NCBI GenBank assembly: GCA_016794525.1
Contig: JAEUJY010000095.1
Span: 1 to 64,000 of the forward strand
Direction of reading: 5' to 3'
Origin: Myxococcales bacterium
GTDB lineage: Bacteria > Myxococcota_A > Polyangia > Haliangiales > Haliangiaceae
DNA: 64,000 bases
Of the stretch, positions 1 through 64,000 are shown piece by piece. The notes beneath the pieces are model-generated. The model was not told the DNA's origin. It made no database searches and worked only from the letters and a program-made list of their open reading frames with translations. The position numbers and the translations under genes were made by a program. Position 1 is the first letter of the stretch. Each line of letters opens with the position of its first letter.

Positions 1-67
1 CTCGCCGCGCTGCCGCCAAGCAGCGCCGCGCATCAGCCTCATCCGTGATCTTCCGTCGCTCGGTCAT
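1..67 (-). CDS. partial N-terminus of a transposon-type helper protein
   Basis: The reverse strand opens with ATG at 67, preceded by a strong GAGGAGGAA ribosome binding site, and reads MTERRKITDEADARRCLAAA before running off the left edge. The remainder is outside the window. From memory, similar MTERR..TDE..A N-termini occur on short helix-turn-helix or IS66-type accessory proteins in Myxococcota, but this is recall, not a search. The lower-GC neighbours fit a mobile context. It could equally be an unrelated small regulator. Confidence 0.55.
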   Translation of the reverse strand, partial: MTERRKITDEADARRCLAAARR

Positions 68-86
68 CGGTTCCTCCTCGGAACCG
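68..86 (-). promoter_or_regulatory. hairpin holding the ribosome binding site of the left-edge gene
   Basis: CGGTTCC and GGAACCG form perfect 7-bp arms around a 5-nt loop, ending directly at the start codon of the reverse-strand gene. The loop and 3' arm contain the GAGGAGGAA ribosome binding site, so folding would hide it. Such occlusion limits translation in some transposase genes; its role here is inference. Confidence 0.4.
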
Positions 87-189
87 TCGAGGCTCTCGAC
101 TCGCTGCGCCCCTGTCATCCCGGCGTCGTTGATGGCTCACGTTGTAGCGGTTGCAGCCCATCGGAACGCACGGTCATGATAGTGCCGTG

Positions 190-420
190 ATGAAGCTGAA
201 CCTGCGCGTTACGAACGACCGGCCGCACGAAGTGGGGCTCCTGCTGGAGCCGGAGGGAATGTACGTCACGCTCGGGGCAGGGGCGGAGGTGATGGTCACG
301 GCCGAATGTGATGACGACGAGGTGATCGAAATGGTCCTCGGTGGCAACGACGAGGATACGGTGTCCGTGTATGCAAACAGGCGAAAGGCCTGGGTCATGC
401 GGGATGATGGTGCTCGGTGA
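190..420 (+). CDS. small acidic hypothetical protein (76 aa)
   Basis: I do not recognise a family. The reading frame gives a compact, probably beta-rich acidic protein with clusters ECDDDE and GGNDED, no signal peptide and no membrane segment. ATG 190 is chosen over an in-frame start at 151 because the conserved-looking sequence begins at MKLNLRV. It lies in the lower-GC left islet, and its codon use is less GC-biased than the rest of the window, which suggests acquisition. Small acidic orphans of this kind can be immunity proteins, but nothing here shows that. Confidence 0.55.
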   Translation: MKLNLRVTNDRPHEVGLLLEPEGMYVTLGAGAEVMVTAECDDDEVIEMVLGGNDEDTVSVYANRRKAWVMRDDGAR

Positions 421-637
421 GAGCGGGGCGGCGCCCGGCGAGGCGACAAGGCGAGGCCACAAGGCCAAGGAACCGGGCTGCAACTCATCGGATCGTACGT
501 GAGGTGTGAGGCGCGGCGAATCGCGTCGCGGACCCTGGCGCGCGTCGCCCGCCGAAATTGTCTCGCGAACGACGACGACGACACGCGACGCGGACGGCGC
601 TCCCCGCCCGCTGGCTTGAACTTCTGAGGGCTCCCCG

Positions 638-961
638 ATGACGCACCGCAAGTACTGGCTAGCGTTGGTCGACTTTGTGCCGCGTGCCGCGACGCGAGCC
701 CCAGACGATCCTGCGGGAGGGATTGTTTGGGTTGTCGGCGCAGGAGCGACGAAGACCGATTTCATGCGGCTTGTGAATGATGCGCCGGAATTTGAAGACT
801 ACAAGATCGCTGAATGGATGGAGCTGGACGAGCTCGAGCCTGGGTTCACGTCCGAGGCGCTTGATGGTGATGCGATCGTGGCCGATCTCGCGAGAACCCA
901 GAAGCGGCTATTCATAGACGAGGTGCAGTGGTATGCGGAGGAAGGCGATGGAGAAGAATAG
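638..961 (+). CDS. hypothetical protein (107 aa), accessory islet
   Basis: No family is recognised. The product is a soluble acidic protein with a hydrophobic N-terminal strand (YWLALVDFV), a Gly-rich strand (GGIVWVVGAGA) and a C-terminus full of Asp and Glu. GAGGG upstream of ATG 638 is a plausible ribosome binding site. A/T-ending codons are frequent, unlike the neighbouring core genes. It is followed at 34 bp by the frameshifted gene at 995, so the two may have been one transcription unit. Confidence 0.6.
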   Translation: MTHRKYWLALVDFVPRAATRAPDDPAGGIVWVVGAGATKTDFMRLVNDAPEFEDYKIAEWMELDELEPGFTSEALDGDAIVADLARTQKRLFIDEVQWYAEEGDGEE

Positions 962-994
962 CCGAGTCCCGAGTTCGACGAGGGGAGAGCTGCC

Positions 995-1395
995 GTGAAA
1001 CTGGCAGAGGCATTGTCTGCGCTGTTCGAAGATCTCGACGAGATCGCCGCGGAGCACGAGGAAGTCACTGATGCCGAGGTCTCGGACAATGTTCGACTCG
1101 TTCTGAACTGCTACTTGGTGTGCGGCGTCTCCCACGGCCGCGTTCGAAGACGTACGGCATGTTCAGCGCTGTCGGTGATCGAGCGCTCGCGGCAGCCGTG
1201 GGGCGGTTCTTGGTTGAGTGCAGACGGGCCAGCGACCGCGACGCATGGGCGGTCGGTGAGGCTCGGAACGCGTTGCTACAGTCCGTGACGCAGACGGCGC
1301 GTGGAAGGGCGACGGCCGAGTTCGTCGGAGTGTGCGCCGAGCCGTTGCCACCCGAACTCCCAGACGAGCTGTTCGAACAGGGCGAGTACGAGTAG
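995..1395 (+). pseudogene. small soluble protein gene apparently split by a frameshift
   Basis: GTG 995 follows a good AGGGGAGAG ribosome binding site and opens an acidic helical frame (MKLAEALSALFEDLDEIA). Around 1120-1160 the protein-like character leaves this frame and continues in the -1 frame (GMFSAVGDRALAAAVGRFLV) to a stop at 1395. Read as one gene it would encode about 130 residues of mostly helical protein. Alternatives are two overlapping genes, the second starting at GTG 1120 without a ribosome binding site, or a sequencing error. Family unknown. Confidence 0.45.
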
Positions 1396-1408
1396 GGAGG
1401 CTACGAGG

Positions 1409-1430
1409 ATGGCAGCTCACCCGCGGGCGC
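1409..1430 (+). other. orphan gene start cut off at the islet edge
   Basis: GGGAGG at 1395-1400 and GAGG just before ATG 1409 look like the translation start of a third co-directional gene, 13 bp after the stop at 1395. The frame (MAAHPRA...) then runs into the end of the reverse-strand lipoprotein gene at 1431 and becomes an antisense shadow. This would fit a recombination junction near 1420-1431. The signal is short and could be chance. Confidence 0.3.
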
Positions 1431-3053
1431 TCAGCGCGGGGTCCAGAACTCGACTTCGTCGGCGAGCATGCGGCCGACCTCGTCGCCGGTGAGGACGGCG
1501 AAGGAGTAGTCGGTGGGGAAGTTGTTGCGCAGCTGGGTGCGGCCGTCGGCGGGGAAGGTGAGGATGTCCTCGGCGCGCAGCGTGGTGCCGCCGTGCTGGT
1601 GGCAGCCGATGCAGGAGGAGGTGCCGTTGTGCGCGCCCTGCTCGAGCATGGGGTTCGAGCACCAGGCGGGCGCGTCGTGGACGGCGGCGAGGGCGTCGCC
1701 GAGCGAGGCGTCGGTGGCGTGGCCGCGCGGATCGGGGTCGTGCTCGGAGAAGGCGGTGACGGCGCACATCTTGTAGTTGCGCCAGACGGTGTCGGCGAGC
1801 GCGGCGGGGCGATCGGCGCCGAAGTCGCGATCGGGATCGGGCGACCACCACAGCGTGATCCACAGCCAGTGATCGAGCTCCTTGGTCATCAGGTGCAGGC
1901 CGGCGAGGCGGTAGCGGTTGCCGTTGGGCAGGAGCGCGGTGTAGATGCGATCGGCGCCGGGGTCGGCGTCGGTGGTCGAGATCCACGCGCGGGTGTCGTC
2001 GGCGCGCATCGCGGTGAGCGCCGGGCCGCTGGTGTCGAACACCGGCACCCGGAAGCCGAGCTCGGCGCGCCGCCAGTCGGCCTTGACCAGCACCGCGTCG
2101 AGCGGGAACGCGCCGGCCAGGCACGCGGCCCAGGCGGGGTCGGCCTCCTGGTAGTCGATCGTGATCGTCGCGGCGCCGCCGTCGGCGTCGGCGACCGCGG
2201 TGACCCACACCGGGCCGGCGCCGCGGATCGTGCAGGTGGTGTCCTCGCACGCGAAGCGGTCGGCGGTCGGCGGCGCGCCGACGTCGACGCGGACCCGGCC
2301 CGGGCCGTCGATGCGCGCGGTCAGCGTCTCGTCGTCGCCGACGTAGTACGGGCCGTAGGTCGCGTCGGCGCACGGCGCCAGCGTCACCGCCTCGCGCACC
2401 AGCCGCCGCGGCCCCGGCGTCGGCGGATCGACGATCGGCGCCGGCGCGGCCCGGCCCAGGCAGGCGATGATCTCGGGGTAGCTGGCCAAGAGGTGGCGCG
2501 CCGCGCCCGGGCTGTACTGCACGCGATCGATGCCGCCGATGCCGTGGGCCTCCTCGGGCGTGTCGACCGCGGCGGCGTACTCGGCGAGGCGCTCGGGCGG
2601 CCAGGTCGGCAGCTCGCCGACCGCGGTCGGGTTCCACGCGAAGACGTCGTCGAGCGCGGCGTCGCTGAGCCGGACCCGCGCGCGCTGCTCGTCGGCGGAG
2701 AGCCCGCGGAAGCCGCGGTCGAACATCCGCCGCAGATCGTCCTTGCCGTACCAGGTGTGCCAGCGCGGCAGCGCCGCGGTCGGCAGGTTGGGCGCCAGCG
2801 CGAACGGCGCCGGCGCGACGGCGCGCTCGACCGCGGCCCACGCCGCCGCCCGCCGCGCCGCCTGATCGTGCGCGAGCTCGGCGTCGCGGCCGCGCAGCGC
2901 GCCGTCGGCCGGGTATGGCGCCGCCATGCCGACCAGCGCGCGGTCGGCGGCGGTCAGGGCCAGCGCGGCGGTGCCGTCGCAGGCGTCGCGCGGCGGATCG
3001 GCGCACGCGGCGAGCGCCGCCAGCGTGCCGATCGTCGCCGCGCCCCGGATCAC
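1431..3053 (-). CDS. cytochrome-like lipoprotein (540 aa)
   Basis: The start is GTG 3053, which overlaps the TGA of the upstream gene as GTGA, giving translational coupling. The N-terminus MIRGAATIGTLAALAACAD is a lipoprotein signal with lipobox LAAC. The mature part is Cys-containing and acidic, with a beta-rich middle (about residues 230-330). Near the C-terminus SCIGCHQHGG provides one CxxCH haem c motif followed by further His. It is probably an outer-membrane or periplasmic haem lipoprotein working with the propeller lipoprotein encoded just upstream. No enzymatic function can be assigned; the single haem motif could serve electron transfer or sensing. Confidence 0.8.
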   Translation of the reverse strand: MIRGAATIGTLAALAACADPPRDACDGTAALALTAADRALVGMAAPYPADGALRGRDAELAHDQAARRAAAWAAVERAVAPAPFALAPNLPTAALPRWHTWYGKDDLRRMFDRGFRGLSADEQRARVRLSDAALDDVFAWNPTAVGELPTWPPERLAEYAAAVDTPEEAHGIGGIDRVQYSPGAARHLLASYPEIIACLGRAAPAPIVDPPTPGPRRLVREAVTLAPCADATYGPYYVGDDETLTARIDGPGRVRVDVGAPPTADRFACEDTTCTIRGAGPVWVTAVADADGGAATITIDYQEADPAWAACLAGAFPLDAVLVKADWRRAELGFRVPVFDTSGPALTAMRADDTRAWISTTDADPGADRIYTALLPNGNRYRLAGLHLMTKELDHWLWITLWWSPDPDRDFGADRPAALADTVWRNYKMCAVTAFSEHDPDPRGHATDASLGDALAAVHDAPAWCSNPMLEQGAHNGTSSCIGCHQHGGTTLRAEDILTFPADGRTQLRNNFPTDYSFAVLTGDEVGRMLADEVEFWTPR

Positions 3054-4894
3054 TGGGTCTCGAGCATCAGCGCGGCGTCGGAGGCCGCGATGTACTCGCG
3101 GTTGTTCGCCGAGTCGCGCACCAGGAAGTAGATCCAGCCGTCGCTGCGGAAGTGCGGGTACAGCGCGTACTGGCCGGGCGCCATCGTCGTGATGCGGCGG
3201 ATCACGCCGGTCGCGATGTCCATCACGAACAGGTTGGCGGCGCCGCTGGTGCGCAGCGCGACGAACGCCGGGTCGGTGGCGCTGGCGTAGCCGAGCGCCA
3301 TCCAGTCGTTGGCCTCGACGTAGTGGTGCCACACCATCCACCGCTCGTCGAAGCTGATCGCCGGCTTGGCGCCGCGCACGCAGTAGCGCGCGATCTCCGG
3401 GATCTGCACGTCGTAGGTCATGCCGCTGGGCGTCGCGACGATCTTGCGCATCAGGTACAGCGACTGGCCGCCGCCGGCCGAGACCCGGCTGACCAGCAGG
3501 CGTGCCGACGGGGAGATGATCACGTCGCCCTCGCGGGTCACCGACTTGCGGACGCCGGCCTTGGGCACGAACTGGCTGCCGGTGTGGACCATCGGCGTCA
3601 GGTCGATCGTCGCGGTCGAGCTGAACGTCGCCGACGGATCGGCCAGGGTCGCGTTGTGGCCGCCGTTGTCGTTGGTGAACTGGCCGTCGACCGTCCAGTA
3701 GTCGCCGTTGTGGACCGCGCCGAGGTGCTGGTACAGGCCGACCGCGGTGGTGGTGCGGCACTGCGGCTCGTTGAAGTTGATCATCGCCGGGTTGGTGGCG
3801 AGGAGCGACTGCTCGCAGAACTTGGCGCTGCCGCCCTGGAGGACGAAGCCCGAGTTGTCGGCGAAGAAGCCGGGGTCGTACAGCGCGGCCGCCGGGATCT
3901 CGGCGTCGCGCGACAGGTCGATGACCGTCGAGCGGTAGGTCTGGCTGGCCACCGAGGCGCCGCCGTGCGAGACGTAGCGGCCGTCGGCCGAGCTGCGGGT
4001 CCAGTAGCTCGACGAGTAGTTGTTGGTGCGGAGCACGCGGATGCGCTGGCCGGGCAGCGCGCCCTCCCACGTGTTCGAGAACGCGTTGTCGGACGCCGCG
4101 GGGTAGGTGGCGAGGCAGTCGCGCGCGGTGGCGGCGCCGGCGCAGCCGAACATCAGGATGCCGTTGCCGCGGTTGACCGCGCGCCAGCCCTGGGTCGCCA
4201 TCGTCGCGACGTGGGTCGCGACCTCGCTGGTGATGTTGGTCGTGCACTGGGTCGGCGGCGGATCGGCCGGGATGACCACGTCGATCATCGGCAGGCCGCG
4301 CGCGAACCACTCGGCGACGATGTCGAACTCGGCCTGGGTGTACTCGGTGGCCGCGCCGCGCGGCATCGCCGCCTCGGCCTGGAACATCGCCAGCTGGGTC
4401 GGGCCGTCGGTGGTGCCGAACGCCAGGTTGAAGACGTAGCGGAACCAGTCGAGGCGCGCCGCGGTGGCGTAGATGCCGAGGTGATCGGGCGGCCAGCCCG
4501 AGGTCGCGACGCCGGGCGACGCGCGCAGGCAGTCGACGATCGCCGTGCCCTCGGCCTGGGTCATCGGCATCGTGTTGGTGAGGCAGTTGGTCACCGCCGC
4601 GCTCGACTCGGTCTCCCAGCCGCGCAGGCGATCGCGGGTGATCGCGTGGCACTGGTTGCAGCGCATCGGGCCGCCCTGGCCGAGCAGCGCCGCGGCCTGG
4701 GTCGCGAGCTGATCGTCGGGCAGCGCCACCGGGTTGCGCAGCACCGGGATCACGAACGCGTCGACCGGCGCGTCGACCGGCGGCGCGGCGTCGGTGGGGG
4801 TGTCGGGTGCGTCCACCGGGTTCGCGCCGCCGCCGCCACCGCACGCTGCCAGAGACACCGCGATCGCACCGAGCAAGACTCGACGAAGGACCAT
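3050..4894 (-). CDS. CxxCH and beta-propeller-like lipoprotein (copy A)
   Basis: ATG 4894 starts MVLRRVLLGAIAVSLAACGG, a typical lipoprotein signal; an in-frame start 39 bp upstream would put 13 residues before it and is rejected. A linker rich in Pro, Asp and Ala follows, then RCNQCHAITRDR with a CxxCH haem c motif. The last two-thirds has repeated strands with SADGRYVSHGG, DNSGFVLQGG and FRSDGWIYFL, resembling WD40/PD40-type propeller blades. The protein at 5021-6841 is a clear paralogue with the same order of motifs. Likely a surface or periplasmic haem lipoprotein; partner of the gene at 1431 by overlap. Confidence 0.85.
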   Translation of the reverse strand: MVLRRVLLGAIAVSLAACGGGGGANPVDAPDTPTDAAPPVDAPVDAFVIPVLRNPVALPDDQLATQAAALLGQGGPMRCNQCHAITRDRLRGWETESSAAVTNCLTNTMPMTQAEGTAIVDCLRASPGVATSGWPPDHLGIYATAARLDWFRYVFNLAFGTTDGPTQLAMFQAEAAMPRGAATEYTQAEFDIVAEWFARGLPMIDVVIPADPPPTQCTTNITSEVATHVATMATQGWRAVNRGNGILMFGCAGAATARDCLATYPAASDNAFSNTWEGALPGQRIRVLRTNNYSSSYWTRSSADGRYVSHGGASVASQTYRSTVIDLSRDAEIPAAALYDPGFFADNSGFVLQGGSAKFCEQSLLATNPAMINFNEPQCRTTTAVGLYQHLGAVHNGDYWTVDGQFTNDNGGHNATLADPSATFSSTATIDLTPMVHTGSQFVPKAGVRKSVTREGDVIISPSARLLVSRVSAGGGQSLYLMRKIVATPSGMTYDVQIPEIARYCVRGAKPAISFDERWMVWHHYVEANDWMALGYASATDPAFVALRTSGAANLFVMDIATGVIRRITTMAPGQYALYPHFRSDGWIYFLVRDSANNREYIAASDAALMLETQ

Positions 4895-5020
4895 GGTCGG
4901 AGCGTGCCTGCCCACCCCGCCAGGTGTCACCAAAAACTGCGCCGCATTCGGCTGAGAGAGGCTTGCCCGATGCGGCGCGGTCGCCTCACGGGTGTGCGAC
5001 CGTGTGCGACACTGGCGCCC

Positions 5021-6841
5021 TCACGGCCCGAACACGAGCGCCGCGTCGCTGGCGGCGATCACCTCGCCGGCGGTCGCGCCCTTGACGATGAAGTAGATCC
5101 AGCCGTCGGAACGGAAGTGCGGGAACAGCGCCTCCTGGCCGGCGGCCATGCTGGTGATGCGCCGCGACGTCCCGGTGGTGAGATCGAGCAGGAACACGTT
5201 GGCGGTGGCGGAGCCGAGCAGCGCCTGGAACGCGGGGTCGCTCTGGCTGGCGTAGCCCATCGCCTGCCAATCGTCGGGCTGCACCCAGTGGTGGTAGACG
5301 ATCCACCGCTCGTCGTAGCTGAACGCCGGCTTGCCGCCGTTGACGCAGTAGCGCGCGACCTGCGGCGCGGTCACCGTGTAGCTGCCGCCGCCCGCCGTCG
5401 GCGTCGCGACCAGCTTCTTCATGACGAAGCCGTTCTGCGTGTCGCCGGCGCCGGCCACGCGGCTGAGCAGCAGCTTGGCCGACGGCGAGATGATCGTGTC
5501 GCCGGCGTAGGCGTTGGTCAGCGGCAGGTGCGCGCGCGGGACGTACGCGGTGCCGCTCCACGCCATCGCGGTCACGTAGTCGGTCGAGCCGGCGTCGAAC
5601 CAGGCCGGGGGCTCGCCGCCGGCGTTGTCGCTGACGAACTGGCCGTTGACGGTCCAGTAGTCGCCGCCGTGGGCCGCGCCGAGGTGCTGGTACAGGCCGA
5701 CCACGCCGACGTCGGTGCACTGCGCCTCGTTGAAGGTGATCTGCGCCGGGTTGCTGGTGAGCAGCGACTGCCGGCACCACGGCTTGGCGCCGCCCTGGAT
5801 CACGAAGCCCGAGTTGTCCGGGAAGAAGCCGGGGTCGTAGCTGGCCGCCGCCGGGATGCGGCGGTTGGTCGACAGATCGATCACCGTCGCGCCGCCGGCG
5901 GTGCCGCCGCCGTGGGCGACGAAGCGGCCGTCGGCCGACGACCGGGTCCAGTACGACGAGGTGTACGGGTACGTGTGGAGCAGCCGCAGCGTCGTCGTCG
6001 GCGCGGCCTGACCCCAGGTGGCGCCGTAGCTCTGCGACGCGGCCAGCGGGTAGGTCGCGAGGCAGTCGCGCGGCGTCGCGGCGCCCGCGCAGCCGTGCAT
6101 CAAGAGGCCGGCGTCGCGGTTGAGCGCGTCCCAGCCCTCGGTCTGCATCGTCGCGACGTGGGCGCCGACCTCGGCGCCGATCGTCTGCGTGCAGCCCGGC
6201 GGGTCGGGCATGTCGGGCACGACGGTCGCCAGCTCGGGGAGGCCGCGCGCGAACCACTCGGCGACGATGTCGAACTCCTCCTGCGTCAGCAGATCCTGCG
6301 CGCCGCGCGGCATCGTCACCCGCTGGGTCCAGGTCACCCATTGCGAGGGCCACGCCGGCCCGTAGGCCAGCTGGAACACCGCGTAGAACCACTCGAGGCT
6401 CGAGGCGGTGGCGTGGATGCCCATCTTGCCCGGCGACCACGCGTGGGTGACCGGATCGCGGAAGCACTCGAGGATCGCCATCGCCTCGGCGGCGGTGGTC
6501 GGCGTGGTGTCGGTGAGGCACGCGGCGTCGGCGGCCTGACTCTCGGTCAGCCACGACTGGAACCGCTCGCGGGTCAGCGCGTGGCACGAGTCGCACGCGA
6601 CCCGCGGCCCGACGCCGAGGCGCTCGACCGCCATCTGCGCCAGCGGCAGATCGGCGATGTCGACCGGGTTGCGGTACGCCGGCAGGACCGGCGCGTCGAT
6701 CGGCGGCGGGGCGTCGATCACCGGCGGCGCGTCGATCGGCGTGGCGTCGGGGCTGCTGCCGCCACCACCTCCTCCACAGGCGGCGGTGACGGCGATCGCG
6801 AGGGCGGCCAGGCGGGGCAGGTGCGGGGGGCGAAGGGACAT
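5021..6841 (-). CDS. CxxCH and beta-propeller-like lipoprotein (copy B)
   Basis: A paralogue of the gene at 3050-4894 (606 versus 614 residues). It has a lipoprotein signal ending TAACGGG, a linker built of repeated PIDAPP units, CDSCHALTRERF as the CxxCH site, and the same propeller-like blade motifs (SADGRFVAHGG, DNSGFVIQGG, FRSDGWIYFI). GGAGG lies upstream of ATG 6841. The 126-bp gap to copy A shows no clear terminator, so the three genes 6841 to 1431 may be one transcript. The pair looks like a tandem duplication that has since diverged. Function unknown. Confidence 0.85.
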   Translation of the reverse strand: MSLRPPHLPRLAALAIAVTAACGGGGGGSSPDATPIDAPPVIDAPPPIDAPVLPAYRNPVDIADLPLAQMAVERLGVGPRVACDSCHALTRERFQSWLTESQAADAACLTDTTPTTAAEAMAILECFRDPVTHAWSPGKMGIHATASSLEWFYAVFQLAYGPAWPSQWVTWTQRVTMPRGAQDLLTQEEFDIVAEWFARGLPELATVVPDMPDPPGCTQTIGAEVGAHVATMQTEGWDALNRDAGLLMHGCAGAATPRDCLATYPLAASQSYGATWGQAAPTTTLRLLHTYPYTSSYWTRSSADGRFVAHGGGTAGGATVIDLSTNRRIPAAASYDPGFFPDNSGFVIQGGAKPWCRQSLLTSNPAQITFNEAQCTDVGVVGLYQHLGAAHGGDYWTVNGQFVSDNAGGEPPAWFDAGSTDYVTAMAWSGTAYVPRAHLPLTNAYAGDTIISPSAKLLLSRVAGAGDTQNGFVMKKLVATPTAGGGSYTVTAPQVARYCVNGGKPAFSYDERWIVYHHWVQPDDWQAMGYASQSDPAFQALLGSATANVFLLDLTTGTSRRITSMAAGQEALFPHFRSDGWIYFIVKGATAGEVIAASDAALVFGP

Positions 6842-6998
6842 CGGGCGCCTCCGTGAGCAAGACCGCGGCCAGCGAGCCGCGCGGGCAGATCTGCAGACTT
6901 GCCGCGGGCGGCGACAGCGCAGTGTGACTGCGAGGGTACACCGACCTCAGATTTCCGGCGCGCCGTTCCGTCGCAGCGGCGTCGAGGCAGCGGCGCCG

Positions 6999-7547
6999 TC
7001 AGCGCTGGACAGCGTCGGCGATCGCGGTCAGCGCGGCGTCCGGCGACGGGTACGCCGCCAGCAGCGCGCGGTACGGCGCGGCGATCAGCCCGGCGGCGAT
7101 CGCGCCGTCGACCCACGCGACCAGCGGCGCGTAGTAGCCGGCGACGTCGACCAGCGCGCACGGCTTGGCGTGGTGGCCGAGCTGCGCGGCGGTGACCACC
7201 TCGAACAGCTCGTCGAGGGTGCCGAACCCGCCGGGCAGCGTCAGGAACGCGTCGGCGAGCGCCATCATCCGGTCCTTGCGCGCCGCCATCGAGTCGACCA
7301 GCTCGAGCGAGGTCAGCCCGCGGTGGGCGATCTCCTTGGCCTCGAGGTCGCGCGGCAGGACGCCGACGACCTCGCCGCCGCCGGCCAGGCACGCGTCGGC
7401 GAGGACGCCCATCAGGCCGCGGTGGGCGCCGCCGTAGACCAGCCGCCAGCCGCGCGCGGCGATCGCGGCGCCGGTGGCGCGCGCGACCTCGGCGTAGCGG
7501 GGATCGTGGCCGTGGCTGGAGGCGAGGAAGACGCAGACGCTGATCAC
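6999..7547 (-). CDS. LOG family nucleotide phosphoribohydrolase (cytokinin riboside 5'-monophosphate type)
   Basis: A 182-residue cytosolic Rossmann-like protein. The diagnostic LOG motif PGGFGTLDE is at residues 105-113, and the upstream SMAARKDRMM (about 86-95) carries the Arg-Lys pair of the active site. Characterised LOG proteins hydrolyse N-glycosidic bonds of nucleoside 5'-monophosphates, releasing the base; many bacterial ones act on AMP or are annotated TIGR00730. GTG 7547 is chosen because a TAGAGT hexamer sits exactly 6 nt upstream, implying a leaderless message. Length matches the family. Confidence 0.9.
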   Translation of the reverse strand: MISVCVFLASSHGHDPRYAEVARATGAAIAARGWRLVYGGAHRGLMGVLADACLAGGGEVVGVLPRDLEAKEIAHRGLTSLELVDSMAARKDRMMALADAFLTLPGGFGTLDELFEVVTAAQLGHHAKPCALVDVAGYYAPLVAWVDGAIAAGLIAAPYRALLAAYPSPDAALTAIADAVQR

Positions 7548-7553
7548 CCCGCG

Positions 7554-7559
7554 ACTCTA
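7554..7559 (-). promoter_or_regulatory. -10-like TAGAGT, leaderless LOG gene
   Basis: TAGAGT on the reverse strand ends 6 nt before GTG 7547, so transcription would begin at or next to the start codon. It overlaps the stop codon of the small frame at 7557-7745. Confidence 0.5.
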
Positions 7560-7745
7560 GGGCCCCCGAATGGGGATCTCGATCGGTTTCGCAGCCGATT
7601 CATCCCCGGGGGCGGCGTTGCCGGCTCCGGTGCTCGGGTCACGTCCGACGAGGACGCTCCCCTCCGCTCCTCGCCGGCGCCTTGCCCGCGGGGCGCCTCG
7701 ACTGCGCTCCTCGACCGACATCCCCATTCGGGGGCCCTTGGCCAT
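7557..7745 (-). CDS. possible small coupled protein (62 aa) bounded by inverted repeats
   Basis: The stop of the truncated haemoglobin gene overlaps ATG 7745 in a TGATG arrangement. The frame then runs to TAG at 7557 as a basic, Arg-rich peptide (MAKGPRMGMSVEERSRGAP...). Its first and last codons lie in the arms of the 19-bp inverted repeat at 7559-7738, so the ends read GPRMGMS and IPIRGP. It may be a genuine coupled small protein, or simply open sequence inside a repeat element. No family is recognised. Confidence 0.35.
   Translation of the reverse strand: MAKGPRMGMSVEERSRGAPRARRRRGAEGSVLVGRDPSTGAGNAAPGDESAAKPIEIPIRGP
7559..7738. repeat. perfect 19-bp inverted repeat enclosing 142 bp
   Basis: AGGGCCCCCGAATGGGGAT at 7559-7577 is repeated in reverse complement at 7720-7738. 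The element fills the gap between the haemoglobin and LOG genes. No transposase and no obvious target-site duplication are present, so it may be a miniature mobile element, a long-range hairpin or a processing signal. Confidence 0.75.
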
Positions 7746-8209
7746 CACTGCCCGACGATGTCGCCCTTGAGGCCGCCCAGGATGCCGAGCAGCTCGTCCT
7801 TGTCCGCCGGCTTGACCCCGGCGTCGTCGAGCGCGGCGATCAGGTCCTCGACGATCGCGGTGAAGTGATCGTCGGTGAGGTTCATGCCGGTGTGCGACTC
7901 CTTCATGCTGCGCCCGGTGTACTGGCAGTCGCCGCCCGTGGCGCTGCACACCTGATCGACGAGGTGGCCGCGCAGCTTGGCGACCGCGGCGCCGTCGAGC
8001 CCCGCGAAGAACTTGTTGATCCGCGCGTCGGCGACGACGTTGGCCAGGAACTTGTCGATGACGATCTCGATCGCCGGCTTGCCGCCGAGCCGCTCGTAGA
8101 GCGTGGCAGCCGGCGCAGGATCGGCGGTCGGGGTGGCGGCGGGCTTGGACGCGCCGCCGCACGCGGGCAGCGCGAGGGCGAGGGCGAGGGCGATTCCGGT
8201 CAGGCGCAT
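7745..8209 (-). CDS. lipoprotein group 1 truncated haemoglobin
   Basis: The first 20 residues, MRLTGIALALALALPACGGA, form a lipoprotein signal with lipobox LPAC. A short Pro/Ala linker follows, then a truncated globin starting TLYERLGGKPAIEIVIDKF. The proximal haem ligand is the His in KESHTGMNLTDDHF, the usual F8 context of the group I family. Truncated globins bind O2 and NO and are usually cytosolic; the lipobox implies that this one works outside the inner membrane. The stop overlaps a possible 62-residue downstream frame. Length (154 aa) equals a globin plus export signal. Confidence 0.9.
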   Translation of the reverse strand: MRLTGIALALALALPACGGASKPAATPTADPAPAATLYERLGGKPAIEIVIDKFLANVVADARINKFFAGLDGAAVAKLRGHLVDQVCSATGGDCQYTGRSMKESHTGMNLTDDHFTAIVEDLIAALDDAGVKPADKDELLGILGGLKGDIVGQ

Positions 8210-8260
8210 GCGATCCTCGGGGTGGTTGCCGAGGCCGTACGAGCCAGCCGGCCGGTCGGA

Positions 8261-8733
8261 TCAGCCGGTGCTGATCACGGTGCTGATCACGGGCCGGATC
8301 ATCTCGACGTGGGGGATGCCGTCCTCGTCGTACTCCGGCGACGCCGTGACGAAGCCGAGCTCGCCGTAGAACCGCTCGAGGTAGCGCTGCGCGCCGATCC
8401 GGATCGGCACCGGGCCGTGGGCCGCGGTCAGCCGGGCGATCGCCTCGCGCATCAGCGCGCGGCCCAGGCCGGTGCGGCGCGCCTCGGCGGCGGTGGCGAC
8501 CCGGCCGATGCACGCCTCGGCGTAGCGCACCCCGGGCGCGAACAGCCGCGCGCAGGCCAGCGCGCGGGTCCCGTCGGCGGCGTCGGTCCACAGGTGGCTG
8601 GCGTCGCGATCGCGGTCGTCGGCGTCGAGGTACGGGCAGGTCTGCTCGACGACGAACACCGCCTGCCGCAGGGCCAGGATCCGGTACAGCTCGTCGCCGG
8701 TCAGCGCCGCGAACGGGGCGCAGCGCCAGGCGA

Positions 8734-8737
<4 letters not shown>
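8261..8737 (-). CDS. ElaA-like GNAT acetyltransferase
   Basis: A 158-residue cytosolic acetyltransferase. [20 protein letters not shown] is the typical ElaA N-terminus. The acetyl-CoA loop is [17 protein letters not shown] (R/Q-x-x-G-x-G/A type), and [13 protein letters not shown] is the family's C-terminal motif. The substrate is unknown. ATG 8737 overlaps the TGA of the upstream PilT-like gene (ATGA), so translation is coupled. Odd detail: the last codons contain a 12-bp tandem duplication (GTGCTGATCACG twice in the plus strand), giving VISTVIST. Confidence 0.88.
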
Positions 8738-9822
<1,085 letters not shown>

Positions 9823-9952
9823 CAAACCCTCGGGTCGGGAGTCGTCGCGCGTCTGGGGTGGGGTGGGCGTGGCGGTACGCCCGAATGGGCGCGTAGAGCT
9901 TGTCAGGTTTTTCGGTGGAGCACCCTTCGACGCACCGGGAGTTTCGCGTCGC

Positions 9953-12805
9953 TCAGTTTAGATCACCCTTGGGGGGATTCTCGACCGCCGGCGCCACCTC
10001 ATCGTCGCGCTGGCGCAAGCTGTCGATCAGCGGCCGCTGGCTGGCCGGCGGCGTGCTAGCGGCGGCGCGGCGCTCGCGCCAGCCGGGGACGCGGTGGGGC
10101 TGGGTCTCCTCGCTGCGCTCGTCGTCGGCGCCGGTCGGCTCGAGCGGCTCCTCGTCCTCGGGCTGGACCAGCGCGCGCAGCGCCTCGGCCAGGGGCTGGG
10201 CGTGGGCGGCGTCGGGATGTGCGGCGGGGAGCCGCACCGCGCCTGAGCCGTGGGCCACGCCGGCGTCGTCGCCGTCGAGGTCGGTCGCGTCGAGGTCGTC
10301 GACGTCGCTGTCGTCGTCGGGGTCGAACGTGGCGGGCGGCGCCGGCAGCGGCACCGGGCCGCGCTCGCCCAGCGCCTGGATCGACCGCCGCACGCTGGCC
10401 TTGATGCGCGGGAACGGCGGGCCCGGGCGGGCCATGTAGTAGCCCTGGCCGTAGCGGATCCCCAGCTCGCGCAGCGCGATCAGGTCGTCGATCGTCTCGA
10501 TGCCCTCGGCGACGATCACCGCGTCGATCGCGTCGGCGATGTGGGCCAGCGAGCGCAGCATCTCGCGCTTGACCGTCGACCGGGCCACGCCGCGGGTCAG
10601 CACGTCGCTGATCTTGATGAAGTGCGGCCGCAGCGCCATCACCGTCTCGAGGTTCGAGTGGCGGGTGCCGACGTCGTCGATCGCCACGCCGAAGCCCATG
10701 CTGGTGTAGATCGCCAGCGCGCGGCGGAACGCGGCGAAGTTCTCGATCGCCAGCCGCTCGCTGATCTCGAAGACGATGTGCGCCGGCGTCAGCGTCGCCG
10801 CCGCCAGCAGGTGGCTGACCTCGATCTCGATGAAGCTGGCGTCGTAGAACGACAGCGGCAGCAGGTTGACGAACAGCCGGTGGACCGGCTCGAGCCCGAC
10901 CGCCCGCCGCAGCGCGCCGCGGAAGCACGCGCGGTCCAGCTCGAACGTCAGGTCGACCTCGTCGGCGACCGCGAACAGGGTCGCCGGCGACTCCATCCGC
11001 GTCCCGCGCGGCCCGCGGGTCAGCGCCTCGTGGCCGAAGATCTCGCCGGTCACGATCGAGACGATCGGCTGGTACACCGGCACCAGCGCGTCGCCGAGGA
11101 TGATGTCCTGCAGCACGGCCTTGTCGCGCAGCGCGCCGCGCTCGCGGGCCAGCCGCGCCGCGCTCTGCGCCTCGCTGACCAGCCGCGCCACCAGGCGCTC
11201 GTGGCGGACCATCGGGTTGGACAGCACCCGGGCCGAGCCGACGTGGACCCGCGGCTCGTCGCGCAGCATCTCGCGCACCGACGGCGCCAGCGCCGCCGCG
11301 ACCGCCTCGGCCACCGCGGTGGCCAGCCGCTCGAGATCGACCTGGCTGGCGTCGCGCGGCGACAGCAGGCACACGTACGAGTCGTCGTCGTTGGACCGGC
11401 AGATCAGATCGCCGGGCTTGAGCAGCGGCCCGCGCAGGCGATCGAGGACGTGGCCGGCGCGCTCGTACAGCTCGGCGTGGGGCGCGACGCCGAGCTCGAC
11501 CTGGATGCGCTCGAGCTGGGCGAGGTCGACGTACAGGCAGCTCATCGCGCGATCGCGCTGCAGGATCGCGACGACCTCGTTCATCCGATCGTGGTACGGG
11601 CGGAAGCGATCGGCCGGCGAGTCGGGCGCGGCCACCAGCGACGCGGCCTGGCTGCCGCCGTCGGCGGTGAGGAAGTGGACGCGGCCGCGGCCGCCGTCGC
11701 CGCGGACCGCCGAGGCCTTGGCGGCGCGCAGCGCGGCCTCGGCGGCCGACAGGAGCGCGTCGGGCGCGGTGGCGTCGTCGGGCAGCGCCGCGACGCCGAC
11801 GGTGACGGTCAGGCTGCGGTCGGCGCCCTCGTCGGGCACGCCGGCCTCGGCGGCCCAGCTCCGCACCAGATCGGCCGACGCCACCGTCTCGCGGATGCGG
11901 TTGGCCTTGGCGATCGCGCCGGCCTTGCCGGTGTCGAGCAGGATCAGCGCGAACTCCTCGCCGCCGAAGCGCGCCGCGATGTCGCTGCCGCGGACCCGGC
12001 CCGGCGAGTCGCCGACGGTCAAGAGCTCGGCGACCCGGCGCAGGATCGCGTCGCCGGCCTGGTAGCCGAGCGCGTGGTTGACCTGGGCGAAGCCGTCGAC
12101 GTCGATCAGCAACAGCGCCAGGCCGGTGCCGTTGCGCTGGGCCCGGGCCACCTCCTCGCGCAGGCGCTCCTGGAAGATGCCGTGGTTGTACAGCCCGGTC
12201 AGCGCGTCCTTGAACGACGCCGCCGCCAGCTGCTCGGACACCCGCTCGAGCTGCGCCGCGGTCTGGCCGAACTCGTGGCCCTGATCGTCGAGCGAGCGCA
12301 TCAGCTGGCGCTCGCGCATCAGCAGCCGCTGGTTGGCCTCGCGCAGCTCTTCGACCAGCCGCTGGTTCTCGACCGCCAGCTCGCGCGCGTGGACCAGCTC
12401 GGCCACCAGCGTCACCAGCTCGGGCGGTCGCCACGGCTTGCGCACGACGTAGTGGACGCCGCCGCTGTTGACCGCGGCCATGACGGTGTCGGCGTCGGCG
12501 TAGCCGGTGACCAGCACGCGGCGCACGTCGGGGCGTAGCTGCGCGGCGCGGGCCAGCAGCTCGACGCCGTTCATGCCGGGCATCCGAAAATCGACGACCA
12601 GCACGGCGATCTCCGGGCGCAGCTCGAGGGCGGCGAGGGCGGCGCTGGGCAGCGCCTCCGTCAGCACCTCGAAGCGCTTGCGCAGCGCGCGGTCGAGCAG
12701 ATCGAGGTTGTGGGGCTCGTCGTCGACGCACAGGATGACCGCGCGCGCGGCTCCCACGTCGGACGCTCCCTCATGCGTCGGTCGAGGATCGTCGGGTACT
12801 GCCAA
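9953..12805 (-). CDS. response regulator with GGDEF and EAL domains
   Basis: A 950-residue cytosolic signalling protein. Receiver at about 20-140 with phospho-acceptor D72 (VVDFRMPG) and K123; coiled coil about 143-197; GGDEF domain about 198-365 with an intact GGEEF at 281-285 (diguanylate cyclase); a degenerate GGDEF-like segment about 405-555; EAL domain about 565-810 with [24 protein letters not shown] and EGIET, so phosphodiesterase activity is possible; acidic disordered tail to 950. The start is TTG 12805, favoured because TATAAT lies just upstream; GTG 12754 is the alternative. It could make and degrade cyclic di-GMP under receiver control. Confidence 0.93.
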
Positions 12806-12816
12806 TGTCGCCGACG

Positions 12817-12822
12817 ATTATA
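12817..12822 (-). promoter_or_regulatory. -10 box TATAAT for the GGDEF-EAL gene
   Basis: A perfect TATAAT on the reverse strand ends 11 nt before TTG 12805. The predicted transcript starts about 5 nt before that codon, which supports the long start. No clear -35 element is visible. Confidence 0.5.
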
Positions 12823-12962
12823 GGGGCGCGGCCCGGGGCCGACGCAAGCGCGAAGATCCGTCCGCCGACCCGGCCGCCCGCGCCGCCCGCGCGCCGCGCG
12901 AATCTGGCCCGCGGGAGCGGACGGCGCGCACGACAGTTCTGCTAGGATGCAGATCGAGGGTC

Positions 12963-13949
<987 letters not shown>

Positions 13950-13951
13950 CC

Positions 13952-14434
13952 ATGGCAGCGCGTCCGACCTTCAGCATCGAGGTGGCCGAGCGCGACGGCG
14001 TCGACGTCGTCACGATCGCCGGGATCATCGACGAGAACGCCGACCTGTCGCCGCTGTCCGAGCTGGGCGCGCGGCCGATCGAGGTCAACCTGCGCGGCGT
14101 CCGGCGCATCAACTCGTTCGGGGTGCGGACGTGGATCGACGCGGTCCGCCGCATCGCGCAGTCGGCGCGGCTGACCTTCGTGCAGTGCCCGCCGCCCGTC
14201 GTCGATCAGTGCAACATGGTCTCGGGCTTCCTCGGCCATGGCGCGCTGACGTCGTTCTTCGCGCCGATGGTGTGCGCCGAGTGCGACGAGCAGATCGATC
14301 AGCTGTTCGAGACCGCGGCCTGCCGCGCCAACGGCGGCAAGCTGCCCGAGACGCGCTGCCCGCGCTGCGGTCGACCGATGGAGGTCGACGATCTCGAAGA
14401 GCAGTACCTGCTGTTCGTGCGCGACAGCCGGTGA
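13952..14434 (+). CDS. STAS-domain (anti-anti-sigma type) protein with C-terminal zinc ribbon
   Basis: Residues 1-95 look like a STAS domain (FSIEVAERDGVDVVTIAG.IDENADLSPL...VNLRGVRRINSFGVRTWIDAV), where RINSFGV carries the Ser that partner kinases phosphorylate. The C-terminal half has CAEC and CPRC pairs about 37 residues apart, a likely zinc ribbon. ATG 13952 has AGAGGGGG 7 nt upstream; GTG 13946, overlapping the previous stop, is an alternative. Together with the HATPase protein it should form a switch controlling a sigma factor or another target, which is not encoded here. Confidence 0.85.
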   Translation: MAARPTFSIEVAERDGVDVVTIAGIIDENADLSPLSELGARPIEVNLRGVRRINSFGVRTWIDAVRRIAQSARLTFVQCPPPVVDQCNMVSGFLGHGALTSFFAPMVCAECDEQIDQLFETAACRANGGKLPETRCPRCGRPMEVDDLEEQYLLFVRDSR

Positions 14435-14439
14435 GCCGT

Positions 14440-14460
14440 CGGCGGGCCTCGGGCTCGCCG
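14440..14460 (+). terminator. terminator-like hairpin after the STAS gene
   Basis: CGGCGGGC pairs with GCTCGCCG (8 bp including one G-T) around a 5-nt loop, 5 nt after the STAS stop codon. There is no U-tract, so termination strength is uncertain. The remaining 200 bp before 14660 shows no gene. Confidence 0.4.
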
Positions 14461-14659
14461 AATCGTTGGTACACCGACTGTCGCGGCGCCCCTCGAAGAT
14501 CTGTGGGGGGACGCGGGAAATCTGAGCAGGGGTCGATAGACCGCGGCGGCTCGGGTCGATCGACACCGGCTGTCACGGCGTCGATCGGTTCGACCGGCGT
14601 GGTGTCGCGCGCTTGCGATCGTCGTCGGGATTGGCCCGCACCGTGCTTTCGCTCGCGGC

Positions 14660-16153
14660 GTGAGCTACTTCGGTTCGCCCCCGGCTCTTGACCGCGTGGC
14701 CCCCCACGCACCAGCGGAGCTGCGCCTTCGACCTGCGATCTCCGGCGCGATCGCGATCGCCGCGCTGGCGCTGTGCGCCGCGTGCGCCGGCGACGACGAC
14801 GACGACGACGAGGTGGTCGGCGCCGACGTCGCGCACGTCGTCGCGACCGTGACCTGCACGCCGACCGACGGCGCGGTCGTGCGCGGCGATTCGCCCGACG
14901 GCGATCTGTGGCTGGCGCGGGGCGCGACGACGACGGTGCTCACCGCCGACGGGGCGCGCCACGACGCGGCCTGGCGCATCGACGACGCCACCGCGCTGTA
15001 TCCGACCAGCGCCACCGCCGCGGCGGCGATCGTCGGCGGCGAGGTGTGGACGCTCGACGACGGCGCCCGCGAGTTCGTGCCGACGCCGGCCGCGCTGGGG
15101 GCGGCCGCCGCGGTGTGCGGCCCGCCGGTCGCCGAGCACGGCACGTTCATCGCCACCGCCGGCGGGCTGCTCGAGCGCTCCGCCGGGCTGTGGTGGAAGT
15201 GGTCGGCGCCGACCGCCGCCGCTGGCGCCGGCTTCGACGACGCGCGCGGCCTGGCCCGCGTCGACGGCGCGTGCGCCGCCCCCGACGACGCGGTGTGGCT
15301 GACCACCGGCGCCGGCGCGCTGTGGCGGATCACCCGCGATCGCGCCGAGGCGCTGCCCGGGCCGGTCGACGAGGTGGCGATCGTCCCTGGCGTCGGCGCG
15401 GCGGTCCGTCAGGCCGACGCGCTCACGATCGGGCCGCCGTGGCGCGGCGTCCGCTTCGCCGCCGGCCCGGTGGCCCACGTCGCCAGCGGCGGCGAGCGGC
15501 TGTGGGTGGTGGCCGGCGGCACGACGTTCGTCCGGATCGCCGACGCGTGGGCGATCGTCGATGGCCTGCCCACGGCGCCGACCCGGATCTGGCCCGACGC
15601 CGGCGGCGGCGCGTGGGTCGAGGTCGGCGCGCAGGTGTGCCGCGCGACGCTGGCGCCGGCGATCCGCGTCGACGGGCTGCGCCCCTACGAGCCGCGGGTC
15701 GCGTCGGTCGCGCAGCTGCGGGTGGCGCCGCCGGCCGGCGCCGCCGAGGTCACCGTCGAGCGCGACGGCGCCGCGGTCGCGACCGCGCCGGTGGTCGACG
15801 GCGTCGCGGCGCTGGCCGACGTCGAGCTGGGCGACGGCGGCTGGCACCAGCTGACGATCCGCGCCGGCGGCGCGTCGCGGCTGCTCGCCTACAACCTGCT
15901 GCAGATCTCCGATCGGTCGTGGGCCACCGACGTCCGGCCGATCTTCGAGGCGAGCTGCGCCGGCGGGCGGTGCCACGGCCCCAGCCCCAGCGGCGGCCGC
16001 GTCGACCTGTCCACCTACGAGGGCTGGCGGCAGAAGGCCAGCCGGGTCCGCGAGCGGCTGCTGCGTGGCGAGATGCCGCCGAGCGGGCCGCCGCTCGACA
16101 GCGCCACGATCGACATCGTCATCGACTGGATCGAGGGAGGCATGCGCCCATGA
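14660..16153 (+). CDS. lipoprotein with C-terminal planctomycete-type cytochrome domain (497 aa)
   Basis: The signal ends ALCAACAGDDDDDD, a lipobox with an acidic +2 region. GTG 14660 is the longest start; GTG 14696 would give a tighter signal peptide. The middle is beta-rich with repeated short blades (DGDLWLARGATTTVL, GGERLWVVAGGTTFVRI), like a sensor propeller. The last 80 residues match the PSCyt1 style: DVRPIFEASCAGGRCHGPS, MPPSGPPL and IDWIEGG. The haem site is CX4CH rather than CxxCH, an uncommon spacing. First gene of an operon whose next start overlaps its stop. Confidence 0.82.
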   Translation: MSYFGSPPALDRVAPHAPAELRLRPAISGAIAIAALALCAACAGDDDDDDEVVGADVAHVVATVTCTPTDGAVVRGDSPDGDLWLARGATTTVLTADGARHDAAWRIDDATALYPTSATAAAAIVGGEVWTLDDGAREFVPTPAALGAAAAVCGPPVAEHGTFIATAGGLLERSAGLWWKWSAPTAAAGAGFDDARGLARVDGACAAPDDAVWLTTGAGALWRITRDRAEALPGPVDEVAIVPGVGAAVRQADALTIGPPWRGVRFAAGPVAHVASGGERLWVVAGGTTFVRIADAWAIVDGLPTAPTRIWPDAGGGAWVEVGAQVCRATLAPAIRVDGLRPYEPRVASVAQLRVAPPAGAAEVTVERDGAAVATAPVVDGVAALADVELGDGGWHQLTIRAGGASRLLAYNLLQISDRSWATDVRPIFEASCAGGRCHGPSPSGGRVDLSTYEGWRQKASRVRERLLRGEMPPSGPPLDSATIDIVIDWIEGGMRP

Positions 16154-16737
16154 CCGTTCGTCCGCTCACGCTCGCGCTCGCGCTCGGGCTGCTCGCCTGT
16201 GGCAGCGCCGCCGAGGATCCGCCCGGTCGCGACCCGGTCGGGCCCACCGATCCCGCGCCCGGCCGGCGGGTCCGCCGCCTCACCGCCGATCAGTTCGCGC
16301 GCTCGCTGCAGGTCGCCACCGGCCAGGCCTGGAGCAAGTACGCCACCTACGCCGAGGCGCTGGGCAAGCCCGACTTCGGCGAGCTCACGGACGAGGGCAC
16401 CGACCTGTCGGTGACGTTCGACAAGCTGGTCCACGACGCGGCCCGTGAGGCCTGCGGCCGCGCGGTCGATCTCGATCGCACCGCCGGCGGCACGGTGATC
16501 ATGCGCGAGGCCCGCGCCGCCGATCGCGGCGACCACGCGAAGTACGTCGCCAACCTCCGCTACCTGTTCCTGCGCTTCCTCGGCGTCGCGATCGACGCCG
16601 GCGACGATCCGCGGCTGGCGCCGTGGCTGACGCTGCTCGAGGCCGCGCCGGCGCCGACCACCGACGTCGAGATGGCCACCCGCTGGAAGGCGGTGTGCAT
16701 CGGCCTGGTCACCCACCCCGACTTCGTCACGTACTGA
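16150..16737 (+). CDS. small lipoprotein with DUF1587-like motif (195 aa)
   Basis: ATG 16150 overlaps the previous stop (ATGA). The signal MTVRPLTLALALGLLACGS has lipobox LLAC. RRVRRLTADQFARSLQVATG resembles the RLT..Q/EY...V.DL.G signature of DUF1587/DUF1592-type planctomycete and myxobacterial proteins. The rest is helical with no haem motif. It likely assembles with the cytochrome lipoprotein upstream and the DUF1501 protein downstream. The assignment rests on one motif. Confidence 0.72.
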   Translation: MTVRPLTLALALGLLACGSAAEDPPGRDPVGPTDPAPGRRVRRLTADQFARSLQVATGQAWSKYATYAEALGKPDFGELTDEGTDLSVTFDKLVHDAAREACGRAVDLDRTAGGTVIMREARAADRGDHAKYVANLRYLFLRFLGVAIDAGDDPRLAPWLTLLEAAPAPTTDVEMATRWKAVCIGLVTHPDFVTY

Positions 16738-16755
16738 CGCCACCGCGAGGCACCC

Positions 16756-18099
16756 ATGACCTTCCATCCCTCTCGACGCTTCGTGCTGCTCGGCGGCGGG
16801 CTCGGCCTCGGCGCGGCGATGCTCGGCATCCGCCGCATCCGCGACGTGGTGGCGGCGACGCCCGACGAGTCGCTGCGCTTCGTCCACGTCTACCTGAACG
16901 GCGGCTGGGACGTGACGCTGGGCCCCGACACCCGCGCCCCCGGCACCTACGCCGGGCTCGATCTCGGCACGGCGCGGCTCGCGCCCGAGTTCCAGACGCC
17001 GCTCGACGTGACCGTCGGGTCGACGCCGACCTTGTGGGGCGCGGCGATGGCGGCCCTGGTGCCGCACGCCGACAAGGCCACGGTGTTCCGCGGCGTCAAC
17101 ATGAACACCGTCGCCCACGCCACCGGCCGGGCCTACGTGAACTCGTTCATCCCGCCGGCCGGCACGGTCGTGCGCGGCAGCTCGCTGGCCACCGCCGCGG
17201 CCTCGGTCGGCGAGCTGGCCACCGAGCGGATCCTGCCCAACGTCACCGTCGGCTTCCCCAGCTACAACACCGCCTACTCGCGCGAGCTGACCGCGGTGTC
17301 GCTGCGCCGCGCGTCCGAGATCCAGGGCCTGCTCAAGCCGCTGGGCACGCCGCTGGCGGGCGACGTCGAGGCGCTCCTGGCCACCGCGCAGGATCAGGCC
17401 GCGAGCTGCGTCTCCGATCACTACCCGGGGCCGCGCCCCGCCGATCAGCTGGCGTCGAGCCGCGGGCGGCTGCGGCGGCTCCTCGCCGAGAACCTGTCGG
17501 CGCAGTTCGACTTCGGCGCGGCCTCCGCCGACATGGTCGCGATCCGCGATCGCTTCGGGTTCGCCGCCAACGCGGTCACCGCCGATCCGCTGAACGTCGG
17601 CATGACCGCGGCGCTGGCGGCGCAGCTGGTGCGGGTCGGCGTCAGCCGCTCGGTGACGGTGTCGATGGCGCCCAGCCTCGACACCCACGGCGCCGAGTGG
17701 GCGACGCAACACCCGACGCGGCTCAAGGCCGCCCTCGACGCGGTCGGCGCGCTGATCACCGATCTGCGCGAGCTCGACCCCGACCTCGAGCGCACCGTCG
17801 TGCTGGTCAGCTCGGAGTTCGCGCGCACGCCCAAGTTCAACGGCCGCGGCGGGCGCGACCACTGGTTCGCCAACTCGATGCTGGTGTTCGGCGGCGTGCT
17901 CAGGCCCGGCGTGTTCGGCGCGACCGGCGCGGACAACCTCGGCCTGTTGAAGATCGATCTGGCCACCGGCGCCCCGTCGGACGCCGGCACCGTGCTGTTG
18001 CCCGAGCACGTCGGCGCGACGCTGATCTCGGCGGTCGGCGGCGATCACGCGCCGTTCCGGGTCTCGCCGATCGCCGCGCTCATCCCCGGGAGGTCGTGA
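16756..18099 (+). CDS. DUF1501 family protein, Tat-type export
   Basis: The N-terminus SRRFVLLGGGLGLGAAM is a twin-arginine-like signal with RR at residues 7-8. The mature protein has the DUF1501 landmarks: VHVYLNGGWDVTLGP near the start, SMAPSLDTHG in the centre, and VVLVSSEFARTPKFN..GGRDHWF near 355-380. These resemble the metal-binding residues of the alkaline-phosphatase/sulfatase superfamily to which DUF1501 is usually related. The family often sits with DUF1549, DUF1553 or DUF1800 genes, as here, and is thought to act in the periplasm on polymers; no reaction is proven. Confidence 0.9.
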   Translation: MTFHPSRRFVLLGGGLGLGAAMLGIRRIRDVVAATPDESLRFVHVYLNGGWDVTLGPDTRAPGTYAGLDLGTARLAPEFQTPLDVTVGSTPTLWGAAMAALVPHADKATVFRGVNMNTVAHATGRAYVNSFIPPAGTVVRGSSLATAAASVGELATERILPNVTVGFPSYNTAYSRELTAVSLRRASEIQGLLKPLGTPLAGDVEALLATAQDQAASCVSDHYPGPRPADQLASSRGRLRRLLAENLSAQFDFGAASADMVAIRDRFGFAANAVTADPLNVGMTAALAAQLVRVGVSRSVTVSMAPSLDTHGAEWATQHPTRLKAALDAVGALITDLRELDPDLERTVVLVSSEFARTPKFNGRGGRDHWFANSMLVFGGVLRPGVFGATGADNLGLLKIDLATGAPSDAGTVLLPEHVGATLISAVGGDHAPFRVSPIAALIPGRS

Positions 18100-19718
18100 T
18101 GCGTACCTGGATCTTCGCCGCCGTCCTGGCCGTCACCGCCACCGCTGCGCCCGGCCACGCCGCCTCGCCGCTGGTGTGCGCGCCCGACGCGCCGCCCGAC
18201 AAGTTCCGCCTGCTGCGCCAGCTGACGCTCGATCTCTACGGGCGGATCCCGACGATCGAGGAGTACCAGGCGCTGGCCGATCGCCCCGACCTCGACGCCG
18301 CCGCGATCGACGCGATGTTCACCACCGACGAGTTCTTCGTCGGCGCGCGCGACTACTTCCGCCACCTGATCTGGGGCGGGCTGCCCGACGATCTCAGCAT
18401 CGTCGGCAACCAGCGCGTCGTCACCCGCCAGGCCACGACCAACCTGTACTTCGCCGGCAACCTGCGCGCGACGTTCCGCGGCCGGGCCGACGTGTCCTGC
18501 CTCGACCAGGCGCAGACCGAGTTCGACGCCGCCGGCCGCCCGCTGCCGATCTCGACGTTCGCCGACGCCAGCTGCGCCGGCGGCACCTGCCGGCAAGAGG
18601 GCTACGTGATGGTCACGCCGTACTGGGCGACCGCGCCGGTGAAGGTCTGCGCGTTCGACGCCCAGGCGCTCGCCACCGGCACCGGCACGACGCCGCCGAC
18701 CTGCGGGCCGTACACGATCAACGCCGGCTGCGGCTGCGGCGCGGGGCTGCGCTACTGCCTGCCCAGCGCCGGCGACGCCAACCACGCCGCGATCCGCGAC
18801 GCGCTGGCCGACGAGGCGCCGCGGATCTTCGAGAGCGTCGTCCGCGCACACGGCTCGTACTTCGACGCCTTCACGACCCGGCGCTCGTTCGTGAACGGCC
18901 CGCTGGTGCAGTTCTACGGGCAGCTGTCGGGGCCCGGCGTGGCGCTGCGGCAGGGCGGCGCGATCGGCTACGACGGGCGGATGCCGGCGGCGCTGCCGGC
19001 GCTCGGGTTCGCCGAGCGCGACACCTGGATGCCGGTCGAGCGCGACGACGTGCACGCCGGCGTGCTCACCACCGCTGGCTTCATGCTGCGGTTCGCGTCG
19101 AACCGGGCCCGGGTCAACCGCTGGTATACCGCGTTCCGCTGCGAGCCGTTCCTGCCGCCGGCCGGCGGCCTGCCACCCGAGCCGCCTGGCCTGCCCGATC
19201 CCAACCTGCGCACGCGCAACGGCTGCGGCGGCTGCCACGACACGATCGAGCGCGCGGCGGCGCACTGGGGCCGCTGGCGCAACACCTCGCAGGTCGGCTA
19301 CCTGTCGCCGGCCGACGTCGACTTCACCGCGGCGCGCGCCGAGTGCACCACCGCCACCCCCGCCGGCAGCCGCGCGTTCTGCGGCGCGTACTTCATCACC
19401 GATCGCAACTCGACGCACCCCGACGAGCTGGCGACGTGGAAGGGCTGGCCCCAGGCGCGCGCGTACCTGAGCGACGCCGAGGCGATGGCGATCGATCGCG
19501 GCCCGGCCGGGTTGGTCGACGAGCCGGCCGAGCAGGCCAAGGTCGGCGAGTGCGCGGTGCGCACGCTGGCGCAGACGCTGCTCGGCCGCGAGCTCACCGC
19601 CGACGAGACGCTCACCTGGTTGCCGCAGGCGACCGCCGCGTTCGCCGCCGGCGGCTACGACTGGAGCGCGCTGTACCGCGCGCTGATCGATCTGCCGCAG
19701 TACCGCGTCACGCGCTGA
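18099..19718 (+). CDS. secreted DUF1549-like protein with CxxCH motif (539 aa)
   Basis: ATG 18099 overlaps the TGA of the DUF1501 gene (TGATG), with GGGAGGTCG upstream. A Sec signal (MRTWIFAAVLAVTATAAPGHA) ends at an AxA site. LLRQLTLDLYGRIPTIEEYQAL is the DUF1549 signature, followed by FFVGARDYFRHLIWGGL. Many Cys occur in the middle (CAGGTC, GCGCGAG). NGCGGCHDTIERAAAHWGRW gives a CxxCH site at about residue 380. The final segment (RTLAQTLLGRELTADETL) resembles DUF1585-type ends. Likely a periplasmic partner of DUF1501. Confidence 0.83.
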   Translation: MRTWIFAAVLAVTATAAPGHAASPLVCAPDAPPDKFRLLRQLTLDLYGRIPTIEEYQALADRPDLDAAAIDAMFTTDEFFVGARDYFRHLIWGGLPDDLSIVGNQRVVTRQATTNLYFAGNLRATFRGRADVSCLDQAQTEFDAAGRPLPISTFADASCAGGTCRQEGYVMVTPYWATAPVKVCAFDAQALATGTGTTPPTCGPYTINAGCGCGAGLRYCLPSAGDANHAAIRDALADEAPRIFESVVRAHGSYFDAFTTRRSFVNGPLVQFYGQLSGPGVALRQGGAIGYDGRMPAALPALGFAERDTWMPVERDDVHAGVLTTAGFMLRFASNRARVNRWYTAFRCEPFLPPAGGLPPEPPGLPDPNLRTRNGCGGCHDTIERAAAHWGRWRNTSQVGYLSPADVDFTAARAECTTATPAGSRAFCGAYFITDRNSTHPDELATWKGWPQARAYLSDAEAMAIDRGPAGLVDEPAEQAKVGECAVRTLAQTLLGRELTADETLTWLPQATAAFAAGGYDWSALYRALIDLPQYRVTR

Positions 19719-19747
19719 TGTCGTACCTGCGCGGTACTCATCCGGGC

Positions 19748-19975
19748 ATGGCTCGCAGCGTCCCGCAGATCCTCGGCCTGCTCGGCACCAAGGACCCGGC
19801 CACGGTGCTGGTGTACCCGCTCGCGCTCGGCGCCAGCGCGATGACCGTCGAGCGCGTCGCCGCGTGGACCGGCGTGTGGGGCGCCGACTTCGGTCGGCTC
19901 ACCGCCGCGGTCAGCACCGACGAGAAGGCCGCGCTGGTGGCGGCCGGCGCGCGCGAGCAGCCGACGCGCGACTGA
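19748..19975 (+). CDS. small hypothetical protein ending the DUF1501 operon
   Basis: About 75 residues, MARSVPQILGLLGTKDPATV..., then an amphipathic region and a charged tail. An alternative start, ATG 19718, overlaps the previous stop (TGATG) and would add ten residues, suggesting translational coupling. No family is recognised. Its position as the last gene of the secreted DUF1501/DUF1549 operon is the only functional hint. Confidence 0.5.
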   Translation: MARSVPQILGLLGTKDPATVLVYPLALGASAMTVERVAAWTGVWGADFGRLTAAVSTDEKAALVAAGAREQPTRD

Positions 19976-19997
19976 CCCGTGCGCCGCGCCGGCACGC

Positions 19998-20678
19998 TCA
20001 GCGCTTCGGACAGGCGATGTCCTCCGGCGGCGGCGGGTTGCACTTCACGTCGGGGGCGCAGTCGTCCTTGACCTGCGTGACGCAGCGCCCGGGGCTGACC
20101 TGGCGGATCGCGACGACGTCGTCCGGCGGGCACTCGATCTTGATCGGCGCCGGCGGGTTGCACGGCGGGACCGGCTGACCCGGGGGGACGTGGGCGTCGC
20201 CGCAGACGTCCTCGAACGCGGCGCAGCCCTTGGGCGAGCGCTGGACCTGCCAGCGGAGCTGTGCGACCGCGACCGCGGTGCCCGCGTCGACGGCGGCAGC
20301 CGCGACCCCGGCGTCGATCGCGGACGGCGGCGGTGGCGGCGGCAGCTCGACCGGACAGGTCACCAGGCGGTTGCCACCGGCGACGACGCAGCGCCCCGGC
20401 TTCATCTGGACGACCTCGATGCTGCCCTCGGCCAGGTCGCCGCAGGCGATCGCCATCGGCGGCGGCGGGTTGCAGGTGGCGACGTCGGGCGGCGGGCACT
20501 CGACGTGAGGCATGGCGGTGCAGCGATCGCCCTGGCGCGACAGCGTCCAGCGCGGCCGATCGTCCTTGGGCGTCGGCCGCGGCTCGGGCTTGGGGTCGGG
20601 CGCCTTGCTGCTGCCGCAGGCGCTGGCGACGACCATCACCAGCGGCGCGGCGAACTGGGTGCGACGGGCACGAGCCAT
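19998..20678 (-). CDS. Pro/Cys-rich lipoprotein with internal duplication (226 aa)
   Basis: ATG 20678 starts a short basic segment and a hydrophobic stretch ending VVASACGSSKAP, a lipobox. The body contains two homologous units of about 85 residues, each with W..(S/Q)R....C....(E/D)..C.PP, a CNPPPP or CNPPAP turn, and a PGRCV motif followed by CP or DC. A Pro run and an Asp-Ala linker separate the units. This looks like a duplicated small extracytoplasmic domain stabilised by disulfides. I do not recognise the family. Confidence 0.78.
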   Translation of the reverse strand: MARARRTQFAAPLVMVVASACGSSKAPDPKPEPRPTPKDDRPRWTLSRQGDRCTAMPHVECPPPDVATCNPPPPMAIACGDLAEGSIEVVQMKPGRCVVAGGNRLVTCPVELPPPPPPSAIDAGVAAAAVDAGTAVAVAQLRWQVQRSPKGCAAFEDVCGDAHVPPGQPVPPCNPPAPIKIECPPDDVVAIRQVSPGRCVTQVKDDCAPDVKCNPPPPEDIACPKR

Positions 20679-20684
20679 GGCCCG

Positions 20685-20690
20685 ACGGTA
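20685..20690 (-). promoter_or_regulatory. -10-like TACCGT, leaderless duplicated lipoprotein
   Basis: TACCGT on the reverse strand ends 6 nt before ATG 20678. Confidence 0.45.
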
Positions 20691-20724
20691 CTACGGCCGC
20701 GGTGCCGCGCGGGTGCTCGGCTCC

Positions 20725-20730
20725 TATACT
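20725..20730 (+). promoter_or_regulatory. -10-like TATACT, leaderless NTF2-like lipoprotein
   Basis: TATACT ends 6 nt before ATG 20737, so the transcript should start at the initiation codon. It is divergent from the TACCGT at 20685-20690. Confidence 0.55.
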
Positions 20731-20736
20731 CCGCGC

Positions 20737-21207
20737 ATGCTCCCTGACACGTGGCGGTGCGCCGCGCTGCTCGCGCTCCTGATCGGCTGCGCTCGCGCCC
20801 CGACGCCAACGCCGGCGGTGCCGGTCGTCGACCCGGCCACCTCCGCGATCACCGCGGTGCGCGCGCGGTTCCAGGCCGCGATCGAGGCGCGCGACGAGGC
20901 CGCGATGCGAGCCCTCATGATCGCCGGCGACGTGCCCTTCCGGGCCCGGCGGGCCGACACGGGGGCGCTGTTCGCGTCGACCGCGGCGGCGTTCGCGCAC
21001 GACGTCGGCGCCGCGACCACGGCGTGGCGCGAGGAGTTCGATCACGAGGTCATCACGGTGCGCGACGGCCTGGCGGTGCTCGATGCGGACTACCGCTTCG
21101 TCGAGGACGGTCGCGTCACCAACCACGGGCGCGAGATCTGGACCTTGCTGGACACCCCCGACGGCTGGAAGATCACGTCGGTGACCTGGTCGGTCATCGT
21201 CGACTGA
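20737..21207 (+). CDS. NTF2/SnoaL-like lipoprotein (156 aa)
   Basis: MLPDTWRCAALLALLIGCARAP is a lipoprotein signal with lipobox LIGC. The remaining 130 residues have the pattern of the SnoaL/DUF4440 cone fold: ITAVRARFQAAIEARDEAAMRAL, then alternating strands ending HGREIWTLLDTPDGWKITSVTWS. The fold supports ligand binding or simple lyase activity; no catalytic set can be named. Convergent with the HupE-like gene. Confidence 0.78.
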   Translation: MLPDTWRCAALLALLIGCARAPTPTPAVPVVDPATSAITAVRARFQAAIEARDEAAMRALMIAGDVPFRARRADTGALFASTAAAFAHDVGAATTAWREEFDHEVITVRDGLAVLDADYRFVEDGRVTNHGREIWTLLDTPDGWKITSVTWSVIVD

Positions 21208-21234
21208 CCGGCGTCGCGCGCGGTCCCGCCGCCG

Positions 21235-22353
21235 CTACAGCCCGAGCAGCCGGACGGCGAACACGCGCTCGATCAGCCACACCAGACCGAGCGCGCCGAG
21301 CACCGCGGCGAACGCCGGCAGCGCGTAGCGGCGGTAGGCGGCGGCGCCGATCGCGCGGGCCAGGAGCCACGTCGTCGGCAGCGCGACGATCACGATCGTC
21401 AGCTGGGCCAGCTCGACGCCGACGTTGAAGCACAGGAGCGGCACGATCACGTCGCCCGGCGGCAGGAGCGGCGTGAGCATGCGGGCGAAGCCGAGGCCGT
21501 GCATCAGGCCGAAGCCGAACGCCACCGCCCAGCCACCGCGCGCGCCGGGGCGGATCGCCGCGGCGGCGGCGGTCCAGACGATCGACGCGGCGATCGCGCA
21601 CTCGACCAGCCGCGCCGGCAGCGACACCCAGCCCAGCGCCGCGGCGATCAGCGTCAGCGAGTGGGCCAGCGTGAACGCCGACACCAGCACCGCGGTGGCG
21701 CGCAGCGACGGCACCAGCGCGCGCCGCTGCCAGCCGCCGCCGACGCCGACGATCACCACCGCGATCAAGAGCGCCAGCACGAACGCGACGTGATCCAGGC
21801 CGGTCGCGACGTGGTGGACGCCGGCGCGGATGAACGCCAGCGCGCCCGACGGCGGCGGCTCGGCCAGGTCCCAGACGAAGCGGTTCGCGTCGACCACCAG
21901 GATCGTGTCGGCCGGCTCCTGGCCGGGGACGATCACCCGCAGCGCCGCGTCGTGGCCGGGGTCGATGTCGAAGAACAGGTCGTAGGTGATCGCCAGCGTG
22001 GCCAGCGGGCGCGCGCAGGTGGCGCGCCAGGTGATCAGCGCGTCGCTGCCGTCGGCGTGGGCGGTGGCGGGCCCGGCGGTGCACGGGCCGGCGTCGCTGG
22101 CGATCGCGATCCGCGCCGTGACGTAGCCGGCGATCGTCCGCCAGGTCGCCGCGTCGAGCTCGGCCACCCGGATCGGCGTCGTCGGATCGCGGCCGGCCGG
22201 CTCGGCGAGGTCGGCCGCGGCGACGCGGATCTGGTAGTCGACCGCGGCGCCGTCGACGGTGGCGGTGGAGTAGGTGACCGACGCCTGGTGCGCGGCGGCG
22301 GGGGCGGCCAGCGCCGCCAGCACCACCAGCGCGGCCAGCGCGGCGCGCCTCAC
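21235..22353 (-). CDS. HupE/UreJ-like membrane protein (copy 1, 372 aa)
   Basis: GTG 22353 overlaps the stop of hsp33 (GTGA). A cleavable signal ends AAPAAAHQ. The first half is an extracytoplasmic beta domain, and the second half has about six to seven membrane helices with the HupE_UreJ_2 signature FIRAGVHHVATGLDHVAFVLALL, plus FTLAHSLTL and GFGLMHGLGFA. The His-rich helices suggest metal (Ni or Co) or small-solute handling, but the family's substrate in Myxococcota is not established. A second copy lies at 38230-39408. Confidence 0.85.
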   Translation of the reverse strand: MRRAALAALVVLAALAAPAAAHQASVTYSTATVDGAAVDYQIRVAAADLAEPAGRDPTTPIRVAELDAATWRTIAGYVTARIAIASDAGPCTAGPATAHADGSDALITWRATCARPLATLAITYDLFFDIDPGHDAALRVIVPGQEPADTILVVDANRFVWDLAEPPPSGALAFIRAGVHHVATGLDHVAFVLALLIAVVIVGVGGGWQRRALVPSLRATAVLVSAFTLAHSLTLIAAALGWVSLPARLVECAIAASIVWTAAAAAIRPGARGGWAVAFGFGLMHGLGFARMLTPLLPPGDVIVPLLCFNVGVELAQLTIVIVALPTTWLLARAIGAAAYRRYALPAFAAVLGALGLVWLIERVFAVRLLGL

Positions 22354-23204
22354 GCGCGAGCGGCCTGATCGCGGAAGCCGCGCAGCGCGTCGGGCGTGAT
22401 CCGGTACTGCCGGCCGCAGGCGTCGCAGCGCACCTCGAGCGGATCGCCGCTCAGCATCGACTCGACCTCGCCGTCGGGCAGCGTCAGGATGCTGGTCATC
22501 ACCCGCACCTCGCTGCAGGTGCAGCCGAAGCGCAGCTCCGACGACGCGAGATCGGCGTACTCGAAGCCGGCGAACACCGCCTTGGCGAGCTCGGGCGCGG
22601 TCTTGCCGCGACCCTCGAGCAGGATGCCGATCGGCTCGAGCCCGCCGAGGTGGTCGGTCATCGCGTCGATGACCTCGCGGGTGGCCTCGGGCAGCAGCTG
22701 CACGACGTAGCCGCCGACCGCGCGCACGCCGCCGGGGCCGGGCAGCGCGCCCAGCGCCACCATCGCGACGATCTGCTCCGACTGCTTGAAGTAGCGCATC
22801 AGCGCCGTGGCCATGTCGTCGCCGTCGGGCACCGCGACCGTGCCCTGGTGCAGCGAGCCGTTGAGCAGCGTGTAGTTGACCTGTAGCCGGTGGTCGCCGG
22901 CGGTGAGCACCGCGGTCGCCTCGCCGGGGTTGACCAGGCCGCGGGACAGCCCCTCGGGCAGCGAGTCCGCCACCAGCGAGCCGCCGCGGGCGTCGCGCCA
23001 CACCAGCTGGACCCGGCGCGACGGCTGGGTGGTCTCGCGCACCAGCACCGCCGCCGCCAGCAGCTCGGCCAGCCGCAGCCCCAGGTCGTCGCCGGCCGTC
23101 TGGGCGCCCAGGGCGCTGCGAGCAGTGTCGGTGACGACGGCCGCGATCAAGCGGAACGCGCCATCCATGGTCATCGCGCGGACGACGCGGTCGGGCTCGG
23201 ACAT
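22350..23204 (-). CDS. hslO: redox-regulated holdase chaperone Hsp33
   Basis: Cytosolic chaperone activated by oxidation; it binds unfolding proteins during oxidative stress. The 284-residue frame has the Hsp33 core (DDMATALMRYFKQSEQI..MVALG, GGYVVQLLPEA) and a C-terminal zinc redox switch with C228-x-C230 and C260-x-x-C263, the CXC and CXXC spacing typical of the family. ATG 23204 is preceded at 7 nt by TATCCT. A ten-copy palindrome array begins 82 bp upstream, so it may influence this gene. The downstream HupE-like gene overlaps its stop. Confidence 0.93.
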   Translation of the reverse strand: MSEPDRVVRAMTMDGAFRLIAAVVTDTARSALGAQTAGDDLGLRLAELLAAAVLVRETTQPSRRVQLVWRDARGGSLVADSLPEGLSRGLVNPGEATAVLTAGDHRLQVNYTLLNGSLHQGTVAVPDGDDMATALMRYFKQSEQIVAMVALGALPGPGGVRAVGGYVVQLLPEATREVIDAMTDHLGGLEPIGILLEGRGKTAPELAKAVFAGFEYADLASSELRFGCTCSEVRVMTSILTLPDGEVESMLSGDPLEVRCDACGRQYRITPDALRGFRDQAARA

Positions 23205-23211
23205 GGGGCGG

Positions 23212-23217
23212 AGGATA
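23212..23217 (-). promoter_or_regulatory. -10-like TATCCT, leaderless hsp33
   Basis: TATCCT on the reverse strand ends 7 nt before ATG 23204. The first palindrome of the array lies 69 bp further upstream. Confidence 0.5.
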
Positions 23218-23285
23218 TGCGGCGCCCGCGCGATGGCAACCCGGCGAGCGCCTGAACACCGCCGCCGTGCAGTCACGGCGGTGCC

Positions 23286-23622
23286 TCCCACGTGGGACGC
23301 GGGGCCGGGGGCGCGGCGATCTCCCACGTGGGACGCGGGCCGCGGCGCGCGGCGATCTCCCACGTGGGATGCGGGCCGGGGCGCGCGGCTCCCACGTGGG
23401 ACGCGGGCCGGGCCGCGCGCGGCGATCTCCCACGTGGGATGCGGGCCGGGGCGTGCGACGCTCTCCCACGTGGGATGCGGGCCGGGCGCGCGGCGCTCTC
23501 CCACGTGGGAGGTGGGCTAGGGGCGGCGCGACGATCTCCCACGTGGGAGGCGGGCCGGGGGGCGCACGGCGATCTCCCACGTGGGACGCGGGCCGGGACG
23601 CGCGGCGATCTCCCACGTGGGA
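23286..23622. repeat. ten-copy array of the palindrome TCCCACGTGGGA
   Basis: The perfect 12-bp palindrome TCCCACGTGGGA occurs at 23286, 23322, 23358, 23390, 23428, 23464, 23499, 23537, 23575 and 23611 (first bases), always preceded by C. Spacings are 36, 36, 32, 38, 36, 35, 38, 38 and 36 bp. Copies 7, 8 and 10 extend to a 14-bp palindrome ending GGGAG; the others end GGGAC or GGGAT. Between copies is a loosely conserved GC-rich spacer (GCGGGCCGGGGCGCG, then CGGCGATC). The array fills most of the 473-bp gap 23205-23677, the only gene-free stretch above 300 bp. It looks like a multi-site protein-binding array. Confidence 0.95.
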
Positions 23623-23677
23623 GCGTGGGCCCGGTCCTGGACGCTGCGCGCGCGGGAGCGTCGAGGTCGCTACGGCC

Positions 23678-24880
23678 TCAGCGCGCATTGAACGCGGCGT
23701 AGCCGTCGAGCAAGCCGGCGGACAGGGCGGCGCCGATGCGCGCGTCGCCGCTCTCGGAGGGGTGCGTGAAGTCGTTGGTCAGCCAGCCGGCGCGGCGCCA
23801 CTGCCGCGAGGAGCCGGCGCCGCCCATCCAGGCGTAGGCGTCCCAGAAGCCGCAGCCGACGGCGGCAGCGGCGGCGCGGTTGGCCTCGACCATGCCGGGG
23901 ATCGACGCGCGCGGCGGGCTGCCCGTCTTGTCCCACTCGAGCTGGTCGAGCGGCGAGATCAGCAGGCAGGCGGCGTTGGGGTTGGCCTTCTTCACCGGCG
24001 CGACGAGGTCGGCGAGCACGCTGTGGTAGTTGGCCAGGTCGGAGCCCGCCAGCCAGCCGGCCTCGTTGGCGCCGATCATCACGATGAACAGATCGGGCGC
24101 GCGGTGCGCGGCCTGGCCCTGGAAGTGATCGCGGCGGTTCTTGGCCCAGCCCTTGGCGGTGGCGTTGACCACGCCGAGGTTGTCGACCACCACGCCGCGC
24201 GCCGCCTCGAGCACGACGCCGAACAGCCGGACCTTGCCGCTGGCCCGCAGGTCGAGCCGCCCGAGCGTGCCGCTGACCGGGACCGTCGCGAACGCGGCCT
24301 TCTTGGCGGGCCCGGACGTGTCGATCGTCGCCGCCGCGGCGCCGTCGACGGTGGCGGTGAAGCTGCCGCCGCCGGGCTGCGCGAGGTAGTAGACCTCGGC
24401 GGTGGTGACCACCGGGCTCTTCGGCGAGAACCGCGCGTTGGCCCCGCCCTGGCTCTCGACCGAGCCGCCGCCGTAGCCGAGGAGGCGGTCGGCCGGGAAC
24501 GGCGTCGAGACGCCCCACAGCTTCCACGACGCGCTGGCGGACCGCTTGGCGGTGCGCACGCGGCAGTACTTGTGCGGCGGCACGACGTGGAGGAAGCCCG
24601 GGCCGCCATCGCCGAACCGCGGCACCAGCGCGTCGCGCAGGTGCTGGGCCAGCTTGTCGTCGGCCGACAGCGAGTCGCCGAGGTACGTGATGCGCACCGC
24701 GTGGGCGGCGGTGCCGGCCTCGGTCGCGGCCAGCGCCTGGTAGAAGCCGTCGAGCGCGCGGGTGCACTTCGGCCCGCTGCCGCGCACGCACGGATCGACG
24801 AACTGCGCCGGCGGCGGACGATCGGCGGCCGCGGTCGCCGCGGTGGCCAGGCACAAGACGAGCGAGAGCGCCGCGCGCAT
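23678..24880 (-). CDS. secreted SGNH/GDSL hydrolase (400 aa)
   Basis: A Sec signal ([19 protein letters not shown]) precedes an SGNH fold: block [11 protein letters not shown] with nucleophile S70, a block III-like [13 protein letters not shown], and block [10 protein letters not shown] with the catalytic Asp/His pair. Between them (about 130-230) lies an inserted beta-sandwich ([22 protein letters not shown]...), as in peptidoglycan or polysaccharide O-acetylesterases. It probably removes acyl groups from cell-wall or exopolysaccharide polymers in the periplasm. Start supported by TAGCAT 8 nt upstream. Confidence 0.87.
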
Positions 24881-24888
24881 GGCCGTCG

Positions 24889-24894
24889 ATGCTA
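24889..24894 (-). promoter_or_regulatory. -10-like TAGCAT, SGNH hydrolase gene
   Basis: TAGCAT on the reverse strand ends 8 nt before ATG 24880. Confidence 0.45.
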
Positions 24895-24932
24895 CGCGCG
24901 CGCGGCCGACGGCGCCAGGTTTCGACCGCGGC

Positions 24933-25487
24933 TCACTGCCAGCGACAGCGGATCGTGCAGACCTCGCCGCCCTGCTTGCGGCAGGCGGTCATCGAGGTCT
25001 CGACCTGCTCGCCGCCCGACAGCTCGATCGACCGCTCGGCCCAGCCCCGCACCGAGTGGCAGTGCGTGCAGCTCGGCTCCGGGAAGTCGACGATGTCGAG
25101 GTCGATCGACTCGGGCGACTCGTGGACCTCGAGCCGGCCGCCATCGTAGTGCAGGTGCCACAGCCGGGCGGCCCGCGCCATCACCCAGCGCACCGTCCCG
25201 ACCCGGTAGAACAGCCGGTAAATCGTCGTCAGGTTGGCCTCGGCCCCGTAGCGCCCCAGCGCGTGGATCAGGGCGCCGTCGCCCTTGCCGAACAGCCGGT
25301 CGAGGGCCTCCGACAGCTCGGCCAGCATCGCCACCGGGTACCAGCGGGCGACCGCTGGTCCGGTTCGGACCACCTCGGCCAGCGCCGGGCTCACCTGCGC
25401 GCACACCCGGTCGATCCCGGCCTGGCCGTGGTTGAGCCGGACCCAGGTCACCCGAGACGCGAGCGCGCTTCCCTTCACGTTCGCCAC
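24933..25487 (-). CDS. V4R-like cytosolic protein with a CTHCH motif (184 aa)
   Basis: Start GTG 25487 is chosen because TATACT lies exactly 6 nt upstream; GTG 25478 is the alternative. The N-terminal half is helical ([21 protein letters not shown]..., [19 protein letters not shown]). The C-terminal half resembles V4R/haem-NO-binding-type small-ligand domains ([15 protein letters not shown], ending [11 protein letters not shown]). [11 protein letters not shown] holds a CxxCH motif, yet no export signal is present, so haem c attachment is unlikely. Many Myxococcota carry this architecture as orphan regulators. It is divergent from the carboxylase gene. Confidence 0.7.
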
Positions 25488-25492
25488 GTATC

Positions 25493-25499
25493 TAGTATA
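25493..25499. promoter_or_regulatory. overlapping divergent -10 boxes
   Basis: On the plus strand TAGTAT (25493-25498) lies upstream of the carboxylase gene; on the minus strand TATACT (25499-25494) ends 6 nt before GTG 25487. The two share five bases inside an imperfect palindrome (GTAT-5 nt-ATAC), so polymerase binding in one direction should exclude the other. Confidence 0.45.
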
Positions 25500-25541
25500 C
25501 GCCCGCCGCGCGGCCCTTCGCGCCCGCGCCAAAGGAATCCC

Positions 25542-27095
<1,554 letters not shown>

Positions 27096-27132
27096 ACGGG
27101 CCGCGGCGAGCGTCCTGGCGAGGCGGCGCTCA

Positions 27133-27153
27133 ATGGTGTATACATGACACCAT
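27133..27153 (+). promoter_or_regulatory. operator-like palindrome over the sir2 start
   Basis: ATGGTGT and ACACCAT form perfect 7-bp arms around a 7-nt spacer, ending inside the start codon. The perfect octamer TGTATACA (27137-27144) lies within it, and TATACA there could be the -10 box (gap 7 nt). A repressor bound here would block initiation. The regulator is unknown. Confidence 0.4.
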
Positions 27154-27964
27154 GAAGGCGGCGCTGGACGATCTCGTCGACGACGTGGCCGCGCAGGCGG
27201 CGGGGCTGGTGCTGGTGGTGACCGGCGCCGGCGTGAGCCTGGCGTCGGGCATCCCGACGTTCCGCGGCAGCGACCCGGGCGCGGTGTGGGCCACCGACGT
27301 CACCGAGCTGGGGACGAACCGCTACTTCCAGGACGACCCGGCCGGATCGTGGGCCTGGTACCTGGCGCGGTTCGGGCGGCTCGCCGACGTCGCGCCCAAC
27401 GCCGCGCACCACGCGCTGGCGGCGCTCGAGCGGTGGCAGCGCGGCCGCGGTGGCGACTTCCTGCTGGTGACCCAGAACGTCGATCGCCTGCACGCCGCCG
27501 CCGGCACCGAGGCGCTGGTCGAGGTGCACGGCCGCGCCGATCGCGTGCGCTGCTCGCGGCAGACCTGCGCGCTGGGGGCGCCGCGCGGCTCGATCGCGCG
27601 CGCCGACGTGCCGATCGCGGCGTTCCTGGCCGCGCCGACCGACGCCAACGTGCCGCGCTGCCCGCAGTGCAACGCGCGCCTGCGCCAGCACGTGCTGTGG
27701 TTCGACGAGATGTACAGCGGCCACGCCGACTACGGCTGGCCCCGCGTCGAGCGCGCGGCGCGCGACGCGGCGCTGGTGATCTTCGTCGGCACGTCGTTCT
27801 CGGTCGGCGTCACCGACTTCGTGCTCACGCAGGCGGTGCGGCGCGCGCGCCCGGTCTACTCGATCGACCCGGGCGCGGTGGAACCCGACCCGGCGGTGCG
27901 CGTGGTCGCGGCGCCGGCCGAGCAGGCGCTGCCCGCGCTGGTGGCGGCGTTGGCCGCCCGCTAG
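27152..27964 (+). CDS. Sir2-family NAD-dependent protein deacylase
   Basis: A 270-residue sirtuin. NAD-binding GAGVSLASGIPTFRG at 25-39; TQNVDRLH at 107-114; catalytic H126 in EVHGRAD; structural zinc Cys at 134, 139, 170 and 173 (CSRQTC and CPQC); VLWFDEMY at 181-188; and a C-terminal Rossmann strand VIFVGTSFSVG. It removes acyl groups from lysines in the cytosol using NAD. Next to the acyl-CoA carboxylase gene, it might tune acyl-CoA enzymes, an inference from position. ATG 27144 is rejected because it is followed by a stop four codons on. Confidence 0.93.
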   Translation: MKAALDDLVDDVAAQAAGLVLVVTGAGVSLASGIPTFRGSDPGAVWATDVTELGTNRYFQDDPAGSWAWYLARFGRLADVAPNAAHHALAALERWQRGRGGDFLLVTQNVDRLHAAAGTEALVEVHGRADRVRCSRQTCALGAPRGSIARADVPIAAFLAAPTDANVPRCPQCNARLRQHVLWFDEMYSGHADYGWPRVERAARDAALVIFVGTSFSVGVTDFVLTQAVRRARPVYSIDPGAVEPDPAVRVVAAPAEQALPALVAALAAR

Positions 27965-28066
27965 GCCCGCCGCCGGCCTGGGCGCGCGCTTACAGATGCC
28001 GGCGGCACCGACCGATTTCGGTGACTTCGCGACGGGTTCGCGCGACTGTGGAGGGTGGGAGGCTCC

Positions 28067-30232
28067 ATGCCGCGTCGTATCCGTCTGCTCGTGGTCCTGG
28101 TGATCGGCGTGACGCTCGCGGGGGCCGCGCGCCGCAGCGAGGCCGCGCCGCAGACGTACCCGGCGGGCTCGCTGATCATCCCGATGGACCTGGCGTACCA
28201 GGACCGCGGCCTGATGCAGGCGTACGGCCTGCTGTTCCAGCTCCTGCGTCAGGGCGTGCCGGTCGACTGGGCGATCGCGCCGGGGAAGACCTGGCACGCG
28301 GCGCCGTGCAACACCGCCGGCGACCTGTGCGCGTGGGACTGCGCCGTCGAGGGATCGGGCGTGAAGTGCCCGTACCCGACGGCGAGCCCCGACTTCATGG
28401 CCACCACCGAGGTGGCGTGGGACGCGACCGCCGCGGCCGGCACCGCGATCGGTACCCACGGCTACCGCGGCGGGCCGTTCGTGATCGCCGCGGCCGACCG
28501 CACCGCCGCGCTGGCGGTGATCGACGCGTGGAACGACCAGGCGCTGTGGACCGCGAACCCGTGGGCGCGGCGCTCGGTGTTCCAGGTGGTCACCGTGCAC
28601 TCGGCGACCGCGCCGTTCACCACCGAGATCGCCCGCGAGCTGCGCGCCGCGCCGACGATCGCGGTGTTCTCCGACGGCAACGAGGACATCGCCACCGGCT
28701 ACCTGCGCGCCGCCGGGATCCCGCAGTCGAGCGGCGCCGAGTTCCCGGCCAACCGCTGCGGCGCTGGCACCTGCGGCCCCGGCACCGCCAACCCCGACAT
28801 GCTGACCGTGCCGAGCATCATGGGCGAGATGGGCACCTGCGACGCGCCCAACCTCGACCACAAGAACGGCGCGCTGTTCACCGACGACGGCATCCCGGCC
28901 TACTGCCAGATCATGTCGATGCACTGGAACGTCAGCGACCGCGAGACCGTCGAGTGCAACGGCGGCGCGTGCCCGGCGACCCAGGCCCAGTGCGCGGGGC
29001 AGCGCATCACCTACCACGGCCACGAGGTGGTGGCCGAGGTGCGCTCGTTCCTCGGCTACCCGGTGCACTTCTTCGCCGAGTGCCAGGCGGTCAACGCCTA
29101 CGAGAACACCGTCCCCAACCCGGCGTGGCCGTACCTCGACGACGCCGGCCGCAACGGCCACTTCCTCACCACCACCGGCACGCCGCCCGCGTGCCCGTGC
29201 ACCGACGCCGCGTTCCAGTGCGTCGCCGGCGGCTGCAACGGCGCCGACTGCTGCCTGCCCCGCGACGTCAAGGAGCGCGGCGCCGGCTTCATGATCGGCG
29301 CGCGGCCGCCGGGCGTGAAGGTGCTGCGCGCCGACGTCCCGTACAACCAGCTCGACGGCAGCTTCGACACGATCGGCGGCAGCGAGCCCTCCTACAACCT
29401 GTCGAGCTACCTCGGCACGATGTACCAGAACAACCGCGAGGTCGTGTTCCTGACCGGCCCCAGCGGCCCCGGCGTCGACGACGTGTGGATGACCGGCTAC
29501 GTCGACGGCGAGTGCGACATCGGCCCGCCGGTCGGCCACGCCGGGCCCAGCTGCGCCGGCGGCAAGGTGAGCTACCTCGGCGGCCACGCCTACGGCACCA
29601 ACGTGCCGCTGTCGAACAACGGCGCCAGCCAGGGGGCGCGGCTGTTCCTGAACGCGCTGTTCGAGGCCGACTGCGTGACGACGATCGGCCAGCCGGCGAT
29701 CACGCTGGGGCTCGACGGCGCGGTCACGGTCGCCACCCGGACGCTGCCGGTCGAGGCCAGCTTCGGCGCGCGCTACGAGAACGCGGCGATCGGGCCGGCG
29801 CTCGACGCGGTGATGACGCTGACCGCCGGCACCGGCGTGGCGATCGTCGACGCGGCGCCGGCGACCGTGGCGGGCATGACCGCGACCTGGGACGTCGGCT
29901 CGATCGGCGGCACGCCCGGCGTGGCCGGCGACCCACCCGCCAGCGCCAGCCGGCCGGTGCGCCTGGGCTTCGCGGCCTACGGCGACTACCAGGTGACGCT
30001 GGCGATGACGTACCGCGTCGGGCTGTCGACGATCACCGCGCCGATGCAGACCGTCACCGTGCACGTGATCGACGGCGATCCTGGTTCGACCGGTGACGCG
30101 GGCGCGAGCGGCAACGACGGCCCGGGCGGGTGCTGCGGCACCGGCGGCGGGCCCGGCTCGCTGGCGCTGGCGGCGCTGGTCGCGGCGATCGGCGCGCGGC
30201 GGCGGCGCGGTCGGGCCTGTCACGGGCGCTGA
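28067..30232 (+). CDS. large secreted protein with MYXO-CTERM-like sorting tail (721 aa)
   Basis: ATG 28067 (GGGAGG upstream) begins a basic Sec signal (MPRRIRLLVVLVIGVTLAGAARRSEA). The mature protein is Cys-rich. Its N-terminal half resembles a glutamine-amidotransferase-like or polysaccharide-deacetylase-like alpha/beta region (SLIIPMDLAYQDRGLMQAYGLLFQLL), and it has later beta-sandwich segments. The C-terminus has the tripartite MYXO-CTERM pattern: GGCCGTGGGPG, a hydrophobic helix SLALAALVAAIGA and an Arg cluster RRRRGR. In Myxococcota this tail is cut and the protein anchored at the surface. The family of the main body is not recognised. Confidence 0.85.
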   Translation: MPRRIRLLVVLVIGVTLAGAARRSEAAPQTYPAGSLIIPMDLAYQDRGLMQAYGLLFQLLRQGVPVDWAIAPGKTWHAAPCNTAGDLCAWDCAVEGSGVKCPYPTASPDFMATTEVAWDATAAAGTAIGTHGYRGGPFVIAAADRTAALAVIDAWNDQALWTANPWARRSVFQVVTVHSATAPFTTEIARELRAAPTIAVFSDGNEDIATGYLRAAGIPQSSGAEFPANRCGAGTCGPGTANPDMLTVPSIMGEMGTCDAPNLDHKNGALFTDDGIPAYCQIMSMHWNVSDRETVECNGGACPATQAQCAGQRITYHGHEVVAEVRSFLGYPVHFFAECQAVNAYENTVPNPAWPYLDDAGRNGHFLTTTGTPPACPCTDAAFQCVAGGCNGADCCLPRDVKERGAGFMIGARPPGVKVLRADVPYNQLDGSFDTIGGSEPSYNLSSYLGTMYQNNREVVFLTGPSGPGVDDVWMTGYVDGECDIGPPVGHAGPSCAGGKVSYLGGHAYGTNVPLSNNGASQGARLFLNALFEADCVTTIGQPAITLGLDGAVTVATRTLPVEASFGARYENAAIGPALDAVMTLTAGTGVAIVDAAPATVAGMTATWDVGSIGGTPGVAGDPPASASRPVRLGFAAYGDYQVTLAMTYRVGLSTITAPMQTVTVHVIDGDPGSTGDAGASGNDGPGGCCGTGGGPGSLALAALVAAIGARRRRGRACHGR

Positions 30233-30277
30233 CCGGATCGTGACGTGATCTGCGCGTGCCGCGGCGAGGTCGATGGC

Positions 30278-30283
30278 TAGAGT
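30278..30283 (+). promoter_or_regulatory. -10-like TAGAGT, acyltransferase gene
   Basis: TAGAGT ends 9 nt before ATG 30293; no ribosome binding site lies between. Confidence 0.45.
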
Positions 30284-30292
30284 GACCTCGCG

Positions 30293-31171
30293 ATGCGCCG
30301 TGCTGTCCTCGGTGTCTTCACCTACGTCGGCTTCGCGATCTTGCTGCTCGCGTGGCTGCCGATCCTCGGCGTCGTGACGCTGCTCGATCGCCACGACATC
30401 CGGCGGCGCGGGCGGTGGATGCGCAAGTTCGGCCGGGCGTCGGCAAGGGTTGCGCCGCAGTGGCGGTTCCGCATCGAGGGCCGCCCGCCGGCCGACATCG
30501 AGCGCCGGGCCTACGTGGTCGTGGCCAACCACCAGTCGACCGCCGATCCGTGGCTGCTGTCGTCGCTGCGCTGGGACATGCGGTGGATCGCCAAGGCGTC
30601 GCTGTTCAAGGCGCCGGTGATCGGCTGGCTGATGCGCCTCGGCGGCGATCTCTCGGTCGTGCGCGGCGAGGGCGCCAGCGTGAAGGTGATGCTGGCCGAG
30701 GCGCGCGCGACGCTGGCCCGCGGGCTGTCGCTGATGATCTTCCCCGAGGGCACCCGCTCGCCCGACGGCGAGCTGGGCCGCTTCAAGGACGGCGCGTTCG
30801 AGCTGGCGATCGCCAGCGGCGCGCCGATCCTGCCGGTCGTCGTCGACGGCACCCACCACTGCCGGCCCAAGGGCTCGTGGTGGTTCGGCGAGGCCGACGC
30901 GGTGGCCAAGGTGCTGTCGCCGATCCCGACCACCGGGCTGACGCTGGCCGACGTGCCGATGCTGCGCGAGCAGGTGCGCGCGACGATCGCGACCGAGCTG
31001 GTGCGGCTGCGCGAGGCGCTGCCGCCGGTGGCGGCGCTGATCGCGCCCGACATGGCGCTGCCGGCCGCGGTCGCCGCCGCGATGCTCACCGCCGCCAGCG
31101 CGGCGCCCAAGCCGACCAGCGCCTCGACCGAGAGCGGCGCGCGCGGCGACGACATCGGCGAGCACGCGTAG
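30293..31171 (+). CDS. 1-acyl-sn-glycerol-3-phosphate acyltransferase (PlsC family)
   Basis: Makes phosphatidic acid by acylating lysophosphatidic acid at the inner membrane. An N-terminal hydrophobic helix (TYVGFAILLLAWLPILGVVTLL) is followed by the acyltransferase motif I NHQSTAD (residues 79-85, HX4D), motif III IFPEGTRS (149-156) and the Pro motif GAPILPVVVDG. The last 60 residues are Ala-rich and low in complexity, beyond the usual PlsC length of about 240. A 48-residue membrane protein follows at 5 bp. Confidence 0.92.
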   Translation: MRRAVLGVFTYVGFAILLLAWLPILGVVTLLDRHDIRRRGRWMRKFGRASARVAPQWRFRIEGRPPADIERRAYVVVANHQSTADPWLLSSLRWDMRWIAKASLFKAPVIGWLMRLGGDLSVVRGEGASVKVMLAEARATLARGLSLMIFPEGTRSPDGELGRFKDGAFELAIASGAPILPVVVDGTHHCRPKGSWWFGEADAVAKVLSPIPTTGLTLADVPMLREQVRATIATELVRLREALPPVAALIAPDMALPAAVAAAMLTAASAAPKPTSASTESGARGDDIGEHA

Positions 31172-31176
31172 GCGCG

Positions 31177-31323
31177 ATGTCGAACCAGGGCTGGAGCCGC
31201 CCGCCACGCGCCGACCGCACCGTCGGCGAGAAGGTCTTCGACGTCGTCACCTGGCCGGTGCGCAAGCTGGCGTGGGGCGTCGCCGTGGTGGTGCTGACCG
31301 TCGCCGGGCGGCGTCGCCGCTAG
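31177..31323 (+). CDS. small single-pass membrane protein (48 aa)
   Basis: ATG 31177 lies 5 bp after the acyltransferase stop. The peptide has a polar N-terminus (MSNQGWSRPPRADRT), a hydrophobic segment (LAWGVAVVVLTVAG) and ends in a cluster of Arg. It is probably cotranscribed and may sit beside the acyltransferase. Too short to assign a family. Confidence 0.5.
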   Translation: MSNQGWSRPPRADRTVGEKVFDVVTWPVRKLAWGVAVVVLTVAGRRRR

Positions 31324-31332
31324 CGGCGGGCT

Positions 31333-31671
31333 TCACGTCAGCAGGATCGCCGCAACCGCCAGCGACACCAGCGCGCCGGCGACGATCGCGAAGATCGCGC
31401 GGCCCATGCCGTGCGAGCCGGGCTTGCGCTGGATGTCGCGCACCGCGAGGACGCCGAGGATGATCGCCACCGGCGCCAGCGGGAAGATCAGGATCGCGCC
31501 CAGCCCGACGTAGCCGGCGACGATCGACAGGCCGGTGCGGCCGACCGGCAACAGCATGCGCATGCCGGCGTCGTGGCCGGCCGCGCCGGGGCCGGCGAAC
31601 ACCAGCCCGCAGTGCACGCACTGCGGCGTCATGTACACGACGGGGCGCTGGCAGCGCGGGCAGGGGCGCAT
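31333..31671 (-). CDS. zinc-ribbon DUF4190-like membrane protein (112 aa)
   Basis: The N-terminus has CPRC and CVHC pairs, a zinc ribbon (residues 4-21). After a Gly-rich linker come two hydrophobic helices (SIVAGYVGLGAILIFPLAPVA; AIFAIVAGALVSLAVAAIL) around AVRDIQRKPGSHGMG, the arrangement of DUF4190 proteins. Function unknown. Divergent from the TPR lipoprotein gene, with promoters packed in the 36 bp between them. Confidence 0.78.
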   Translation of the reverse strand: MRPCPRCQRPVVYMTPQCVHCGLVFAGPGAAGHDAGMRMLLPVGRTGLSIVAGYVGLGAILIFPLAPVAIILGVLAVRDIQRKPGSHGMGRAIFAIVAGALVSLAVAAILLT

Positions 31672-31695
31672 CGACGGCGGGGGCGGCACGAGTGG

Positions 31696-31701
31696 TAGGG
31701 T
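31696..31701 (+). promoter_or_regulatory. -10-like TAGGGT, leaderless TPR lipoprotein
   Basis: TAGGGT ends 6 nt before GTG 31708. Confidence 0.5.
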
Positions 31702-31707
31702 AGCAGC

Positions 31708-33696
31708 GTGCGACGAGCGCTGGCCTGCGTGGTGCTGCTGATCGCCGGCTGTCCGCCGCCGGCGACCCGGCCGCGGCCGTTGCCGGCGCTGTCGGTCGAC
31801 GCCTACGAGCACTACCTGCGCGGGCGGACCGCGTTCTTCGAGGGCGACTACCAGCTCGCGGTGCCCGAGCTGGAGCAGGCGATGGCGGCGGCGCCTGACG
31901 AGGCCGGCATCGCGGTGGCCCACGCGCAGGCGCTGGCGCGGCTGGGCCGTCACGTCGACGCGCGGGCGGCGATCGACGGCGTCGTCGCGCGCTTCCCCCG
32001 CTCGCCCGAGGCGTGGCTCGCGGCCGGCGAGCTGCGGCGGCGCGCCGGCGACACCGGCGCCGCGATCGCGGCGTTCCGCCGGGCCATCGCGCTCGACGAC
32101 CAGCTCGCGCCCGCCTACCTCGGCCTGGCCGCCGCGCACACCGAGGCCGGCCGCAGCGCCGACGCCGAGCGCGCGTTCGCGGCGCTGGTGGCGGCCCGGC
32201 CCGACGTCGCCGAGGGGCACTGGCGAGTGGCCCAGGCGGCGCTGGCCCGCGGCGACGACGCCACCGCCGAGCCCTCGCTGCGGCAGGTGCGCGCGCTGGC
32301 GCCCGACGAGCTCGAGCCGCGGCGCGCGCTGGCGGCGCTGCTGGCCCGCCGCGGCGAGGTGGCGGCGGCGATCGTCGAGGCGCGCGCCGCGTTCGATCGC
32401 AGCGGCGCCGATCTCGCGGTCGGCGAGGATCTGGTGTGGCTGCTGCTCGAGGCCGGCGATCGCCGCGGCGCGCTCGACGTGCTCGGGCTGTACGACGACG
32501 GCAGCGCCGATGATCGGCTGCGGGTCGCGGCGATGCTGATCGCGATCGGCGAGCCGCACCGGGCCGAGGCGGTGGCGGCGTCGGTGCGCGACCACGACGG
32601 CGAGGTCGGCCTGGCGCGGGCCCGGGCGCGGCTGAGCGCGGGCGAGCTGCGCGGCGCGATCGCGGCGGCCGACGCGGTGGCGACCGGCGAGCCGGCCTGG
32701 GCGCCGGCCCAGGCGGTGGCGGCGTGGGCCGAGCTGGCGCTGGGCGCGACCGACGCGGCGGCGACGCGCCTGGCCGCGGCGCGCGCGCGGGCGCCGGGCT
32801 CGGTCGAGCTGCTCGAGGTCGAGGCCGAGCGGCTGCGGCGCGCCGGCGCGCTGGCGACGGCCCGCCGGCTGTGGAGCGACGCGGCCCGGGCCCAGCCGCG
32901 CAGCGCGACGCGGGCGCTCGCGTGGTCGGGCTTCGAGCGGCGGGCCGGCGACGGCGCGCGGGCGCTGGCGCTCGCCGAGAAGGTGCTCACCGCGACCCCC
33001 GACGATCCGCTGGTGCAGAACCTGGTCGGCTACCTGCTGGTCGAGGGCGGCGGCGACCTCGAGCGGGCCGGGCGGCTGTTGCTGTCGGCCCGGCGCAAGG
33101 CGCCCGGCGACGCCGGCGTCCTCGACTCGTGGGGCTGGCTGCGCCGCGCCGTCGGCGATCGGGCCGGCGCGGCCCGCGCGCTGGCGCGGGCGGTCCAGAT
33201 CGCGCCGCTCGAGCCCGAGCTGGTGCGCCACGCCGCGACCGTCGCGCTCGAGGCCGGCGACCCGGCGCGGGCCGGCGGGCTGCTCGCGAGCATCTTGCCG
33301 CTGCCGATGGCGCCCGACCTGGCGGCGCAGGTCCGCGACGAGATCGCGCGCACCGGGGTGGCCCCGTGTTACGCTGCGACTGCCATGAAGCTCGCCTGGC
33401 TCGCTCGCCTCGCCGTCGGCACCACCCTCGTCACCGCCGCCTGCCAGTCGACGCCGTCCAAGAGCGACTGCGACAAGCTCCTCGCGCACCTGATCGACAT
33501 CGAGGTCAGCTCGGGCGGCGGCGACAAGCTGCCCGAGGCGATGAAGGCCGAGGTCGCCAAGCAGAAGCAGGCGATCAAGGACTACGCGGTGGGCCAGAAG
33601 TTCCTCGAGACCTGCACCCAGAAGACCCCCAAGAAGGTGGTCGCCTGTGGGCTGGCCGCCAAGAACGCCGACGAGCTCGCCAAGTGCGATCAGTGA
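31708..33696 (+). CDS. TPR lipoprotein, reading on into a second lipoprotein (662 aa)
   Basis: GTG 31708 starts MRRALACVVLLIAGCPP, a lipoprotein signal. Residues about 30-545 are tandem tetratricopeptide-like repeats (YLRGRTAFFEGDYQLAVPELEQAM, then repeated A..LG...A.A...P units), a protein-binding scaffold at the membrane. No stop occurs before residue 560, where MKLAWLARLAVGTTLVTAACQS, a second complete lipoprotein signal, appears in the same frame and continues to 33696. Either the stop of the TPR gene was lost, or a sequencing error fused two genes, or the protein truly carries an internal hydrophobic segment. Confidence 0.8.
   Translation: MRRALACVVLLIAGCPPPATRPRPLPALSVDAYEHYLRGRTAFFEGDYQLAVPELEQAMAAAPDEAGIAVAHAQALARLGRHVDARAAIDGVVARFPRSPEAWLAAGELRRRAGDTGAAIAAFRRAIALDDQLAPAYLGLAAAHTEAGRSADAERAFAALVAARPDVAEGHWRVAQAALARGDDATAEPSLRQVRALAPDELEPRRALAALLARRGEVAAAIVEARAAFDRSGADLAVGEDLVWLLLEAGDRRGALDVLGLYDDGSADDRLRVAAMLIAIGEPHRAEAVAASVRDHDGEVGLARARARLSAGELRGAIAAADAVATGEPAWAPAQAVAAWAELALGATDAAATRLAAARARAPGSVELLEVEAERLRRAGALATARRLWSDAARAQPRSATRALAWSGFERRAGDGARALALAEKVLTATPDDPLVQNLVGYLLVEGGGDLERAGRLLLSARRKAPGDAGVLDSWGWLRRAVGDRAGAARALARAVQIAPLEPELVRHAATVALEAGDPARAGGLLASILPLPMAPDLAAQVRDEIARTGVAPCYAATAMKLAWLARLAVGTTLVTAACQSTPSKSDCDKLLAHLIDIEVSSGGGDKLPEAMKAEVAKQKQAIKDYAVGQKFLETCTQKTPKKVVACGLAAKNADELAKCDQ
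33385..33696 (+). CDS. small lipoprotein nested at the 3' end of the TPR frame (103 aa)
   Basis: ATG 33385 starts a complete lipoprotein signal (lipobox TAAC) followed by a Lys-rich, Cys-containing helical body with four Cys (CDK, CTQK, CGLAA, CDQ). TACGCT lies 9 nt upstream, the same start architecture as many neighbours, so it can be expressed on its own even though the TPR frame reads through it. Function unknown. Confidence 0.6.
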   Translation: MKLAWLARLAVGTTLVTAACQSTPSKSDCDKLLAHLIDIEVSSGGGDKLPEAMKAEVAKQKQAIKDYAVGQKFLETCTQKTPKKVVACGLAAKNADELAKCDQ

Positions 33697-33717
33697 TCGC
33701 GTAGCGGCGCGCGGGGG

Positions 33718-33723
33718 TACCAT
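33718..33723 (+). promoter_or_regulatory. -10-like TACCAT, leaderless lipoprotein
   Basis: TACCAT ends 6 nt before ATG 33730. Confidence 0.5.
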
Positions 33724-33729
33724 CGCGCC

Positions 33730-35016
33730 ATGGCGCGCGCGTCACGTTCGAGCTGGCTCGCGGTGGCGCTTGCGCTCGGCGGCTGCAGCCTGCTCGAGAT
33801 CGGCACGCCGGAGGCGATCGACGCCGGTCGCTCCGACGCGGCCGAGCCCGACGCGGCCGAGCCCGACGCCGCCGAGCCCGACGCGGCGATCGACGCCGGA
33901 CCGATCGACACGCCCGCGAACGACTGCTGCACCGGCCCGACGTACGCCGGGACCCTCGACGTCTACGAGGCGAAGGTGCTCGCGGCTGGCGGCGGGTTCG
34001 TCGGCCAGGGCATCGTCGCGCGGCTGAGCTTCACCAGCAGCGAGTTCCCGGGGGCGCAGATGGAGGAGCAGCCGGGGTCGCCGGCCGGCTGCAAGGTGTG
34101 GCGGTACACGCGGGCCCAGGCGGCGATCGCGATGCCGGGCCTCGATCAAGGGCCGCTGCTGATCCGCTCCCCGGCGGGCGGCGCGCCGCTCGTGCCGAGC
34201 TGCAGCTTCGCGCCCGGCGGCTACCGCTGCCCCGAGCTCGCGACCGAGAGCACCGGCGGCGCGATCAGCGCCGGCGTCGGCCCGTTCACCGGCGCGGCGG
34301 TGCTGACCGACGCCGACGTCGCGTACGCCGCCGCCAACAGCGACGATCGCTACGTCGAGATCAGCGGCGCCACCACGCCGGCCAACGACGGGAGGTTCGC
34401 GATCGTCGGGCGGGTCGGCGCCGACGCGATCGCGTACGCCAACCCGGCGTTCGTCGCCGAGGCCCTGCCGCCGACCGCGCGCCACGTCAACCTCGGCGGC
34501 GTCGGCCCGATCCCGGGCGTCGCCGATCCCGGCTTCCTCCCCGACGACGCGTCGGTCGACCTCGTCCACACCGTCGGCGGGCTCGGCGGCGTCCCGGCGT
34601 TCACCGCCACGCTGCCGAGCGGCACGGTCGGCGACAGCTTCTCGCTCGCGCCGTCCGAGCTGGCCCGGCTCACGGCGATCCCGCGCGACGGGGCCGGGTT
34701 CACGATCGCCTGCGCCGCCGCCGACTGCCCGACCAGCGCCGCGGCCGTCACCCAGCTCGAGCTGATCACCACCGACGCGCCGACCGCGGGTCTGCCGCCG
34801 TCGGCGATGCCGCCGCCGGTCACCCAGCAGATCGTGCTGCGCTGCGCGGTGGTCGGAGCGAGCGCGGTGACCGTGCCGCCCGCGTACGCCGCGTGGCTGG
34901 TGATGGCGGGCGCGACCCGGATCCAGGCGACGTTCCTGCGCGCCAGCCCGATGCAGACCGGGCTGGCACAGGTCAGCGCGCTGATCGGCCACGCCATCGT
35001 CGGCTACTCCGACTGA
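33730..35016 (+). CDS. secreted lipoprotein of unknown family (428 aa)
   Basis: The lipobox is ALGGCSLL. A short linker contains three exact EPDAA repeats (15-bp DNA repeats, 33844-33888) and then IDAGPID. The mature part has a Cys-Cys pair (NDCCTGPTY) and is rich in Gly, Ala and beta strands with few charged residues, like a surface adhesin or sugar-binding module. No catalytic motif is seen. Tandem repeats in the linker may vary in number between strains. Confidence 0.75.
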   Translation: MARASRSSWLAVALALGGCSLLEIGTPEAIDAGRSDAAEPDAAEPDAAEPDAAIDAGPIDTPANDCCTGPTYAGTLDVYEAKVLAAGGGFVGQGIVARLSFTSSEFPGAQMEEQPGSPAGCKVWRYTRAQAAIAMPGLDQGPLLIRSPAGGAPLVPSCSFAPGGYRCPELATESTGGAISAGVGPFTGAAVLTDADVAYAAANSDDRYVEISGATTPANDGRFAIVGRVGADAIAYANPAFVAEALPPTARHVNLGGVGPIPGVADPGFLPDDASVDLVHTVGGLGGVPAFTATLPSGTVGDSFSLAPSELARLTAIPRDGAGFTIACAAADCPTSAAAVTQLELITTDAPTAGLPPSAMPPPVTQQIVLRCAVVGASAVTVPPAYAAWLVMAGATRIQATFLRASPMQTGLAQVSALIGHAIVGYSD

Positions 35017-35036
35017 GCGGCGCCGTGGCGCGGGCG

Positions 35037-35042
35037 TAGGAT
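35037..35042 (+). promoter_or_regulatory. -10-like TAGGAT, leaderless DUF3604 gene
   Basis: TAGGAT ends 6 nt before ATG 35049. Confidence 0.55.
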
Positions 35043-35048
35043 CGCGCC

Positions 35049-37331
35049 ATGCGTCGCGCCCTGCGGAACGTGCTGATCGGAAGCGTCGCGGTGATCGGGA
35101 CCTGCGGCGTCGCGGGCTACGTGATCTACGGCGGCGGCCGCCACGAGGGGCCCGGCACGGTGCACCCGCGCCCCGCGCCGGCGGGCGAGGTGCTCGCTCG
35201 TGCGACCGCGCAAGCGACCGCGCGCGCCGGGTTCACGCCGGCGCCGCCCGCCCCGCAGATCTTGTTCGGCGACCTGCACGTGCACACGACGTTCTCCGCC
35301 GACGCGTTCATGCGCAGCCTGCCGTTCGTGCAAGGCGAGGGCGCGCACCCGCCGGCCGACGCGTGCGACTACGCGCGGTTCTGCTCGGGCCTCGACTTCT
35401 TCGCGCTCACCGATCATGCCGAGTCGATGACGCCGCGCCACTGGCGCGAGTCGATCGACTCGCTGCGGCAGTGCGCGGCGGTGGCCGGCGATCCGCGCGA
35501 CCCCGACCTGGTGCCGTTCGCCGGCTTCGAGTGGAGCCAGGTCGGCGCGACGCCGGCCGAGCACTACGGCCACAAGAACGTGATCATGCGCGGCCTCGAC
35601 GACGCCGAGTTGCCGGCGCGGCCGATCGCGGCGCCCGGGCTGATCGGCCAGGCGCTGCGCGGGCCCGGCATCGATCGCTGGCGCGCGCTGCAGGTGCCGG
35701 TGCGCGAGTTCAGCCAGCGCCAGCGCTACCTCGATCTGCGGGTGTTCCAGGAGGAGCTGGCCGCGGTGCCGGCGTGCCCGCCCGGCGTCGACACCCGGCA
35801 GCTGCCGGCCGGCTGCCGCGAGACGGCGGCGACGCCGGCGGAGCTGTACGAGAAGCTCGCGCAGTGGGGCGTCCCGGCGATGGTCATCCCGCACGGCACG
35901 ACCTGGGGCTTCTACACGCCGCCCGGCTACCGCTGGGACAAGCAGCTGGCGCCCGGCCAGCGCGACCCCGAGCGGCAGCGGCTGGTCGAGGTGTACTCCG
36001 GCCACGGCAACTCCGAGCAGTACCGCCGCTGGGACGAGGTCGAGGTGGGCGCCGACGGCGTCGCGCGCTGTCCCGCGCCGACCGCCGATCACGAGGCGTG
36101 CTGCTGGCGCGCCGGCGAGATCATCCGCGGCCGCTGCGGCGCGACCCCGGCCGCCGAGTGCGAGGCCCGGGTCGAGGCCGCGCGCGCCAACTACGTCGCG
36201 GTCGGCGTGGCCGGCCACCTCACCGTCCCGGGCGCGACGGTCACCGACTGGAAGGACTGCGGCCAGTGCCGCGACTGCGTCGCGCCGACGTTCAACTACC
36301 GCCCCGGCGGATCGATCCAGTACATGCTCGCGCGCGGCGACTTCGCCGATCCGGCGCGGCCGTACCACGAGCGCATGGGGCTGATCGCCTCGTCGGACAA
36401 CCACAGCGCGCGCCCCGGCACCGGCTACAAGGAGATCGAGCGGCGCAAGCTGACCGAGACCGTCGGCGCCCGCAGCGCGCACTGGCGCGACTTCTTCATG
36501 GGCGCGCCCACCGCGCCGCGGCCGACGTCGGAGCCGTTCGATCGCGCGCGGCTGGCGAAGATGCGGCCGTGGCAGGCGGTCGAGCTCGAGCGGCAGGCGT
36601 CGTTCTTCCTGACCGGCGGCCTGGTCGCGGTCCACGCCGACGGCCGCAGCCGCGAGGCGATCTGGGACGCGCTGAGCCGCCGCCAGGTGTACGGCACGTC
36701 GGGCGAGCGGATCCTCTTGTGGTTCGATCTTATCGACGGCGCCAGCGCACCGGCGACGATGGGCGCCGCGGTCGCGATCACCCGGCCGCCGCGGTTCCGG
36801 GTGCGCGCGGCGGGTTCGTTCGTCCAGAAGCCGGGCTGCCCGGCCGACGTGCTCGCGGCGGTGCCGGCGGCGCGGCTGGCGCGGCTGTGCCAGGGCGAGT
36901 GCTACCACCCCGACGATCGCCGCCACCGCATCACCCGCGTCGAGGTCATCCGGATCCGGCCGCAGGCGCGCGCCGACGAGCCGGTCGACGGGCTGATCGA
37001 GGACGCGTGGAAGGTCTTGCCGTGCGCCGATCAGGGCGCCGGCTGCGAGGTCGAGTTCGACGATCCCGACGCGGTCGCCGGCGGTCGCGAGGTGCTGTAC
37101 TACGTGCGCGCGATCCAGGAGCCGACGCCGGCGGTCAACGGCGGTGGGCTGCGCTGCGAGCGCGAGGGCGATCAGGCCTGCGCGCGCCTGACCCCGTGCT
37201 ACGGCGACTTCCGCACGCCGTACGGCGACGACTGCACCGCGCCGCTCGAGGAGCGCGCCTGGTCGTCGCCGATCTGGGTGACGCCGACCGCGCCGGCGGT
37301 GACGCCGACCGCGCCGGCGGTGACGCCGTGA
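35049..37331 (+). CDS. secreted DUF3604 (PHP-like) protein, 760 aa
   Basis: An N-terminal signal or anchor helix (VLIGSVAVIGTCGVAGYVIYGG) precedes LFGDLHVHTTFSADAF, the HxH metal site of PHP-type hydrolases. LDFFALTDHAESM and GFEWSQVG..PAEHYGHKNVI follow, then MGLIASSDNHSARPGTGYKE and IWDALSRRQVYGTSGERILLWFDL, all characteristic of DUF3604. The family is predicted to be a metal-dependent phosphoesterase or hydrolase; the substrate is unknown. The end has two copies of a 21-bp repeat (VTPTAPAVTPTAPAVTP). Coupled to the next gene by GTGA overlap. Confidence 0.88.
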   Translation: MRRALRNVLIGSVAVIGTCGVAGYVIYGGGRHEGPGTVHPRPAPAGEVLARATAQATARAGFTPAPPAPQILFGDLHVHTTFSADAFMRSLPFVQGEGAHPPADACDYARFCSGLDFFALTDHAESMTPRHWRESIDSLRQCAAVAGDPRDPDLVPFAGFEWSQVGATPAEHYGHKNVIMRGLDDAELPARPIAAPGLIGQALRGPGIDRWRALQVPVREFSQRQRYLDLRVFQEELAAVPACPPGVDTRQLPAGCRETAATPAELYEKLAQWGVPAMVIPHGTTWGFYTPPGYRWDKQLAPGQRDPERQRLVEVYSGHGNSEQYRRWDEVEVGADGVARCPAPTADHEACCWRAGEIIRGRCGATPAAECEARVEAARANYVAVGVAGHLTVPGATVTDWKDCGQCRDCVAPTFNYRPGGSIQYMLARGDFADPARPYHERMGLIASSDNHSARPGTGYKEIERRKLTETVGARSAHWRDFFMGAPTAPRPTSEPFDRARLAKMRPWQAVELERQASFFLTGGLVAVHADGRSREAIWDALSRRQVYGTSGERILLWFDLIDGASAPATMGAAVAITRPPRFRVRAAGSFVQKPGCPADVLAAVPAARLARLCQGECYHPDDRRHRITRVEVIRIRPQARADEPVDGLIEDAWKVLPCADQGAGCEVEFDDPDAVAGGREVLYYVRAIQEPTPAVNGGGLRCEREGDQACARLTPCYGDFRTPYGDDCTAPLEERAWSSPIWVTPTAPAVTPTAPAVTP

Positions 37332-38233
37332 GCGCGCGGCCGCTGTGGCTGCTCGGCGTCGGCGCCGCGGTGGGTGCGGCGCTGGCCTCGCTCGGGCTGG
37401 CGCGCGGCCCGCGGCCGGCGCCGCCGATGCCGGCCGACGCGGTCGCGGTCGTCAACGGCGCGCCGATCGCCCGCGCGACCTACGCCGCGGCGCTGGCCGC
37501 GGTCGCTGGCGATCGCCGCGACGGCGCTGTCGATCCGGCGGTGCGGCAGCGCGTGCTCGACCGGCTGATCGAGGAAGAGCTGCTGGTGCAGCGCGGCCTC
37601 GCGCTGGGCCTCGCGCGGCTCGATCCGCGGGTCCGCGCCGATCTGGTCGCGGCGGTGCTCGGCGAGGTGGTCGCCGACGCCGCGCTGGCGCCGACGCCGG
37701 CGCCGGCCGAGCTGGCGGCGCTGCACGACGCCGAGCCCGAGCGCTTCCGCCGCGCGCCGCGGCTCACCGTCACCACCGCGTGGTTCGCCGGCCTCGACGG
37801 CGAGGCCCGCGCTGCCGCGGCTCGCGCGACGATCGTCGACGACGCCGGCTGGGCCGCGCTGCGCGGCGGCGGCTCGCGTCCGACCGTCGTGGTGCCGACC
37901 GGCGCGGTGCCGGCCAGCGCGCTGCTCGACGTCCTCGGCCCCACCGCGACCCGCGCGGCGCTGACGCTGCCGGTCGGCGCGATCAGCGCGCCGGTCGTGA
38001 CCTCGGGCGGCGCGTGGCTGGTGCGGGTCGAGGCTCGCGACGACGGCGGCGTCGCCGCGCTGGCCGACGCCGAGCCCGAGGTGCTCGCCGCGTGGCGCAA
38101 GCGCGAGGGCGATCGTCGGCTGCGCGCGCTGCTCGACGACGAGCGCCGCGCGGCGCGGATCCAGCTCGCCCCGGCCGCGCTGGCGGCGCCGGTCGCCGCG
38201 GCCGAGGTCGACGTCGACGAGGTGCCGCGGTGA
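37328..38233 (+). CDS. SurA/PpiC-like peptidyl-prolyl isomerase, membrane anchored (301 aa)
   Basis: GTG 37328 overlaps the DUF3604 stop. The N-terminal hydrophobic segment (LWLLGVGAAVGAALASLGLA) is an anchor or uncleaved signal. AVAVVNGAPIARATYAAAL..., then VLDRLIEEELLVQRGLALGL are the SurA N-terminal chaperone signature. LTVTTAWFAG and ISAPVVTSGGAWLVRVEAR correspond to a parvulin-like domain that looks degenerate. It probably helps fold or secrete its operon neighbours (DUF3604 and HupE-like proteins). Confidence 0.8.
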   Translation: MSARPLWLLGVGAAVGAALASLGLARGPRPAPPMPADAVAVVNGAPIARATYAAALAAVAGDRRDGAVDPAVRQRVLDRLIEEELLVQRGLALGLARLDPRVRADLVAAVLGEVVADAALAPTPAPAELAALHDAEPERFRRAPRLTVTTAWFAGLDGEARAAAARATIVDDAGWAALRGGGSRPTVVVPTGAVPASALLDVLGPTATRAALTLPVGAISAPVVTSGGAWLVRVEARDDGGVAALADAEPEVLAAWRKREGDRRLRALLDDERRAARIQLAPAALAAPVAAAEVDVDEVPR

Positions 38234-39408
38234 TCACGCCGCGCGGGCTCGCGCTGATCGCGATCGCCAGCGCGCTCGCGCTCGGGCTCGCGGCGCGCCC
38301 GGCCGCGGCCCACGACACGCGGCTCGCGCGCTCGATCGTCGCGCTCGACGACGACGGTCGGGGCGCCGAGGTCCGGCTGGCGCTGAGCCAGCTCGATCTC
38401 GACGCGCTGCGGGCCCAGGTCGGCGACGCGGGCCTGGGCGCGGCGCTGGTCGCCGGGCTGTCGCTCGACGGCCCGGCCGGCGCCTGCCGGGCCAGCACCG
38501 CCACCGCGTGGCCCGCGCCCGACGGTCAGGCCGCGTTCCGATGGCGGGTGCGCTGCCCGGGCCCGCCCGCGCGGCTGCGCTGCGACCTCTTGCTCGACGC
38601 GGTCCCCGGCCACGTCCACCTGGCGCGCGTGATCGATCACCGCGGCGCGCGGGTGCTGGCGTTCGCCGCCGAGCGCCGCGAGGCGCGCCTCGATCAGGCG
38701 CGCGGCTCGACCCGCTGGCTGGACTTCGTCGACCTCGGCGTCCGCCACATCGCCGGCGGGTTCGATCACCTGCTGTTCTTGCTGACGCTGCTGCTGGTCG
38801 CGGCGTCGGGTCGGCAGCTCGCGCTCGCCGCCACCGGGTTCACCGTCGGGCACGCCGTCGCGCTGGCGCTGGCGGTCCTCGGCGGCATTCGCCCGTGGGC
38901 CGCGGGCGTCGAGCTGCTGGTCGCCGCGTCGATCGCGGTGGTCGCCGCCGAGGCCGCGGCGGCCCGCGCCGGGCGCGCGGCGCGGTACGTGCCGGTGGCG
39001 GTGGGCGGCGCGCTGGCGGCGCTGGCCGTGGTCGCGGCGCTGCGCGGCGGGCCGGCCCCGCTCGCGCTCGGCGGGGTGGCGCTGGTCGCCGCCTGCTACC
39101 TCGCGTGGTGCCAGGCCGCGCCCGGCCGCGGTCGCGTCGCCATCACCACCGGCTTCGGCCTGGTGCACGGCTTCGCGTTCGCCGGCGCGCTCGCCGACCT
39201 CGACGTCCACGGCGCGGCGCTCGCCGCCGGCCTGGTCGGCTTCAACCTCGGCATCGAGCTCACCCAGCTCGCGCTGCTCGCGGTCGGCTGGGGCCTCTTG
39301 ACGATCGCGCGCCGGTCGGCGCCGCGCGCGGCGGAGCTCGCGATCGAGGTCGCGGCCGGCCTGGCGATGGTGCCGGTGACCGGCTGGCTGATCACCCGCG
39401 CGCTGTGA
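38230..39408 (+). CDS. HupE/UreJ-like membrane protein (copy 2, 392 aa)
   Basis: GTG 38230 overlaps the previous stop. Signal peptide to RPAAAHD, an extracytoplasmic domain, then six to seven helices with GVRHIAGGFDHLLFLLTLLL, FTVGHAVALAL and TTGFGLVHGFAFAG, the same landmarks as the copy at 21235-22353. Coupling to a parvulin-like chaperone and a DUF3604 hydrolase is a recurring kind of arrangement for these proteins, but the transported substance is unknown. Confidence 0.85.
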   Translation: MITPRGLALIAIASALALGLAARPAAAHDTRLARSIVALDDDGRGAEVRLALSQLDLDALRAQVGDAGLGAALVAGLSLDGPAGACRASTATAWPAPDGQAAFRWRVRCPGPPARLRCDLLLDAVPGHVHLARVIDHRGARVLAFAAERREARLDQARGSTRWLDFVDLGVRHIAGGFDHLLFLLTLLLVAASGRQLALAATGFTVGHAVALALAVLGGIRPWAAGVELLVAASIAVVAAEAAAARAGRAARYVPVAVGGALAALAVVAALRGGPAPLALGGVALVAACYLAWCQAAPGRGRVAITTGFGLVHGFAFAGALADLDVHGAALAAGLVGFNLGIELTQLALLAVGWGLLTIARRSAPRAAELAIEVAAGLAMVPVTGWLITRAL

Positions 39409-39431
39409 TCGCAGCGGGGCGCGCACTCGCG

Positions 39432-39437
39432 TACTGT
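39432..39437 (+). promoter_or_regulatory. -10-like TACTGT, leaderless discoidin-like gene
   Basis: TACTGT ends 7 nt before ATG 39445, which supports ATG 39445 over GTG 39436. Confidence 0.45.
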
Positions 39438-39444
39438 GGCCGCC

Positions 39445-40386
39445 ATGAAGCAGCTGTGGACATCGCTCTTGATCCTCGGCGCGGCCTGGCACAGCGCCGC
39501 CGCCAAGCCCGCCCCGCCCACGCAGCCCGCCGGCCGCGACGCGCTGACGCCGCTGCAGGTCACCGCCAGCTCGACGCTGGCCGCGCCCGACGATCGGTAC
39601 GCGCCGTGGCGCGTCGTCGACTACGACCAGAAGGACAACCTCGACAAGGCGCACCGGACCGCGTGGTGCGAGGGCGTGCCCGGCGCCGGCGTCGGCGAGT
39701 ACGTCGAGCTCGCCGGCCCCGACCTCGCGTTCAAGGTCATCTACGTGCAGCCCGGCGGCACCAAGCGCACGACCCGCGCCACCCGGTTCACGATCACCTG
39801 GTTCGACGCGCGCGGCACCGCCACCTCGCACGACCTGGCCAGCGACGACGGCGGCTGGATCTTCGAGGCCGACACCGAGCAGCGGGCGGTGAAGATCCGC
39901 GTCGCGATCGCCGAGGTCGCGCCGGGCAAGGTCGCCGACACCTGCATCGCCGACGTCATGCTGCAGAAGGGCGACGTCAGCTACCGCGAGCCGTGGCTCG
40001 ACGCCCCGGCGGCGATCGACGAGCTGGTCGCGTCGTTCAAGCCGATCTCGGCGGCGCTGACCTCGTGCCAGGCCGACGCGCTGGCGGCGGTCGTGCAGTT
40101 CCCGCTGGTCTACAAGGCCCAGCCGCGGACCCTCCGCGGCAAGGCGAAGTCGACGACGTACAAGGACGCGGCGGCGCTGGCCCGGGCCTGCGCCCAGCGC
40201 AAGGGGCCCGCGCCGATGACCGCGCTCACCGATCTGCGCAGCGTCCAGTCGGCGGCGCCGGGCCACGCGCTGCTCACCGACGGCGCGCAGCCGGGCGTCC
40301 GGGTCGCGCTGTACCACTTCGCCTACCGCGCCGGCGCCGCGGGCGCGCCGGGCGCGTGGCTGCTGTCCGCGGTCGACTGGCGCTAG
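39445..40386 (+). CDS. secreted discoidin-like (NADase-type glycan-binding) protein
   Basis: A Sec signal (MKQLWTSLLILGAAWHSAAA) is followed by a beta-sandwich with VTASSTLAAPDDRYAPWRVVDYDQKDNLD and TAWCEGVPGAGVGEYVEL, the pattern of F5/8-type and NADase-type glycan-binding domains. The second half is a small alpha/beta region without recognised motifs (LTSCQADALAAVVQFPLVYKA). Probably binds a glycan or cell-surface ligand in the periplasm or outside. Convergent with the FAD oxidoreductase. Confidence 0.78.
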   Translation: MKQLWTSLLILGAAWHSAAAKPAPPTQPAGRDALTPLQVTASSTLAAPDDRYAPWRVVDYDQKDNLDKAHRTAWCEGVPGAGVGEYVELAGPDLAFKVIYVQPGGTKRTTRATRFTITWFDARGTATSHDLASDDGGWIFEADTEQRAVKIRVAIAEVAPGKVADTCIADVMLQKGDVSYREPWLDAPAAIDELVASFKPISAALTSCQADALAAVVQFPLVYKAQPRTLRGKAKSTTYKDAAALARACAQRKGPAPMTALTDLRSVQSAAPGHALLTDGAQPGVRVALYHFAYRAGAAGAPGAWLLSAVDWR

Positions 40387-40396
40387 CCGAGCCGGG

Positions 40397-41434
40397 TCAC
40401 CGACCGTCGCGCAGCGCCGCCGCCGCCCGCACCCCGACCGCCGGGCTGGCGGTGACGCCGTGGCCACCGAGCCCGGCGACCCAGCACCACCACGGCACCC
40501 GCGCGTCCCAGCCGATCCGCGGCGGGCCGCCGCCGGCGTAGGTGCGCTGGCAGGCCCACGCGCGCTCGATCGTCAGGCCGCGCATCGCCGCCGGCAGCCG
40601 CGCGCGCAAGGTCGCGCGCACCGCGTCGTCGACCTCGACCTCGCCCGGCGCGCTGGTGGTGTGATCGCAGGCGCTGGCCAGCACGCCGCCGCCGTCGGGC
40701 CGCACGTACCACTCGTCGGCGTCGACGTTCCACACGATCGGCGCGGCGCCGAGATCGAGGCGCAGCGCGAACAGGTGGCGCTTCTTCGGCGTGAAGTCGG
40801 TGGCGGCGCCGACCAGCGCGCCCAGCGCCCCCGACCACGCGCCGCCGGCCGCGACCACGACGTCGGCGCGCAGCACGCCCTTGGTCGTGGTCAGCGCCGC
40901 GCGGCCGTCGTGGGCGATCGCCGTGACGCCGGCGTCGACCACGCAGCGCACGCCGCGCCGCCGGGCGCCGTCGACGAACCCGGCGGTCAGCGCGTCGAGA
41001 TCGACGCAGCCGTCGTCGGGGAACCACAGCCCGCCGCGATCGACCTCGAGGCCCGGCCAGCGCGCCGTCACCTCGGCCGCCGTGATCGCGGCGCAGCGGA
41101 TCTGGTGGCGGGCCGCGGCGGCGGCCAGCGGCGCCGGATCGCCGGTCAGCAGCACCGCGCCGCGATCGTCGACCAGCGGCCGCGCGGTGAACCCGGGCGG
41201 CGGCGAACGCAGCCACGCCGCGCCGGCCGCGGTCAGCGCGGTCCAGGCGTCGTCCTCGGCCAGCGCCCGGCACATCGCGGCGTTGTGGCTCGACGCGTGG
41301 CCGCACAGCCGCGAGTCGCGCTCGAGGACGACCACGCCGTCGACGCCGGCGTCGGCCAGCGCCCACGCGGTGGCCAGGCCGGCGAAGCCGCCGCCGATGA
41401 TGGCGTAGCGGGCGTCGGCGGGGAGGGCGTCCAC
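40397..41434 (-). CDS. FAD-dependent oxidoreductase (DAO family)
   Basis: A 345-residue D-amino-acid-oxidase/glycine-oxidase type flavoprotein. AIIGGGFAGLATAWALADAG is the GxGxxG dinucleotide site followed by VVVLERDSRLCGHASSHNAAMC. AADVVVAAGGAWSG marks the second FAD-contact strand, and RTYAGGGPPRIGWD..VPWWCWVAGLGGHGVTASPA the C-terminal FAD loop. It oxidises an amine or amino acid; the substrate is not clear. Start GTG 41434. Confidence 0.9.
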   Translation of the reverse strand: MDALPADARYAIIGGGFAGLATAWALADAGVDGVVVLERDSRLCGHASSHNAAMCRALAEDDAWTALTAAGAAWLRSPPPGFTARPLVDDRGAVLLTGDPAPLAAAAARHQIRCAAITAAEVTARWPGLEVDRGGLWFPDDGCVDLDALTAGFVDGARRRGVRCVVDAGVTAIAHDGRAALTTTKGVLRADVVVAAGGAWSGALGALVGAATDFTPKKRHLFALRLDLGAAPIVWNVDADEWYVRPDGGGVLASACDHTTSAPGEVEVDDAVRATLRARLPAAMRGLTIERAWACQRTYAGGGPPRIGWDARVPWWCWVAGLGGHGVTASPAVGVRAAAALRDGR

Positions 41435-41508
41435 GCGGCGGCTTTACCGCGCCCGTGACAGCACGGCAACGGCCGCGGCCCGACGTTGAACGGCCGCCGC
41501 CGACCACG

Positions 41509-41514
41509 TACCAT
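41509..41514 (+). promoter_or_regulatory. -10-like TACCAT for the lamin-tail/nuclease operon
   Basis: TACCAT ends 7 nt before GTG 41522 (4 nt before GTG 41519). It is the only promoter-like element seen before the operon, though 43195-43267 may hold another. Confidence 0.45.
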
Positions 41515-41521
41515 CGGAGTG

Positions 41522-42124
41522 GTGCCTCACCGCCTCGCGCTCTTGCTGGCGGCGATCCCGATCGCCGCGTGCACCTCGGACCTCGAGCCCGAGATCTGTC
41601 CCACGGTCGGCGTGGGCGACCTGGTCGTCACCGAGGTGCGCGGCAACCAGAGCGGCACCTACGGCGAGTGGATCGAGCTGTTCAACGCCGGCGGCGCGTC
41701 GGTCGACCTGCGTGGCCTGCACCTCGGCCTGCGCAAGCTCAACGGCGCCGATCCCGACCTGTTGATCGTGCGGGCGTCGACCACCGTCGCCGCCGGCGAC
41801 TACGTCGTGCTGGGCGCGTTCCCCGACGCCCAGCGCCCGGCCCACGTCGACTACGGCTGGCACCCCGACGGCCTCAACTCCGACGGCAGCATCTCGCACC
41901 TGCCCGACGGCGGCGCGCTCGACGTCACCGCCTGCGGCGTCACGATCGACCGCGTCGTGTGGAACGACCTGCCGGCCGACGGCACCTACTCGCTCGGCCT
42001 GGCGCCACCCGACGCCGCCGGCAACGACGTGATGGCGGCGTGGTGCGCCGATACCATCGACGACGACCCCGTCGCTCCCGGGCTGCCCGGGACTCCAGGC
42101 GTGAGCAACCACCCATGTCCTTGA
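41522..42124 (+). CDS. lamin-tail-domain lipoprotein (200 aa)
   Basis: The signal ends AIPIAACTSD, a lipobox. The mature part is one lamin-tail (LTD) immunoglobulin-like domain: VGDLVVTEVRGN..GTYGEWIELFNAGGASVDLRGLHLGL, then AGDYVVLGA and a closing GTPGVSN motif. LTDs are non-enzymatic binding modules often linked to secreted nucleases and hydrolases. GTG 42115-side overlap: its last 10 bp overlap the nuclease start. First gene of a five-gene surface operon. Confidence 0.87.
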   Translation: MPHRLALLLAAIPIAACTSDLEPEICPTVGVGDLVVTEVRGNQSGTYGEWIELFNAGGASVDLRGLHLGLRKLNGADPDLLIVRASTTVAAGDYVVLGAFPDAQRPAHVDYGWHPDGLNSDGSISHLPDGGALDVTACGVTIDRVVWNDLPADGTYSLGLAPPDAAGNDVMAAWCADTIDDDPVAPGLPGTPGVSNHPCP

Positions 42125-43194
42125 TCCGCCGCTCCATCCTCGTGGGGTCGCTGCTCGCCGCGCTGGCGACCGCGGCCGCGTGTCAGCCCCCCGGCGCCGC
42201 GCGTTACAGCCGGCAGCAGGCCCAGGCCTCGCTCAAGAAGCTGGGCACGCCGGGCCTGATCCTCGGCGAGTTCCACCTCACCAAGGTGACCGACGGCGAC
42301 ACCATCCGGGTCGACGGCCTCGACAGCTCGCTGCGCCTGATCGGCCTCGACGCCGAGGAGACGTTCAAGAACGAGCCCGATCGCCGCGGCGCCGAGGGCG
42401 ACTTCGACGCCTACCTGCGCGAGAAGCGCGGCGGCGGCAAGCACCCGGTCAAGGCCGCGACCCCGCTCGGCGAGGAGGCCAAGAACTTCGCCAAGCAGTT
42501 CTTCCACGACCACGAGAAGGTGCGCATCGAGCGCGACGTGCCCGGCGAGATCCGCGATCGCTACGACCGCTACCTCGCCTACGTGTTCGCCGAGATCGAC
42601 GGCAAGTGGGTCAACTACAACGTCGAGTGCGTGCGCGCCGGCATGTCGCCGTACTTCATGAAGTACGGCTACTCGCAGCGGTTCCACGCCGACTTCGTCG
42701 CCGCCGAGGCCGAGGCCAAGGCCGCCAAGCGCGGCATCTGGGACCCGACCAAGCAGCACTACCCCGACTACGACGAGCGGGCGAAGTGGTGGACCGCCCG
42801 CGCCGAGTTCATCGCGCGCTACCAGCCGCAGATCGACAACGACCCCAACTTCATCGTGCTGACCCACTGGGACGCGATGAAGAAGATCGAGGATCGGGTC
42901 GGGCAGGAGGTGGCGATCCTGGCCACCGTCGGCGACATCAAGCTCGGCGACCGCGGGCCGACCAAGGTGATGCTGTCGCGCAAGATGTTCGGCGACTTCC
43001 CGCTGGTGTTCTTCGACAAGGACGTCTTCGCGTCGACCGGCGTCGCCGCGTTCAAGGGCGAGTTCATCGTCGCCAAGGGCGTCGTGACGACCTACACCAA
43101 CAAGTACACGAAGAAGAAGCAGTTCCAGATCCAGGTCGACCGCGCCGGCCAGCTGCTGCTCCCCGAAATTCCCGGCCTGACCCCGCCGCAGTGA
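42115..43194 (+). CDS. staphylococcal-nuclease-like lipoprotein with C-terminal OB-like domain (359 aa)
   Basis: The signal has lipobox TAAACQPP. The SNase domain (about 50-230) keeps KVTDGDTIRV, LRLIGLDAEE (the Arg/Asp/Glu that bind Ca2+ and attack the phosphate) and RYDRYLAYVF (second catalytic Arg). A long Lys-rich insertion (about 85-125) separates the catalytic halves. The last 110 residues (VGQEVAILATVGDIKLG..., FKGEFIVAKGVVTTY) resemble an OB-fold, a nucleic-acid-binding module. It should cut DNA or RNA outside the inner membrane. It starts 10 bp inside the lamin-tail gene. Confidence 0.9.
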   Translation: MSLIRRSILVGSLLAALATAAACQPPGAARYSRQQAQASLKKLGTPGLILGEFHLTKVTDGDTIRVDGLDSSLRLIGLDAEETFKNEPDRRGAEGDFDAYLREKRGGGKHPVKAATPLGEEAKNFAKQFFHDHEKVRIERDVPGEIRDRYDRYLAYVFAEIDGKWVNYNVECVRAGMSPYFMKYGYSQRFHADFVAAEAEAKAAKRGIWDPTKQHYPDYDERAKWWTARAEFIARYQPQIDNDPNFIVLTHWDAMKKIEDRVGQEVAILATVGDIKLGDRGPTKVMLSRKMFGDFPLVFFDKDVFASTGVAAFKGEFIVAKGVVTTYTNKYTKKKQFQIQVDRAGQLLLPEIPGLTPPQ

Positions 43195-43267
43195 CTCCGG
43201 TCATTGTCGCGCGGCCGCCCCCTGGTCGCGCACCCACCGTCACGGCTCCCGTGCGATGATGCGATCC

Positions 43268-44995
43268 ATGCGCCGACTCGCCTGGTCCGACTTGCGCCTC
43301 TTGACCGCGGTGGCCGCCGCCGGTGGCCTCGCCGCCTGCGGGCCGAGCGACGACACGGCCGACTGCACCGGCCTGGTGGCCGGCACGCTGGTGGTGTCCG
43401 AGGTGCAGGCCGACTTCGACGCGCCCTCGGGCTCGAGCGGCGCCGACACCGGCCACGAGTGGTTCGAGATCTACAACGCGTCGACGTCGCCGGTCGAGCT
43501 GGCCGGCGTGCAGGTCGAGCACATGCGCCCGAGCGAGACCGTCGGCAAGACCCACACGCTGCGCGCCGTCACGATCCCGGCCAACGGCTACCTCGTGCTC
43601 GGCAACGTCGTGCCCGAGGCGGCCCCGGCCCACGTCGACTACGGCTACGGCGCCGACCTCGGCGACCTGTACAACGCCGACGGCGGCAAGCTGAAGCTGT
43701 CGTGCGGCGGCGTCGTCATCGACGAGGCGATCTACGACGGCGTCGAGCCCGGCCACACCCGCACGCTCGACGGCAAGCAGGCGCCCGACTACCAGACCAA
43801 CGACAGCCAGGCCGCGTGGTGCAACGCCGCCGAGGATCCCGCCGCCGAGTACGAGCCGACCAACTTCGGCACGCCGGGCGCGCCCAACCAGGAGTGCATG
43901 AACGTCGTCCCCGGCCAGTGCGACGACGGTGGCTCGATGCGGGCGACGGTGCCGCCGGCGCCCGGCGACCTGACGATCACCGAGGTCATGCCGGATCCGG
44001 CGGCCGCGGCCGACGCCACCGCCGAGTGGATCGAGGTGCGGGTCAACCGCGACGTCGACCTCAACGACCTCGGCGTCGCCGGCGCCAGCGGCACGCCGGT
44101 CGTGCTGTCGTCCCAGACCTGCGTGCGCGCCACCGCCGGCACCTACCTGGTGTTCGCGCGGTCGACCGACATGGCGATGAACGGCGGCCTGCCGCGCGTC
44201 GACGGCGGCGTCGTGTCGCTGACCAACACCAACGGCACGGTGCGCCTGCTGATGGGCGCGACCGAGCTCGACGCCATGACGTGGACCAGCGTGCGGGCCG
44301 GCAAGTCGCTGCAGCTGTCGGCCGGGCTCACCGCGCCCGCCGACAACGACGTCCCGGCCAACCTGTGCGACGGCAACGCCGCCTACGGCGCCGGCGACCA
44401 GGGCACCCCGGGCGCCGCCAACCGCGACTGCGGCGGCTCGATGGCCGGCATGTGCCTGGACACCGGCACCGGCTCGATGCGGCCGATCGTCAAGCCGACC
44501 GCCGGCCAGCTCGTGATCGATGAGTGGATGCCTGATCCCAACCACGTCAGCGACGCCACCGGCGAGTGGTTCGAGGTCAAGGCGCTGGCCGACGTCGACC
44601 TCAACGGCCTGCAGGCCGGCACCACCACGCTCGGCGCGGCGCCGCTGGTCCCGGCCGCGGGCAACTGCGTCCGCCTGGCCACCGGCGGCTACGCGGTGTT
44701 CGCCCGGACCGCGATGAACAACGGCCTGCCGTCGACGCTGACCGTCGCCGGCACGTTCACGTTCGGCCTCACCAACGGCGCGTCGAGCTTCCAGATCGGC
44801 ATCGACGGCGCCAACCTCGCCACCGCCACCTGGGCCGCGACCTCGGCGGTCGGCGCGTCGTGGATGCTCGACACCGACGGCACGCAGTGCACCGCCGCCG
44901 CCGCCAACGTCGCGACCTACGCCAACGGCGCGGTCACGCCCGGCACCGATCGCGGCACGCCGGGCCTGATCAACAGCCCGCCCGAGTGCCCGTGA
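43268..44995 (+). CDS. triple lamin-tail-domain lipoprotein (575 aa)
   Basis: The signal ends AGGLAACGPS. Three lamin-tail domains follow at about 30-205, 220-375 and 395-570, each with an E-W-(F/I)-E strand (GHEWFEIYN, AEWIEVRVN, GEWFEVKAL) and each closing with GTPGAPNQEC, GTPGAANRDC or GTPGLINSPPEC. A Cys-rich linker with GSMR joins them (CDDGGSMRA, DTGTGSMRP). ATG 43268 is preferred; ATG 43256 is possible. Probably a surface scaffold whose domains present substrate or partners to the flanking nucleases. Confidence 0.88.
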   Translation: MRRLAWSDLRLLTAVAAAGGLAACGPSDDTADCTGLVAGTLVVSEVQADFDAPSGSSGADTGHEWFEIYNASTSPVELAGVQVEHMRPSETVGKTHTLRAVTIPANGYLVLGNVVPEAAPAHVDYGYGADLGDLYNADGGKLKLSCGGVVIDEAIYDGVEPGHTRTLDGKQAPDYQTNDSQAAWCNAAEDPAAEYEPTNFGTPGAPNQECMNVVPGQCDDGGSMRATVPPAPGDLTITEVMPDPAAAADATAEWIEVRVNRDVDLNDLGVAGASGTPVVLSSQTCVRATAGTYLVFARSTDMAMNGGLPRVDGGVVSLTNTNGTVRLLMGATELDAMTWTSVRAGKSLQLSAGLTAPADNDVPANLCDGNAAYGAGDQGTPGAANRDCGGSMAGMCLDTGTGSMRPIVKPTAGQLVIDEWMPDPNHVSDATGEWFEVKALADVDLNGLQAGTTTLGAAPLVPAAGNCVRLATGGYAVFARTAMNNGLPSTLTVAGTFTFGLTNGASSFQIGIDGANLATATWAATSAVGASWMLDTDGTQCTAAAANVATYANGAVTPGTDRGTPGLINSPPECP

Positions 44996-45474
44996 AGCTG
45001 GCGGTGGTGGCGGCCGCCGCGGCCGCGGCGCTGGCCGCGTGCGGGGGCTCCGACGCGACCTGCGGGCCCACGTCGGGGGTGGTCCAGCGCGCGATCGACG
45101 GCGACACGATCGAGCTGACCACCGGCGAGCGCATCCGCTACCTGCTGGTCGACACGCCGGAGTCGGTCAACGGCGCCGGCGACTGCTACGGCGAGAACGC
45201 CCACCAGCTCAACAGCGATCTGGTCGCCGGCAAGACCGTGCAGCTCGCCTACGACGAGGCCGGCTGCACCGATCGCTTCGACCGCCTGCTGGCCTACGTC
45301 TCGGTCGACGGCGTCGAGGTCAACCGGCTGCTGGTCGAGCGCGGCTACGCCTGCGCGCTGTACATCCCCCCGGCCGGGACCGACCGCCACGTCGAGTTCG
45401 AAAACCTCGAGGCCGCGGCCCGCGCGGCCGGCCGCGGAATGTGGTCTGCTTGCACCGTGGTGACATGCGATTGA
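44992..45474 (+). CDS. small thermonuclease lipoprotein (160 aa)
   Basis: GTG 44992 overlaps the previous stop (GTGA). Lipobox ALAACGGS. A compact SNase domain with AIDGDTIELTTGERIRYLLVDTPES and CTDRFDRLLAYVSVDGVEVNRLLVERGYA keeps the catalytic Arg-Asp-Glu-Arg set. Three extra Cys pairs probably form disulfides outside the cell. Compared with the nuclease at 42115 it lacks the insertion and OB-like domain, so the two likely differ in substrate or position. Confidence 0.9.
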   Translation: MKLAVVAAAAAAALAACGGSDATCGPTSGVVQRAIDGDTIELTTGERIRYLLVDTPESVNGAGDCYGENAHQLNSDLVAGKTVQLAYDEAGCTDRFDRLLAYVSVDGVEVNRLLVERGYACALYIPPAGTDRHVEFENLEAAARAAGRGMWSACTVVTCD

Positions 45475-47654
45475 TGCGCGCGCTGGCCGCGGCCGTCGCG
45501 CTGACCCTCCCGACGGTGGCGATCGCCGCCCCCTACGAGGCGTTCATCGACGTCGAGTCGCAGGAGGACCTCGACGACCTGTACGCCACCGGCGACATCT
45601 CGACCGAGACCCACGACGCGCTGACCGAGCTGCTGGCGCGCGGCGTCGATCTCGATCGGGCCAGCCGCGAGGAGCTGTACTCGCTGCCCAACCTCACCTA
45701 CGACGAGGTCGACGCGATCCTCGCGTACCGCGAGACCCAGCGCTTCATCGCCGACCCCGCCGACCTGGTCGCGGCCGGCGCGATCACCGAGCAGAAGCTC
45801 CTGGCGATCTCGGCGTTCGTGGTGCTGCGCGATCGCGCCCGCGGCCAGTACGCGCCGCGCGGCTGGGTCCGGGCCCAGACGCGCGCTGCCCAGGGCGACG
45901 AGGTGCTGCCGCCGATCGGGGCGCGCGCGCGGGTGACGTTCGGGCGACCGATCACGCTCGGCGCCTCGGCCACCCTGGCGCGCACCGGGATCACCGACGT
46001 CTCCTGGGATCCCAACCGCGGCGGGTTCCTCGCCGAGGCGTCCGGGACGCGGCCCAGCCTCGCCAAGCTGTACGGTCGCTACCGCGGCGATCACATCGAT
46101 GTCATCGCCGGCACCTACCGGGTGGGCTTCGATCAGCGCCTGACCTTCGACACCGCCAGCGACCCGACGCCCAACGGGATCTACCTGGACGATCAAACCA
46201 CCTCGGACAGCGAGTTGGCGCGCACCTGTCGGCAGACCACGGGCGAGCTGACCAGCACGCCGTGCCCGATCAACGTCGCCCCGGTCGAGTACGGGACCCG
46301 CGACTTCAGCTGGACCGAAGGGCTGCTTGGGCTCGCCGCCGGTAGCGACCACCTGGCGCTCGGGGCCGGCTACTTGCAGGCCTACGGCTGGGGTAGCTAC
46401 CAGCCGCGCAACGTGTACCAGTACAAGTTGCTGGATCGCGCCGCGTGCGCGGATCCGTATGGTGGCGAGCCGGGGTGCTCGGGGCCGCCAGTCTACGATC
46501 GTCCCGACGGCGACGTGCTCAGCCCGGCCGCGGCGTGGTCGTATCAGACGCTGCCGAACGTCCTTGCCGAGGCCTTGGTCGGCGGCCACCTCGCGTACCA
46601 CGCCGCTCGCCGCGACTACGTCGGCGTCACCGCCTATGGCGCGACGACGCGGTGGTTGATCGAGACGCCCGACGACGTCCAGCTTGATCTGCAAGACTGG
46701 GATCGCCGCCCGATGGGCGGCCGGTATGGCGCGATCGGCGTGAGCGCGGGCATGGGCCGCGGCATCTACGATGGTTTCCTCGAGGTGACCCGCAGCTTCG
46801 ATCGGCAGCCCGACGCGCCCGCCGACGCTCGCGATGGCGGCGGTGGCGTGGCGGCCATCGGGCGGCTGACCCGGTCGCTGCGTCGGCGCGAGCTCGAGTT
46901 GTCGGTGCGCTACTACGACGTCGACTTCGACAATCCTTATGCCGGACCGATCTCGCAAGACGATCAGCTCGACGGCGCCCGGGCCCGTGGTGAGCACGGC
47001 GTGCGCGCCCGCTACACCGCGACGCATGGCGTGGCGTCGATCCGCGCGTCGCTCGACGTGTGGCGGCACTACGTGACCGCGCTGCGTGCGTACCTTCCAC
47101 GGGCCGAGGCGACGGCGCATCTCGACGTCCAGGGCTCGGACCAGCTGGCCTACGGCCTCTGGCTCGACTACACCGATCGCGATCTGCGTGATGGTGGCTA
47201 TGGATCGTGTTTCGAGAACGCGACCGAGCCCGACGAAGACGCGGAGGAGGTGGCGTGCACCGGGATGCGCCTCAAGACCACCGCGCGCGTGCGGCTCGAC
47301 GCGTCGCGCGCGCTCATGGTGCGTGGCCAGCTGGTGCACAAGTACCAAGACGATCCGAGCTACACGGACGCGCGGCGCCACGACGTGAGCGCGATCGTCA
47401 ACACGACGTGGCGGCGGTCGAAGGACCTTCGGCTGCTCGGGCGCGTGAAGTACTTGAACGAGGACGTTGCGTCGAACGCACGCCTGGAGCAGTCGCTGCT
47501 GGTGTCCGGTGAGGTTCGGACGCGGACCCGGGTCAAGGACCAGCTGACGGCGCGTGCCGAGCTGTTCGTGTGGCTCGACGAGCGTCGGTCCACCCAGCTG
47601 CGATCGCCGTCGCCCGAGCTGCGGGTGAACCTCAGCTACGTCGCCAAGTTCTGA
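45465..47654 (+). CDS. ComEA-like helix-hairpin-helix plus outer-membrane barrel protein (729 aa)
   Basis: ATG 45465 lies inside the end of the nuclease gene; ATG 45474 is also possible. After a Sec signal (to TVAIAAP), residues 60-118 match the helix-hairpin-helix pair of ComEA (VDLDRASREELYSLPNLTYDEVDAILAYRE...DLVAAGAITEQKL), a DNA-binding unit. The remaining 600 residues alternate strands and turns with aromatic-rich ends and finish PSPELRVNLSYVAKF, typical of an outer-membrane beta-barrel ending in Phe. A periplasmic DNA-binding plug on a barrel is suggested. Codon use in the last 1.5 kb is less GC-saturated than upstream. Confidence 0.82.
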   Translation: MRLMRALAAAVALTLPTVAIAAPYEAFIDVESQEDLDDLYATGDISTETHDALTELLARGVDLDRASREELYSLPNLTYDEVDAILAYRETQRFIADPADLVAAGAITEQKLLAISAFVVLRDRARGQYAPRGWVRAQTRAAQGDEVLPPIGARARVTFGRPITLGASATLARTGITDVSWDPNRGGFLAEASGTRPSLAKLYGRYRGDHIDVIAGTYRVGFDQRLTFDTASDPTPNGIYLDDQTTSDSELARTCRQTTGELTSTPCPINVAPVEYGTRDFSWTEGLLGLAAGSDHLALGAGYLQAYGWGSYQPRNVYQYKLLDRAACADPYGGEPGCSGPPVYDRPDGDVLSPAAAWSYQTLPNVLAEALVGGHLAYHAARRDYVGVTAYGATTRWLIETPDDVQLDLQDWDRRPMGGRYGAIGVSAGMGRGIYDGFLEVTRSFDRQPDAPADARDGGGGVAAIGRLTRSLRRRELELSVRYYDVDFDNPYAGPISQDDQLDGARARGEHGVRARYTATHGVASIRASLDVWRHYVTALRAYLPRAEATAHLDVQGSDQLAYGLWLDYTDRDLRDGGYGSCFENATEPDEDAEEVACTGMRLKTTARVRLDASRALMVRGQLVHKYQDDPSYTDARRHDVSAIVNTTWRRSKDLRLLGRVKYLNEDVASNARLEQSLLVSGEVRTRTRVKDQLTARAELFVWLDERRSTQLRSPSPELRVNLSYVAKF

Positions 47655-47663
47655 CCGGCGCGT

Positions 47664-48437
47664 TCAACCGTCGAACGCGGTCGCCTGATCGCCGGGCTCC
47701 TGGAAGCCGCCGCTGCGGAACGTCAGCACCAGCGTGTCGCGGTGGCCGCGGCGCGCGTCGGTCGGGACGATCGGCGTCGACTCGTGGATGACGCGGGTGT
47801 CGTCGATCAGGATCGCGCTCCACGGCTCGCGCAGCGTGAAGCGGACGCCGCCCGGGCCGTCGGCCTCGAAGACGCGGGTCTCGCCGCCGCGGATCGCCTC
47901 GCGCGCCACCAGGATCACCGCGACGAAGTCGACGCCGTCGCGGTGGGCGCCCTCGGGCGTGGGCCGGCCGACGCCGCCCTCGGTGTCGATCCGGAACGGG
48001 TGGGCCTCGACGTAGAAGCGATCCTCGACCGGGCGGCGCACGCCGGCGAAGGTGCGCGCCAGGTGGACCAGCAGCTCGCGCCACGCCGGGTGGTGGACCA
48101 TGTGCTCGGCCAGCGGCTCGAACCAGCGCTCGATGCCGCCGTGCAGCGCGTTGTAGGTGGTCGACTGGTAGTGCGCGCGCGGCGGCACCGGCTCGACGCG
48201 GCCGACGCCCCCGGCGAGGTGGACGATCGCGCAGCCGTGGCGGCGCGACCGGTAGCGGCCGCCGTCGCGCAGGTACGCATCCGCCGGCAGGTCGTCCCAG
48301 CACGCCGCGAGCTCGGGCAGCGCCGCGGTGCCGATCAGCCCGGCCAGCGCCGGCGCGGTCAGCGTGGCGAAGCCCTGGGTCGTCAGGCGCGCCCGCGCGG
48401 CGGCGTCGTCGAGGTCGCGATCGAGGTCGAGCTGCAC
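47664..48437 (-). CDS. 2-oxoglutarate/Fe(II) dioxygenase family protein (257 aa)
   Basis: Resembles the 2OG-Fe dioxygenases that include bacterial L-isoleucine hydroxylases (PF10014-like). GAHRDGVDFVAVILV gives the H-x-D iron pair, RVIHESTPI the distal His, and RRGHRDTLVLTF the Arg that holds 2-oxoglutarate. It would hydroxylate a free amino acid or similar small molecule. GTG 48437 has TAGCAT 6 nt upstream. Convergent with the barrel gene. Confidence 0.87.
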   Translation of the reverse strand: MQLDLDRDLDDAAARARLTTQGFATLTAPALAGLIGTAALPELAACWDDLPADAYLRDGGRYRSRRHGCAIVHLAGGVGRVEPVPPRAHYQSTTYNALHGGIERWFEPLAEHMVHHPAWRELLVHLARTFAGVRRPVEDRFYVEAHPFRIDTEGGVGRPTPEGAHRDGVDFVAVILVAREAIRGGETRVFEADGPGGVRFTLREPWSAILIDDTRVIHESTPIVPTDARRGHRDTLVLTFRSGGFQEPGDQATAFDG

Positions 48438-48443
48438 GGCCGC

Positions 48444-48449
48444 ATGCTA
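48444..48449 (-). promoter_or_regulatory. -10-like TAGCAT, leaderless dioxygenase gene
   Basis: TAGCAT on the reverse strand ends 6 nt before GTG 48437. Confidence 0.5.
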
Positions 48450-48476
48450 CTCCCGCGCTCGCGCGCCGCAAGCTGG

Positions 48477-48482
48477 TAGCCT
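48477..48482 (+). promoter_or_regulatory. -10-like TAGCCT, GIDE-domain gene
   Basis: TAGCCT ends 7 nt before GTG 48490. Confidence 0.45.
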
Positions 48483-48489
48483 CGGTGGC

Positions 48490-49137
48490 GTGGAGCCCGC
48501 GCTGCTCGTCTTCACCAAGGTCGCGGTCGGGGTCGCGCTGGCGGCGCCGGTCGCGGTGCGGGCGTGGAAACGGCGTCGGGCCACGCGCGCGGCGCGTCCC
48601 GCGACGATCGGCGAGGCGCTCGAGGGCGTGCCGGTGCGCGTGGTCGGGCGGATCGTCGAGGCCGAGGCCACGCTGCAGGCGCCGATGACCGGGCGCCGCT
48701 GCGCCGGTTACCACGTGATCGTCGAGGAGCGCGCCGGCCAGCAGTGGGAGTGGCGCGGCGAACGGCGCGAGGGCCGCGAGCTGGTCATCGAGGACGCCAC
48801 CGGGCGCGCGATCGTCGATCTGACCACGGCCGCGATCTCGGACGAGGTCAGCGTGCGGGTCGGCCGCACGACGTTGGACGAGCCGGCGGTCGCGGCGTTG
48901 CTGAAGGAGCGCCCCGGCCCGCCGCCGCGCGGCCAGCTGCGGTGGCGCGAGCGCGCGCTCGAGGTCGGGACGTCGGTCGCGGTGGTGGGGCGCGCGGTGC
49001 GCGAGCCCGATCCCGACGCGGTCCACCGCGTCACCGGCTATCGCGCTGGCCCGCCGACGCGCCTGCGCTTCACCGGATCGCCCGCGCGGCCGGTGCTGGT
49101 CACCGACGACCCCGAGTTCGCCGATCCCGCGCCGTAG
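48490..49137 (+). CDS. GIDE-domain membrane protein (215 aa)
   Basis: An N-terminal hydrophobic helix (LLVFTKVAVGVALAAPVAVRAW) is followed by a GIDE-type domain: GEALEGVPVRVVGRIVEAEATLQAPMTGRRCAGYHVIVEE, then LVIEDATGRAIVDL and ALEVGTSVAVVGRAVREP. GIDE domains occur in membrane proteins related to mitochondrial MUL1 but without the RING finger in bacteria. Function unknown. GTG start supported by TAGCCT 7 nt upstream. Confidence 0.75.
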   Translation: MEPALLVFTKVAVGVALAAPVAVRAWKRRRATRAARPATIGEALEGVPVRVVGRIVEAEATLQAPMTGRRCAGYHVIVEERAGQQWEWRGERREGRELVIEDATGRAIVDLTTAAISDEVSVRVGRTTLDEPAVAALLKERPGPPPRGQLRWRERALEVGTSVAVVGRAVREPDPDAVHRVTGYRAGPPTRLRFTGSPARPVLVTDDPEFADPAP

Positions 49138-49219
49138 GCTTGCGGCACTTCGTCGCGCCCGGCGGCGGCGCGCGCCGGCGGGACTACGTTGGCGATGCAG
49201 CCCCGCCGCGGAGGTCTCC

Positions 49220-49831
49220 ATGTCCGATCCAGCGCGTCGTCCCGTGATCGTGGTCGCGGTCGATCTGTCCGAGTACGCCGAGGCGGTGTTGACCCACGCC
49301 TTCGATCAGGCCGTGCGCCAGGGCCGCGCCGACCTGCACGTGCTCGCGGTGGTGTCCGACGAGCCGCGCCGCTGGCACCGGCCCACCGCCGCCGAGCTCG
49401 AGGAGCGCGAGGAGGAGACCAAGGCCGCGCTGGCCGCGCTGGTGCCGCGCGTGCTCGACGACGCCGTGCCCGAGGCCGCGCGCCGCGACTGGCGGGTGCG
49501 GTTGCACGTGCGGCGCGGCCACCCCGACGAGCAGATCGTCGAGCTGGCCGAGGAGGTCGTCGCCGACCTGCTGGTGATCGGCCGCTACGGCCACGCGTCG
49601 CGCCGCCGCCTCGGCTCGACCGCCGATCGCGTGCTCGCGCAGGCCGAGTGTCCGGTGCTGGTGGTGGCGGGCGTGCGCCAGCGCGACGAGCAGTCGGCGC
49701 AGTGCCCGGCCTGCGTGGCGGTGCGCGCCGCCAGCGACGGCGAGCGGTGGTTCTGCGACGCGCACCTCGGCGGGCGAGCCAGCTCGAGCGTCGCGCTGCT
49801 GGGTGGCAACTTCGCCCGCGGCGGCTGGTAG
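49220..49831 (+). CDS. universal stress protein (UspA family) with Cys-containing tail
   Basis: [23 protein letters not shown] is the UspA N-terminal strand-helix; [36 protein letters not shown] is the C-terminal nucleotide loop, with only 7 residues between the second Gly and GS instead of the usual 9. The last 45 residues add CPACVAV...WFCDAHLGG, a possible small zinc site not found in classical UspA. Cytosolic stress-response ATP-binding protein. GGAGG precedes ATG 49220. Confidence 0.9.
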
Positions 49832-50005
49832 GCGCGCACCGCGGCTGGTCGCTGGCCGACCGTGTGGTGCCGGTCACGCGTGGGGCATGCGGCGTCTCGC
49901 CCGACGACATCGTCCGACGGGGCCGCCATGACGCGCCGCCCCGTCGCCAACCGGCCGCAACTCGGGCCTCCCTCTCGGGCACGCCGCTTGATACAACGGA
50001 GGTCC

Positions 50006-50533
50006 ATGCGCTTCCCCTTGCTCGTGTGCGCTCTCGCCACCGCCTGCGGCGGGTCGGACACCGACTGGTTTCCCTCCGACCTCGACAAGGACGCGGTCAT
50101 CGCGACCGCTGGCGAGGCCGCGGCGGCCAAGGCGTGCCAGGCGTTCGAGGACTACCTCTACGCGCAGTACCGCGACTCGCTGCTGGTCGAGGCGGTGTGC
50201 ACGGCGATCGGCATCGACCAGAGCGCCGACGCGGCGACCTGCGCCGACTACGTCCAGGGCTGCGTCGACAACCCGCCCGCCTCGGTGATGTCGGTGATCA
50301 CCAGCCTGGTCGACGCCACCGGCTGCGGCGGGCTCGACTACCAGCCCACCGGCTGCGGCAAGACGCTGGCCGACCTGGCCGCGTGCCTCGACGCCGCCGA
50401 GGACGAGCTCAAGAACCTGCGCCTGCGGCTCGAGTGCTCCGCCGCGGGCCAGCCGCTGCCGCCCGACGCGCTGATGATCACCACGCCGGCGGCGTGCACG
50501 TCGCTCGAGCTGGCCTGCCCGACGCCGGGCTGA
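50006..50533 (+). CDS. Cys-rich lipoprotein (175 aa)
   Basis: [21 protein letters not shown] is a lipoprotein signal. The mature part has many Cys spaced through a helical body ([50 protein letters not shown]) and should be held together by disulfides outside the cell. AACGGAGG is a good ribosome binding site at 6 nt. Family not recognised. The 174 bp before it hold no gene. Confidence 0.78.
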
Positions 50534-50541
50534 GTTCCAGC

Positions 50542-50559
50542 GGGCTCGTCGGCGAGCCC
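50542..50559. terminator. bidirectional terminator-like hairpin
   Basis: GGGCTCG-TCGG-CGAGCCC is a perfect 7-bp stem with a 4-nt loop in the 65-bp gap between two convergent genes. It works the same on either strand and is followed by a second GC stem (CCCC-GGGG). No U-tract. Confidence 0.5.
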
Positions 50560-50598
50560 CCTCGGCGGGGTTCCCCAGGACGCGAGACGCGCGGCGCG

Positions 50599-52752
50599 TT
50601 ACCGCAGCGGCGGCGGCGCCGGCTCCTCGGCGGGCAGGCCGAGATCCTCGTCGAGCGACGGCTGCGCCGCCTCCTCCTCGAGGTGCAGGTGGATCGGCTT
50701 CTTGACGATCGCGATCGTCTCGGCGAGGCCGTCGAGGCCGTAGGTCGGCACCTCGATCGCGTAGGCGGCGTCGCCGACGCAGGCGACGAACTCCGACGGC
50801 AGCGTCGTGCCGCCGAAGCGGGCCGCGTGGACCTCGCCGCGGGCGATCTCGAGGGTGACCTCGAGCGTGCCGGTGAAGCGCGGCTTGCCGCGCAGCGCCG
50901 TCGCGTAGCAGGCCCGCACCGCCGGCCACAGCTGGTACTTGATGAGGTACTTGTACGTGGTGTCGGGCAGGTTGTCGTCGGCGCCGCTGGCCGCGCTCGG
51001 CGCCGGCGCGTCGGCCTCGACGACGTCGAGCGCCTCGCTGCCGGCCGGCGGCGTGCGGGTGAACGCGCCGGTGGTGCGGGCCAGGTCGACCCGCGGGCCG
51101 GCGCCCGGCGCCGCCGGGTCGATCACCGCCAGCGCCGACAGCGGCGTGACCGTCGCGGTCTGCCGCGCCAGCGCCAGCACGTCGCTGGGATCCAGCGTCG
51201 CGGTGTCGCGGGCCACGGCGCCGCGGCCCGCCGCCGCCACCGCGATCGCCGCGCTGGCCTTGGGCAGCGCCACCGCGGTCGCGCCGATCGCGTCGGGGCC
51301 GCGCTGCGCCGTCAGCCGCACCCGGCGGGCCGCCGCGCCGGCGTGGGCGACGTGGGCGATCACGCCGCTGCCCGGGCCGAGCTCGCTCGGCAGGTCGAGC
51401 GCCATCACCTCGTCGTCGACGACCACGCCGAGATCGCGCAGCGGCAGGTCGTCGGCGAGCTGGCGCGGCAGCGTCGCCAGGCGATCGTCGACCTCGCTGG
51501 TGCGCAGCGCGAACACCTTGCCGTGGAACGCGGCCACCAGCGGATCGAGCACCGCGCGATCGGGCATCGGCGCGCCGGCGACGACGGGCACGATCACGTC
51601 GAGCGTCGTCAGGTTCACCGGCATCTGCGCCGCGCCGAGCAGATCCGAGCCGGTCACGCGCGTCGACAGGATCGCGTCGGTGATCACCACCACCCGCGCC
51701 GGGTCGTCGCCGATCGTCGTCGCTGCCAGGTTGAGCGCCTCGCCCAGCTCGGTGCCGCCGCCCGGCGTCGCCGTCGCCAGCGCGTCCTTGACCCGCCGCC
51801 GCGCCTCGCGCGCCGCGGTCCAGCTGCCCAGCCCGCGCCGCGCGGTGCGATCGAACGTGATCAGCTCGACCGGCGTGGCAGCCGGCGCCGCCGCGATCAG
51901 CGCGTCGGCGATCGCCGCCGCCGCGGCGCGCCCGTCGGCGCCCATGCTGCGGGTGGTGTCGACGATCAGCAGCAGCCGCGGCGGCGCGAACGCGGCCGCG
52001 GCCTGGCGCGGCGGCAGGTACACGCCGATCGACGTCAGCGCGCGGCCGGCGCCCACCGCCGTCGAGTGGGTCGCCACCACCGGCCCGGCGCCGCGCCAGG
52101 TCGGCACCGCCTCGACGGCCAGCGCCCGCGCGTTGGCCACCGTCGCCTTGCCGCCGAGCGGCGCCACCGCCGCGCCGTTGATGAACGCCCGCACGAAGCG
52201 CTGCACGCCGGCCGCCGGCTTGGCGCGCACCGTGACCGCGCAGCGGGCCAGGCCCTCGGCGTCGCCGCGCGCCGGTGTCACCACCTGCAGCCGCCCGTCG
52301 CGGTAGGTGGCGGCCGCGCTCCAGCGCACGGTCAGGCGCGCCGCAGCGCCGGCGGTGACCGGGTACACCCGCGCCTCGTAGCTGTCGCCGTCGACGCCCG
52401 TGCCCAGCCACCGCACCAGGCCGCGATCCGGCGCCAGGCCCAGCCGATCGCGATCGGGCGTCGTCGTCGCCAGCGCCTCGGCCGACACCGCCACCGCGCC
52501 GGCCGCGGCGCCCTTGCCGATCGCGATGCGCGCGTCGGTCACCGCGGCGCCCGGCGGCAGCGCGAACTGGTAGGTCGCCTCGACCGGCGCGGCGTCGACG
52601 CCGAGCAGGTCGTGGGTCTCGGTGACCGTCGCGATCGGGCCGGCCAGCTCGACGGTGACGGCGCAGGCGGTCTCGCGGGCGCCGAGCAGGTCGGCGTGGG
52701 CGACGCCGGGCGCGGCGGCCAGGGCGAGCACGAGCAGCGGGCGGTGGGCCAT
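50599..52752 (-). CDS. secreted VIT and VWA domain protein (717 aa)
   Basis: A Sec signal (to GVAHADLL) is followed by a VIT domain ([35 protein letters not shown]), a linker, then a VWA domain with the metal-ion site [12 protein letters not shown] (DxTxS) and [12 protein letters not shown]. The C-terminal region ([34 protein letters not shown], then [12 protein letters not shown]) resembles the AgmX/PglI or TonB-like C-terminal module. Inter-alpha-trypsin-like proteins of this kind mediate protein binding at the cell surface. Divergent from the patatin gene. Confidence 0.87.
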
Positions 52753-52833
52753 GCGGTATCGACACCGCCGCCCCGGCGCGGTTTCACCTGCGGTGCGTGG
52801 ACAAGCCCCCGGCGCCCGCGAAACAATGGCGAC

Positions 52834-54051
52834 GTGGACGAAATACGCCGCGGGAAGGTCGGCTTCGTCTTGTCGGGCGGCGGTTCGCGCGGCGCCTACG
52901 AGGCCGGCATCATCCAGTACCTGCGCACCGATCTGGCCAAGCGGCTAGGGCGGCACGTGCCGATCGACATCGTCACCGGCACCAGCGTCGGCGCGATCAA
53001 CGCCGCGTTCCTGGCCTCGACGATGGAGGACCCGGCCGCGCAGTGCCGCCGGCTGATCGACGCGTGGCGGGCGCTGCGGATCGAGGAGCTGATCGGCCTG
53101 GGCGCGCGCGATCTGTGGCGCGCCACGACCCAGCTGTTCGGGCGCGACCCGCCGCCGCCGACGCCGGGCAGCTTCCGCTACGGCGGGCTGCTCGACACCA
53201 GCGGCCTCGAGCGGTTCGTCATCAAGAACATCCCGTGGACCGGCATCGAGCGGAACCTCAAGAGCGGCGCGCTCCACGCGATGTCGGTCTCGGCGACGCA
53301 CATCGCCACCGGCCACACCGTCGTGTTCGTCTCGGCCGCCGGGCCGGTGCCGACCGGCTGGAGCAAGGATCCGTTCGTGCGCCACCAGGCCGCGCGGATC
53401 GGGCCGCGCCACGTGCTGGCGTCGGCGGCGATCCCGCTGCTGTTCCCGTCGGTGAAGGTCGGCGACTCGTTCTACACCGACGGCGGCCTGCGCCAGAACA
53501 CGCCGATGTCGCCGGCGATCCGCCTGGGCGCCGACAAGATGCTGATGGTGTCGCTGCGCCACGTCGACGAGGTCGCGCCGCGCCAGCCCACCGTGCCCGA
53601 CGGCTTCCCGCGCCCGCTGTTCCTGGTCGGCAAGGCGCTCAACGCGCTGATGCTCGACCACACCGACTACGACCTCGACCGGATGAAGCGGGTCAACGCG
53701 ATCCTCGAGGCCGGCACCGCCGCGTTCGGTCCCGGCTTCGTCGACGTCATGAACGCCAACCTGGTCAAGCTGCGCGGCGCGCCGATCCGCCCGATCGCCG
53801 CGATGCACATCCGCCCGTCGGCCGACATCGGCGTGCTGGCGTCGGACTTCGTCAAGAGCGGCAAGCTGCTGGTGTCGAGCCCGGTGACCCGGCGCCTGAT
53901 CGAGCGCATGGCCGCCGGCGAGAGCGGCCGCGAGAACGACTTCCTGTCTTACCTGCTGTTCGACGGCAACTGGGCCAGCGAGCTGATCGAGCTGGGCCAC
54001 CGCGACGCCGCGGCCAAGGAAGAGGAGCTGGCGCGGTTCTTCATGGCGTGA
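52834..54051 (+). CDS. patatin-like phospholipase (405 aa)
   Basis: A serine acyl hydrolase: [17 protein letters not shown] (oxyanion loop), [13 protein letters not shown] (nucleophile elbow GTSVG) and [11 protein letters not shown] (catalytic Asp in DGG). It hydrolyses membrane lipids; there is no export signal, so it acts in the cytosol, on the inner membrane, or is secreted by another route. GTG 52834 is chosen because ATG 52826 is out of frame. Its last 11 bp overlap the convergent HTH-citrate-synthase gene. Confidence 0.9.
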
Positions 54052-55243
54052 TCACCGGCGGGCCGACGTAGCGGGCCCGCGGCCGCAGGCCGTCGCCGCT
54101 GGCCCGCTGCTCGAGCGCGTGGGCGACCCAGCCCGCGACCCGCCCCAGCGCGAACAGCGCGGTGGTCCACGTCGCCGGCAGGTCGAGCGCGCGCGCGATC
54201 ATCACCAGCGCGTAGTCGAGCGACGGCGCCTCGCCGGTCAGCGCGTGGCCGAGCTCGGCGACCGCCCGCGCGTGGGCCAGCCGCCGCGCCGCCGCCGGCG
54301 TCACCGGGCGCGGCAGCCGCGCGGTCAGGAGCGGCACGCGCGGGTCGCCCGCCGGGTACAGCCGGTGGCCGAAGCCCGGCAGCCGCTCGCCCCGGGCCAG
54401 CCGCGCGCGCATCGCCGCCGGCAGCCCGCGCGCCGGCAGCTCGTCGAGCACCGCGTCGACCACCTCGGGGGCGCCGCCGTGGCGCGGCCCGGTCAGCGTG
54501 TACAGCGCGGCGCCCACGCACGCGTACAGATCGGCGCCGGTGCCGGCCGCGACGCGCGCCGCGAACGTCGATGGGTTTAGCTCGTGGTCGGCGCACGCCA
54601 CCAGCGCCGCGTCGAGCGCGCGCGCCGCGTCGTCGCCGCGGCCCAGCCCGCGGGCGAGCCCCGCCGCCAGCCCACCGCCCGGCGCCGCCGCCGCGCCGAC
54701 CACGCCGAGCAGGTCGACGATCAGCGCGCGGGCGCGCGCGTGCTCGCGGGCGATCGTCGTCGGCCACGGCGCCGGATCCGCGGCGCGCAGGTGGGGCAGC
54801 GTCGCGATCAGCAGCGCCACCGGCGTCGGCGAGGGCGCGCTCGCCCGCCGCGACGAGGGCGCGAGCGTCGGCCACGCCGCCGGCGCCGCTTCCCACAGGA
54901 GCTCGGCTACCTGCTCGAAGCGCGCGCCGCGCGCCAGCAGATCGCCGACCCGGTGACCGCGATAGGCCAGCGCGCCGTCGGCCACCGCGGTGATCGCGCT
55001 GGCCAGCACCGGCTCGCCCCAGCGCAGCGCGCCGACCGCGACCGCCTCGTGGCCGCGGCGCGCGCCGGCCCGGGCCGCCAGCCGCCGCACGTCCTCGGCG
55101 ACGTACCAGCGCTGGCGCTGCTGCCCCACGCGCAGCGAGCGGATCTGGCCGCGGCTGACGTAGGCGTACAGGCTCGCCGGCTTCACGCCGAGCAGGGCGC
55201 ACGCCGCGGCGGCGTCGAGCAGGCCCTCACCGGCCGACATCAT
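54041..55243 (-). CDS. citrate synthase-like enzyme with N-terminal helix-turn-helix
   Basis: Residues 1-60 look like a MerR/excisionase HTH ([31 protein letters not shown]). The rest is a citrate synthase fold with [51 protein letters not shown] and [12 protein letters not shown], holding the equivalents of the two catalytic His and the Asp. Such HTH-fused enzymes occur in several bacteria and may make citrate or 2-methylcitrate and possibly sense it. ATG 55243 is chosen; ATG 55288 would add 15 residues. Confidence 0.85.
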
Positions 55244-55309
55244 GTTGACGGACGATTCAATCTGGTCGGCGCGTCGCTTCGTCGTCATGAAGAGCGCCAG
55301 GAGGTTCGC

Positions 55310-56134
55310 ATGAACGACATGTTGATCGACGATCAATCCAACGCTGCGCCGGTGCCGCCGCCCGCCGTCGAGTTCGGCGTCGCCGCCGCCGACTACGCCA
55401 CCCACCGCCAGGGCCAGCCGGCCGAGACCTATCGGCGGCTGGCGGCGCTCGGCGTCGGCCGCCCGGGCCAGGACGTCGTCGATCTTGGCACCGGCACCGG
55501 CGACCTCGCCCGCGGCCTGGCCCGCGCCGGCGCGCGGGTCGTCGGCGTCGATCCGTCGACGCTGCTCCTGGCCGAGGCCGCCCGGCTGGCCGGCGCCGCC
55601 GGGCTGCACGTTCGGTGGCAGCACGGCACCGCCGAGGCCACCGGCCTGCCCGGCGGCAGCGCCGACGTCGTCACCGCGGCGCAGGCCTGGCACTGGTTCG
55701 ACGCCGGCCGTGCCACCGTCGAGGCCCGCCGGCTGTTGCGCCCGGGCGGCGCGCTGGCGATCGTCTACTTCGATTGGCTCGAGGGCCTCGCCAGCATCGT
55801 CGACACCACGCTGGCGCTGGTCGCCCGCCACCGCGAGGCGCCGATGCCCGCCGCGACGCGGGTCGGGCACCGCGGCATCTACCCGACGTTCCCCGAGCAG
55901 CTCCACGCCGCCGGGTTCCGCGACCTCGAGCTGTTCGGCTTCGACACCGCCGCGCGCTACAGCCACGCTGGCTGGCTCGGCCGCATGCGCGCGTCGGCCG
56001 GCGTGTCGACGATGACGCCCGCGGGCCAGGCCGGGTTCGCCGCCGACCTCGGCGCCGCCCTCGCGGCGCTGCCCGACCCGGTGTCCGTCCCGCACCGGGT
56101 GTTCGGGCTCGTCGGGCGCGTCCCCGGCGCGTGA
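55310..56134 (+). CDS. class I SAM-dependent methyltransferase (274 aa)
   Basis: Motif I VVDLGTGTGDLARGLARAGARVVGVDPS is the SAM-binding loop; QAWHWFDAGRATVEARRLLRPGGALAIVYFDW carries motifs III-IV of the UbiE/Methyltransf_11 type. It probably methylates a small molecule in the cytosol. AGGAGG precedes ATG 55310. Divergent from the HTH-citrate synthase and possibly coregulated with it. Confidence 0.88.
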   Translation: MNDMLIDDQSNAAPVPPPAVEFGVAAADYATHRQGQPAETYRRLAALGVGRPGQDVVDLGTGTGDLARGLARAGARVVGVDPSTLLLAEAARLAGAAGLHVRWQHGTAEATGLPGGSADVVTAAQAWHWFDAGRATVEARRLLRPGGALAIVYFDWLEGLASIVDTTLALVARHREAPMPAATRVGHRGIYPTFPEQLHAAGFRDLELFGFDTAARYSHAGWLGRMRASAGVSTMTPAGQAGFAADLGAALAALPDPVSVPHRVFGLVGRVPGA

Positions 56135-56196
56135 GCGATCCCGCGCCCGCCACGCGGCGGCGCGGCGGCGCGCTGGGGCTCCGCGGGCCAGCCTGC

Positions 56197-56202
56197 TACG
56201 GT
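56197..56202 (+). promoter_or_regulatory. -10-like TACGGT, ABC exporter gene
   Basis: TACGGT ends 8 nt before GTG 56211. Confidence 0.4.
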
Positions 56203-56210
56203 AGCGGCGC

Positions 56211-58025
56211 GTGAGCGACGACGACGACGAGGATCTGCCCCCGCCCGAGCCCGACGAGCGGCGCCCGCTCACCCGGAAGCGCCTGAGCATCCTGTGGCGC
56301 ATCGCCGCGCTGGTGCGCCCGCACACCGGCCGGCTGGTGGTCGCGCTGATCACGCTGATGCTGGCCTCGGGGCTGTCGCTGGTGTACCCGGCGGCCGCCA
56401 AGTACGCCGTCGACGCCGGCCTGTCGAAGCAGTCGGCCGCCGATCTCGATCGGGTCGTGCTGCTCCTGTGCGTCGTGTTCGTCGTCCACGCCGTGCTGGT
56501 GTGGGTGCGGCACTACTCGATGAGCTGGCTCGGCGAGCGCGTCGTCGCCGATCTGCGCGCGCTGGTGTTCGACCGCATCCTGCGGCTGCCGCTGGCGTGG
56601 TTCCACGAACGCCGCACCGGCGAGCTGGTCGGCCGGCTGGCGTCCGACGTCACCGTCGTCGAGGGCGTCGTCGGCAGCGAGCTGTCGCTGACGCTGCGCA
56701 ACGCCGTGCAGCTGATCGGCGGCCTGGTGCTGCTGTTCGTCACCAGCGTGGAGCTCACGCTGTACATGCTGGCGGTGATCCCGCCGATCGTCGTCGGCAC
56801 GATCGTCTTCGGTCGCGCGATCCGCCGGATGTCCAAGCGGGTGCAGGACGGCCTCGCCACCGTCTCGGGCCACGTCCAGGAGGCGCTGGGCGCGATCCAG
56901 ACCGTCCAGGCGTTCGTGCGCGAGCGCCACGAGGCCGACCGCTACCGGGCCGGCGTCGAGGACGCCTTCGGGCGCTCGCTGGCGCTGGTGAAGTGGCGCG
57001 CGTCGTTCTTCGCCGCCGCCACCACCGCCGGCTACGTCGCGATCGCCGTCGTCGTGTGGCTGGGTGGCCGCGCGATGATCCGCCACGAGATCACGCCGGG
57101 GCAGCTGACCTCGTTCTTCCTCTACACGTTCATCGTCGCCGGTGCGCTGGCCGAGCTGGCCAGCCTGTGGGGCGCGTTGCAGCGCGCGGCCGGCGCCACC
57201 GAGCGGCTCTACGCGATCATCGACACCGTGCCGGCCATCCGCGATCCCGACGCGCCGGTGCCGCTGCCCGCCGGCGGCGGCGCGATCCGCTTCGAGCAGG
57301 TCGACTTCGCCTACCCGGCGCGGCGCGAGCAGCCGGTGCTGCACGGCTTCGACCTCGCCGTCGCGCCCGGCGAGGTGGTCGCGCTGGTCGGCCCGTCGGG
57401 CGCCGGCAAGACCACCGTCTTGCAGCTGCTGCTGCGGTTCTTCGACGTCGACGCCGGCCGGGTCACGCTCGAGGGCCAGGACGTGCGCACGCTCGGGCTG
57501 GCCGAGCTGCGCCGCGCCACCGCGATGGTCGCGCAGGAGCCGGTGCTGTTCGCCGGCACGCTGCGCGACAACATCGCCTACGGCAAGGACGGCGCCACCG
57601 ACGCCGAGGTCGAGCGCGCCGCGCGGGACGCCAACGCCCACGACTTCATCACCGGCTTCCCCGACGGCTACCGCACCGTGATCGGCGAGCGCGGCGTCAA
57701 GCTGTCGGGCGGGCAGAAGCAGCGCATCGCGATCGCGCGCGCGCTGCTGGTCGATCCGCGGGTGCTGATCCTCGACGAGGCCACCTCCAACCTCGACGCC
57801 GAGAGCGAGGCGCAGGTGCAAGAGGCGCTGGCGCGGCTGATGCGCGGGCGCACCACGCTGGTCGTCGCGCACCGGCTGTCGACCGTCCGCGACGCCGACC
57901 GCATCGTCGTCATCCACGGCGGCAAGGTCGCCGAGCGCGGCCGCCACGCCGAGCTGATGGCCGCCGGCGGGCTGTACAAGCGCCTGGTCGAGCACCAGGT
58001 CTTCGTCGAGGATCCCGCCGCATGA
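56211..58025 (+). CDS. ABC exporter, fused permease and ATPase (MsbA/BmrA type)
   Basis: A half-transporter of 604 residues that should dimerise in the inner membrane and export lipids or drugs. Six helices occupy about 40-330, including LVVALITLMLASGLSLVYP and GYVAIAVVVWLGG. The nucleotide-binding domain has Walker A GPSGAGKTT (about 395), signature LSGGQKQRIAIARALL, Walker B VLILDEATSNLD and the switch His in VVAHRLST. An acidic N-terminal stretch (SDDDDEDLPPPEPDE) precedes the helices. An alpha/beta hydrolase gene overlaps its stop. Confidence 0.92.
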   Translation: MSDDDDEDLPPPEPDERRPLTRKRLSILWRIAALVRPHTGRLVVALITLMLASGLSLVYPAAAKYAVDAGLSKQSAADLDRVVLLLCVVFVVHAVLVWVRHYSMSWLGERVVADLRALVFDRILRLPLAWFHERRTGELVGRLASDVTVVEGVVGSELSLTLRNAVQLIGGLVLLFVTSVELTLYMLAVIPPIVVGTIVFGRAIRRMSKRVQDGLATVSGHVQEALGAIQTVQAFVRERHEADRYRAGVEDAFGRSLALVKWRASFFAAATTAGYVAIAVVVWLGGRAMIRHEITPGQLTSFFLYTFIVAGALAELASLWGALQRAAGATERLYAIIDTVPAIRDPDAPVPLPAGGGAIRFEQVDFAYPARREQPVLHGFDLAVAPGEVVALVGPSGAGKTTVLQLLLRFFDVDAGRVTLEGQDVRTLGLAELRRATAMVAQEPVLFAGTLRDNIAYGKDGATDAEVERAARDANAHDFITGFPDGYRTVIGERGVKLSGGQKQRIAIARALLVDPRVLILDEATSNLDAESEAQVQEALARLMRGRTTLVVAHRLSTVRDADRIVVIHGGKVAERGRHAELMAAGGLYKRLVEHQVFVEDPAA

Positions 58026-58867
58026 TCGCCACCACCCGGATCGGCGCGTTCACCGCGCTCGCTGCCGGCGCCGCCGACGCGCCGCTGGTGCTGGTGCTGC
58101 ACGGCTTCCCCGACGTGCCGCACACCTTCGCGCCGCTCATCGAGGCGCTGGCGCGCGCGGGCCACCGCGTCGTCGCGCCGTGGCTGCGTGGCTACGCCCC
58201 GTCGCCCGCCGCCGGCCCGTTCGACGTCGACACGCTGGCCGCCGACGTGCTCGCCTGGGCCGACGCGCTGTCGCCCGATCGCCCCGTCGCGATCGTCGGC
58301 CACGACTGGGGCGCCGTCGTCACCTACGTCGCGTGCGCGCGGGCGCCCGCGCGGTTCCGCGCCGCCGTCGCGATGAGCGTGCCGCACCCCGCGGTGTTCG
58401 TGCGCGCGCTGGCCACGCCCGCGCAGCTGGCTCGCTCCTGGTACATGCTCGCGTTCCAGCTGCCCGGCGCGCCCGGCCTCGCCGCCGCCGGCCAGTTCGC
58501 GCTGATCGATCGGCTGTGGCGCGCGTGGTCGCCCGGCTACCAGCTGCCGGCCGCGCTGCGCCACGAGCTGCACGCCACGCTGGCCGCCAGCTGGCCCGCG
58601 CCGCTCCTCTACTACCGCGCGATGACCCGGCCGGTCGGCGCCGCCGTCGCGCGGCTGCGGCGGCGCGACCGCATCGCCGTGCCGACGCTGTACCTGCACG
58701 GCGCGATCGACGGCTGCATCGGGGCCAACGTCGGCGCCGGCGCCGAGCGGTTCTTCGGCGGCGGCTATCGGCGCGAGGTCGTGCCCGGCGTCGGCCACTT
58801 CCTGGCCGCCGAGGCGCCCGCCGCGATCGCCGCCCGCGTGCTGGCGTGGCTCGCCGCGCACCCGTGA
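58022..58867 (+). CDS. alpha/beta hydrolase, epoxide-hydrolase-like (281 aa)
   Basis: ATG 58022 overlaps the exporter stop (ATGA). LVLHGFPDVPHTF is the oxyanion strand, VGHDWGAVVTYVAC the nucleophile elbow with Asp (as in epoxide hydrolases and haloalkane dehalogenases), YLHGAIDGCIG the acid, and VPGVGHFLAAEAP the catalytic His. It likely hydrolyses an epoxide or ester; coupling with the exporter suggests detoxification or export of a common compound. Confidence 0.9.
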   Translation: MIATTRIGAFTALAAGAADAPLVLVLHGFPDVPHTFAPLIEALARAGHRVVAPWLRGYAPSPAAGPFDVDTLAADVLAWADALSPDRPVAIVGHDWGAVVTYVACARAPARFRAAVAMSVPHPAVFVRALATPAQLARSWYMLAFQLPGAPGLAAAGQFALIDRLWRAWSPGYQLPAALRHELHATLAASWPAPLLYYRAMTRPVGAAVARLRRRDRIAVPTLYLHGAIDGCIGANVGAGAERFFGGGYRREVVPGVGHFLAAEAPAAIAARVLAWLAAHP

Positions 58868-58923
58868 GCCGAGCCTCGGCGGGCGTGCGGATGGTGCGCC
58901 GCGGGGGCCACGCCCGATCGGAG

Positions 58924-59005
58924 TGTCCGGCGCCGGACAGCCGCCGCTGTCCGGTGGACGGCCGGAAGCCGGACAAATCCGGCCGTTTTGTCCGAAAGCC
59001 GGACA
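58924..59005 (+). repeat. six TGTCCGG/CCGGACA heptamers in three inverted pairs
   Basis: The pairs are: 58924-58939, a perfect 16-bp palindrome TGTCCGGCGCCGGACA; 58948-58954 with 58969-58975; and 58989-58994 (TGTCCG) with 58999-59005. They lie 58-139 bp upstream of the RadC start. They could form three hairpins or a run of operator half-sites. Nothing else is seen in 58868-59062. Confidence 0.75.
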
Positions 59006-59062
59006 TCGCGCGCCTGGCGTCGCGGGGTTACGGCTGGCGCGAAGGTTGCTCATGGTCGGGGC

Positions 59063-59776
59063 GTGCGCGAGCCAACCGTGTCCGAGTCACCGTCCGAGCG
59101 ACCGCGAGAGCGCCTGTGGAGCCAGGGCAAGGATCGCATCAGCGACGCCGAGCTGCTGGCGTTGATCCTCGGCACCGGGCGTCCTGGTCGCGACGCCACC
59201 GCGGTCGCGTACGACGTGCTGGCCGCGGTCGGTGGCGTGCCCGGCCTGGCGCGGGCGTGGCCGCACGAGCTGGCGTCGATCGACGGGCTCGGGCGGGCGC
59301 AGGCGGCCCGCGTGGTCGCGGCGCTCGCGCTCGGCGCGCGGGCCGTCGATCGCACGCGCACCCGGCTCGACGTCTTGCACTGCGCCGACGACGTGCGGTT
59401 CCGGCTGTGGCCGCGGCTGGCCGGGCTCGAGCACGAGGTGTTCTACGTGGTCGGCATCGACGCGCGGAACACCGTCATGATCGAGGCCGAGGTCGGGCGC
59501 GGCCACCTGACCGCCGTCGACGTCCACCCGCGCGAGGTGTTCCGGCCGCTGGTGCGGGCCGGCGTCGCCGCGGCCGTGTGCGTCCACAACCATCCCTCGG
59601 GCGACCCCACACCGAGCGAGCCGGATCTCGCGCTGACCCAGCGGCTGCGCGCCGGTGGTGAGCTGCTGGGCATCCCGGTGATCGATCACGTCATCCTGGC
59701 CGACGGCGGGACCGTGTCGATCGCCGAGTGGCTCGCCGGCCAGCCGGCCGCGGCCCACGGCGGGCCGGCGGCGTAG
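59063..59776 (+). CDS. radC: RadC family JAB/MPN-domain protein
   Basis: The N-terminal half has the RadC UPF0758 helices (PRERLWSQGKDRISDAELLALILGTGRPG, LASIDGLGRAQAARVVAAL with a helix-hairpin-helix). The C-terminal JAB1/MPN-like domain has the metal site HNHPSGDPTPSEPD and DHVILADGG. Once linked to recombination, its role in DNA repair remains unproven. GTG 59063 is chosen; GTG 59078 is an alternative. The TGTCCGG repeats just upstream may control it. Confidence 0.92.
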   Translation: MREPTVSESPSERPRERLWSQGKDRISDAELLALILGTGRPGRDATAVAYDVLAAVGGVPGLARAWPHELASIDGLGRAQAARVVAALALGARAVDRTRTRLDVLHCADDVRFRLWPRLAGLEHEVFYVVGIDARNTVMIEAEVGRGHLTAVDVHPREVFRPLVRAGVAAAVCVHNHPSGDPTPSEPDLALTQRLRAGGELLGIPVIDHVILADGGTVSIAEWLAGQPAAAHGGPAA

Positions 59777-59859
59777 GGCGGACGGTGGAGCAGGAGGGCA
59801 CCATGCTGGACGGCGCAGACGGGCAGGGGGACAGCGCGAACGTGGCTGCCGCGAACGGG

Positions 59860-59906
59860 CCAAGGCACCGGCCGAGCGGGCCAAGGCACCGGCCAAGGCA
59901 CCGGCC
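59860..59906. repeat. three copies of CCAAGGCACCGGCC
   Basis: The 14-mer CCAAGGCACCGGCC occurs at 59860-59873, 59881-59894 and 59893-59906, the last two overlapping by 2 bp. It lies in the 152-bp gap between RadC and the metallopeptidase gene. No other element is seen there. Confidence 0.7.
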
Positions 59907-59928
59907 GAGCCGCAGGCCGGGTCGAAGA

Positions 59929-60990
59929 CTACCGGGTCGCGGCGGCGGCACGCAGCCGCTCGGCGCGCGCGGTCGACCAGGCCGCCTCGTCGGCGAGATC
60001 CAGGCGCGTCCAGGCGGCGGCGAGCGCGGCCTCGCGGGAAGCGACGTCGAAGCCGATGGCGGCCCACAGCTTGCGGAGGTCGACCGGGCACGCGTGCAGC
60101 GGGTGCGCGTCGAACTCGGCCTGATGGTTGGCGCCGGCCATGACGCACGACCAGTGGACGCAGTGGAACAGGCCGAACATGTGACCGATCTCGTGGATCA
60201 GCACCTGCGCCGAGCGTCGCGCCAGCATGCGACGCCAGTCCGGCGGCCGCGGCTCGCCGTAGAACGCCGGATCGTAGCGCGCGAAGCTCTGCACGCCGAC
60301 GCGGTCGCTGAACGTCGCCTGCCCGTAGACGAAGTTCCATTCGGGGTCCGGGTACAGGTCCGTCATCGTCACCGCCATCACCGCGTACGCGTCGATCGGC
60401 ACGTGCAGCGTGAGCCAGCGCAGCACGTCCGGGGCCAGCACCTGCGGCTTGCCCGACGATGGGTTGGTCCGCGTCGTCGCGCCGACCGCCGCCAGCTTCG
60501 CCTCCGGCAACACCTTCACCTCCAGCTGGAAGTACGCGCGCACGACCTCGGCGAGGTCCTCCAGCGGCGGCGTGCGCGAGGCGGGCAGCTCGCCGATGGG
60601 CAGCAAGTACAGCACCCGCCGGCGATCATCGGGTCGATTGAACCCGCCACGCTCCCATTGCCCGAACGTCTGGCCCGGCTCGTTGTTCATGATCAACCAG
60701 TCGTCGCCGTGGGGCGTGGGCGCGGTCTGGTAGTCGCTCCCCGGGGCCAGCGCCGCCTGCACGTCTGGCGGGAGCGTGCGGACGTCGCCGATCGCGAGCA
60801 CCGGCTCGGGCTTGAGCGGCTCCGGCTGGAACGGCCGGCGCACGCGCAGCGCCGGCGCGAGGCCATGTCCGTCGTCGTCGCCGCACGCGCCGACCAGCGC
60901 CGCCGCCACCGCCGCCACCGCCACCGTCACCACGGCCAGCCCTGCGGGCCTCAGCCGCCGCCTCGGCGCGCCCCCGCCCCGCGTGGTCAT
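59929..60990 (-). CDS. archaemetzincin-like metallopeptidase lipoprotein (353 aa)
   Basis: ATG 60990 overlaps the stop of the GST gene. The signal ends AAALVGACGDDD, a lipobox. The C-terminal half holds HEIGHMFGLFHCVHWSCVM, matching the archaemetzincin motif HExxHxxGxxHCx4CxM; the next conserved CxxC appears as CPVD, so one zinc Cys is replaced by Asp. YPDPEWNFVYGQATFSDRVGVQSFARYDP is the typical upstream segment. Archaemetzincins are usually cytosolic, whereas this one should sit in the envelope. It probably cleaves peptides with one catalytic zinc. Confidence 0.88.
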   Translation of the reverse strand: MTTRGGGAPRRRLRPAGLAVVTVAVAAVAAALVGACGDDDGHGLAPALRVRRPFQPEPLKPEPVLAIGDVRTLPPDVQAALAPGSDYQTAPTPHGDDWLIMNNEPGQTFGQWERGGFNRPDDRRRVLYLLPIGELPASRTPPLEDLAEVVRAYFQLEVKVLPEAKLAAVGATTRTNPSSGKPQVLAPDVLRWLTLHVPIDAYAVMAVTMTDLYPDPEWNFVYGQATFSDRVGVQSFARYDPAFYGEPRPPDWRRMLARRSAQVLIHEIGHMFGLFHCVHWSCVMAGANHQAEFDAHPLHACPVDLRKLWAAIGFDVASREAALAAAWTRLDLADEAAWSTARAERLRAAAATR

Positions 60991-61580
60991 GACACCATCG
61001 GCCGCGTGGTGGCGACGCTCGGCCGCGCGCCGATCGCCGCGCGCAGCGCCGCAAAGTCCTCGGCGTGCTTCTCCGTCGGGTATGCCTGCCGGAAGTCCAT
61101 CCAGTCCAGCGCGCACACCAGCGACAGCTCGGCCAGGCCCAGGCCGCGGGCCGGATCGTAGGCCGGCAGCTCGCCGGCGACCCACTCGAAGATCGCCGCC
61201 ACGCGCTCTAGCTGCCGGGGCCCGAACGGGATCGTCATCGGGTCGAAGCCCTCCCGGCGCAGGTAGAACACCTGGATCGCCGACTCGATCGCGGCGTCGA
61301 TCGCGTTCAGGACGTTGGCCTCCTGCCAGCGGTCGCGCGGCGCGCGCAGCGGCCCGTAGCCCCGCGTCGTGGTCAGCCAGTCGACGATGACCCGCGAATC
61401 GAACAGCGTCCGCCCGTCGAGCTCGGCCACCGGCACCTTCCAGATCGGCGACACGGCGCGCAGCTGCGCCTGGCCGTCGTCGTGGGCGGTGTTGATCAGG
61501 TCGTACGCGACGTCGAGCTCGGCGGCGACGATGCGGACCCGGCGGACGAACGGCGACGTGGTGGTTCCGTAGAGCTTCAT
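60987..61580 (-). CDS. glutathione S-transferase family protein (197 aa)
   Basis: A cytosolic two-domain GST. The thioredoxin-like N-terminus reads MKLYGTTTSPFVRRVRIVAAEL, with a Ser/Thr cluster at the glutathione site, WKVPVAEL (cis-Pro loop) and LFDSRVIVDWL. The C-terminal helical domain is ANVLNAIDAAIESAIQV... and LSLVCALDWMDFRQAYP. It conjugates or reduces small electrophiles. TAGACT lies 6 nt before ATG 61580, so it can be transcribed separately from folE; its stop overlaps the metallopeptidase start. Confidence 0.9.
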   Translation of the reverse strand: MKLYGTTTSPFVRRVRIVAAELDVAYDLINTAHDDGQAQLRAVSPIWKVPVAELDGRTLFDSRVIVDWLTTTRGYGPLRAPRDRWQEANVLNAIDAAIESAIQVFYLRREGFDPMTIPFGPRQLERVAAIFEWVAGELPAYDPARGLGLAELSLVCALDWMDFRQAYPTEKHAEDFAALRAAIGARPSVATTRPMVS

Positions 61581-61586
61581 GGCGGC

Positions 61587-61592
61587 AGTCTA
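61587..61592 (-). promoter_or_regulatory. -10-like TAGACT, leaderless GST gene
   Basis: TAGACT on the reverse strand ends 6 nt before ATG 61580. Confidence 0.5.
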
Positions 61593-61632
61593 GACCGTCG
61601 CGGTCCGGACACCACCGCGCCCCGCCGGTTCC

Positions 61633-62235
61633 CTACAGCAACGTCGATGAGGGGGTCGTGACGAGCTTGATGAACTCCTCGCGCGTCGCCAGCTCGAGGA
61701 ACACGCCGCGCACGGCGCTGGTCACCAGCCGCGCCTCGTGCGCGCCCACCCCGCGGGCCGCCATGCACATGTGCAGGCCCTCGATGTAGACCGCGGCGCC
61801 CTGGCTATCGAGGTTCTCGTGGAGGATCGTCGCCAGCTCGTGGGTCAGGTCTTCCTGCAGCCGCGGGCCGCGCGCCACCAGCCGGACCAGGCGCGACATC
61901 TTCGACAGCCCGAGCACCTTCTTGGTCGGGATGTACGCCACCGAGATCCGGTAGATGACCGGCAGCAGGTGGTGCGGGCATACGCCGAACGCGGTGTTGT
62001 GCTTGCTGATGACCATCTCGGTGTACTTGGCCGGGAAGGTCTTCGCGAGCAGCGCCTCGATCTCCTTGGCCACCGAGTTCTGCCCGAGCACCAGCTCGTG
62101 GAAACCCTTGGCGGCGCGGGCCGCGGTGCCGACGAAGTTCTCGTCGCCGACGTCGTAGCCGAGGACGCCGAGCCCCTCGACGATCTTGTCGTAGCCCTCG
62201 TTGAACAGTGCCAGCGCCTTGGGGTCGAGGTCCAT
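61633..62235 (-). CDS. folE: GTP cyclohydrolase I
   Basis: Converts GTP to 7,8-dihydroneopterin triphosphate, the first step of folate and pterin synthesis. The family motif appears as NTAFGVCPHHLLPVIYRISVAYIPTKKVLGLSKMSRLV, with zinc ligands Cys and His, and a second zinc Cys in HMCMAARG. LQEDLTHELATIL matches QERLT.QIA. The FGVCPHH sequence replaces the usual SMCEHH, a divergence also seen in some myxobacteria from memory. ATG 62235 starts 11 bp after the MutY stop. Confidence 0.92.
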   Translation of the reverse strand: MDLDPKALALFNEGYDKIVEGLGVLGYDVGDENFVGTAARAAKGFHELVLGQNSVAKEIEALLAKTFPAKYTEMVISKHNTAFGVCPHHLLPVIYRISVAYIPTKKVLGLSKMSRLVRLVARGPRLQEDLTHELATILHENLDSQGAAVYIEGLHMCMAARGVGAHEARLVTSAVRGVFLELATREEFIKLVTTPSSTLL

Positions 62236-62246
62236 GGATGATCCGT

Positions 62247-63320
62247 CTACCCCGGCGCGCGCGGCTTGCCAAGCGACGGCCGGTGCGCCAAGAGCGCGGC
62301 GGTCGCCGACGACACGCCCAGCGTGTCGAGGCGCGTAACCTCGACCCACCGGAGGGCGTCATAACGATCGACGGCGAGGCGCGCGCGCCCGGTCGCTGCG
62401 CCGGTCGCCAGCGTCAGCTCCAGCCGGCGGTGGCTCAGCAGCTGCCGGTGGTGGCCGCGCACCTCCGCCGCGCCCTGCAGGGTCAGCCCGACCGCAGCGG
62501 CCGCCGCCGTGGCGTCCTCGCCCTGCGGCAGCTCCCACAGCCCGCCGTACAGCCCGCCGACGGCGCGGCGGACCGCGAGCACCTTGCCCCGCCGCTCGAG
62601 CCACAGCGCCACCTCGGTGATCGCCGGCAGCTCGTCGGGCCGCTTGCGCCGCGGCAGCACGGGCAGCTCGGCCTGCCGCCCCTCGCGCGCCGCGACGCAC
62701 TGTCCGGCGAGCGGACAGGTCAAGCAGGTGGGGGAGGTCGGCGTGCAGACCGTCGCGCCGAGCTCCATCAGCCCCTGGTTCAGCTCGCCGGGCTCGCGAT
62801 CGGCGGGCAACGCCGCCATCAGCGCCTCGGCCTCGGCCCACACCCGCCGCTGGCCGGCGGTCGCCTTGACGTCGTCGGCGATCCCGCGCACCCGCGCCAG
62901 CACCCGCGCGACGTTGCCGTCGACCAGCGCCGCCCGCTGGCCGTAGGCGATCGACGCGATCGCGCCCGCGGTGTACGCGCCGATGCCCGGCAGCGCGCGC
63001 AGCCCCTCGGCGTCGCCGGGCAGCGCGCCACCGGCCGCCACCACCGCGCGCGCCCCGCGCACGAGGTTGCGCGCGCGCGAGTAGTAGCCGAGGCCGGCCC
63101 ACGCCTCCATGACGGTGTCGTCCTCGGCCGCCGCCAGCGCGCCGACCGTCGGGAACTTCGCCATCCACCGCTGCCAGTACGGGATCACGGTCGCGACCCG
63201 CGTCTGCTGCAGCATGATCTCGCTGACCCAGATCGCGTACGGGTCGCGGGTCTGCCGCCACGGCAGCGCGCGCCGGTGGCGGCGGTAGTGGTCGACGATC
63301 GCGATCGCCAGCGCGCGCAC
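62247..63320 (-). CDS. mutY: adenine DNA glycosylase MutY
   Basis: Removes adenine mispaired with 8-oxoguanine. Catalytic [16 protein letters not shown], helix-hairpin-helix [20 protein letters not shown] and [11 protein letters not shown] with the catalytic Asp; the iron-sulfur cluster is Cx6Cx2Cx5C ([17 protein letters not shown]). The C-terminal NUDIX-like domain ([33 protein letters not shown]) recognises 8-oxoguanine. GTG start at 63320. Heads a reverse-strand set with folE, GST and the metallopeptidase. Confidence 0.95.
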
Positions 63321-63385
63321 GCCGCGGTGCTACCACGCCCGGCGCGCCGCCGTGCGCCCGCGCTACCGTCACGCGCGCGCCGCGC

Positions 63386-63391
63386 TACGCT
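63386..63391 (+). promoter_or_regulatory. -10-like TACGCT, leaderless small Cys protein
   Basis: TACGCT ends 6 nt before GTG 63398. Confidence 0.5.
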
Positions 63392-63397
63392 GGCGGC

Positions 63398-63574
63398 GTG
63401 GAAGACACCGTCTCGGTGCGCTGCCCGTACTGCCGCGAGCGGGTCGAGCTGTACGTCGATCCCGACTCGCAGGGCCAGCTGGTCGAAGACTGCGCGGTCT
63501 GCTGCCGGCCGTGGCTGGTCACGATCGAGCGCGCCGCCGGCCGGCTGCGGGTGCAGGTGACGCGCGCGCAGTGA
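63398..63574 (+). CDS. CPXCG-type small zinc-binding protein (58 aa)
   Basis: [18 protein letters not shown]...[16 protein letters not shown] has the CPxC...CxxCxxP pattern of the CPXCG motif-containing Cys-rich proteins, small zinc proteins of unknown role. GTG 63398 is supported by TACGCT 6 nt upstream. A complete, typical member. Confidence 0.85.
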
Positions 63575-63577
63575 CCC

Positions 63578-64000
63578 TCAGAACACGCCGGCCAGGCCGA
63601 CGCTCGCCCCGTCGGGCGCCGCGGCGAACGTCGGCGACCACCGCGGCGCCGTCGACGGGGCCGCGCGGGTCGAGCGCGCGAGGAAGACGGCGTCGAGGAT
63701 CACCGCGACGCCGTATCCGATCATGGCCCCGCCGACCGCGCGCGGCAGGTGACAGTCGTAGTGCTCGGTGACCCGCGCGCACGGCAGCCGGGCGCCGATC
63801 GCGACGCCGCTCCACAAGAGCGCCTGCCGCAGCGCGACGCCGGCGACGGCGCGGTCCGGGTTGCCGTTGGCGATGTGGATCGCGGGCGCGCTCAGCAGCC
63901 ACGCGCCGGCGCCGACCAGCGCGCCGGTCTCGCCGCCGACCGAGACCCCGATCGCGGCCGCGCTGACCCCGGCGAACTCGGCCACGATGATCTGCGCGCC
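63578..64000 (-). CDS. membrane protein of unknown function, start beyond the window
   Basis: The reverse frame is open to the right edge; the last in-window start is GTG 63985. Hydrophobic segments include GVSAAAIGVSVGGETGALVGAGAWLLSA and AVGGAMIGYGVAVILDAVFLA, with LPCARVTEHYDCHLPRA between them, probably two Cys in a loop. No family is recognised. The true length is unknown because the 5' end lies outside. Confidence 0.6.
   Translation of the reverse strand, partial: GAQIIVAEFAGVSAAAIGVSVGGETGALVGAGAWLLSAPAIHIANGNPDRAVAGVALRQALLWSGVAIGARLPCARVTEHYDCHLPRAVGGAMIGYGVAVILDAVFLARSTRAAPSTAPRWSPTFAAAPDGASVGLAGVF

Follow-up and report, generated by a model that had tools for sequence, protein, structure and literature searches.

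An outer-membrane barrel encoded with lamin-tail and nuclease lipoproteins, a conserved candidate unit for nucleic-acid breakdown at the envelope of Myxococcota

What would a bacterium do with two nuclease lipoproteins and two lamin-tail-domain (LTD) lipoproteins that are encoded in one row with a large barrel protein? The locus raising this question is situated in a 64,000-nt stretch of a Myxococcales genome (the window, i.e. the whole stretch of DNA analysed), and comprises five co-directional ORFs, which follow each other in the order anticipated by the first-pass annotation: LTD, SNase-OB, triple-LTD, SNase and HhH-barrel. As the annotation had also stated, most junctions overlap (three out of four), with a 10-nt overlap, a 61-nt gap, a 4-nt overlap and a 10-nt overlap in gene order, and export signals are present on all five products, i.e. 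a lipobox on the first four, which was seen in most relatives as well, and a plain signal peptide on the barrel protein. The genes at both flanks are opposite in direction (40397–41434 and 47664–48437, reverse strand). LTD1 and SN2 start with GTG codons, TTG at 41486 being a possible alternative for LTD1, and a sigma-70 promoter scan gave no signal above chance.

Table 1. Positions in the window and supporting evidence of the module, its genes and their domains.
Feature	Position	Strand	Evidence
Five-gene module	41522–47654	+	
LTD1 (single lamin-tail-domain lipoprotein)	41522–42124	+	PF00932 38.0 bits (cut-off 34.3); lipobox IAAC; net charge about −19
SN1 (SNase lipoprotein, C-terminal OB-like domain)	42115–43194	+	PF00565 56.2 bits (cut-off 21); AF2 pLDDT 87.6
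OB-like C-terminal domain of SN1	42844–43149	+	Strand order b-b-b-a-b-b in model; OB-family matches sub-threshold
LTD array (lipoprotein, three lamin-tail domains)	43256–44995	+	PF00932 63.8 bits (cut-off 34.3); net charge about −40
SN2 (short SNase lipoprotein, slot directly upstream of barrel)	44992–45474	+	PF00565 68.7 bits (cut-off 21)
HhH-barrel protein (signal peptide, acidic HhH-like cap, 24-stranded outer-membrane barrel)	45465–47654	+	AF2 model
Degenerate acidic HhH region, residues 59–119	45639–45821	+	PF12836 22.1 bits, below cut-off 27; profile matches 8dss ComEA
24-stranded barrel, residues 131–728	45855–47648	+	DSSP of AF2 model; conservation

The SNase domains of SN1 and SN2 are the sole two of their kind in the 9.8 Mb genome, and both scored above the Pfam cut-off. 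The model of SN1 displays the SNase fold (Z 15.9, rmsd 2.1 over 133 residues), and the match list of a PDB structure search with this model was filled by SNase chains, while SN2 matched solved SNases with E-values of 1e-13 to 1e-14. The Arg, Asp and Glu residues expected of active nucleases were indeed kept (active-site Asp/Arg/Asp/Glu/Arg), nearly all of them invariant among relatives: D60, D62, R74, D79, E82 and R152 of SN1 in 50 sequences, and the catalytic residues of SN2 in 90 sequences, except for D40, which was Asp in 80 and Asn in 10. The OB domain that had been assigned to SN1 was recovered in part, as an OB-like strand order in the model, but Pfam OB matches were sub-threshold only, and the OB identity is put forward as plausible. 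SN1 has a net charge of +3. With the LTD proteins and the HhH both acidic, the nucleases are the only evident nucleic-acid binders of the module, SN1 possibly by means of its OB-like domain.

Both LTD proteins exceeded the Pfam cut-off. In the LTD array, Pfam recognised two stretches and the family profile three, in support of its description as a triple-LTD lipoprotein; own-genome matches were located at 43382–43690 and 43955–44242. Because of their strongly acidic nature, the LTD proteins are not obvious DNA binders. Bacterial LTD domains are without an established role (PMC6085458). LTD together with a nuclease is a known theme of secreted nucleases, e.g. ExeM (PMC6085458). In ExeM of Shewanella and YhcR of Bacillus, LTD and/or OB-like parts are likewise combined with a nuclease domain outside the cytoplasm (PMC6085458), but within one secreted polypeptide (the nuclease of ExeM being EEP), whereas in the module they are divided among separate lipoproteins in a conserved gene cluster with an outer-membrane barrel, and the ExeM family NF033680 was matched with 12.2 versus 1300 bits.

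The C-terminal region of the fifth protein, annotated as a predicted outer-membrane barrel, modelled confidently as such (AF2 mean pLDDT 89.6, pTM 0.88), and the failure to form a barrel that would have spoken against the annotation did not arise. DSSP analysis of the model, counted by hand, gave 24 strands, connected by short turns on one side and, on the opposite side, by long loops that bear the conserved cysteines 255, 267, 328 and 338. Thus, a confident barrel, an even strand number, a signal peptide and a C-terminal aromatic residue (Phe or Tyr in 56 of 66 sequences) are all present. The best solved structural matches were the 24-stranded FimD/PapC chaperone-usher pores (Z about 15), yet identity was about 10%, no usher family was among the Pfam or NCBIfam matches, and pilus genes are absent from the five; the likeness is one of barrel size and topology. 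Specific homology to a solved barrel was rejected, the matches being generic by size (TM about 0.4). TonB receptors appeared only as generic barrel matches to the model, and no plug or receptor family of TonB-dependent receptors or SusC was found among Pfam or NCBIfam matches.

Preceding the barrel is the HhH-like cap, a combination reminiscent of Bacteroidota proteins in which HhH repeats are followed by a predicted barrel. In the genome scan, too, HHH_3 (PF12836) stayed under its cut-off (26.4 bits). A PDB query with just this one HhH segment yielded mainly chance TPR matches, and a family profile was needed to reach ComEA (8dss, E-value 9.7e-9), which is a remote relation. The first hairpin glycine is replaced by Asn in 62 of 66 relatives, and the second is Thr, Ser, Asp, Asn or Ala in all 66; in distant relatives, the hairpin is mostly G-x-T/S. 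Moreover, the net charge of the HhH region is −15 (family median −13), whereas the canonical ComEA HhH of the same genome has GVG/GFG hairpins and a net charge of +7. The first-pass reading of a ComEA-like DNA-binding unit was therefore rejected, since both the GxG hairpins and the basic charge have been lost: hairpin residues and charge speak against ComEA-type DNA binding, and what remains of the likeness is remote sequence homology of a segment that, in addition, is fused to a barrel.

With the barrel alone as query, 64 loci were gathered from Myxococcota, a predatory phylum. All five genes were present in 33 of these, and the LTD array adjoined the barrel gene on the same strand in 57. Synteny spans Kofleriaceae, Nannocystaceae and other Myxococcota, including the cultured genera Nannocystis, Plesiocystis, Enhygromyxa and Paraliomyxa, and the module genes were found adjacent rather than scattered in relatives, scattering being the second outcome that would have spoken against a common system. 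As the LTD array is beside the barrel at so many loci, and no other SNase domain exists in the genome, the grouping is far beyond chance. There is strong support for a unit that is encoded and inherited jointly, consisting of a 24-stranded outer-membrane barrel, an LTD-array lipoprotein and one or two nuclease lipoproteins; pairwise identities of SN1 and the barrel correlate (r = 0.84). No nuclease was recognised near the barrel at eight loci (L128, L159, L160, L165, L184, L196, L198, L206), and LTD genes only were seen at L103/L177 and L162, some of the contigs concerned being short. A conserved sixth gene was not supported, flanking families being common to at most 13 loci and apparently lineage-bound. 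Plasmid-borne spread was rejected, as a tblastn search of 72,556 plasmids with the barrel gave no match, and so was phage origin, as PHROGs gave none for the LTD and barrel proteins.

The most constant partner of the barrel is the LTD array and not the nucleases, which brings forward another explanation. Slam translocons are outer-membrane barrels with an N-terminal periplasmic part and a TPR cap, and are gene-linked to lipoproteins. Likewise, the barrel of the module could be a dedicated exporter or anchor through which lipoproteins, LTD and nuclease alike, reach the cell surface while nothing is imported: it is nearly always linked to lipoproteins, with the LTD array as the commonest partner even without SNase, its best structural matches, the ushers, are export channels, and client binding could be a task of the HhH cap. 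Slam has been reconstituted (PMC9090332). However, neither Slam (DUF560, in Pfam or NCBIfam) nor usher families were matched, the cap is HhH-like rather than TPR, the barrel differs from Slam in having 24 strands, and structural likeness among barrels of this size is generic; we consider such an exporter rather unlikely.

The location of the lipoproteins bears on a further alternative. In many Gram-negative bacteria, lipoproteins face the periplasm by default, and the lipoproteins of the module, previously assumed to be surface-exposed, could equally do so. From either side, the nucleases might constitute an envelope barrier that cuts phage or transforming DNA on entry. Two precedents agree with this, namely the PADLOC candidate defence protein C3a212 (SNc+LTD), in which SNase and LTD are associated, and the membrane nuclease SNIPE, which cuts phage DNA during injection (PMC13190303). 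Yet C3a212 is a single SNase+LTD chain, a full-length arrangement seen in none of the module proteins, and SN1 and SN2 match its SNase part only (positions 45–181 of 279), while SNIPE relies on an inner-membrane GIY-YIG enzyme. A barrier would require no giant barrel, and defence islands do not typically show the stable synteny and vertical inheritance that the module has throughout the phylum, making this explanation improbable.

Among 12 distant barrel loci lacking SNase, eight had a NucT/Nuc-type PLD protein directly upstream of the barrel gene, on the same strand and with the end of the PLD motif 142–188 nt before the barrel match. These PLD proteins often carry a lipobox, and the one checked matched Nuc (1byr) and NucT. 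At one further distant locus (L208), a ComEC-like MBL protein adjoins the LTD array. Because different nuclease folds fill one slot, we argue that nucleic-acid cleavage at the envelope is the core function. Of the dedicated system for binding and cutting nucleic acid first suggested, the cutting is further supported by the swap from SNase to PLD, but the ComEA-like DNA-binding unit is not supported. NucT of Helicobacter pylori, a membrane-associated endonuclease, is implicated in purine salvage from external DNA and in transformation, and is presented as an enzyme acting by itself, with neither an LTD nor a barrel partner (PMC5714352), whereas the module of the window uses SNase.

Natural transformation is another conceivable role, in which the barrel would receive DNA at the outer membrane by means of a ComEA-like arm, and incoming DNA would be processed by the nucleases. 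The distant relation between the HhH and ComEA, the ComEC-like neighbour at L208 and the modest effect of H. pylori NucT on transformation (PMC5714352) are in line with this role, but the HhH is acidic and devoid of hairpin glycines, and the genome has a canonical ComEA (C113) and ComEC (C161) at sites away from the module; transformation is hence a quite improbable function. An HhH protein of Riemerella is essential for transformation (PMC8459023); it was considered as a relative but not retained, its HhH being at 236–301 and its predicted location periplasmic.

The exchange of nuclease type at one spot points to an undescribed machine for nucleic-acid breakdown at the envelope, and no published description of a five-gene barrel/LTD/nuclease module was found in the literature searched. 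That the module is a conserved outer-membrane unit of Myxococcota by which nucleic acid from outside is degraded at the envelope has, in our estimate, about an even chance of being correct; counting against it are the barrel loci at which no nuclease was recognised, and the fact that the neighbourhood of the module was not seen to include a nucleoside transporter, a nucleotidase or a phosphate-starvation gene. In such a degradative unit, the acidic LTD array would dock on the barrel and keep the nucleases by its mouth, where extracellular DNA or RNA from prey, biofilm or the environment would be cut. The barrel may then admit oligonucleotides to the periplasm, where their nucleobases and phosphate would be salvaged, and the acidic HhH cap, facing the periplasm, would be a protein-contact or gating element and not a DNA-pulling ComEA. 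By analogy, the module may be likened to nutrient systems of surface lipoproteins and a barrel, or to H. pylori NucT in purine salvage. More tentatively, and as a possibility that we hold to be well short of even, the 24-stranded barrel with its acidic HhH cap could serve nucleic-acid acquisition, the LTD arrays recruiting nuclease lipoproteins that can stand in for one another (SNase, NucT-type PLD, perhaps ComEC-like MBL) and the cut DNA or RNA being imported without pili or TonB.

For this HhH-barrel family of Myxococcota, the easy annotation "ComEA-like" is herewith corrected. How nucleic acid, as a polymer or in fragments, passes the Gram-negative outer membrane to serve as food is poorly understood, and the module, if the acquisition proposal is true, would represent an outer-membrane nucleic-acid acquisition machine of a new kind. 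With a barrel/LTD/nuclease module that extends across the phylum and is available in cultured genera, both nucleic-acid uptake and the role of LTD domains become testable.

All five open reading frames described in the first-pass annotation, i.e. those for a lipoprotein with a lamin tail domain (LTD1), an SNase lipoprotein (SN1), a triple-LTD protein (LTD array), a second SNase lipoprotein (SN2) and a barrel protein with an N-terminal helix-hairpin-helix (HhH) cap, were present as described. The SN1 gene starts 10 nt inside the 3′ end of LTD1, 61 nt separate SN1 from the LTD array, and overlaps of 4 nt (GTGA) and 10 nt join the array to SN2 and SN2 to the barrel gene, the module being bounded on both sides by genes of opposite orientation. 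LTD and SNase domains scored above the Pfam cut-off in the module proteins, and HHH_3 in the last gene remained under it. The whole genome contains two SNase domains, both in the module.

Features of the module, of the window around it and of related loci
Feature	Position	Strand	Remarks
Discoidin-like protein	39436-40386	+	secreted; NADase-type discoidin-like (F5/8 C) domain; NF047619, PF25302 above cut-off
FAD oxidoreductase	40397-41434	-	bounds module
LTD1	41522-42124	+	
SN1	42115-43194	+	
LTD array	43256-44995	+	
SN2	44992-45474	+	
HhH-barrel	45465-47654	+	
2OG-Fe dioxygenase	47664-48437	-	bounds module
VIT/VWA-domain protein	50599-52752	-	signal peptide; universal stress protein gene (49220-49831) near
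Patatin-like phospholipase	~53000-54051	+	by eye (GTSVGA); end of ORF 49189-54051
NucT/Nuc-type PLD	L197:4700-5485	+	
NucT/Nuc-type PLD	L199:9576-10223	-	
NucT/Nuc-type PLD	L204:9765-10427	-	
NucT/Nuc-type PLD	L205:5297-5941	-	
NucT/Nuc-type PLD	L190:398-1165	+	
NucT/Nuc-type PLD	L201:4675-5262	-	
NucT/Nuc-type PLD	L202:6217-7335	+	
NucT/Nuc-type PLD	L192:9274-11310	-	
ComEC/Rec2-like MBL-fold protein	L208:12017-13456	+	
Extra SNase ORF	L122:8358-8930	-	between SN2 and barrel gene, opposite strand
Extra SNase ORF	L135:8364-8936	-	as L122
Extra SNase ORF	L124:1081-1608	-	as L122

The barrel was present in 50 of 144 related genomes and SN1 gave strong matches in a similar number, the two lying mostly near each other on one contig. 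By tblastn of 40 fetched regions, the order LTD1-SN1-LTD array-SN2-barrel recurred in many families of the class; exceptions were two blocks ca. 10 kb apart (G002), an inverted barrel (G020), a split across contigs (G018), lack of SN2 and LTD1 (family f16) and absence of SNase (G012). A barrel-only scan of named genomes gave 79 loci, carried by Kofleriaceae MAGs, Plesiocystis pacifica, Enhygromyxa salina, Nannocystis spp., Paraliomyxa, and MAGs labelled Polyangia, Polyangiaceae, Myxococcaceae and Anaeromyxobacter; because the barrel alone was the query, its neighbours were not selected for. Among the 64 loci flanked on one side by 5.5 kb or more, all five genes were co-directional within 7 kb in 33, the LTD array was present in 57, and none of the partners was counted in six, of which L120 does have the others close by but on the opposite strand. 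L168, L171, L172 and L185 have the barrel gene in first position, and flanking gene families were common to at most 13 loci. Pairwise identities of SN1 and barrel correlated (r = 0.84, 48 loci), as expected under joint vertical inheritance. The genes, domains, catalytic residues and synteny of the module are regarded as established. L103 and L177 (Nannocystineae MAG) carry LTD1, LTD array and barrel without SNase, and no nuclease ORF was seen between array and barrel.

Judged by sequence, SN1 and SN2 are both typical SNases. The SN1 model has the SNase fold (AF2 pLDDT 87.6; Z 15.9 to 1syb) with catalytic positions invariant in 50 sequences; in SN2, D19, D21, R35, E43 and R87 were invariant in 90 sequences, and position 40 was D in 80 and N in 10. 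The C-terminal domain of SN1 has an OB-like strand order with weak sequence support. On a heuristic test, a lipobox was called in 41/63 LTD arrays, 23/37 single LTDs, 37/54 SN1, 45/58 SN2 and 1/77 barrels, which supports lipid anchoring of four module proteins but does not bear on the membrane side they face. SN1 and SN2 both matched PADLOC model PDLC01096 (C3a212, "SNc+LTD", a candidate defence family), which combines in one chain the same two domains as the module.

The outer-membrane barrel proposed for the last protein was borne out by a confident AF2 model (66 input sequences, mean pLDDT 89.6, pTM 0.88). Reading its DSSP string by eye gives 24 long strands in residues 131-728; the turns are short on one face, and the loops on the opposite face are long and hold conserved cysteine pairs. 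Matches by Foldseek and VIA-align were outer-membrane barrels, the best being 24-stranded ushers (Z 15.4, rmsd 3.9 over 374 residues, 11% identity), followed by TonB receptors and MtrB. The barrel fold is predicted with confidence; these matches to the model show fold class and say nothing of function.

The cap had been read as a ComEA-like DNA-binding unit. Its profile matches ComEA (8dss, E 9.7e-9) as a remote relative, but this reading was rejected because the hairpin glycines and the basic charge are gone: the first glycine is N in 62 of 66 relatives, the second T, S, D, N or A, and the net charge is −15 (family median −13) versus +7 in the ComEA segment of the same genome. Relatives at a greater distance usually have the first glycine again but not the second. 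Elsewhere in the genome ComEC is encoded, and so is a canonical ComEA.

A phylum-wide profile search gave distant barrels, of which 20 regions were taken. The LTD array was found in 15 by family profile and in a 16th (L201) by Pfam, and SNase in eight. A Pfam scan of neighbouring ORFs picked out PLD-like proteins in the 12 regions lacking SNase, and in eight of these (genomes G317, G404, G152, G321, G164, G401, G224 and G266) a PLD domain was encoded immediately 5′ of the barrel gene and co-directional with it (listed by locus in the table), which is not attributed to chance since these genomes hold roughly 2-15 PLD domain hits each. In each of the eight, 142-188 nt lie between the end of the HKD motif and the barrel match, lipobox-like sequences were visible in at least four, and the one PLD protein compared matched Zucchini/MitoPLD, Nuc (1byr) and NucT. 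In L208, the LTD array beside a barrel gene is immediately followed by a ComEC/Rec2-like protein of MBL fold, which may be a third nuclease type in the module. This swap was found by looking, not predicted in advance, and refers to the loci listed. That nuclease folds unrelated to each other occupy the same slot is the strongest evidence for nucleic-acid cleavage as the task of the module.

Degradation of external nucleic acid for nutrients is the preferred reading, and its nearest functional precedents are NucT of H. pylori (PMC5714352) and, in Shewanella and Izemoplasma, secreted nucleases that contain LTDs (PMC6085458, PMC8289736); the competing explanations are competence, export of lipoproteins by the module, and a barrier to the entry of foreign DNA. 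Under nutrient degradation, the module proteins would form a complex, the lipoproteins would be surface-exposed, and import would proceed via the barrel. A literature search of partial coverage found no work combining lamin tail with Myxococcota and, for lamin tail with thermonuclease, only an unrelated archaeal proteomics paper. The parts belong to known families and the theme of LTD with secreted nuclease is already known; a demonstration that the barrel imports would make the module categorically new.
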